IMG/VR virus record: IMGVR_UViG_3300025674_000317
Location: 1-26,613 of that record
DNA from: a virus
Length of the DNA stretch: 26,613 nt
Strand: one strand, 5' to 3'
This document shows, piece after piece, positions 1-26,613 of the stretch. Position 1 is the stretch's first letter; each line of letters starts with the position of its first letter. The notes under the pieces are model-generated. The model saw only the letters and a list, made by a program, of their open reading frames with translations, had not been told where the DNA came from and searched no databases. Both the position numbers and the translations under genes were made by a program.

Positions 1-229
1 CATACTTCTTTCCGTCTGATGTTCTCCACTTTTGCTTCGTCCACTTACTTAGTTTGTTGCTTTTCTTCTTAGCACCTCTATAACCACCTCCTGCTTTCTT
101 GTATCTAGCTACAGCCAGCTGTGCCTTACGAGCAGACCACTGACCAGCACGTCCGCCTTTCGTACCAGCTTTTACTGCTGCTACAATGCGCTTCCATAAT
201 GCAGGATTTGATTTCTTAGCGGAACTCAT
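1..229 (-). CDS. DUF5872-type small basic protein, 3' end outside window
   Basis: The gene reads leftward from an ATG at 229 and runs off the window edge, so its C-terminus is missing. The 76 visible residues are strongly basic and include NPALWKRIVAAVKAGTKGG, then QWSARKAQLAVARYKKAGGGY, then a KKKS-rich stretch and LSKWTKQKW. This order matches the DUF5872 family as I remember it, found in phages and large algal viruses. The family has no established biochemical function; nucleic-acid binding is a guess from the charge. It starts 3 bases after the stop of the 33-residue gene, so it is the last visible member of the leftward accessory operon. No signal peptide or membrane segment is visible. 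Confidence 0.75.
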   Translation of the reverse strand, partial: MSSAKKSNPALWKRIVAAVKAGTKGGRAGQWSARKAQLAVARYKKAGGGYRGAKKKSNKLSKWTKQKWRTSDGKKY

Positions 230-232
230 AAT

Positions 233-334
233 TTAGCTGCCACAGGCTTCACAGTCTTCTGGATTATGAATCCCACAGGTTGGTTGTTCTGTTGATTCTA
301 ATTCGTTGACGAAATTTGCAAAGCTGTCGCTCAT
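233..334 (-). CDS. 33-residue acidic Cys-containing peptide
   Basis: A short ORF from ATG at 334 to TAA at 233, ending 3 bases before the DUF5872 start. The N-terminal half looks helical and acidic (SFANFVNELESTE). The C-terminal half holds three cysteines and a histidine in CGIHNPEDCEACGS, which could bind a metal ion such as zinc, although this is only a residue pattern. The 58 bases between it and the 105-residue membrane gene contain nothing else recognisable. Tight packing with the DUF5872 gene supports it being real, but length alone would not. I do not recognise a family. Confidence 0.55.
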   Translation of the reverse strand: MSDSFANFVNELESTEQPTCGIHNPEDCEACGS

Positions 335-392
335 TGGAAAATATTTATAGGTTAAACAAAAACGAGCTACGAAGTTACGAATTATACCGCTT

Positions 393-710
393 CTATTTCT
401 TACGCATCATTCCAAGTATAGTGTCTTTTCTTTTCTCGTTTAAAGCCTTGTTGTTATCTCTGTACAGCACCATTGCGAATATGATAAGAGCTATCATAAT
501 AGCAAAGAATGTAGGTACTATCCAATACTGCCATTCAGTAGCAGCTAAGCCTTCTTTGTCTTCAACACCACCTTTCCAACTATCCTTATGGTCTTTGTGT
601 ACATAAATGTAACGCATTTGAGATGCATCGTAATCTACTGCCACGCTATCCTTGTAGCCATCTGCCCAAGCTCTAATACTGTCTGCGTAACTAGTTTTTT
701 TCTGTGGCAT
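393..710 (-). CDS. single-pass membrane protein of the signalling operon, unknown function
   Basis: A 105-residue protein starting at ATG 710 and overlapping the end of the preceding 181-residue gene by 20 bases. Residues 1-60 are polar and rich in Asp, Lys and Tyr. Residues 61-83 form one clear transmembrane helix (YWIVPTFFAIMIALIIFAMV). The short C-terminal tail is basic (NEKRKD, MMRKK), which suggests that end lies in the cytoplasm. There is no signal peptide or lipobox. It follows a histidine kinase, a receiver and a second membrane protein in the same overlapping operon, so a role at the inner membrane connected to that pair is possible but not shown. I do not recognise a family. Confidence 0.75.
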   Translation of the reverse strand: MPQKKTSYADSIRAWADGYKDSVAVDYDASQMRYIYVHKDHKDSWKGGVEDKEGLAATEWQYWIVPTFFAIMIALIIFAMVLYRDNNKALNEKRKDTILGMMRKK

Positions 711-1236
711 ACTTTACTCCCATTATAGTTCCTATAATACTAAAGCTGTTGGTTAACAATATACCAAACAGATTACTCCAAGCGTTTCCAAGTATAGTAG
801 TGTCTTTATTAGCCAACATAGCCGTAACATACATAAGCGTAGTTAAAACACCTACACCTATAATAATAACTAAAGCTACCTTTACAATAAGACCTATCAA
901 TTCAAACTGCGTACGCTTCTGCATGAGGTCTAAATCCTCAACAGCCTCGTCTCTTAGTTTCTCTGCTTCATCCTTCTCATTCTGAAGCTCTATAACAAGA
1001 GCCTTGTTTACCGTAGCTGCTTCCTCAAGTTCTTTGTTCTGAGCCTGTACCTGCTTGGTGACATCAAGCCTTTTCTTTCTGGCTAGTCTGTCCTTTGTCT
1101 TGCACTCCTCTATGTATGTAACGACATCTTTATCTAAAGAACCTTTGATTATTTTTACAAAGTTTCCTTCTAAGTAAACCTTTTTAGCTTTTGCTTTGAG
1201 TAAGGCTTCATTTATAGTGTCGTTACCATTTATCAT
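691..1236 (-). CDS. coiled-coil protein with two C-terminal membrane segments, unknown function
   Basis: A 181-residue protein. Its ATG overlaps the receiver stop codon as ATGA, indicating translational coupling. Residues 1-45 are mixed. Residues about 50-110 are highly charged and helical (KKRLDVTKQVQAQNKELEEA, LQNEKDEAEKLRDEAVEDL), a probable coiled coil. Residues 112-140 and 153-174 are strongly hydrophobic and read as two transmembrane helices, with a Gly-rich pair near the C-terminus. The layout of a long cytoplasmic coil with a membrane anchor suits a scaffold or an effector that transmits a signal to the membrane. A holin-like function cannot be excluded. The position directly behind the receiver domain is the main clue. 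No known family is recognised. Confidence 0.75.
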   Translation of the reverse strand: MINGNDTINEALLKAKAKKVYLEGNFVKIIKGSLDKDVVTYIEECKTKDRLARKKRLDVTKQVQAQNKELEEAATVNKALVIELQNEKDEAEKLRDEAVEDLDLMQKRTQFELIGLIVKVALVIIIGVGVLTTLMYVTAMLANKDTTILGNAWSNLFGILLTNSFSIIGTIMGVKYATEKN

Positions 1237-1670
1237 TTATAGATTTTAAATGGAGCGGTTCTAGCCACGTAGCCATCGTAGTCTTTTACAAACTCCTCTA
1301 GGCGTGGCTCTATTTCGTCAGACTTAATAATCCAAAACTGTGCGCCTACAGCTTTCGCTTTATCAATCTCTTGGTTATCATCAGAGCTAGAAATAATGCC
1401 AATAACCACTCCGTTTCCATAATCTGTATTTATTTTTCTGATAAGCTCAATGCCGTCAAAGCTTGAACCAATAATGTTGAGGTCTACAAACACACACTCT
1501 GGTCTGTCTGTTGCTGGACTTTCTTCAAACCACTTTTTAAAGAGGCGGTCTGCTTCGTCTGAAGAGTTTAATGCCTGTAAGCTTAGTGTCATATCAAGAA
1601 GACTGCAAGCGTCTTCAAATACCAAGTGAAATAGGTCTTCGTCATCTACTAGTAATATAGAGTCAATCAT
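1233..1670 (-). CDS. stand-alone response-regulator receiver (REC) protein
   Basis: A 145-residue protein that is a single REC domain with no output domain. The acidic pocket is Asp9-Asp10 in LLVDDE. The phospho-acceptor is Asp63 at the end of strand 3 (VFVDLN). The switch Ser/Thr lies in GIISSS around residue 95, and the conserved lysine is Lys116 in WIIKS. All catalytic positions are present, so it should accept a phosphoryl group from a histidine kinase. The ATG overlaps the kinase stop as ATGA, so the two genes are almost certainly a cognate pair. Without a DNA-binding domain it must act by protein-protein contact, as CheY- or Rcp1-type regulators do. Its target, phage or host, is unknown; the membrane proteins encoded next are candidates. 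Confidence 0.93.
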   Translation of the reverse strand: MIDSILLVDDEDLFHLVFEDACSLLDMTLSLQALNSSDEADRLFKKWFEESPATDRPECVFVDLNIIGSSFDGIELIRKINTDYGNGVVIGIISSSDDNQEIDKAKAVGAQFWIIKSDEIEPRLEEFVKDYDGYVARTAPFKIYK

Positions 1671-2899
1671 AGTTGTATTCTTATTTTTGTTCCTTGTTCT
1701 AATTTTTCTGCTGTTATTTTAAACCCGTGTTCTTCAATGATAGCTACACAAATATTTAATCCAAGACCGCTTCCGTTTTCACTTTGGTCTTCATTTCTAG
1801 TGTAGGCTTTAGAGTATTCATCAAACTCTTCTTGGGTTATCCCTCTACCATTATCTTCCACAGCTAAAATACTTTCGTTTTCCATATAAATAGAAACCCT
1901 CTTTGTAGAGTTATCATTATATTTTAGTCCGTTTCTAATTAAGTTGTCTACAGCAGTACAGAACAAAGCCTCGTTGACTTTATAATCTACTAATTCTTTT
2001 ACCTCTACTTGTTTAATGTATGACGTTGACGATAAGTAACTCAACAAAATATCCCGTAGGTTTACTACGTTCTTTTCTAGTTGAGCATCATTCTTTACAA
2101 GGTTGGTGAACTCTTTGACTCCCTTGTATACTTTCTGTGTGTGTATCAACCCCTCTTGAATCATTTTAAGCGGTGCTGATATTTTTAAGTCTGTTATGTT
2201 TTGTTGTGTTAATCTGCGTTTTAAAGAGCTTAATCCTCTTGGGATATATGTATTGATACCAGAATGCATATCGTGTCTTAGAATCTTTGCAGCGTGTTCT
2301 AGATACCCATTCTTTTTGTTTACTTCAAACTCTATAATTTTTTTATCAGTAATATCTGTAGCAATCTTTAGTACACGATAAACTTCTCCGTATGGATTTT
2401 TAATAGGGTTGTAGTTTCCGTATATCCAAAACTCTTTACCTTTTTTGTTTATACGTAAGAATTCACCGCTGTTTACCTTGCCTTTTCTTAGGTTGTACCA
2501 AAAGGTATTGTATTTGTCCTCGTCTGTATTAATAGGCATAAACATTCTGTGATGCTTTCCTATAAGTTCTTTTTCAGAGTACCCTGTAGTCTCACAAAAT
2601 ATATTATTGCAAGAAAGAATAGTTCCGTCAGTATCAAACTCTACTAGTGCGTTAGACTTATTTATTGCTGAAAGTGTATCATCTATAGACTGAAACTTAT
2701 ATCTAACTTTTCTGATAAACTCTACAACAACAAAGAAAAAGAAAGGCATAAAAGAAACAATAGCTATCCACCCGTACCAAACAGATTCCCTGCTAAGTTC
2801 AGCATACTCTATAAGCAGTGCGCTTTGATAAGAAAAAAAAGATACCATAATAGCAATGGCTATTGCTAAAGATATCTTAGATAGTAACGAGAGTTTCAT
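1667..2899 (-). CDS. membrane PAS-domain sensor histidine kinase
   Basis: A 410-residue kinase. Two N-terminal transmembrane helices (about 8-30 and 43-63) are joined by a very short loop, so there is no large periplasmic sensor. A PAS domain spans about 75-185 (ALVEFDTDGTILSCN, FCETTGYSEKELIG, ending in ATDITDKK). The phospho-acceptor is His209 in ILRHDMHSGIN. The ATPase domain shows the N box (AVDNLIRNGLKYND, Asn319 and Asn323), the G1 box (VEDNGRG, Asp349) and the G2 box (GSGLGLNI, 376-383). All key residues are intact, so it should be active. Signal input is probably cytoplasmic, through PAS. It starts inside the stop of the 53-residue gene (ATGA) and ends inside the start of the receiver gene. 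Complete kinases are uncommon in phage genomes. Confidence 0.95.
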   Translation of the reverse strand: MKLSLLSKISLAIAIAIMVSFFSYQSALLIEYAELSRESVWYGWIAIVSFMPFFFFVVVEFIRKVRYKFQSIDDTLSAINKSNALVEFDTDGTILSCNNIFCETTGYSEKELIGKHHRMFMPINTDEDKYNTFWYNLRKGKVNSGEFLRINKKGKEFWIYGNYNPIKNPYGEVYRVLKIATDITDKKIIEFEVNKKNGYLEHAAKILRHDMHSGINTYIPRGLSSLKRRLTQQNITDLKISAPLKMIQEGLIHTQKVYKGVKEFTNLVKNDAQLEKNVVNLRDILLSYLSSTSYIKQVEVKELVDYKVNEALFCTAVDNLIRNGLKYNDNSTKRVSIYMENESILAVEDNGRGITQEEFDEYSKAYTRNEDQSENGSGLGLNICVAIIEEHGFKITAEKLEQGTKIRIQL

Positions 2900-3057
2900 T
2901 TTTTAGCCTTGTCTTTCCGAAGAAGATACCAGCGTTGTAAAGTGTATCCGATAGATACGATTAGAAGCATTAGCTTGAGAGCCATCTCAACGTGTGCCAT
3001 AGATATTGTAAAGGCTGTTGCGTTTAGTAGAATTAGTCTGAAATCTGATTCGTTCAT
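2896..3057 (-). CDS. 53-residue membrane protein upstream of the kinase
   Basis: The chosen start is the ATG at 3057, which overlaps the HNH gene stop as TAATG. An in-frame upstream start at 3090 would overlap the HNH gene further and is less likely. Residues about 7-22 and 26-44 are hydrophobic (RLILLNATAFTISMAHV and MALKLMLLIVSIGYTL), followed by a basic tail ending KDKAKK, giving a small one- or two-helix inner-membrane protein with a cytoplasmic C-terminus. The stop overlaps the kinase start, so expression should be coupled to the kinase. A small membrane partner of a sensor kinase is one reading; a holin-like peptide is another. I recognise no family. Confidence 0.7.
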   Translation of the reverse strand: MNESDFRLILLNATAFTISMAHVEMALKLMLLIVSIGYTLQRWYLLRKDKAKK

Positions 3058-3593
3058 TACCACTTTACTTTGTTTGCCACAGCTGTACACATCTCAATAA
3101 ACTCTTCTTGGGTATACTGCTGTTTGCTCATATTAACCATCTTATGAACCCATTGAACATTTCCTTCAATGTATCCTTTGGATGAATCTACTCTGTCTAA
3201 TGATGCTGTGTTTTGATTTAGTTCCATTGCATCAATATCCCATCCTGTCAAAGCACATTTAAAATCCTGCTCAATCAACAATTCTGCTAAGTATTCAAAA
3301 GTAACTTCCCAGTTTAATCCTCTTATGTCTGCTTGTGCTTGATATTTGTAAGCGAAAGAAGTACGAAGAACATCTTTAATCCATCCTTTGTGAGCGTTGC
3401 TTTCTGGCTTCTTGTTAGAACACTTCTTACATTCTTTACCTTCATTGTAAGACATTATAGCATAGTTGCGTCTTAGGTATGATTGTTCATCACCACAGCT
3501 AGGACACGGTTTATACCAGCGTCCGTCCTCACCTTTGTATACTTCTTTTGGCAACTCTAAAGCGCAAGCCATAACGGTAGTATTAAAATCCAT
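3057..3593 (-). CDS. HNH-type endonuclease with N-terminal zinc ribbon
   Basis: A 178-residue protein starting at ATG 3593; a GTG start at 3614 would lie deep in the neighbour. An N-terminal zinc ribbon has Cys30 and Cys33 (CPSCGD) and Cys55 and Cys58 (CKKC). The nuclease part has CALTGWDI around 113-120, then SLDRVDSSKGYIEGNVQWV and NMSK around 131-157. This is the arrangement of a group of phage HNH nucleases in which DRxDSSKGY..GN.QW..K..N..K forms the metal site. Such free-standing genes are usually homing endonucleases. It starts inside the end of the DUF6321 gene, overlapping by 37 bases, and its last residues ANKVKW echo ANRVKW near the end of that neighbour. This suggests it inserted there. 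The stop overlaps the next start (TAATG). Confidence 0.82.
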   Translation of the reverse strand: MDFNTTVMACALELPKEVYKGEDGRWYKPCPSCGDEQSYLRRNYAIMSYNEGKECKKCSNKKPESNAHKGWIKDVLRTSFAYKYQAQADIRGLNWEVTFEYLAELLIEQDFKCALTGWDIDAMELNQNTASLDRVDSSKGYIEGNVQWVHKMVNMSKQQYTQEEFIEMCTAVANKVKW

Positions 3594-3880
3594 TTGACAC
3601 GATTCGCCCACCACGCAGCAGACAGCTTACCTTTGGCAATGTTTCTACGATGACGTGCTTTAAAAGAAGCACGTTTCTTTTTCATTTTAGAAGACTCTCC
3701 AGCTTTAGGTTTTCCAGCTGTACTTGCTCCTTGTTCACCAAAGCGAATAGTTTTGATAATATTACCAACCTTAGCGACAACGATGTGAGACTTCTTAGGG
3801 TGATTAGGGGTACGCTTGGGTTTGTTGTAACCAGATACCCCAGCTCTTTCTAAACGTGAATCTTTCTTCTTCGCTTTCAT
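3557..3880 (-). CDS. DUF6321-type basic protein, C-terminus extended by HNH insertion
   Basis: A 107-residue, very basic protein. Diagnostic stretches are RLERAGVSGYNKPKRTPNHP, KSHIVVAK, IRFGEQGASTAGKPKAGES and SFKARHRRNIAKGKLSAAWW followed by ANRVKW, which I recall as the DUF6321 pattern found in phages and algal viruses. The function is not established; the charge and the fixed motif block fit a nucleic-acid or virion-associated protein. From memory, relatives end at or very near the VKW motif. Here ten hydrophobic residues (ILILPLWLAL) follow, encoded by DNA that is also the start of the HNH gene. That tail therefore looks like an insertion artefact. It is the first gene of the leftward accessory operon, with a TATCTTTG box just upstream. 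Confidence 0.8.
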   Translation of the reverse strand: MKAKKKDSRLERAGVSGYNKPKRTPNHPKKSHIVVAKVGNIIKTIRFGEQGASTAGKPKAGESSKMKKKRASFKARHRRNIAKGKLSAAWWANRVKWILILPLWLAL

Positions 3881-3884
3881 TAGA

Positions 3885-3892
3885 CAAAGATA
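3885..3892 (-). promoter_or_regulatory. TATCTTTG -7 box for the accessory operon
   Basis: On the minus strand TATCTTTG fits the Bacteroidota -7 consensus TAnnTTTG exactly. It sits between the terminator and the ATG at 3880, so the transcript would begin at or within a few bases of the start codon. That gives a nearly leaderless mRNA for the operon carrying the kinase and receiver. No clear -33 TTG is visible, because that position lies in the terminator stem. Confidence 0.5.
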
Positions 3893-3893
3893 T

Positions 3894-3922
3894 AAAAAAA
3901 GGCTGCACGTAAATGCAACCTT
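3894..3922 (-). terminator. rho-independent terminator ending the structural-gene operon
   Basis: Read on the minus strand, AAGGTTGCA and TGCAGCCTT pair over 9 positions with one G-U pair, around a 6-base loop, followed by seven T residues. It lies 15 bases past the stop of the 127-residue tail-type gene and 13 bases before the next start, so it separates late structural transcription from the accessory operon. Confidence 0.85.
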
Positions 3923-3937
3923 CTGATTATCAAGTAT

Positions 3938-4321
3938 TTATATTTTTACCCAGCCTGTTGACTTATAAACATAAAGACCTTCTTGTTCTTCCCCTCCATC
4001 TGTTTGATAAACAAAAGTAGGAACAGTTAGGTTTTGCATTTCTAGTCTTTCTGTTCTGGTTTTTGATTCAATAAGCTTAGAAACTTGAGTACTTATGTAG
4101 TTTACTAAATCTGTTTGGTTGGTTAAAGTTCCTAAAATACTGCCCCAGTTAACAGCTTCAGCACCTTCTTGGTATATATACTCATTAGGGTTTATTACAG
4201 ACACAGACATTTTTTGTTTATTCTGTACGTTTAAAGAGCTTGATTGTTGAAGCGATATACTTACAGTAGGAGTTTCTTCATTAACCACTATAGATATTCC
4301 GTCTTGATTGTTTACAGGCAC
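3938..4321 (-). CDS. small tail- or fibre-associated protein, unknown function
   Basis: A 127-residue protein starting at GTG 4321. Residues 1-45 are strand-like and Ser/Gln-rich (VVNEETPTVSISLQQSSSLN). Residues about 60-95 look helical and may form a trimeric coil (LTNQTDLVNYISTQVSKLIE). The C-terminus is aromatic and strand-like, ending GLYVYKSTGWVKI. This arrangement is frequent in short phage fibre or baseplate accessory proteins, though I cannot name a family. It is the last gene of the structural operon and a strong terminator follows. No signal peptide or membrane segment is seen. Confidence 0.7.
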   Translation of the reverse strand: MPVNNQDGISIVVNEETPTVSISLQQSSSLNVQNKQKMSVSVINPNEYIYQEGAEAVNWGSILGTLTNQTDLVNYISTQVSKLIESKTRTERLEMQNLTVPTFVYQTDGGEEQEGLYVYKSTGWVKI

Positions 4322-4339
4322 AATAAATATGTTTTAATA

Positions 4340-4699
4340 TTAAAAAGTAACGTCATCATTTATTGTAAATATCCCATACATCCATGTGGTAACAGTTCCG
4401 CTTAATGTTGCTTGCAAATCATATATGTACGTGCCTGCTGTTACATTCATGTTAGAATCTGTAATGTCTAATTCTAATTTACCTAAAACTCCCCCAGCAT
4501 TTGTTGTAGGAACTATTAGTGTGTCAGCAATAATATCAGTGCTATTGGTAGCATCCCTAACATCCATTTTGAAATTATATCCCGATAAATCAATAGCAGT
4601 TCCACTTGAATCTGCAAAGTTTATAGTGAGCTTAAATGTATCTCTTTTTCTACATGTAATGTCTAACCGTTGTGCTACGTCTAAATTTATTGATGCCAT
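4340..4699 (-). CDS. BppU-like beta-sandwich baseplate/tail protein
   Basis: A 119-residue protein. The pattern RKRDTFKLTINFADSSGTAIDLSGYNFKMDVR, then GKLELDITDSNM, then AGTYIYDLQATLSGTVTTWMYG and FTINDDVTF is typical of the N-terminal beta-sandwich of BppU-type phage baseplate upper proteins. In that family the domain joins receptor-binding proteins to the tail tip. Here it stands alone at about the size of one domain. It follows the adhesin genes directly, consistent with an attachment role. A TACCTTTG box lies 15 bases before the start. The family call rests on pattern recognition without a search. Confidence 0.65.
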   Translation of the reverse strand: MASINLDVAQRLDITCRKRDTFKLTINFADSSGTAIDLSGYNFKMDVRDATNSTDIIADTLIVPTTNAGGVLGKLELDITDSNMNVTAGTYIYDLQATLSGTVTTWMYGIFTINDDVTF

Positions 4700-4714
4700 T
4701 GCTATGTGTTTTTA

Positions 4715-4722
4715 CAAAGGTA
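4715..4722 (-). promoter_or_regulatory. TACCTTTG -7 box candidate
   Basis: An exact TAnnTTTG match on the minus strand in the short gap between the 122- and 119-residue genes, giving a leader of about 10 bases. No convincing -33 TTG is visible, so it is a secondary promoter candidate inside the structural operon. Confidence 0.35.
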
Positions 4723-4730
4723 ATGAATCA

Positions 4731-5099
4731 TTAAATGTCCTCTGGCTCTGGTGGATTGCAGTATTCGCTGTCTGGAAACAGCTCACAATACTTAGCAGCA
4801 TACTCGTCTCGCTGACTTGAACTACCAAAGCTGTGTACGCCTAATGGTGTAGGGAACACAATATGCTCTTCCCATCCATCAACTGGCTCACCATCCCAAC
4901 ATACATCTACTGCATACTTTTCAGACAATACAGGGGCGGTAACTTCATTACCTTCCTCATCGTATTCACCTGCTGTTTTAACGATAAAGCCAAGCTTTAC
5001 TACTGATTGTGTGAGGTTACCTTCCTCATCTCTTAAAAGGTCGATAGCAGTATTAGCTGCTGCTTCATCTACGAATTCGTACTTTCTTATTATTTTCAT
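4731..5099 (-). CDS. acidic hypothetical virion-cluster protein
   Basis: A 122-residue acidic protein starting at ATG 5099, one base after the adhesin stop. The N-terminus KIIRKYEFVDEAAANTAIDL resembles small phage proteins encoded beside tail fibres. A middle segment, KYAVDVCWDGEPVDGWEEH, is followed by VFPTPLGVHSFG. The C-terminus is Cys- and Pro-containing (YCELFPDSEYCNPPEPEDI). No enzyme motif, membrane segment or signal peptide is present. Similar small proteins often act as tail-tip or fibre chaperones or accessories, but nothing here proves that. Confidence 0.7.
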   Translation of the reverse strand: MKIIRKYEFVDEAAANTAIDLLRDEEGNLTQSVVKLGFIVKTAGEYDEEGNEVTAPVLSEKYAVDVCWDGEPVDGWEEHIVFPTPLGVHSFGSSSQRDEYAAKYCELFPDSEYCNPPEPEDI

Positions 5100-5100
5100 T

Positions 5101-6771
5101 TTATAGTGTTGTTAATGTTGCTAATTCAGCATCGGATAGGGCTTGTTCAAACTCTAACAATTGTTTAATATACGCTTGTTCTTGTCTATCAGCAGTAGTA
5201 GTATAATTTAAGTACCTCCAATTTAAAACCTCATTGCCTGTTGATAGTGTATTAGTGCTTGGAGTGTACTTTGTGCCGTTGACAAACATACTTGCGGTTG
5301 TGCCACTTTTAGTAAAAGCCATTTTAATATTAGTTCCAAGATTTGCTTCCCAATCAAACATATTTTGAAAAACAACTATTGAAGAACCTAATTTAAAATA
5401 AGCATCATCTTTTTCAAAAAATAATCTATATGCTAAAGAAGTATTAGTCAAGAAATAAACTGCATCTTTTGTTAACTCAAACTCCATAAACAAAGTGTAA
5501 GCACCTGTGTAAGCAAAATCTGCACCTCTATCTAAAATTTCCGCAGACCTCGTTTCACTTGAACCGTAAGTAGGGATGTAGCTTGTTGGGTAAGAGTCTT
5601 CTTCAAGTTGTGCGCCAAAAACATAAAAATCCCCGTTTCCTTGACCATCGGAATCTATGTAAACACCAACTGAAGCTGTAGTTGCCGCAGTAGTAAAAGG
5701 CACTTCAATTCTAACCCAATTGGATGAAGATGTTTGAGAATAGTAAGATGTTTTTGTTACAATGTCTCCACTATTTGTAAAATCAAAAACACGATATTTC
5801 ATTTCCGTTGCACTTCCTCTTTTTGCATAAAAAGAAAACACATAATTAGTGCTTGAATTAACTGAAATTTGTTGTCTTAAATTTCCGTTAATAGTGCCTA
5901 CTTGAACTCTATATGCATTTTTGTATCCATCAGGCGAAATTGTATAATTTGGTGTTAGTGTGTAAGTATTCGCCCAAGTAGTATCTCCAAAGTATTCCGA
6001 CTGCGTTACTAAATTAGTTCTACTCGGTTCAAGTAACAGACTCGGTTCTGTAGCACCACCACTATAATCTAGTCTTGGTGTGTTTTCTAAGATACCTGCT
6101 TTAACTGTTGAAGCACCAGTCTCGATGTAATCGGTGGCTACCATCCCTACTTCAAGTTGAGCATCTTGGATGTAGATGCTACCGCTTGTGTCCCCTAATG
6201 CTTCATTATTTGCGGGATAAATACGGACTTGACTTATAGATGTGTAAGAACCGATTAAAGAACATCTATACCAACCGCCTCCAACATCTTCAATTTGTGC
6301 GTCAAAAGCATTGTTTCCAAACGCATCAACAACACCCGTAGATAAATTAAAATAAGCATTTCCATTACCTCCACTCGCTAAAACCAAAAGGAAAATAGAA
6401 TTTAAAGTGTCCGCTTTAGCGTAAACGCTTAAACTATATACACCGCTTCCCGAAAAGCTTCTATAAATAAAAGCACTTGCAGCACTTTTTTCTAAAAGCC
6501 AAGCATCCGAACTACCATCGTAGCCACTTTGTCCGCTTGTTTCTATTGTATTAGAATTTATCCAATTATTAAAACTATTAGAATACAACAAAAGATTCTC
6601 TCTACCCTTTTCAATGAGTCCTGCGCTATTAACTCTAGTAGCTGATAGATTACTACCTCTTGTAAAAGTAAAGTCACCAGAACGGTCTATAGGCTTTAGG
6701 CTTTCTAATGTACCTTCACTATACCCTTCGGGTTTTAATATTAACGATGCTGCTGCTAATGCACTACTCAT
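5101..6771 (-). CDS. adhesin A: two carbohydrate-binding-like modules plus LamG-like domain
   Basis: A 556-residue virion protein, the last of three tandem paralogues. After a short N-terminus comes FTFTRGSNLSATRV (34-47) and GLIEKGREN (51-59). Module 1 spans about 60-215 and ends in IQDAQLEVGMVATDYIETG. A linker, RLDYSGG and LLLEPSRTN (about 233-253), leads to module 2 (about 255-400), which ends AQLEEDSYPTSYIPTYGS. A LamG/concanavalin-type sandwich follows to the end (TLFMEFELTK, ASMFVNGTKY, ALSDAELATL). These modules are known from phage tail spikes and head fibres that bind cell-surface glycans. Its start overlaps the stop of the preceding paralogue by 4 bases. No hydrolase motif is obvious, so binding rather than cutting is the likely role. 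Confidence 0.82.
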   Translation of the reverse strand: MSSALAAASLILKPEGYSEGTLESLKPIDRSGDFTFTRGSNLSATRVNSAGLIEKGRENLLLYSNSFNNWINSNTIETSGQSGYDGSSDAWLLEKSAASAFIYRSFSGSGVYSLSVYAKADTLNSIFLLVLASGGNGNAYFNLSTGVVDAFGNNAFDAQIEDVGGGWYRCSLIGSYTSISQVRIYPANNEALGDTSGSIYIQDAQLEVGMVATDYIETGASTVKAGILENTPRLDYSGGATEPSLLLEPSRTNLVTQSEYFGDTTWANTYTLTPNYTISPDGYKNAYRVQVGTINGNLRQQISVNSSTNYVFSFYAKRGSATEMKYRVFDFTNSGDIVTKTSYYSQTSSSNWVRIEVPFTTAATTASVGVYIDSDGQGNGDFYVFGAQLEEDSYPTSYIPTYGSSETRSAEILDRGADFAYTGAYTLFMEFELTKDAVYFLTNTSLAYRLFFEKDDAYFKLGSSIVVFQNMFDWEANLGTNIKMAFTKSGTTASMFVNGTKYTPSTNTLSTGNEVLNWRYLNYTTTADRQEQAYIKQLLEFEQALSDAELATLTTL

Positions 6772-8516
6772 ACGATAAGCTCTTCTAAGTTTTGTAAATA
6801 TGTGTCTAGTCTTGCTTCAGCACCATCTTCTAAAGTGTCTACTGCTGCAATGTAGCTAGTTAAGATTTCTTCTTTTAATCCTTCTACTGTAAGTGCGGAA
6901 CACTGGGCATCGGATAGGGCAGTAGGGAAATAAAGCACTTGTTTGACATTGCCGTATGTTGTGTTACCTTCGGAAAAAAACAAAAATTGATTTAAACTAG
7001 ACAAAGTGTAATTTGATGTGTTGACATTATATTCAACACCATCTATAAAAATAGATGTATCTCCACTTCTATATCTTAAAGCAATTTTTCTATTTGAAAT
7101 CCCCGAAACTCCCGTAAACTCCGTAATGATATTAGTGTTGTTTTCTCTTGCTCTATAAAAGATATTGCCACTTGATACTCCAATGACTACTTGGTCGCTA
7201 CTATCCGAATTTTTAATTGCTAATCTCCCATCTTGCAAATAAGATAATTCAATATACAACACCCCTTCGGTATCATTGAAGTTTGAAGCGTTTACCGCTC
7301 CATCGCAATCATCCGCAGCCCTCGTTACACTTCCACCCGAATGATTCGGTATGTACGATGTTGGGTATGAGCCTTCTTCTACTTGCACTCCGTATATATA
7401 CAAATCCGCATCATTTGCAGAAGAATCACGCAAAATACCACACGCACTTTGACTACCATTAGTAAAAGTAAATTCAAACCTTTGCCACTCGCTTGTTGCA
7501 GTTAAATTGCTTGAATAATTGTTACCGCCTACGGAAAGTCTAAAAGTATTATTTGAACTTGCGTTTACCGCCTTAACATAACAAGATATTGTCCAAGTTC
7601 CTGTACCTGTTCCTCCAATAAAATCTCTTAAACTCCAAGAACCAACGCCTTCTAATTTTGTCGCATTATATAGACCTTCAGGGCTTAATGTTTCCGTAGT
7701 GTTTTGAGTTGTTGTTACACTCGAAACTGAATCAAAAGAATAATCCAAATACTCACTATATTCCCAAACATTAGTCCTACTCGGCTCTAACAACAAACTT
7801 CCTGTACCACCTGTATAGTCTATTCTTGGTTCGTCTTCTAACAATCCCGCTTGTACAGTAGTTGCACCTGTTTCGATGTAGTCGGTTGCAACAAGACCTT
7901 GCTCTAATTGAGCGTCTTGGATGTAGATGTTACCGCTTGATTGAGTAACATTTCCATTGTCAGTAGCTAAATATATCCTTGCAAGTGTAGATGTTTCAGT
8001 AACTACTGAACAACGATACCAACCATTACCAATACTTTCTATTTTGGAATCTATATGTCCATCCGCTCCAATAACGCCATTTGCTAAATCAAAATAAGTG
8101 TTTGAAGAACCTCTCATACGAATCCAATTCAATGTACCCGCTTTAGCATAAACACTAAAAGTTTGAATACCTCCAAAACTCATTGATTGTTCAATCCTTT
8201 GGCTACTCGCTCCACCGCTAATATCTAAAAGCCAAGCATCACTTGAGTCATCATAACCACTTTGTCCACTTGTAACGCCTACATTACTTCTTGTCCAAGT
8301 CGTTCCAAAATTATTAGATTGTAGCAGTAAATTCTCCCTTCCTTTCTCTATCAACCCATTAGCAGCAACCCTCGTTGCAGCAAGGTTACTACCACGAGTA
8401 AAAGTAAACTCTCTAGGGACATACTTCCCCGAAGAATCACCTACAGCGTAGCCTAACAGGTTACCGTCTTTCGCTGCCCAATTATCGCCTCCTAGCTCTA
8501 GTGATGCGTTACTCAT
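6768..8516 (-). CDS. adhesin B: paralogue with carbohydrate-binding-like modules and LamG-like domain
   Basis: A 582-residue paralogue of the flanking adhesins. It shares FTFTRGSNLAATRV, GLIEKGRENLLLQSNNF, SGQSGYDDSSDAWLL, IQDAQLEQGLVATDYIETG, LLLEPSRTN and SYPTSYIPNHSGGSVTRAAD. The C-terminal LamG-like domain contains GVLYIELSYLQ, SIFIDGVEYN and ALSDAQCSALTV. It ends with an acidic helical extension (AAVDTLEDGAEARLDTYLQN) absent from adhesin A, which may be a trimerisation or attachment segment. Overlaps of 4 and 8 bases with the neighbours mark one operon. It is probably a receptor-binding or host-range protein on the virion. Confidence 0.82.
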   Translation of the reverse strand: MSNASLELGGDNWAAKDGNLLGYAVGDSSGKYVPREFTFTRGSNLAATRVAANGLIEKGRENLLLQSNNFGTTWTRSNVGVTSGQSGYDDSSDAWLLDISGGASSQRIEQSMSFGGIQTFSVYAKAGTLNWIRMRGSSNTYFDLANGVIGADGHIDSKIESIGNGWYRCSVVTETSTLARIYLATDNGNVTQSSGNIYIQDAQLEQGLVATDYIETGATTVQAGLLEDEPRIDYTGGTGSLLLEPSRTNVWEYSEYLDYSFDSVSSVTTTQNTTETLSPEGLYNATKLEGVGSWSLRDFIGGTGTGTWTISCYVKAVNASSNNTFRLSVGGNNYSSNLTATSEWQRFEFTFTNGSQSACGILRDSSANDADLYIYGVQVEEGSYPTSYIPNHSGGSVTRAADDCDGAVNASNFNDTEGVLYIELSYLQDGRLAIKNSDSSDQVVIGVSSGNIFYRARENNTNIITEFTGVSGISNRKIALRYRSGDTSIFIDGVEYNVNTSNYTLSSLNQFLFFSEGNTTYGNVKQVLYFPTALSDAQCSALTVEGLKEEILTSYIAAVDTLEDGAEARLDTYLQNLEELIV

Positions 8517-10632
8517 AAGTTGTATAATTTAATGCTGTTGACATTGCTGAGAATGATTCGTATGATGTTGCTCCTGTAAGTATTTCACAGTCGGTTGTGG
8601 ATAGGGCAGTATTAAAGACTATTAGTTGTTTTGATTTTGAAAAAATTGTATTTGAGCCACCTAAATTATAAGACAATTCATTTAAGCCTATAGGTGCTGA
8701 ACCGCTTGAAACACTTGCTACATTTGTTCCATTTACCCATAAACTAAAATCAGCTTGTTTATAACGAACCGCTATTTTATTATAATTTAAAACATCATAA
8801 GATTCAGTATTTTCATCAAAATATTTAACACCACCGCTTGAAACAATTGCTCTAATTCTATCCGCTGCTGAATCAAATAATATAACCACTCTATTATTTG
8901 AGCCACCATCACTTAAAGACAAATATCTAATATTACCATCATTTGCTAAAGCCGCTATCTCGGCATACAAAACACCTTCGCTATCGTTAAAGGTTGAAGA
9001 ATCACCTGCACCACTACAAACATCCGCATCCCTCGTAACGCTGCCGCCACTATGGTTAGGTATGTAGCTTGTTGGGTAAGAGCCTGCTTCTACTTGTGCG
9101 CCAAAGATATAGTAATCACCGCTATCTGTGTGTGATGAATAAGTATTATCGGGATAGGCTTGTACTTGAAACCCTCTATTACCCGTATAGCTGCCGTATA
9201 TTCTATACCATCCGTTACCATAATCTTCAAAATCTAAAGAACCTACTGATATTGGAGATGTCGTTAAGTCTACATTTTGACCTATTATCTTAAAATGGCT
9301 AAATGTTCCTGCCTTTATAAAAACTGATGATATATAAGTTCCGCTTGTGTGATTAGCATATAATCTTCCGCTACTTTGAACAGATATTAAAGAACCATTA
9401 TTTATTCCTTCGGGAGATATAACTTGATTTGATGTTGCGGTAACTCCCGAATCTTTAATATAAAAAGAATCCTCAAAATATTCACTAAATTCCAATATAT
9501 TAGTCCTACTCGGTTCAAGTAAAAGACTCGGACAACTTGCCCCACCGCTATAGTCAAATCTTGGGGAGTCCTCTAAAATACCTGCCAAGCCCGTACTCGC
9601 TCCCGATTCAATGTATTCCGTACTTATTGTACCGATTTCTACTTGTGCATCTTGGATAATGTGAGTAAAACCAAGAGAATCTGCCAAAGTTCCGTCAGCC
9701 GTACAATTCACTAATCTTACTTCAGAAAAACTTCCCGATGCGGTTACACTTAATCTGTAAAAATTATTACCTATATATGTTTGATTAGAAGTAACTATGC
9801 TATTTGTTGCTGCGGCAGCATTTTTTGTTGTGTCGCTAATGTCAAAATAAGCGTAAGATGAAGAACCAAAACGAATTCCAAACCCATTGGATGCGTTTAC
9901 TTTTACATATACGCTAAATGTATTTACACCGCTTGTTGATATTGATTGAAGAAAAACCAAAGAGCCTCCACTCGCTCTTGTAACTTCCCAAGCGTCATTA
10001 CTACCATCATAGCCTTCTTGTCCGCTACTTCTTGATGTTTGTGATTGAACCCAAGCGGTATCTCCAAAGTTATTGCTTTGTAATAGCAAGTTCTCCCTTC
10101 CTTTCTCTATCAGTCCGTTGCTATCTACCCTTGTAGCCGTTAGGTTTGAACCTCTTGAAAAGGTGAAGTCCCCATCTACAATTACTTCTCTAACTGATAC
10201 ATTGTCTATTGAGCCTACAAAACCATTTGAGTTAAATTGTAGTGACCCTTTTGTACCGTTTGATACAGCAGTAACAGTATGAACACCAACTGAACTTGGT
10301 AAAGTTGTTGTAGGAAAAGCACTACTCCCTCCTGCGAATCTTAATTGTCCATTATTTGAAGATACTACCTCGTATTGTATTTTATATGTTTTTACAGATA
10401 AGGGAATTGCATTATTTTGTACAATATATTCTGATGTTGCTGTAAAATTGGCTACACCGTTTGCGATGTTTGCACTCCCAATAAATGTCCAATCGCTATC
10501 AGTATCAAAACCACCATTAGTAACCAACTCAGTACCGTATTCGGGAACAGGCTTTATACTATAAGCCTTTCCATCTTTTCCTGCACCACCGCTTGGTAAG
10601 AATACTAAACTTGCATCATCGTAAAAACTCAT
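8509..10632 (-). CDS. adhesin C: largest paralogue, three carbohydrate-binding-like modules plus LamG-like domain
   Basis: A 707-residue protein, the first and longest of the three paralogues. Unlike the others it has an extra N-terminal beta-sandwich at about 30-150, starting YGTELVTNGGFDTDSDWTF and ending SIDNVSVREV, a carbohydrate-binding-module (CBM_4_9-like) signature. The shared backbone follows: DFTFSRGSNLTATRV, GLIEKGRENLLLQSNNFG, IIQDAQVEIGTISTEYIESG, LLLEPSRTN, AQVEAGSYPTSYIPNHSGG, then a LamG-like C-terminus (SLWVNGTNVA, ALSTTDCEILTG). It lies 6 bases after the arabinofuranosidase-like gene. The extra module suggests a different glycan target from its siblings. Confidence 0.82.
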   Translation of the reverse strand: MSFYDDASLVFLPSGGAGKDGKAYSIKPVPEYGTELVTNGGFDTDSDWTFIGSANIANGVANFTATSEYIVQNNAIPLSVKTYKIQYEVVSSNNGQLRFAGGSSAFPTTTLPSSVGVHTVTAVSNGTKGSLQFNSNGFVGSIDNVSVREVIVDGDFTFSRGSNLTATRVDSNGLIEKGRENLLLQSNNFGDTAWVQSQTSRSSGQEGYDGSNDAWEVTRASGGSLVFLQSISTSGVNTFSVYVKVNASNGFGIRFGSSSYAYFDISDTTKNAAAATNSIVTSNQTYIGNNFYRLSVTASGSFSEVRLVNCTADGTLADSLGFTHIIQDAQVEIGTISTEYIESGASTGLAGILEDSPRFDYSGGASCPSLLLEPSRTNILEFSEYFEDSFYIKDSGVTATSNQVISPEGINNGSLISVQSSGRLYANHTSGTYISSVFIKAGTFSHFKIIGQNVDLTTSPISVGSLDFEDYGNGWYRIYGSYTGNRGFQVQAYPDNTYSSHTDSGDYYIFGAQVEAGSYPTSYIPNHSGGSVTRDADVCSGAGDSSTFNDSEGVLYAEIAALANDGNIRYLSLSDGGSNNRVVILFDSAADRIRAIVSSGGVKYFDENTESYDVLNYNKIAVRYKQADFSLWVNGTNVASVSSGSAPIGLNELSYNLGGSNTIFSKSKQLIVFNTALSTTDCEILTGATSYESFSAMSTALNYTTYE

Positions 10633-10638
10633 ATCTTC

Positions 10639-11670
10639 TTAAACTAGTGGTGTTAAATCTGTAATCAAACAACTCGTACTCTCTACACTACCACCATCAG
10701 CAGCTACACGAGCTGCGAAAGGTGTGGCGTATGTTGTCGGAGTATGAGCGTAATCTGTTATCGTGTAATACTCGTCAAGGTTTGCAAATAATCCGTCTCT
10801 CTCATCCTGTGATGCGCTATACCCTAATAGTTCAAATACATCCCCATGAAAACTACGGTTGGCTGCACCAGTTCCTCCTAAATCCTCAATACCAAAAGTA
10901 CCCGATACAGGAGCATCCCAATAGCTTACCAAGTCGGTATTGTTCTTGTACAATCCTAACCTGTTAGAAGCATCTCTCTCTATCTCCCAAACGTACAGGT
11001 TGGTAAACCCATCGTCAGACAAGTCAATCGCTGTATTGGTACTGTCGATAGAATAGTTTACAGAATCGTCAAACAAAACAACATTGTCAGCACCAGAACC
11101 TCCCTGTAATATATACGAGTTTCCTGTAACTCTGTAGGACTGACCTATAAAGAACACGCTGTAATCTGAGGTTAAAGAGGTGAACTCCTCTGTTGACCAA
11201 CCGCTAGAGTCATCGTATGTGCCTCCAGTCTCTGTATATTGCAGATACCTTTCTCCGCTAAACCTAATGCAAGGAAGACCCGTTACAGGGTCTGTCAGTA
11301 CACTACCGTTCTCTACTATAGGCGGTTGCTGGGTATTACTAGCCGCAGCGAAGTGTGTTGTTCTCCCTGCTGCTCCTGCTAATTGGTCGTACCATATCTT
11401 TACATAGGCGGAAGCTCCGCCCTCACAGAACAACTCTAAAGCATCAGTATCTAAAACACCCCCGCTAAAGCTAATGTCTTGCTCTGCATTATCGTTGTCT
11501 CTACGGACACGAATGCAAAGCTCCTCACCAGTACTAGGATTAAAAGTAGGGTCACCACTTAATTTACGTAGGGAGTATCCAAATAGAGAATTCGCACCAA
11601 ATTCATCAAGAACAGGTGATGCTGCTAACGGAATGCTAGATGATAGTATACTTCCTCCTAATCCCAGCAT
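10639..11670 (-). CDS. arabinofuranosidase-B/LamG-like virion protein
   Basis: A 343-residue protein. Residues about 29-125 carry the pattern FGYSLRKLSGD, CIRVRRDNDNAEQDISFSGG, LDTDALELF, AYVKIWYDQLAG and QPPIVENG. I know this from many phage tail proteins that share the alpha-L-arabinofuranosidase B catalytic-domain fold. The remainder is a jelly-roll with CIRFSGERYLQYTET, SVFFIGQSYRV, WEIERDASNRLGLYKN and ELLGYSASQDERDGL. I cannot confirm catalytic residues, so it may only bind glycans. The stop of the upstream 104-residue gene overlaps its first base. It begins the block of four adhesin-type proteins after the portal. Confidence 0.75.
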   Translation of the reverse strand: MLGLGGSILSSSIPLAASPVLDEFGANSLFGYSLRKLSGDPTFNPSTGEELCIRVRRDNDNAEQDISFSGGVLDTDALELFCEGGASAYVKIWYDQLAGAAGRTTHFAAASNTQQPPIVENGSVLTDPVTGLPCIRFSGERYLQYTETGGTYDDSSGWSTEEFTSLTSDYSVFFIGQSYRVTGNSYILQGGSGADNVVLFDDSVNYSIDSTNTAIDLSDDGFTNLYVWEIERDASNRLGLYKNNTDLVSYWDAPVSGTFGIEDLGGTGAANRSFHGDVFELLGYSASQDERDGLFANLDEYYTITDYAHTPTTYATPFAARVAADGGSVESTSCLITDLTPLV

Positions 11671-11984
11671 TATCCTTTAGCTCTACGGTAAGCGAGAAGG
11701 TAGCTAGTACCTTGATTAGCAGCGATTTCAATTCTAGTAAAATCACCATAAATAACCTGTCCAGATGCAATTTTTATTCTTGTACCTGATGATGTTCCAT
11801 CTGCACTGAAATCATCTCCAGTGGCTGTGATTAAAGAACATTTAGTTGAGTTATCATGAACTGAAGTCACAGCAACCCAATCTCCATCGGCTGTAACCAC
11901 ACTAGAACTTCCAGCTATAATGTCAAATCCTGCCGCACCAAAACTTTGTTGATTGAATGCACTATCTCTAAAAAATTTTGCCAT
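11670..11984 (-). CDS. small beta-rich structural protein
   Basis: A 104-residue protein starting at ATG 11984. After a polar N-terminus (AKFFRDSAFNQQSFGAAGFD) it is strand-rich: VTADGDWVAVTSVHDNSTK, GTRIKIASGQVIYGDFTRIE and GTSYLLAYRRAKG. The VIYGDFTRIEI...YLLAYR pattern recurs in small phage head or tail decoration proteins. It sits between the portal and the adhesins, with its own TAAATTTG box 16 bases upstream. That could allow higher expression than the rest of the operon, as expected for a multi-copy virion protein. The exact role is unknown. Confidence 0.7.
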   Translation of the reverse strand: MAKFFRDSAFNQQSFGAAGFDIIAGSSSVVTADGDWVAVTSVHDNSTKCSLITATGDDFSADGTSSGTRIKIASGQVIYGDFTRIEIAANQGTSYLLAYRRAKG

Positions 11985-11999
11985 TTTTTTTATTTTTTA

Positions 12000-12007
12000 C
12001 AAATTTA
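12000..12007 (-). promoter_or_regulatory. TAAATTTG -7 box upstream of small structural gene
   Basis: An exact TAnnTTTG match on the minus strand, between the portal stop and the 104-residue gene. The predicted leader is about 10 bases of almost pure A/T. A -33 TTG is not clear. Confidence 0.45.
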
Positions 12008-12014
12008 CTAATTA

Positions 12015-14453
12015 TTAAGACGTTAACATATCAACTAAACTGCCGCCTTCGTCTTGTAATTCGCCTCTATTTCCTTTTCTTTGCTCAATCATTTTAGACA
12101 TTTCAACAGCTTGTTTTTTAACACGCTCGTCTTTGCGGTCATCCTTTTCGGACTCTAAACCTTTTCTAAACTCCATGTCTTGCTGTTTCATACCTGCGCT
12201 GGCTTGAATCTTAGCCCCTTCAATCTGACCTTTTAGCTGGTATTCTAATTGAAGCAGTTGTGCTTTTGCTTGTGCATCGGCTTGAATCTCAGCAATCTTA
12301 GCTTGCGACTGCATCTGTATCTCTTGCATCTTGCCTTGAGATGTAGCCTGTGCAACTTGAGCATTTACTTGTGCTTGCATTTGAGAATTTTGCTGCGCCA
12401 TCTGCTGGTTTAGAGCCATTCTCTTTTTACGTCTAATGATAAGCAACCTCTCTGCTTGGTCTACATCTTTTAATTGCCTTACAGCCATAGCATCCTCTAG
12501 GTCTATTTCTTTTTGAGACAAAGCTATTTGAATATTCTGCTCTAAATAAGATTTTTCGGTTTCATCCATTTCTGTTTGAACCTTAACCCCAAAATTGTAC
12601 ATCGGTAAATCTCCAAAAGAAGACAATACTTTCATGTTTGACTTTCCTATAGCTCTTTCATAAGCTTTAAATATTACAGATTTAGGAGGAAGTATTTGTA
12701 AACACTTCACGATGTCTTCACACACCCTGCTGTACAGGTAAATAGCTGAATTGGTAATGTCGTAAATAGCGTTGTTGCCAGCAGCAATAGCTTGCTGCCT
12801 AACCCCTACCAACTGCTCCCCTTTCGGAGAAGTACCATCCATTACTTCATTTATCCCTGTTGTATCACGAATGAGGCGAAGGTTATGATTATAGATACCG
12901 ATAAGCTCATTGATATTACGAATGCTGTTATCCAAAGAACGTACTGGCGGATTTTGGAATCCCCCTTCGGGGTTCTTACTCCTGTAGTAGAATACACCTG
13001 TCTGTTCATATATATCTTGAATATCTAAAGGCTGTAGTTCACCGCCTTTTCCTAGTTGTACGTTTTCTAGCCCTTCGATGTCTACGATGAGACCGTCTGG
13101 TTTGGCTTTAGCGATAGCCTGTTGAAGCTTTAAATGCGAAAGCTGTAGTTGGTCGGCAAAACCAATTACAGAGCCTACAAGAGACTTAGGCATCATTCTT
13201 CGTAAGTTGGTAGCAACCACAGAGTACGACAGCCTTGCTTTGGTTAAGTCGTGTACGTTTTTAGGGACATTTGCTTTCTGTCCGTATCCAAACAAATAAT
13301 CACATCCTACAACGTAGCTTCCCCCAAACACAGTTTGAATGCTCATGTTTGAAGGCTTTCTGTCGTATACAGATTCTTTAGGCGGTGTATATTCCATCCC
13401 TTTATAATAGAATCCTGTGTTTCCAAACTTAGAACTCTTCTCTTCAAACATCATATCGTCTGTAGATAGAAACTCAAAGTCCATAACCTCCACAATAAAC
13501 TCATCGTATCCGTAAGTTGTACGGTCTAGAGTTTCATCGTAGTATTTATAGCTTAGTTTATCTGCCCTGTTCTGATACTTGTTTTTTACTTTCTGGGCAA
13601 TCTTAGCATATTCTTCTTCACTAAACTCATCACGAGCGATACGTTTGAGTTCAGAAATGCTAATCTTTTTGACGTGTCCTGCATAAATGAGGTCGCTAAA
13701 TGTAGGGTCTTCGGTGTAGCTATGGAAGAAAAATGCTGGGTCGATGTATTCTTCTGTAATTCCATAGTTAGGGTCGTTGTTTCTTTTAATAACGCCCATA
13801 CCACAGGCTACTAAATCGTTTACTGCTCTACGGTATACACGCTGGTCAAAATCGTTCCACTCTAGCGTGATATTCGTACCAACCTGCGCTGCTATTTCAG
13901 CAGCAGTCTTAATGTTGGTGTCCATAAAGATTTCAGCTTCTTCTGAAGTTTCTGGTACATCCTCTGGCTTAACTCCGATTTCAGCACCTAAAGTATTTAG
14001 GTCTTCAATCATCTGCTTGTTCTCTACTTGAAACAATTTTTTAGCTCTTTCTTTTTCTTTTTCAGACTGAGAAAGAGGGTCTATAGCAGTAAGGTTTGGA
14101 TAAGGTTTTCTAGAGAGGATGTTGTTTACAACAATCTTTACAAACTTAGGGACGATAGGCACTGGAGACCAATCAAGGTTCAGTAACGTACCGTCCCCGT
14201 TATTAGGGTCTAATGAGTTTAATATCTGTTTGTAGATAGAAGTATCTTGTGTTCCGTTTGCGTAATCACGATTTGTTTCAAAGTCTTTTAATCTTCTTCT
14301 GAAAAGACTTCTTTCATCGTCAGAGTTGCCCCATTGTTTTTCAATGGCTTTAGCATACTTTAGACCGTAAGTCTTAGTAGACTTTTTGCCATAGTGTGCA
14401 AACGGGTCTGGAAAGTTACCGTACTTTCCTTGTTCATTGTTGTTATTGTACAT
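12015..14453 (-). CDS. portal protein
   Basis: The chosen start is the ATG at 14453, giving 812 residues; an in-frame TTG at 14480 would overlap the promoter box. The N-terminus contains PDPFAHYGKKS, then NLDWSPVPIVPKFVKIVVNN near residues 90-110. The latter is a portal-type segment seen in crAss-like and other Bacteroidota phages. A long alpha/beta core is followed by a Gln/Ala-rich helical tail after about residue 660 (NQQMAQQNSQMQAQVNAQVA and later QSQAKIAEIQADAQAKAQLL), typical of portal barrels or tunnels. The portal ring forms the DNA entry vertex and binds the terminase, encoded immediately upstream. Length is at the large end for portals. The identity comes from the pattern and the neighbouring terminase. 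Confidence 0.82.
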   Translation of the reverse strand: MYNNNNEQGKYGNFPDPFAHYGKKSTKTYGLKYAKAIEKQWGNSDDERSLFRRRLKDFETNRDYANGTQDTSIYKQILNSLDPNNGDGTLLNLDWSPVPIVPKFVKIVVNNILSRKPYPNLTAIDPLSQSEKEKERAKKLFQVENKQMIEDLNTLGAEIGVKPEDVPETSEEAEIFMDTNIKTAAEIAAQVGTNITLEWNDFDQRVYRRAVNDLVACGMGVIKRNNDPNYGITEEYIDPAFFFHSYTEDPTFSDLIYAGHVKKISISELKRIARDEFSEEEYAKIAQKVKNKYQNRADKLSYKYYDETLDRTTYGYDEFIVEVMDFEFLSTDDMMFEEKSSKFGNTGFYYKGMEYTPPKESVYDRKPSNMSIQTVFGGSYVVGCDYLFGYGQKANVPKNVHDLTKARLSYSVVATNLRRMMPKSLVGSVIGFADQLQLSHLKLQQAIAKAKPDGLIVDIEGLENVQLGKGGELQPLDIQDIYEQTGVFYYRSKNPEGGFQNPPVRSLDNSIRNINELIGIYNHNLRLIRDTTGINEVMDGTSPKGEQLVGVRQQAIAAGNNAIYDITNSAIYLYSRVCEDIVKCLQILPPKSVIFKAYERAIGKSNMKVLSSFGDLPMYNFGVKVQTEMDETEKSYLEQNIQIALSQKEIDLEDAMAVRQLKDVDQAERLLIIRRKKRMALNQQMAQQNSQMQAQVNAQVAQATSQGKMQEIQMQSQAKIAEIQADAQAKAQLLQLEYQLKGQIEGAKIQASAGMKQQDMEFRKGLESEKDDRKDERVKKQAVEMSKMIEQRKGNRGELQDEGGSLVDMLTS

Positions 14454-14477
14454 AGCCTTTCGCAGAATACTTCCTTG

Positions 14478-14485
14478 CAAAGATA
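14478..14485 (-). promoter_or_regulatory. TATCTTTG promoter box for the portal operon
   Basis: TATCTTTG on the minus strand lies 24 bases before the portal ATG, with a TTG 21 bases further upstream (14507-14509) as a -33 candidate. This fits the Bacteroidota TTG-N19-21-TAnnTTTG promoter. It lies in the gap after the terminase gene and overlaps the alternative TTG start of the portal ORF, which argues for the ATG start. Confidence 0.6.
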
Positions 14486-14505
14486 CAAAATTAAAGCACT
14501 GTCTA

Positions 14506-16632
14506 TCAACGTCTTATTTCCTTGTATCTACGGAAAAATTGCTTGTCGTTAAACTGCGCTTGTTTTTTAACGGTTTTTGTTTTTTGCGCCCCTAATAAAG
14601 CAAGACCGCTTGATATTGTTAAATCGTATTTGGTACGATTATCTATCTTGTATCCAATCCAATCTTCAAGAGTTCTGTCGAAATACATTTTGCCCATCTC
14701 ACCAGTCTCTTGGTTTATACCTACATGCTCCTCTATGTACGCTTCTATAGCATGGGCATGCGCTTGAATAACATCTACAGAGTTAGACGGTATACCACGA
14801 GTTTTTGTGTTTTGTGCGGCATTAGGAGACTTTAGATGGTCGGGTCTTTTCATTACATACTCTTCGTATCCCCTTGCTTCAAAGTGCCTTACAATACCGT
14901 ATTTGTTGTTTTCAATAAGTAATGGGTATCCATAAAATACAGCAGCAAGCAACACATCCTCATAAAAGATACGTGCCAAAGGTGGACGAGAGGCATACTC
15001 AGCGACAAACATATTTGCTGGTGCAGCCATGTTGAATTTATTATAAAGATGGCAAGCTCCTTTTGAACCTCTGTTATCTGTCGTTGAATCCAAGTCATAG
15101 CTATCGACACCACCCACGCCTATGTGGTCATTGGCTGGGTGCATTTTACCGTTTATTATTCTGTGTTTGTTTCTGTCTTCTGGTTTGGGCATCCAAGCTA
15201 CACGCCACCTACCTTCTTTGTTCGGGTTAAACACAACTTCTTTGTCGCTAACACCTTCTTTCCAGCTAAAGTTGCCACGAACCACAGGGTTAGGGAACAA
15301 TTCTTGATTGTGTTCTATCTGCTCGTATATCCTCCCGATATTAAAAGTAGAACCCTCTATGCTGTCACGCATAGCCTCATCAATAGTAAAAGGAAACTGC
15401 CTAATCTGTTCGTTCAGTTCTCTGGCATCATGCTTCAGCGCATCTCTTTCATTTTTGAGATAAGTCTTAGCACCGATATCCACATAGTCCCCATCAATCG
15501 TTTTAACTGGTTTTTCTGGGTCTTCCACAATTGCGTTACCGTACTCGTCAAAGAAACCTTCGAGAGCTTCGTAGGCTGGTATAAATAATCTATATAGTCC
15601 AGTTTTTGTTCTTCCATTTGCGTTTCTATCGTTTGGGTCTGAATCTCTCCAAAGCTCCTTGTATTGTCTACCGCCTTTATCCATTGGGTTTACAGTAGAG
15701 CCTACTAAAGCTTTACCTACAATTCTTCTACCCACAATTAAACAGGTTCTCTCTATACGCCAAGCTTCACGAATATCTGTGGGCTTCTCCCACTTGCCTG
15801 CCTCGTCAAGATAAAGCAAATGAAGTTTCTCACCATCGTATGCGTTGTTCGTAGTGTTTTTCCAATTTATAACTGTATTTAACGCTTCCCCTTTATTGGA
15901 TGTTTTGTTGTTTTTGGTGATGCGCTTAGAGGGTTCACGAAATGCCAGCTCCATACGAGGATTGGTTGTACCGTCCTGTATGGGCTTGAAGAAAAAAGGA
16001 AGTGATTTATACATCGTTACCACCTTTTTCATAAAGATGTTTTCTTGTGCATCCTTACCTGTCTTAGACTGTATTCCTAATAGCTTTTCTTTTACCTGTG
16101 TACCTTCGTCTACAAGTATTGCTGATGATATGTTAGTGTACCCAGAACGTCTACACTTCACATAGTTCTGACCCATAGAGCGTGGGTCTAACTCACACGC
16201 AGCGAAGTGTACAAACAGCCTTCTCTGAAACTCTAAATAATACCCGTACCCGATGTCCAGCTTCTCCCACTGGAGCATCATGTAGTGTCTCCCAGTAATA
16301 TATGTAGGCTCACCATCATTATAAAACCAGAAACCCTCACGCCTACGAATAAATTCCTTTTCGATATACGAAGAAAACCTCTTTTTAAATTCCGAGGGCA
16401 TCTCGTACCACTCATCCATAGAGCGAATCCTACGCAACTCCTCTGGCACATCGAGTCTTTTCCACATTTGCAATTCACGAGGTTTATCGTGGTTATGGAT
16501 TTCTTTTTTCTTGGGGGCTTTGGGGAGCTGAATGAGAACCTCACCGATTTCGATGACCTCTCCATCCGAATCGTTGGGACATATATTGACCACGTACTCA
16601 TCGTATCCCTCAACTTTCTTAAGACCTGCCAT
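14506..16632 (-). CDS. terL: terminase large subunit
   Basis: The ATG at 16632 gives 708 residues and lies 4 bases after the small lipoprotein stop. The open frame extends further upstream only by overlapping that gene. The ATPase domain has a variant Walker A (KCRRSGYT, about 159-166), Walker B with the catalytic acid (LHLLYLDEA, 270-278, Glu277) and a coupling motif (LVGSTVNP, about 309-316). The nuclease half begins near GVGGVDSYDLD (Asp510) and continues through LIENNKYGIVRHF. It is the motor that cuts concatemeric DNA and pumps it into the prohead through the portal encoded next. The Walker A variant without GKT resembles terminases of Bacteroidota phages of the crAss-like type. Confidence 0.9.
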   Translation of the reverse strand: MAGLKKVEGYDEYVVNICPNDSDGEVIEIGEVLIQLPKAPKKKEIHNHDKPRELQMWKRLDVPEELRRIRSMDEWYEMPSEFKKRFSSYIEKEFIRRREGFWFYNDGEPTYITGRHYMMLQWEKLDIGYGYYLEFQRRLFVHFAACELDPRSMGQNYVKCRRSGYTNISSAILVDEGTQVKEKLLGIQSKTGKDAQENIFMKKVVTMYKSLPFFFKPIQDGTTNPRMELAFREPSKRITKNNKTSNKGEALNTVINWKNTTNNAYDGEKLHLLYLDEAGKWEKPTDIREAWRIERTCLIVGRRIVGKALVGSTVNPMDKGGRQYKELWRDSDPNDRNANGRTKTGLYRLFIPAYEALEGFFDEYGNAIVEDPEKPVKTIDGDYVDIGAKTYLKNERDALKHDARELNEQIRQFPFTIDEAMRDSIEGSTFNIGRIYEQIEHNQELFPNPVVRGNFSWKEGVSDKEVVFNPNKEGRWRVAWMPKPEDRNKHRIINGKMHPANDHIGVGGVDSYDLDSTTDNRGSKGACHLYNKFNMAAPANMFVAEYASRPPLARIFYEDVLLAAVFYGYPLLIENNKYGIVRHFEARGYEEYVMKRPDHLKSPNAAQNTKTRGIPSNSVDVIQAHAHAIEAYIEEHVGINQETGEMGKMYFDRTLEDWIGYKIDNRTKYDLTISSGLALLGAQKTKTVKKQAQFNDKQFFRRYKEIRR

Positions 16633-16636
16633 CGCA

Positions 16637-16765
16637 TTATTCGTAATAGTAGATATGGTAATGCTCCCCTTCGTACCTACATTTTTTTTCACGATTGCAC
16701 TCTTGCTTGCTTGCAGCGCAAGAAACAATAGCGAGCATAGAGAAAATTATTAATAAACGCTTCAT
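16637..16765 (-). CDS. 42-residue mini-lipoprotein (left member of divergent pair)
   Basis: ATG 16765 to TAA 16637. The N-terminus MKRLLIIFSMLAIVSC is a compact lipoprotein signal peptide with lipobox cysteine at residue 16. The mature part is only 27 residues, with Cys23 and Cys29 and an aromatic end HYHIYYYE. A partner on the other strand (16811-16948) has the same plan: lipobox Cys at 16, a close Cys pair, exactly five residues from the second Cys to HxHxY[YW]Y. The two look homologous. Small phage lipoproteins such as T5 Llp block superinfecting phages, which is a possible role. The gene ends just before the terminase start, so it is co-transcribed with packaging genes. Confidence 0.75.
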   Translation of the reverse strand: MKRLLIIFSMLAIVSCAASKQECNREKKCRYEGEHYHIYYYE

Positions 16766-16810
16766 ATTGATTTATTTTAATATATTTACATTAAATTAAC
16801 ATTCCAGCTT

Positions 16811-16948
16811 ATGAAAACTATTCTGTTAGCAGCTGGGTTTCTTTTACTAACGTCTTGCGTTAGTAGTGAAAGTATAGCGGTTCAATCATCTTGTTCTTAC
16901 CACGAATGTGAAATCACCGCCATACACTCCCACGCTTACTGGTATTAA
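16811..16948 (+). CDS. 45-residue mini-lipoprotein (right member of divergent pair)
   Basis: ATG 16811 to TAA 16948, on the plus strand inside an otherwise minus-strand block. The signal peptide MKTILLAAGFLLLTSC has its lipobox cysteine at residue 16. The mature part contains Cys28 and Cys33 (CSYHEC) and ends HSHAYWY. Together with the divergent neighbour it defines a pattern C-x4/5-C-x5-H-x-H-x-Y-[YW]-Y. The 45-bp gap between the two genes is A/T-rich, with a TATATTTA box on this strand, and probably drives both. The lone reversed orientation suggests a moron-type acquisition. Function is unknown; superinfection exclusion or metal binding are possibilities only. Confidence 0.75.
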   Translation: MKTILLAAGFLLLTSCVSSESIAVQSSCSYHECEITAIHSHAYWY

Positions 16949-16972
16949 TAATCCCAGTAGATGAAGACTTGA

Positions 16973-17266
16973 CTACTTGGAGAATCGCTCTGCGAACCCT
17001 CCAGAGTAGTCTTTGTCTTCTTCAATCCCTCCTGTTTCTTTAATTTCTTTGACCATTTGTTCAAGTCGTTGGTATTCAATAAGGAGTTCTTTTGCATCTG
17101 TTGCTGTTTGTTTAATGCTTTGTAACTCAGCTTTACGCTGAGAGCCAGAAAGCTCTGCATCTACAGGCTTTCTTATTTCATCAATCATATTATTGATTGC
17201 CACCTCCATAGAGGAAAGCAGTCTTGTTGATGCTTCTATTGTGGTAAATTTACGCTTCTTTGACAT
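16973..17266 (-). CDS. helical hypothetical protein, possible small terminase-like
   Basis: A 97-residue protein that is almost entirely helical: a basic N-terminus (SKKRKFTTIEASTRLL), then NMIDEIRKPVDAELSGSQRK and ELLIEYQRLEQMVKEIKETG, and an acidic/Gly-rich end. Its start overlaps the GroES-like gene by 17 bases. It is the nearest upstream minus-strand gene before the terminase, apart from the lipoprotein insertion, so a small-terminase role is tempting. No helix-turn-helix is clear, so I leave it as unknown. Confidence 0.7.
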   Translation of the reverse strand: MSKKRKFTTIEASTRLLSSMEVAINNMIDEIRKPVDAELSGSQRKAELQSIKQTATDAKELLIEYQRLEQMVKEIKETGGIEEDKDYSGGFAERFSK

Positions 17267-17828
17267 ACACTAGTTCTGTTGTTCGCATTCGATACACAAT
17301 ATCACCGTTTAACAAATCCATCTTGTAGTCCGAATTTTTTCTGTAACCCACCACATCACCAACGCTCGCTCCAATCCATTCTGAATCTTCTGGGAGAGCA
17401 ACAAGTTCTCCTTCATCTTTAGGTTCTTCTTTGATGCTAAGAATAATGCCAGAGTCACTTGTTTCTTCTTCTGGCTCATCGGGTGGTGCAACAAAACACC
17501 AATCCCCAAGCATAGCAATATCACCAGCTTCGTTCTCAATAGCGATGGCGTGATTTCCATATCCTCCATCGGGGTCATAATTAACCAAGTATAAATCATC
17601 TCCTATATCGTAACGCTGTTCTACTACTACGTGGTGATGAAAGTATAAAGTACTACCTGTGCAATCACCTAAAAAGCAGTTGGCTGGGCATGCAACAATC
17701 TCACCGTAGTTGTATCTGTGTTCAAACTCGTTAAACTTATTGACCAGCTTAAGGGTAGAGTCCCCAAGCTTTACCTCATCCTTAAACTTGTTAGGTATGT
17801 TTACTATAAACTGACGTAACGGTCTCAT
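17250..17828 (-). CDS. GroES-like (Cpn10-fold) protein, apparently tandem
   Basis: The ATG at 17828 (192 residues) is preferred to an upstream TTG, because the previous gene stops one base before it. It begins MRPLRQFIVNIP, like the MxxRPLxDxVxV start of Cpn10, followed by YGEIVACP (41-48) and LYFHHHVV. Residues 126-192 repeat the co-chaperonin plan more closely: SGIILS, EGELVALPEDS, VGDVVGYRKNSDYKM, GDIVYRMRTTELVYV. This parallels GGIVLT...GxVxAVG...VGDxVxY...xxxYxIMxxxDILAV. Two GroES-type domains in one chain are therefore likely. Phage co-chaperonins such as T4 gp31 help host GroEL fold the capsid protein. The mobile loop here is short, so GroEL binding needs proof. Confidence 0.6.
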   Translation of the reverse strand: MRPLRQFIVNIPNKFKDEVKLGDSTLKLVNKFNEFEHRYNYGEIVACPANCFLGDCTGSTLYFHHHVVVEQRYDIGDDLYLVNYDPDGGYGNHAIAIENEAGDIAMLGDWCFVAPPDEPEEETSDSGIILSIKEEPKDEGELVALPEDSEWIGASVGDVVGYRKNSDYKMDLLNGDIVYRMRTTELVYVKEA

Positions 17829-17829
17829 G

Positions 17830-18060
17830 CTATTCAAACTTTAAGTCGTACTCAATGATACAAGGCATGCTGTCTACTGCTTTCCATAGCATCGTGCCTT
17901 CTTCGTTTTCTATGTAGATGAGGTATCTTGTTAAAGAGTATTTATGCAGGTAAGCCTCGTCTTGAACAATGGCTGTTACTTTGGTTGCACCTGCCCGCAT
18001 ACCGACATAGTATGCCATAGCATCTTTGGGGTCTCGCCCAATAACTATTTTTCTAATCAT
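17830..18060 (-). CDS. small hypothetical protein
   Basis: A 76-residue protein beginning MIRKIVIGRDPKDAMAYYVG. It is followed by QDEAYLHKYSLTRYLIYIEN and WKAVDSMPCIIEYDLKFE. The alternating pattern suggests a small alpha/beta fold. It ends one base before the GroES-like start, so the two are co-transcribed and may be coupled. There is no membrane segment, signal peptide or recognisable motif, and I recognise no family. Confidence 0.7.
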   Translation of the reverse strand: MIRKIVIGRDPKDAMAYYVGMRAGATKVTAIVQDEAYLHKYSLTRYLIYIENEEGTMLWKAVDSMPCIIEYDLKFE

Positions 18061-18075
18061 TTGTATTTAATTTAT

Positions 18076-18092
18076 CAGACCGTGTTGGTCTG
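18076..18092 (-). other. small hairpin between two genes
   Basis: CAGACC and GGTCTG pair over 6 bases around a 5-base loop in the 33-base gap between the 108- and 76-residue genes. On the minus strand it is followed by an A/T-rich stretch without a clear T-run, so it is at best a weak terminator or processing site. Confidence 0.35.
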
Positions 18093-18093
18093 T

Positions 18094-18420
18094 TTAATTT
18101 TCTTCTCCGTCTCTTTTACCGAAGTTTATCCAGTAATCTATTTTAGAAGCATCTTCTTCCTGCTCCATTTTATGAGCTTCTATACAATAAGAAAGCAAGT
18201 CTTCTAGCTCTTCTTCATCTTGAACAGCAAAAGAAGACAACAGACTCATGTTGGCTCTGTCATCACCGTATTCATCAACATGTGTGTTCTCCATGTCTAA
18301 AAAACCTACAGCAAGACAAGCTATAAACTCGTCTTCAAGACCGTGACTTTTTACCGTCTCATTTATCTTGAGTATTAGCTCTTTAATTTCATTAATACAT
18401 TCTGCTTGACGTTGAGTCAT
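18094..18420 (-). CDS. acidic hypothetical protein
   Basis: A 108-residue, strongly acidic and helical protein (TQRQAECINEIKELILKINE, then DEFIACLAVGFLDMENTHVD, then DEEELEDLLSYCIEAHKMEQ). It starts one base after the jelly-roll protein stop. Composition resembles small acidic phage proteins acting as scaffold, chaperone or host-interaction factors, but no family is recognised. No membrane or signal sequence is seen. Confidence 0.7.
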   Translation of the reverse strand: MTQRQAECINEIKELILKINETVKSHGLEDEFIACLAVGFLDMENTHVDEYGDDRANMSLLSSFAVQDEEELEDLLSYCIEAHKMEQEEDASKIDYWINFGKRDGEEN

Positions 18421-18421
18421 A

Positions 18422-19330
18422 TTAGTCTATTGTAAGTTTAGTGACTGTAAATGTTGAGTCTGATTGCAGGGTTGCGTTTCCGCTTACTGTTTTTATTTGA
18501 TAGTAATATTTATTGCCAGCATTTGCATCGTAATCAAACAAAGAAAATCCAATTGCGGTCATGGCTTGGGCGGTATTTACCCTAGCAATTTCGTCTTCAT
18601 GAATTATACTAGGTGTTCCACTAGAATCTTCTCTATATACTTCAATATAAATATCTGTTTGGCTGGAGGTTACATTGGCTATTAAATTTACATCTATTCT
18701 TACCACACCCCCATTAGCTACAGTTATTTTTCCAGCTGTAGCATCTATAGAAAGTTCAGAAAGAGAATCTATTAAATGAGACCGATTGTTTAATGTGCTG
18801 CTAACTACTTTAGCGGAAGGTATTGTATAATCATCACCGTTACTTATAGTCGCAGCAGTACTTCTCATAATAGCTGTTGGAGGCAAAAATATTCCAGTAG
18901 GAAGTATGGTAATAGTTTTACTGCCAGCGTTTGTTTGAACCCCTATCGGTGAAGTACCAGCTATATTTAAAGTGTCTGTAGATTCGCTTGCAACAACATC
19001 GTTTTGACCGCTTACAGAAATTGTCTTAAAAATATCTGCGCTACCAGAAAAAGCTAAATCACTTAATTCACGTCTAACTACATTGTTGCTTCCGTCAACC
19101 AATAAAGCTGTGTTTTCGTTTGTGTCTTCGGCTGGCAAACTAGAAGAACCAAATAGCATTTGACCTTCAATCCTTACATGCTGGTCAGACAAACCTAAAG
19201 CGGTATCTTGCCCGTCTCCAGATTGTATTGTTTGTATTGTTCCGCTTGTCCCTATACCATCAGTTGCTGTTTCTAAAGTAAGCAACCCCTTGTAAGTATT
19301 TTTAACGCTGGTATTTTCTAAATTAGCCAT
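18422..19330 (-). CDS. virion fibre/spike protein with jelly-roll C-terminus
   Basis: The ATG at 19330 (302 residues, MANLENTSVKNTYKGLLTLE) is chosen. The frame extends 51 codons further, but only across a divergent promoter and the start of the opposite-strand regulator. The N-terminal part (LLTLETATDGIGTS, SDQHVRIEGQMLFGSSS) is a common start for phage structural proteins that display fibres. The C-terminal 120 residues (ELSIDATAGKITVANGG, VRIDVNLIANV, YYYQIKTVSGNAT, FTVTKLTID) look like a C1q/TNF-type jelly-roll trimer. It probably sits on the capsid or tail surface and may bind cells. A TAAATTTG box lies 23 bases before the start codon. Confidence 0.75.
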   Translation of the reverse strand: MANLENTSVKNTYKGLLTLETATDGIGTSGTIQTIQSGDGQDTALGLSDQHVRIEGQMLFGSSSLPAEDTNENTALLVDGSNNVVRRELSDLAFSGSADIFKTISVSGQNDVVASESTDTLNIAGTSPIGVQTNAGSKTITILPTGIFLPPTAIMRSTAATISNGDDYTIPSAKVVSSTLNNRSHLIDSLSELSIDATAGKITVANGGVVRIDVNLIANVTSSQTDIYIEVYREDSSGTPSIIHEDEIARVNTAQAMTAIGFSLFDYDANAGNKYYYQIKTVSGNATLQSDSTFTVTKLTID

Positions 19331-19335
19331 TTGAG

Positions 19336-19361
19336 TATCTTTGTTTGAATATACAAATTTA
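19336..19361. promoter_or_regulatory. overlapping divergent promoters (TATCTTTG on plus, TAAATTTG on minus)
   Basis: TATCTTTG at 19336-19343 on the plus strand serves the winged-helix gene at 19368. TAAATTTG at 19354-19361 on the minus strand serves the fibre gene at 19330. Both fit TAnnTTTG. Their predicted start sites fall within a few bases of each other, so the promoters should compete, and a regulator bound here would control both genes. Confidence 0.55.
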
Positions 19362-19367
19362 ATAAAA

Positions 19368-19802
19368 ATGAAGAAGCGACCACGCAAGGGTATGTTCAGA
19401 GATTTTAAGATGCGTAAAGAATCTTGGTTGAACAACGGGTATGCTAAATACTTACGTCTGGTTCTCAGAGACTTAAGTAACAATTACGACATTAAAGAAT
19501 CCGAATTAAACTTTATGATATTCGTATATGACTACGAATTTTTTACTTTAGACCATGTATCTAATGCGTATTTTTACCACAAAGCAAAGCTTGGAGAGCG
19601 AATTATATTCCCTTTAATGAAAAAAGGATATATCTATAAGTATTACGATAAACTATCCCCAACTAAATACGAAGAGTCTATATTTGATGAAAGCCAGATG
19701 CGGTATAGAGTTAGGTATGCCTTAACACAAAAGGCTAGGTTGTTAGTCCAGAGGTTCTATAGGAAGCTAGAAGGCGAAGAGCAGATTAATGTGCCGTCTT
19801 AA
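19368..19802 (+). CDS. winged-helix (MarR-like) DNA-binding protein, lone plus-strand gene
   Basis: The ATG at 19368 gives 144 residues; an in-frame TTG at 19341 would overlap the promoter. A basic N-terminus (KKRPRKGMFRDFKMRKESW) precedes a helical region. Then come SELNFMIFVYDYEFFTLDHV, a helix-turn-helix-like NAYFYHKAKLGERIIFPLMK, the wing (KGYIYKYYD...MRYRVRYALTQKA) and a terminal helix (LVQRFYRKLEG). The order of helix, recognition helix, beta wing and the T.KA.LLV..FY...EG ending is that of MarR-type winged-helix proteins. It is transcribed against the surrounding late genes and shares a bidirectional promoter with the fibre gene, so autoregulation is likely. Its 3' end overlaps the convergent 52-residue gene by 17 bases. 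Confidence 0.72.
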   Translation: MKKRPRKGMFRDFKMRKESWLNNGYAKYLRLVLRDLSNNYDIKESELNFMIFVYDYEFFTLDHVSNAYFYHKAKLGERIIFPLMKKGYIYKYYDKLSPTKYEESIFDESQMRYRVRYALTQKARLLVQRFYRKLEGEEQINVPS

Positions 19803-19944
19803 CTTTAAACTCTGCTTCTAGAGATGCTTTAGCGTGAGGAACAAACTTCCCCTTGTGCGGCATAAGAAAGTAACGCCCCCCTTCAGACATCCAATGATAT
19901 CCAGAGGGAGCTTTTACTTTTACTTTTTTGCGAGAAGCTTTCAT
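19786..19944 (-). CDS. 52-residue basic protein
   Basis: ATG 19944 overlaps the stop of the preceding gene (TAATG), and the TAA at 19786 lies inside the 3' end of the convergent regulator. The sequence starts MKASRKKVKVKAPSGYHWM and continues SEGGRYFLMPHKGKFVPHA. The segment APSGYHWM..GGRYFLMP looks conserved-protein-like, from memory of similar small phage proteins. It is basic with no membrane segment, and probably belongs to the small virion or DNA-binding proteins encoded just upstream. Function is unknown. Confidence 0.7.
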   Translation of the reverse strand: MKASRKKVKVKAPSGYHWMSEGGRYFLMPHKGKFVPHAKASLEAEFKVKTAH

Positions 19945-20474
19945 TACTTCTTACTCTTCATTTTAGCTTTAGCCATCATAATGAAGTCAGCCTTTGTAAT
20001 CTTACCGTCTTTATTAAAGTCTAACCCTTTTTTCTTACCCAGCTTACCACCTTTCTTATACTTAGGCATCATACCGCCTCCACCAGCTTCAAACATGCCG
20101 TCATCTTCAAACGGTGCTGGGGACATTAAGTAAATGTTCTGGTTTGTCTTTTTAATTTTCTCTAGCTTTTTACGCATTTCTTTAGTTAGAGGAAACCCGT
20201 CTTTTGTTTTACCTGTTGCTAATGCTTTTGCAGCATCATTACCCATGTTAGCTTTTTCCTCAAAGGTCATTTTACCATCCTTTTTCATAGCTTTCATAGA
20301 GCCACCACCACCAAACATATTGGTGTCAGTTTGCTGTGATTTTTTCTCCGTGTAAAGCTTACTTGCTTTTTCCTTTAAAAATTTCGTTTCCTTAGTACCA
20401 GCCCCTAAAAGCTTTCTTACTTTTTCTTTTAAGGCTTTCTTTTCTGCTGCTGTAAGTTTCTTACCGTCCCCCAT
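19944..20474 (-). CDS. Lys/Gly/Met-rich basic protein with C-terminal EF-hand-like loop
   Basis: A 176-residue, very basic protein. Residues 1-50 are helical and Lys-rich. Gly-rich linkers occur at about 54-60 (MFGGGGSM) and 128-136 (FEAGGGGMMPKYKKGG). Near the end, DFNKDGKITKADF (152-164) matches an EF-hand calcium loop: Asp, Asn, Asp at 1, 3, 5, Gly at 6, Ile at 8, Asp at 12. Such single loops act in calcium-dependent folding or dockerin-like contacts. The Gly-Met-rich, lysine-rich remainder suggests a virion-internal or DNA-condensing protein. It starts inside the stop of the 76-residue basic gene and is followed by another basic gene. No close family is named. Confidence 0.7.
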   Translation of the reverse strand: MGDGKKLTAAEKKALKEKVRKLLGAGTKETKFLKEKASKLYTEKKSQQTDTNMFGGGGSMKAMKKDGKMTFEEKANMGNDAAKALATGKTKDGFPLTKEMRKKLEKIKKTNQNIYLMSPAPFEDDGMFEAGGGGMMPKYKKGGKLGKKKGLDFNKDGKITKADFIMMAKAKMKSKK

Positions 20475-20704
20475 TACTTTTTCTTTTTTGCTCTATTTCG
20501 TTTAGCACTTATGAATTTCTTTTCATCGTGGTCGTAGTCTTTACCGTCTACTTTTTTACCAGCTTTTTTTGCTTTCCTACGCATCTTGTTTAAGAAGGCA
20601 CGATACTTCTTACGCTCTTCAGAAGAGTGATACTCTTTGTCGTACTTCTTCTTTTTATCACGAGCCTTTTTGTTTTTGGCGTAGTATTTAGCTGTCTTAC
20701 CCAC
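20474..20704 (-). CDS. small lysine-rich conserved phage protein
   Basis: The start is a GTG at 20704 that overlaps the TAG stop of the spanin gene by one base. The 76 residues begin MGKTAKYYAKNKKARDKKKK and continue YDKEYHSSEERKKYRAFLNK. This MGKTAKYY..N..AR.KK..YD.EYH...ERKKYR pattern is one I recall from many aquatic phages and algal viruses, of unknown function. The extreme lysine content suggests DNA or RNA binding. A TACCTTTG box at 20736-20743, inside the spanin gene, could give it an internal promoter. Confidence 0.75.
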   Translation of the reverse strand: MGKTAKYYAKNKKARDKKKKYDKEYHSSEERKKYRAFLNKMRRKAKKAGKKVDGKDYDHDEKKFISAKRNRAKKKK

Positions 20705-21117
20705 TAACGTCTTGAAAATCTGCTTATTACAGATACAAAGGTAATGATTAATAGAATATACAAAGCTGGCTTAACCTTATCTAAGGCGGTCTCCTTCTCC
20801 ACGTAGACTATCTTTTCATACGGTACTTCTACAACGCTAATAATCGTATCCGAGTCGCATACTGCGTTTATAGTAATGGTGTCGTTCACCTTTACTAACT
20901 GTACCTTGAGTCTGTCCTTCACTACTGTTATAGTGTCGTGTTGCTTCAAAGTCACAGTATCCGTGATAGCCACAGGTGGGCTGACAACCGTGTCCACTAC
21001 AACCAGCGTGTCTTTTTCCATTATTGTAGGGTCTTTCCGCACCGCTCTCTTTAAGTGCCATTGTGCGCTGCAACTCATTAATGAGCTTACTAGAATTAAC
21101 TTTACCAGCCATTTCAT
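20704..21117 (-). CDS. unimolecular spanin (u-spanin)
   Basis: The ATG at 21117 is chosen, one base after the lysin stop; a TTG at 21129 is also in frame. The 137 residues have three parts. A lipoprotein signal ends at the lipobox cysteine (MKWLVKLILVSSLMSC, Cys16). The periplasmic part is strand-rich with repeated D-T-[IV] runs (KDTLVVVDTVV, TDTVTLKQHDTITVVKD, VNDTITINAV, SDTIISVVEV). One C-terminal transmembrane helix (about 112-131, ALYILLIITFVSVI) is followed by FSRR. Lipid anchor at one end plus membrane helix at the other is the u-spanin plan of phage T1 gp11, which bridges outer and inner membranes and fuses them in the last step of lysis. Position after holin and lysin candidates supports this. 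Confidence 0.8.
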   Translation of the reverse strand: MKWLVKLILVSSLMSCSAQWHLKRAVRKDPTIMEKDTLVVVDTVVSPPVAITDTVTLKQHDTITVVKDRLKVQLVKVNDTITINAVCDSDTIISVVEVPYEKIVYVEKETALDKVKPALYILLIITFVSVISRFSRR

Positions 21118-21118
21118 A

Positions 21119-21586
21119 TTAACAATCAAAATCTATATATGTAATTTTCACTTCCTCCCCTTTCTCAAGAGCCTCAGCAATCGGAGGATAAACTCTCTTA
21201 TACGCATCAACAGATGAACCAACGAATCCATTACTTGAACCAAAATTCGCTTGTTGAGTATTACCAAGAAGTAAGCACCCAGCGGTATGCTCATCAGTAT
21301 TGCCAGTGTGGATAAGAATGTACTCAAAGTTAGGAACTTCACGTACCCATAGCATTCCCTTGTGCATCTCCCCATACTTCTTTAAATATCTACCGTGAAA
21401 TCCTCCAACCTTCCTGAGAGTAATCCGATATGTTCCTGCAGGAATTCTAGTTTCACCGTATTCTTTTTCTTCCCTGTGCTCGTCTTCAAGGGTGTAACAT
21501 AAGAATTTACGCCCGTCTGTGACATCGAATAATAATCCATTGGTTGAATCTTTTTGACTGCTAAATCGTAATACTTCTAATTCCAT
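21119..21586 (-). CDS. DUF5675 protein, candidate endolysin
   Basis: A 155-residue protein. The N-terminal half has EVLRFSSQKDSTNGLLFD and YTLEDEHREEK, with a RIPAGTYRI strand (48-55). The conserved core is ILIHTGNTDEHTAGCLLLG (90-108) with His93, His100 and Cys104. This pattern matches DUF5675. It also recalls the His...(S/T)xGC active site of L,D-transpeptidase-like enzymes, so an activity on peptidoglycan is plausible but unproven. It lies between a holin-like gene (TAATG overlap) and the u-spanin, the usual place for an endolysin, and no other lysin is seen in the window. No signal peptide is present, consistent with holin-dependent release. Confidence 0.72.
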   Translation of the reverse strand: MELEVLRFSSQKDSTNGLLFDVTDGRKFLCYTLEDEHREEKEYGETRIPAGTYRITLRKVGGFHGRYLKKYGEMHKGMLWVREVPNFEYILIHTGNTDEHTAGCLLLGNTQQANFGSSNGFVGSSVDAYKRVYPPIAEALEKGEEVKITYIDFDC

Positions 21587-21813
21587 TACTCACCTCTCTT
21601 AGCAAACTTCTCTAACCCAGCAATCCCAAAACTCCCCAAAGTAACCACTACAAAAGAATTGTAAGTAAATTCATTAATCGGTAAGTCTGTACCGAATGCC
21701 CCAGTAATTACATCTGCTAACATTACTAATACCATAACTGCAAATGACATAAACCCTATAACAGTTTTTTCATTCCAGTCGTTTGTGTCTTTAAAAATCT
21801 CTAAGAACTTCAT
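21586..21813 (-). CDS. holin candidate, two transmembrane segments
   Basis: A 75-residue protein starting MKFLEIFKDTNDWNEKT. Transmembrane helix 1 is about 17-42 (TVIGFMSFAVMVLVMLADVI). After a polar turn (FGTDLPINEF) comes helix 2, about 51-68 (YNSFVVVTLGSFGIAGLEKF), and then a charged tail (KFAKRGE). Size, two helices and charged tail fit class II-type holins and related phage membrane proteins. It is the first gene of the lysis cassette, with a TATCTTTG box 18 bases upstream, and its stop overlaps the lysin start. Sequence families of holins are too diverse to name. Confidence 0.7.
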   Translation of the reverse strand: MKFLEIFKDTNDWNEKTVIGFMSFAVMVLVMLADVITGAFGTDLPINEFTYNSFVVVTLGSFGIAGLEKFAKRGE

Positions 21814-21830
21814 AATTAAATATTTAACTA

Positions 21831-21838
21831 CAAAGATA
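21831..21838 (-). promoter_or_regulatory. TATCTTTG promoter box of the leftward lysis/late operon
   Basis: An exact -7 match on the minus strand with a leader of about 12 bases to the holin ATG. The -33 position falls next to the palindrome at 21861-21881, so a protein bound there should affect this promoter. Confidence 0.6.
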
Positions 21839-21860
21839 AGAATAATAGTATACCGCCTCT

Positions 21861-21881
21861 AGTTAAAGTATTACTTTAAGT
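21861..21881. promoter_or_regulatory. palindromic operator-like site, copy 1
   Basis: The core TTAAAGTATTACTTTAA is a perfect inverted repeat of 8-bp arms around one base, flanked by AG and GT. It lies between the leftward TATCTTTG box and the rightward -33 TTG at 21883, so a bound dimer could act on both promoters. A near-identical copy is at 22107-22127. Confidence 0.65.
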
Positions 21882-21882
21882 C

Positions 21883-21913
21883 TTGACTTTCTCAAAAAAA
21901 AGTTGTAACTTCG
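21883..21913 (+). promoter_or_regulatory. rightward promoter candidate (TTG-N20-TAACTTCG)
   Basis: TTG at 21883-21885, an A-rich spacer of 20 bases, and TAACTTCG at 21906-21913, one base off TAnnTTTG. The spacing fits Bacteroidota promoters. The transcript would begin near 21920 and carry a leader of more than 600 bases before the first gene, unless other promoters act downstream. Confidence 0.55.
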
Positions 21914-21932
21914 CTATATCTTAATACAAATA

Positions 21933-22006
21933 ACTAATCTCGTCAAGATTAGTCAAAAGCATACCAAAACTTACTAAGCACGGTGGGCTACTCAAAAGCC
22001 CCACCG
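21933..22006 (+). other. two leader hairpins
   Basis: ACTAATCT/AGATTAGT (21933-21953) is a perfect 8-bp stem with a 5-base loop. CGGTGGG/CCCACCG (21981-22006) is a 7-bp stem extendable by two pairs across a bulge. Neither is followed by a T-run, so they look like structured leader RNA rather than terminators. Confidence 0.45.
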
Positions 22007-22055
22007 CTCACTTACACTCTTTACAGATTGACAACATAGGCGCACTATATCTATT

Positions 22056-22080
22056 CCGCAAGAAGCGGTCTTTCTACCGC
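22056..22080 (+). other. possible mutually exclusive hairpins
   Basis: The segment contains CCGC, then GCGGT, then ACCGC. The central GCGG can pair with the upstream CCGC or with the downstream ACCGC, but not both. This resembles a switch between alternative folds in the leader. Stems are short, so this is tentative. Confidence 0.3.
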
Positions 22081-22106
22081 CTCAAATCATCCTTATATAT
22101 GCCCGC

Positions 22107-22127
22107 AGTTAAAGTATCACTTTAAGT
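22107..22127. promoter_or_regulatory. palindromic operator-like site, copy 2
   Basis: The core TTAAAGTATCACTTTAA has 7-bp arms around three bases and differs from copy 1 at one position over 21 bases. A shared TACCGCCTC also occurs upstream of both copies. It lies 15 bases before a TTTG-N19-TAATATTTG sequence (22143-22174), a weaker rightward promoter candidate. Confidence 0.65.
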
Positions 22128-22246
22128 GTAAAATCGTATGGTTTTGATTTACAAGGTTTTATGAGTAATATTTGGTTAGGGGATTATATATATATACGCA
22201 CGGTTCAGAGTTAAAACCAAAGTCGATTCTAAACCCTATCCCCCTC

Positions 22247-22307
22247 TTTACTCTGCAAAGCAGAGTAAAACTTTTGGCTTTTTCTGGATTTACCACCTTT
22301 AGGTGGT
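22247..22307 (+). other. two hairpins, possible leader terminator
   Basis: TTTACTCTGC/GCAGAGTAAA (22247-22269) is a perfect 10-bp stem with an AAA loop, followed by broken T-runs around 22272-22283. ACCACC/GGTGGT (22292-22307) is a second short stem. Together they may cause partial termination of transcripts from the upstream promoters. Confidence 0.45.
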
Positions 22308-22417
22308 GGGGTGGGCTTTAGGGATAGGTATATCAATAACTGGTAAAGACCGAAATACTGGGATTACTAACCAACATTGGGTAAATACCAGCCAGCCACG
22401 AGGCGAAGCCTTGAGAC

Positions 22418-22478
22418 CACTTAGGATATTCAAGTTTCTTTTTCCCCGAAGGGGGAAAATAAACTTAATATCCAAGTG
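22418..22478 (+). other. 26-bp hairpin of control module, copy 1
   Basis: CACTT, GGATATT, AAGTTT and TTTTCCCC pair in order with GGGGAAAA, AAACTT, AATATCC and AAGTG, with small bulges and a GAAG-type loop. The next conserved motif begins 15 bases later. The same arrangement recurs at 25259-25314 with an unrelated stem sequence, so the structure rather than the sequence is preserved. Confidence 0.7.
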
Positions 22479-22493
22479 AGAAAGTAAAAAATT

Positions 22494-22525
22494 TTTGCCG
22501 TACATTGGTTGCCGATGGTTCGACA
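22494..22525 (+). promoter_or_regulatory. TTTGCCGTACATTG control motif, copy 1
   Basis: TTTGCCGTACATTG (22494-22507), then TGGTTCGACA (22516-22525). The copy at 25329-25359 has TTTGCCGTACCTTG and TTGGTCGGCA at nearly the same spacing. The bipartite form with about 21-22 bases between element starts suggests a promoter, perhaps one read by a phage-specific factor. It lies about 40 bases before the first early gene. Confidence 0.55.
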
Positions 22526-22564
22526 GAATGAGCCACAAGTATTAATCTTCTAAAAACTATTACT

Positions 22565-22930
22565 ATGAAGACTACTTATTCCTACTCAGACAAGTTAACT
22601 TACTTCGTTAACAAATCTAAGAACTCTGTATCAGCTAAACAAGCTTGGTACTTCTTTGGTAAAGCTAAGAACTTAGCTAAATGGTATGAACTAACTGACA
22701 AGCAGCTAGAGGCTCACAAAGAGTTCTTGGCTAAGTATGCTAAAAGCATAGAGAACAAGTTTGGTTCAACCACTACTCAGAAGCCTACGGCTTCTGCCCC
22801 TGCTCCTAAACTACCGAAGGTAGTTCAGCCTGCTGTTTCTAAGAATGGTAGAACTAACAATGCTCTTAGAGTTAAGGCTGTAATAGCTAACTTAGAAGCC
22901 TCTATTGAAATCCTTAGAGCTATCAAGTAA
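22565..22930 (+). CDS. early hypothetical protein
   Basis: A 121-residue, basic protein. Residues 1-65 are helical and aromatic (TTYSYSDKLTYFVNKSKNSV, then KQAWYFFGKAKNLAKWYELT). A Pro/Ala/Thr-rich linker (TTTQKPTASAPAPKLPKVV) follows at about 69-88. The C-terminal helix is RVKAVIANLEASIEILRAIK. The two-domain layout with a flexible linker suits a DNA-binding or adaptor protein, though no family is recognised. It is the first gene right of the control region, follows a hairpin/TTTGCCGTAC module, and ends at a strong terminator, so it forms a one-gene transcription unit. Confidence 0.75.
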   Translation: MKTTYSYSDKLTYFVNKSKNSVSAKQAWYFFGKAKNLAKWYELTDKQLEAHKEFLAKYAKSIENKFGSTTTQKPTASAPAPKLPKVVQPAVSKNGRTNNALRVKAVIANLEASIEILRAIK

Positions 22931-22953
22931 ACTTAGCTTGCTAATTCTTACTG

Positions 22954-22982
22954 AGCCTCACCACTTTGTGGTGGGGCTTTTT
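22954..22982 (+). terminator. rho-independent terminator
   Basis: AGCCTCACCAC pairs with GTGGTGGGGCT over 11 positions, one a U-G pair, with a TTT loop, followed by a run of five T (22978-22982). It ends the 121-residue gene and is followed at once by the first copy of the 24-bp repeat. Confidence 0.85.
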
Positions 22983-22989
22983 GTCGTTG

Positions 22990-23013
22990 TAACCAGTCCG
23001 TTTAGGGCTATAA
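22990..23013 (+). promoter_or_regulatory. 24-bp repeated promoter-like element, copy 1
   Basis: Contains CCAGTCCGTTTAGGGC followed by TATAA. An upstream TTG lies 19 bases before TATAATTT, a reasonable promoter spacing. It ends 10 bases before the start codon at 23024. Copy 2 at 23234 differs in one base. Confidence 0.55.
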
Positions 23014-23023
23014 TTTATATTTT

Positions 23024-23188
23024 ATGGAAACTTTAAATAGCTTGGACGCTATTCAAAACAAGGTGGTTAAGATGTTAATTGAATCAAAAGATGAGGCGGT
23101 TAATGATAAACTTGCAGATATCTTAGCAGACTTAAGTGTTGTAATAGCTAAAGAGATGAAAAGAGCTGGTGTAGAGTACATCGGGTAA
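23024..23188 (+). CDS. 54-residue early helical protein
   Basis: ATG 23024 to TAA 23188. The sequence METLNSLDAIQNKVVKMLIE followed by SKDEAVNDKLADILADLSVV is helical and amphipathic, ending in a basic AKEMKRAGVEYIG. Its own promoter-like repeat lies just upstream and its own terminator starts 6 bases downstream, so it is an insulated single-gene unit. This is typical of small early phage proteins that bind host factors, but the target is unknown. Confidence 0.7.
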   Translation: METLNSLDAIQNKVVKMLIESKDEAVNDKLADILADLSVVIAKEMKRAGVEYIG

Positions 23189-23194
23189 AGGCTA

Positions 23195-23225
23195 AGCCTC
23201 TATGATTAAGTTCATAGGGGCTTTT
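23195..23225 (+). terminator. rho-independent terminator
   Basis: AGCCTCTATGA pairs with TCATAGGGGCT over 11 positions with one wobble, around a 6-base loop, followed by TTTT. It closes the 54-residue gene unit. The pattern of a stem starting AGCC and ending GGGGCT recurs in the neighbouring terminators. Confidence 0.85.
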
Positions 23226-23233
23226 GCTGTATA

Positions 23234-23257
23234 TAACCAGTCCATTTAGGGCTATAA
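23234..23257 (+). promoter_or_regulatory. 24-bp repeated promoter-like element, copy 2
   Basis: Contains CCAGTCCATTTAGGGC followed by TATAA, one base different from copy 1. It starts 8 bases after the terminator T-run and ends 12 bases before the start at 23270, the same arrangement as copy 1. Confidence 0.55.
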
Positions 23258-23269
23258 ATTTAATTAACT

Positions 23270-23356
23270 ATGGAAGCGGTATTGTTTCTCGGAATGCTAG
23301 TGTTAGCCAACTTAGGGTTGCTAACTATTATTAACACTCAAAAACAAGAAAAGTAA
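23270..23356 (+). CDS. 28-residue membrane peptide
   Basis: ATG 23270 to TAA 23356. Residues 2-22 are one hydrophobic helix (EAVLFLGMLVLANLGLLTII) and the tail is NTQKQEK. It has a repeat promoter just upstream, and its stop overlaps the next start (TAATG), so translation is coupled to the coiled-coil gene. It is too short to assign a role. Confidence 0.6.
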   Translation: MEAVLFLGMLVLANLGLLTIINTQKQEK

Positions 23357-23907
23357 TGAGTTATTTGAAGACGATTGAGTTCTTAGTGAAGGAAGTAGCT
23401 AAGGCTAATGAGCAAATTGAAAGCCTAACAAGAAAGGCTGAAGATGACAAGTCTGTAATGGATAGGCTTGGTGATTTTCATGACAAGCATTTTGAAGATG
23501 CTATGTCTGCTAAAGAAGAACTAAAGCAGATGACTATTGAGAAAGACCACTGGAAAGAAGAGGCTTTAGAGTATCGTGATAAAGAGAGTAACTGGTGGGC
23601 TAAAGAGAAAGATTACAAGGCTAAGATTAAAGGTCTAAGTGATGCTGTTGATAGGTTTAGGTCTGACTACTTAAATGAGGCTGACCTTGTTAGTGAACTG
23701 GAAGGTGAGTTGGCTGATGTTAAGTCTAAGGTAGTTGATGCTAACCAGTATAGGATTAAGGTTGTTGGTGAACTGGAAGATAAGCTAAGCCTAACTGAGA
23801 AGCGGTATCAAGATTTGATAAAGCAAAACAAAGAGGTTGATGCTATTAATAGTGATATAATCAGAGACCTGCAATTAGAAATTAACCACCTAAAAAACAA
23901 TAAGTAG
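23356..23907 (+). CDS. long coiled-coil early protein
   Basis: A 183-residue, highly charged protein. Almost the whole length is predicted coiled coil, with heptad-like runs such as FLVKEVAKANEQIESLTRKA, DYKAKIKGLSDAVDRFRSDY and ADLVSELEGELADVKSKVVD, ending LQLEINHLKNNK. A short tryptophan patch (ESNWWAKEK) interrupts it around residue 79. There is no enzymatic motif. It is coupled to the membrane peptide upstream (TAATG) and separated by one base from the next gene. A tether or scaffold partnered with the membrane peptide is possible. Confidence 0.75.
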   Translation: MSYLKTIEFLVKEVAKANEQIESLTRKAEDDKSVMDRLGDFHDKHFEDAMSAKEELKQMTIEKDHWKEEALEYRDKESNWWAKEKDYKAKIKGLSDAVDRFRSDYLNEADLVSELEGELADVKSKVVDANQYRIKVVGELEDKLSLTEKRYQDLIKQNKEVDAINSDIIRDLQLEINHLKNNK

Positions 23908-23908
23908 T

Positions 23909-24199
23909 ATGAGTGTAATGAATAAAAATACAGCTGATGGTCTTTACATCAGAGAGATTGAGTTAGACTTTCTTCACAACATTAGGTTGTTGAGAAGTAA
24001 GGTAGCTCAGTGGGTTCAATATCAAGGTTGTGAAGACAATCAATTTGGCGGTGTTGAGTTTATATTTAAAAGCTCTCAGCATAGTATATACTTCAAGGTT
24101 AAGTATAGAGGTGAGCATAATGCTGACTACTTTAATGGCTACTACACTGAGATATACAGCCACTTTAGAGCCTTAAAGTACGAGGAATTAGAATTGTAA
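23909..24199 (+). CDS. early hypothetical protein
   Basis: A 96-residue protein with alternating strands and helices: GLYIREIELDFLHNIRLLRS, VQYQGCEDNQFGGVEFIF, SSQHSIYFKVKYRGEHNADY and FNGYYTEIYSHFRALKYEEL. It resembles a compact alpha/beta domain without a recognisable active site. It follows the coiled-coil gene by one base and precedes the next gene by 18 bases, so it belongs to the same early operon. Family not recognised. Confidence 0.7.
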   Translation: MSVMNKNTADGLYIREIELDFLHNIRLLRSKVAQWVQYQGCEDNQFGGVEFIFKSSQHSIYFKVKYRGEHNADYFNGYYTEIYSHFRALKYEELEL

Positions 24200-24217
24200 T
24201 CAATTAATTAAATAACT

Positions 24218-24502
24218 ATGAGTAAAAGAAAGATTAACGGAATGACTGGTGTGCCTTTTAGTAAAGGGTACATTGCTGACTGGTCTAAGATTATCAACTC
24301 TCAGTGTCGTGAAGATGCTGAGAAAGATAACAAGGCTAAGCACAAGATTGTGGTTGAAGACCATAAGAACTATGGTGTAGTGTATACTATACCAGTAGAT
24401 GAGAAGCCTAAGTCTAAGAAGGCTAAGGCGATTAACCCTGCTGTAAAGGAAGGGTTTGCTAAGGATATGGATAAACTATTTGATAACCTATTAGACTGGT
24501 AA
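24218..24502 (+). CDS. lysine-rich early hypothetical protein
   Basis: A 94-residue basic protein. It begins MSKRKINGMTGVPFSKGYI, then NSQCREDAEKDNKAKHKIVV, then a KPKSKKAKAI stretch, and ends DMDKLFDNLLDW. The basic middle and acidic, aromatic C-terminal tail resemble small nucleic-acid-associated phage proteins. The acidic-aromatic end (DNLLDW) is like partner-binding tails of single-strand DNA-binding proteins, which is only suggestive. One base separates it from the next gene. Confidence 0.7.
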   Translation: MSKRKINGMTGVPFSKGYIADWSKIINSQCREDAEKDNKAKHKIVVEDHKNYGVVYTIPVDEKPKSKKAKAINPAVKEGFAKDMDKLFDNLLDW

Positions 24503-24503
24503 T

Positions 24504-24767
24504 ATGACTGGATTTGAAAGAGACAAGAGTGTAATGTTTACTTACGCTGACAAGAATGGTTCACGCCCTATGAGTAGAGCGTATTGGAACTTAGTAATTA
24601 GTATAAGAGATGTAGGTCTCTTTACTAAGGGTATTAAACCTTATAGAGGTTGGAAATTTGGCGTTGTCAAAGAATACTTTGGTGTTAAGGGCAGGAAGGA
24701 TAAGGTGTATGAGCAACTTATTCAGATGCTTGATGAGTATAAACTAGAATTAATAAATAATAAATAG
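24504..24767 (+). CDS. early hypothetical protein
   Basis: An 87-residue protein: FERDKSVMFTYADKNGSRPM, then YWNLVISIRDVGLFTKGIKP, then WKFGVVKEYFGVKGRKDKVY and a C-terminal helix. The SRAYWNLVISIRD and FGVKGRKDKVYEQL segments suggest a small basic winged-helix-like or alpha/beta fold. I cannot assign a family. It is packed between neighbours with gaps of one and four bases. Confidence 0.7.
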   Translation: MTGFERDKSVMFTYADKNGSRPMSRAYWNLVISIRDVGLFTKGIKPYRGWKFGVVKEYFGVKGRKDKVYEQLIQMLDEYKLELINNK

Positions 24768-24771
24768 AGTT

Positions 24772-25248
24772 ATGGGATTAGATATGTATCTAACTAAACG
24801 TACTTATGTACAGAACTGGGACTATATGAAAGAGTCCGAGAAGAATTATGTAACTGTTAAAGGTGCTGATGCAAAGCATATTAAGGGTGAAAGGGTTCAG
24901 TATATTACTGAGCAACTAATGTATTGGCGGAAGGCTAATCAAATACACCAATGGTTTGTAAAGAATGTACAAGGCGGTGAAGATGATGGTGATGAATATA
25001 CAGTTAGCTTACCAGAACTTAAGCAACTAATGGATGTCTGCTATGAGGTTATGACTGACAATAGTAAGGCTGAAGAGCTACTACCTACCAGCAGAGGCTT
25101 CTTCTTTGGTGGCTATGACTATGATGAGTTCTACTTTACTCAAGTAACTAATACCTATAAGATACTTAAAGAGTTGGTAGAAGAGTTAGAAGAATATACT
25201 ACACCACTAAACAATAGAGCTTGGATACAATACCGAGCGAGCTGGTAG
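24772..25248 (+). CDS. conserved phage protein of the MGLDMYL type
   Basis: A 158-residue protein beginning MGLDMYLTKRTY, followed by QLMYWRKANQIHQWFVKNVQ, then YTVSLPELKQLMDVCYEVM. After that come LLPTSRGFFFGGYDYDEFY and a helix (TNTYKILKELVEELEEY). The set MGLDMYL / YWRKAN.IH.WFV / LPT.GFFFG..YDE.Y is one I recognise from many unrelated phages and some bacteria, with no function known to me. Conservation of aromatic, His and Asp residues in the central part suggests an enzymatic or ligand site. It ends the first early operon, with a long hairpin just downstream. Confidence 0.8.
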   Translation: MGLDMYLTKRTYVQNWDYMKESEKNYVTVKGADAKHIKGERVQYITEQLMYWRKANQIHQWFVKNVQGGEDDGDEYTVSLPELKQLMDVCYEVMTDNSKAEELLPTSRGFFFGGYDYDEFYFTQVTNTYKILKELVEELEEYTTPLNNRAWIQYRASW

Positions 25249-25258
25249 AAACTGAATC

Positions 25259-25314
25259 TACATTGAGGTAAATTTTCATTTGTGCTTCGCACAAATAAAA
25301 TTTACTTCAATGTA
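25259..25314 (+). other. 26-bp hairpin of control module, copy 2
   Basis: TACATTGA, GGTAAATTTT and ATTTGTGC pair with GCACAAAT, AAAATTTACT and TCAATGTA, with a single bulged C, one G-U pair and a TTC loop. It begins 11 bases after the previous stop and may also terminate that operon, though no T-run follows. The TTTGCCGTAC motif begins 15 bases later, as in copy 1. Confidence 0.7.
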
Positions 25315-25328
25315 AAAAGCGAAGAAAG

Positions 25329-25359
25329 TTTGCCGTACCTTGAATGGAGTTGGTCGGCA
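25329..25359 (+). promoter_or_regulatory. TTTGCCGTACCTTG control motif, copy 2
   Basis: TTTGCCGTACCTTG (25329-25342) and TTGGTCGGCA (25350-25359) repeat the elements at 22494-22525. The leader to the DUF932 start is about 50 bases and ends AAAACTACTATTATG, closely matching AAAACTATTACTATG before the gene at 22565. Confidence 0.55.
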
Positions 25360-25411
25360 ATCGCCCCACAACAAATCAAATAATATTTATTAACCCTGTA
25401 AAACTACTATT

Positions 25412-26287
25412 ATGACAAAGCAGGAAAAAGTCTTTCAAGTATTGGAAGCAACTGGATTGAATTGGACTGTTAACAAGAAAGAACTTGTATCAGTTGATGG
25501 TTTAACTACTGAGTCTTACGGCATGTTCCGTAATGATAATGACAAATGGTTAGGTACTGTTGGTAATCGTTATGAGCCTTATCAGAATCATAACCTTGTA
25601 TCTAACATGGTTGACATTACTAATGAGGTAGGTCTTGATATTAATAGAGGCGGTACTCTTGGTGATGGTAAGAAGGTTTACTTACAAGCTAAGTTACCAG
25701 AGGATGTTGTAGGTAATAGCGGTATTAAGCGTTGGCTTACTACTACTAACAGCCATGATGGTACTAGTGCTATTACATTAGGCTACTCTAATATGGTGAT
25801 TGCTTGTAGTAATACATTCCATGCTGCTAGTAAAGGTTCTAATAGATACCGACATACTATCAATGCTGACTCTAATATCCAAGACAATGTCAAGCAAATC
25901 AAGATGACCTTAGCTAATGAGATGCGTTTGATTGAGACATTCAAAGCTATGCAAGCTACTGACATTAGAGATGAGGCGGTGGATAAGACGGTGAGAGCTA
26001 TGTTTAGTATTGGTCTTGATGCTAATCAAGATGACATCAGTACTAGGAAGCGTAACCAAGTGGAGACCTTTAGTAACAACCTAGTCACTGAGATTAATAC
26101 TCATGGTAAGACTATGTGGTCTCTGTTCAATGCGGTAACTCGTTACACTAATCATGAGCAGAACTTCCAGACTGAAGATGCTAAGAATAACTACCTCATG
26201 AATGGTGGTGGGTTCAAGCTAAGTAACACCGCTTACAATGAGATTATGAAGTTCGTTGATGCGAACACTGAAGGTATCTTATCTTAA
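25412..26287 (+). CDS. DUF932 phage/plasmid-like protein
   Basis: A 291-residue protein. The N-terminal part holds WTVNKKELVSVDGLTTESYG, then GTVGNRYEPYQNHNLVSNM, typical of DUF932 (TIGR03299 phage/plasmid-like) where V...Y...QN.E/L positions are conserved. The central part has KVYLQAKLPEDV, WLTTTNSHDGTSAITLGY and VIACSNTF, matching the DGS.A....RVVC.NT block of the family. The C-terminal third is helical, including a WSLFNAVTRYTNHE block. The molecular function is unknown to me; it is common in early regions of phages and on plasmids. It is a single-gene unit with a control module upstream and a terminator 26 bases after its stop. Confidence 0.82.
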   Translation: MTKQEKVFQVLEATGLNWTVNKKELVSVDGLTTESYGMFRNDNDKWLGTVGNRYEPYQNHNLVSNMVDITNEVGLDINRGGTLGDGKKVYLQAKLPEDVVGNSGIKRWLTTTNSHDGTSAITLGYSNMVIACSNTFHAASKGSNRYRHTINADSNIQDNVKQIKMTLANEMRLIETFKAMQATDIRDEAVDKTVRAMFSIGLDANQDDISTRKRNQVETFSNNLVTEINTHGKTMWSLFNAVTRYTNHEQNFQTEDAKNNYLMNGGGFKLSNTAYNEIMKFVDANTEGILS

Positions 26288-26313
26288 TTATTAACTTAAA
26301 TATTTATCAACCC

Positions 26314-26343
26314 TGCCCTGCCTCTTATGAGGTGGGGCTTTTT
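26314..26343 (+). terminator. rho-independent terminator after DUF932
   Basis: GCCCTGCCTC pairs with GAGGTGGGGC over 10 positions, two of them wobbles, with a TTAT loop and six T residues. The next gene begins only 14 bases later, too close for an ordinary promoter downstream, so that gene may depend on read-through. Confidence 0.85.
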
Positions 26344-26357
26344 AATTCAATTAAATT

Positions 26358-26613
26358 ATGAAAACAAAAACAAACATCATGGACAAAATCAAAAGTGCAA
26401 TCCTAAAATGGTTAGGCTTAGACTATGTAGTTAACAAGCTAGACAATGTATCCCACGACCTATACAACAAAGACTGGTCTAATGACATAATGCCTTGTAT
26501 AGATTACAGAGAACTATCTCGTGAGTTAGATTACGGTAGTATTCCTATTAGTGCTAGAGATATAGCTAATGAGTTTGATACTGATGACATTGCTCGTGAG
26601 GTAGACTATTACT
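26358..26613 (+). CDS. early hypothetical protein, 3' end outside window
   Basis: The ATG at 26358 opens a frame that runs to the window edge, with 85 residues visible. An in-frame ATG at 26379 (MDKIKSAILKWLGLDYVV) is an alternative start and would give a longer leader after the terminator. Later parts are acidic, with repeated short motifs: ISARDIANEFD and DDIAREVDYY, and RELSRELDYG before them. The recurring [RA]-D/E-[IL]-[SA]-x-E-[LVF]-D unit suggests a small helical repeat. No family is recognised. Confidence 0.65.
   Translation, partial: MKTKTNIMDKIKSAILKWLGLDYVVNKLDNVSHDLYNKDWSNDIMPCIDYRELSRELDYGSIPISARDIANEFDTDDIAREVDYY

Follow-up and report, generated by a model that had tools for sequence, protein, structure and literature searches.

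A previously undescribed family of very small lipoprotein genes was found in an uncultured phage, the virus record IMGVR_UViG_3300025674_000317 (26,613 nt; this whole stretch of DNA is referred to as the window), and in related viral contigs. The family is virtually certain to be a real coding one, and its members are predicted with high confidence to be lipoproteins. As judged from the compared sequences, it very likely represents an autonomous moron-like cassette, which would consist of one tiny lipoprotein gene with its own upstream DNA element, located where the large terminase gene begins and in antisense orientation to it.

Two ORFs of the window, here named A and B, are both present in the sequence and, as the initial annotation described them, they are divergent and separated by a 45-bp gap (table 1). 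The lipobox Cys is residue 16 in both of them, and it is followed by a close Cys pair (C-x4-C in A and C-x5-C in B), a spacing of exactly five residues to H-x-H, and aromatic residues after the latter. When the window was shuffled 200 times with a Markov model, the full core (C..C..HxHxY) did not arise once. The shorter pattern HxHx[YWF]x[YWF] occurred 0.15 times per shuffled window (200 Markov shuffles) against two times in the real one, and both real copies are located in the lipobox ORFs.

According to the ORF map of the window, gene A is antisense to the late operon, whereas gene B is on the same strand as the terminase. An overlap of B with the terminase had also been reported, but this was an error, since an upstream TTG start had been taken for that of the terminase and B overlaps only with this spurious extended frame. 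The true start is the ATG at 16632-16630 (MAGLKK), which is common to the relatives. The stop of B (16637) is located 4 nt before this ATG and thus B is a codirectional gene just upstream of the terminase gene. The inverted repeat at the stop of A is short and has no T run; it possibly serves as a weak terminator between convergent genes.

Table 1. Features of the Lipoprotein Cassette and Its Surroundings in the Window
Feature	Coordinates	Strand	Description
Gene A	16811..16948	+	45-aa lipoprotein, MKTILLAAGFLLLTSC / VSSESIAVQSSCSYHECEITAIHSHAYWY; widespread subtype
Gene B	16637..16765	-	42-aa lipoprotein, MKRLLIIFSMLAIVSC / AASKQECNREKKCRYEGEHYHIYYYE; rarer subtype, element absent
Private upstream element	16781..16801	+	TATATTTACATTAAATTAACA; 9 nt upstream of the start codon of A
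Inverted repeat	16937..16959	+	TACTGG...CCAGTA; spans the stop of A
Large terminase gene	14506..16632	-	phrog_6681, E=8.5e-202; fixed neighbor of the cassette
97-aa gene	16973..17266	-	immediate neighbor before the terminase where close relatives have the site empty
Lipobox protein with C-terminal TM segment	20704-21129	-	adjoins the DUF5675 gene; conserved in relatives

Because the proteins are too short and too diverse for alignment-based scans of the collection, which failed, degenerate DNA patterns were used in their place. Through a scan for the terminase, 80 related loci were retrieved, and approximately 10 of them carried a similar short lipoprotein ORF upstream of the terminase, in antisense orientation. 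A degenerate pattern for the core of A matched 26 stretches when viral contigs were searched, and 24 of them are family members beside a terminase. In 84,980 cellular genomes, the same pattern gave a single match, which is not a lipoprotein gene. This match, in Enterovibrio, and L106 have an unrelated locus in common where the matched stretch contains no lipoprotein ORF, and they were taken as chance; L108 is not a family gene either.

In total, the family comprises 53 distinct proteins of 41-54 aa, with the arrangement C-x4/5-C-x5/6-H-x-H-hydrophobic-aromatic. No variation was seen in three Cys (the pair and the lipobox one) or in the second His; the first His is almost as constant, being replaced by Arg in L008. 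The residue after H-x-H is A, T, V, I, M, S, or L, that is, a hydrophobic slot, and almost every member has preserved the aromatic residues of the tail. The mature part consists of about 25-38 residues. A signal peptide II, a lipobox, and a small mature part are found in all 53 distinct members, which were collected with a lipobox pattern; the scan based exclusively on the upstream element gives the same result.

The pooled dN/dS of the whole gene is 0.24 and that of the mature part 0.19; across three groups it ranges from 0.16 to 0.25. This purifying selection shows that the members of the family are real genes. No convincing profile match for the family was found in Pfam, NCBIfam, or PHROGs. 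It was also not found in the cultured phages of the collection, and tblastn searches with A and B gave weak partial matches or none. In AlphaFold predictions from alignments of 21 and 30 rows, nothing but the signal helix is folded with confidence (pLDDT 60-63).

The gene is usually located next to the terminase. In detail, 92 antisense instances (some contigs counted twice) are linked to the terminase within 200 bp of its start, with distances of 18-179 bp between the two starts, and the four same-strand instances are all of the window's B type. Near-complete genomes contain a single copy. Empty sites occur in relatives with 84-87% identical terminases, and there only 36-40 nt separate the 97-aa gene from the terminase. 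These empty sites mostly have a conserved TACTGGGATTATTAAT stretch, exactly where carriers have the gene, and the element and the gene are missing together. On the terminase tree, a quick tree with some unresolved forks, at least 11 presence/absence changes were counted overall, and at least 6 among relatives with terminase identity of at least 83%. In L130 and L146 no terminase is nearby; the cassette is positioned antisense beside an early replication gene, which constitutes a second insertion site. The presence or absence at one site, the opposite strand, the conserved upstream element of its own, and the patchy distribution support well the moron proposed in the initial annotation.

In more distant relatives (L053, L064, L068/L072, and L055/L075), other small Cys-containing lipoproteins (e.g., ...YNQCWCIDPWDGGAEWCC... 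and ...GDIDCDCMKTP...) are encoded on the terminase strand at or near the same place, as if this site favored small lipoproteins.

The upstream element is 21 bp long with the consensus TANNTTTACATTAA[AC]TTAACA. It occurs once per genome, at a distance of 20-45 bp from the terminase start, and it is more conserved than the protein. Nearly every member collected by the protein pattern alone has it. A search for the element followed by a start codon gave 49 loci; 27 of these were new, with every readable ORF behind the element being a family gene, and the remaining ones were family loci already known. When 2.9 million viral contigs were searched for the element irrespective of genes, 63 of the 64 stretches obtained were immediately before a family gene. 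The sole copy with no family gene behind it is on the minus strand of L203 (~7152-7172). As a control, relaxed variants of the element (TTTANNTTAA...) precede unrelated genes. Since the same element and gene are found in L130 and L146 away from the terminase, the element travels with the gene and not with the terminase.

Within the element, TANNTTTA is one base off the Bacteroidota -7 box TAnnTTTG, with A and not G as the last base. In F. johnsoniae, this -7 box has been confirmed without a -33 box, and no -33 box was seen at the element. We infer that TANNTTTA is the promoter and the rest of the element a 5′ leader.

Genes A and B are probably homologous. They share 32% identity, and their common order of motifs is reached by 0.1-0.4% of shuffles. 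In L016, a B-type gene occupies the exact site and orientation of A, accompanied by a seemingly degenerate copy of the element. Members intermediate between A and B are found in L130, L146, L149, and L152 (for instance CNESNCEYYNNIHTHVY in L130 and L146). These data agree with the homology originally proposed. On the contrary, the profile built from the mature parts of A offers it no support, as it scores B no better than shuffled B. The pair itself is not the unit it was thought to be, because genomes normally carry a single such gene and two exist only in the window's lineage. The relatives of B are restricted to two lineages, that is, L016 and the near-identical contigs L082-L084. The latter share the divergent pair, which is thus the derivative of one lineage. 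In the window, B would be a second, diverged copy in head-to-head arrangement with A, and its transcription is probably shared with the late genes.

The relatives of the terminase in cultured phages have Flavobacterium and Cellulophaga as hosts, and therefore the host is probably a flavobacterium. The carriers probably form a podovirus-like phage group infecting Flavobacteriia, with a lifestyle that is probably lytic; no integrase was found in nine relatives, several of which are fragments. Upstream of the terminase, the window encodes a GroES-like co-chaperonin (phrog_13932; 17250-17837, minus strand), an arrangement also present in Flavobacterium elemo phages. At the end of the late region (1233-2899, minus strand), a PAS-domain histidine kinase (HATPase_c, PAS_9) is followed by a response-regulator receiver protein. 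This two-component pair was not found in 17 related records, in a search run without a positive control. Three consecutive long genes of 556, 582, and 707 aa (5101-10632, minus strand) have common repeated segments, such as FTF[TS]RGSNL.ATRV...GLIEKGRENLLL and SYPTSYIP, and they apparently encode duplicated tail or fiber proteins. The product of the gene at 20704-21129 is likely a unimolecular spanin. This gene includes a 91-aa out-of-frame ORF and is kept in five near-complete genomes that also carry the lipoprotein family.

Surface lipoproteins of Bacteroidota have an acidic export signal at positions +2 to +6 after the Cys, such as K(D/E)2, SDDDD, or SDDFE (PMC5080379). Two acidic residues at these positions were found in no family member, and thus the surface role suggested in the initial annotation lost its support. 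Given the missing export signal, an outer-membrane anchor is predicted, with the peptide probably facing the periplasm.

In the mode of action considered here, transcription would begin inside the element and independently of the late operon, and the peptide would be lipidated and anchored to the outer membrane on its periplasmic side. The Cys pair would close a small disulfide loop presenting the His/aromatic tail. This tail could bind an outer-membrane receptor from the periplasm and, in this way, block the adsorption or entry of further phages. By analogy, the likeliest function, although still a tentative one, would be a minimal form of the superinfection exclusion exerted by Llp and Rtp45; the initial annotation had also suggested such a block, but here it would act from the periplasmic face. 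It is more doubtful whether the element and its ~25-38-residue peptide form an undescribed mobile unit of environmental phages, which would be the smallest known receptor-blocking exclusion lipoprotein and whose antisense insertion where essential phage genes begin would uncouple its expression from the phage program.

A different function could be the binding of metal (Zn or Cu) or a redox activity in the periplasm, with the Cys pair and H-x-H as the ligand set, through which the peptide would protect the infected cell or poison a metal-dependent envelope process of the host. The near invariance of C-x4/5-C and H-x-H over the 53 distinct proteins fits this function, as do the HHHM or HHHxxEF ends of some members, but it is still unlikely. 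Cys pairs in the periplasm usually form disulfides, the Arg of L008 replaces a would-be ligand, and Met is not a kept ligand, because the slot after H-x-H varies as a hydrophobic position. Moreover, metal binding does not need the aromatics that the tail retains. It is improbable that the peptide acts in lysis or release, whether by serving as an outer-membrane spanin or as a lysis lipoprotein of the bacteriocin-release type. The proteins are indeed small lipoproteins with weak PHROG matches to spanins of the Rz type (lowest E of any member, 0.00034), but these matches are mostly at the level of the signal peptide (the rows of the window ORFs cover residues 1-30), and with 25-38 residues the mature part could not reach across the periplasm. 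An inner-membrane partner ORF was seen neither inside the gene nor next to it, and the cassette is not beside the DUF5675/spanin-like genes (20704-21586). The same genomes encode a separate unimolecular-spanin-like protein, and, since its gene is kept in the family carriers, a lysis role would be redundant. The position of the family gene antisense to the late operon and its absence from many close relatives also argue against lysis.

There is little probability that the peptide is a general modulator of the envelope, which would, for example, exclude conjugative plasmids as TrbK does or alter the function of the host outer membrane and not affect phage adsorption. Its size class is that of the entry-exclusion lipoprotein TrbK, and weak NCBIfam matches exist (E=0.034); however, any lipoprotein signal peptide gives matches of this kind, which show no sequence kinship, and the exclusion of plasmids would be of little benefit to a lytic phage. 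The better conservation of the element in comparison to the protein, together with its proximity to the terminase start, could also mean that the DNA is the functional feature (for regulation or packaging) and the ORF incidental. This has a very slight chance of being correct and is largely refuted by the coding signal: the dN/dS of ~0.2 and the conserved Cys and His show that the ORF is selected. Furthermore, element and gene are absent together from the empty sites and present together at the different locus of L130 and L146.

Genes of such size are easily overlooked. If the exclusion reading holds, the 21-bp element would be a simple marker for finding them, and receptor-blocking lipoproteins would extend from coliphages to environmental phages of another host phylum, at about half of their known size. 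The one-to-one link of element and gene, across terminases differing by up to 37%, makes both the timing of transcription and the function directly testable.

Llp of T5 and Rtp45 of Rtp block phage receptors; both are small outer-membrane lipoproteins that are located in the periplasm and contain one disulfide (PMC9586334, PMC12685063). Similarly to the family, Llp (PMC9586334; PDB 8a60) is a periplasmic phage lipoprotein with a signal peptide and a lipobox, and its Cys11-Cys58 bond has a predicted counterpart in the two invariant extra Cys, which would be capable of a disulfide. The signal peptide of Llp (8a60) is the best PDB match to the family, with the profile match covering only residues 1-18; no similarity to the mature part of Llp was found in this PDB profile search. 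Unlike the family, Llp has 83 residues and is encoded beside the receptor-binding gene pb5. Rtp45 comes from a coliphage, acts on LptDE, and has roughly twice the mature length (PMC12685063), with no sequence similarity to the family shown. In general, the known exclusion lipoproteins are ~2 times as long as the family peptides, and those of coliphages are beside the receptor-binding gene, whereas the family is beside the terminase and the 97-aa gene or early replication genes. Since the similarity of the mature part and the gene position fail, membership in the exclusion lipoproteins is not claimed. The Cor lipoproteins (PHROG 1119), which also act in phage exclusion, match 8 of 21 members weakly (best E=0.0048), a strength that other lipoprotein families reach via the signal peptide, and they differ in hosts and gene position.

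Among the lipoprotein morons, Bor of lambda is, like the family, the product of one extra lipoprotein gene that lies between genes of the phage and is lacking in some relatives. The gene of Ltp of TP-J34 is of this kind too (PMC3952083). Both Ltp and Bor belong to temperate phages, whereas no integrase was found in the nine relatives searched here. The family is further distinguished from these two morons by a much smaller protein and by a private element that is common to both of its insertion sites.
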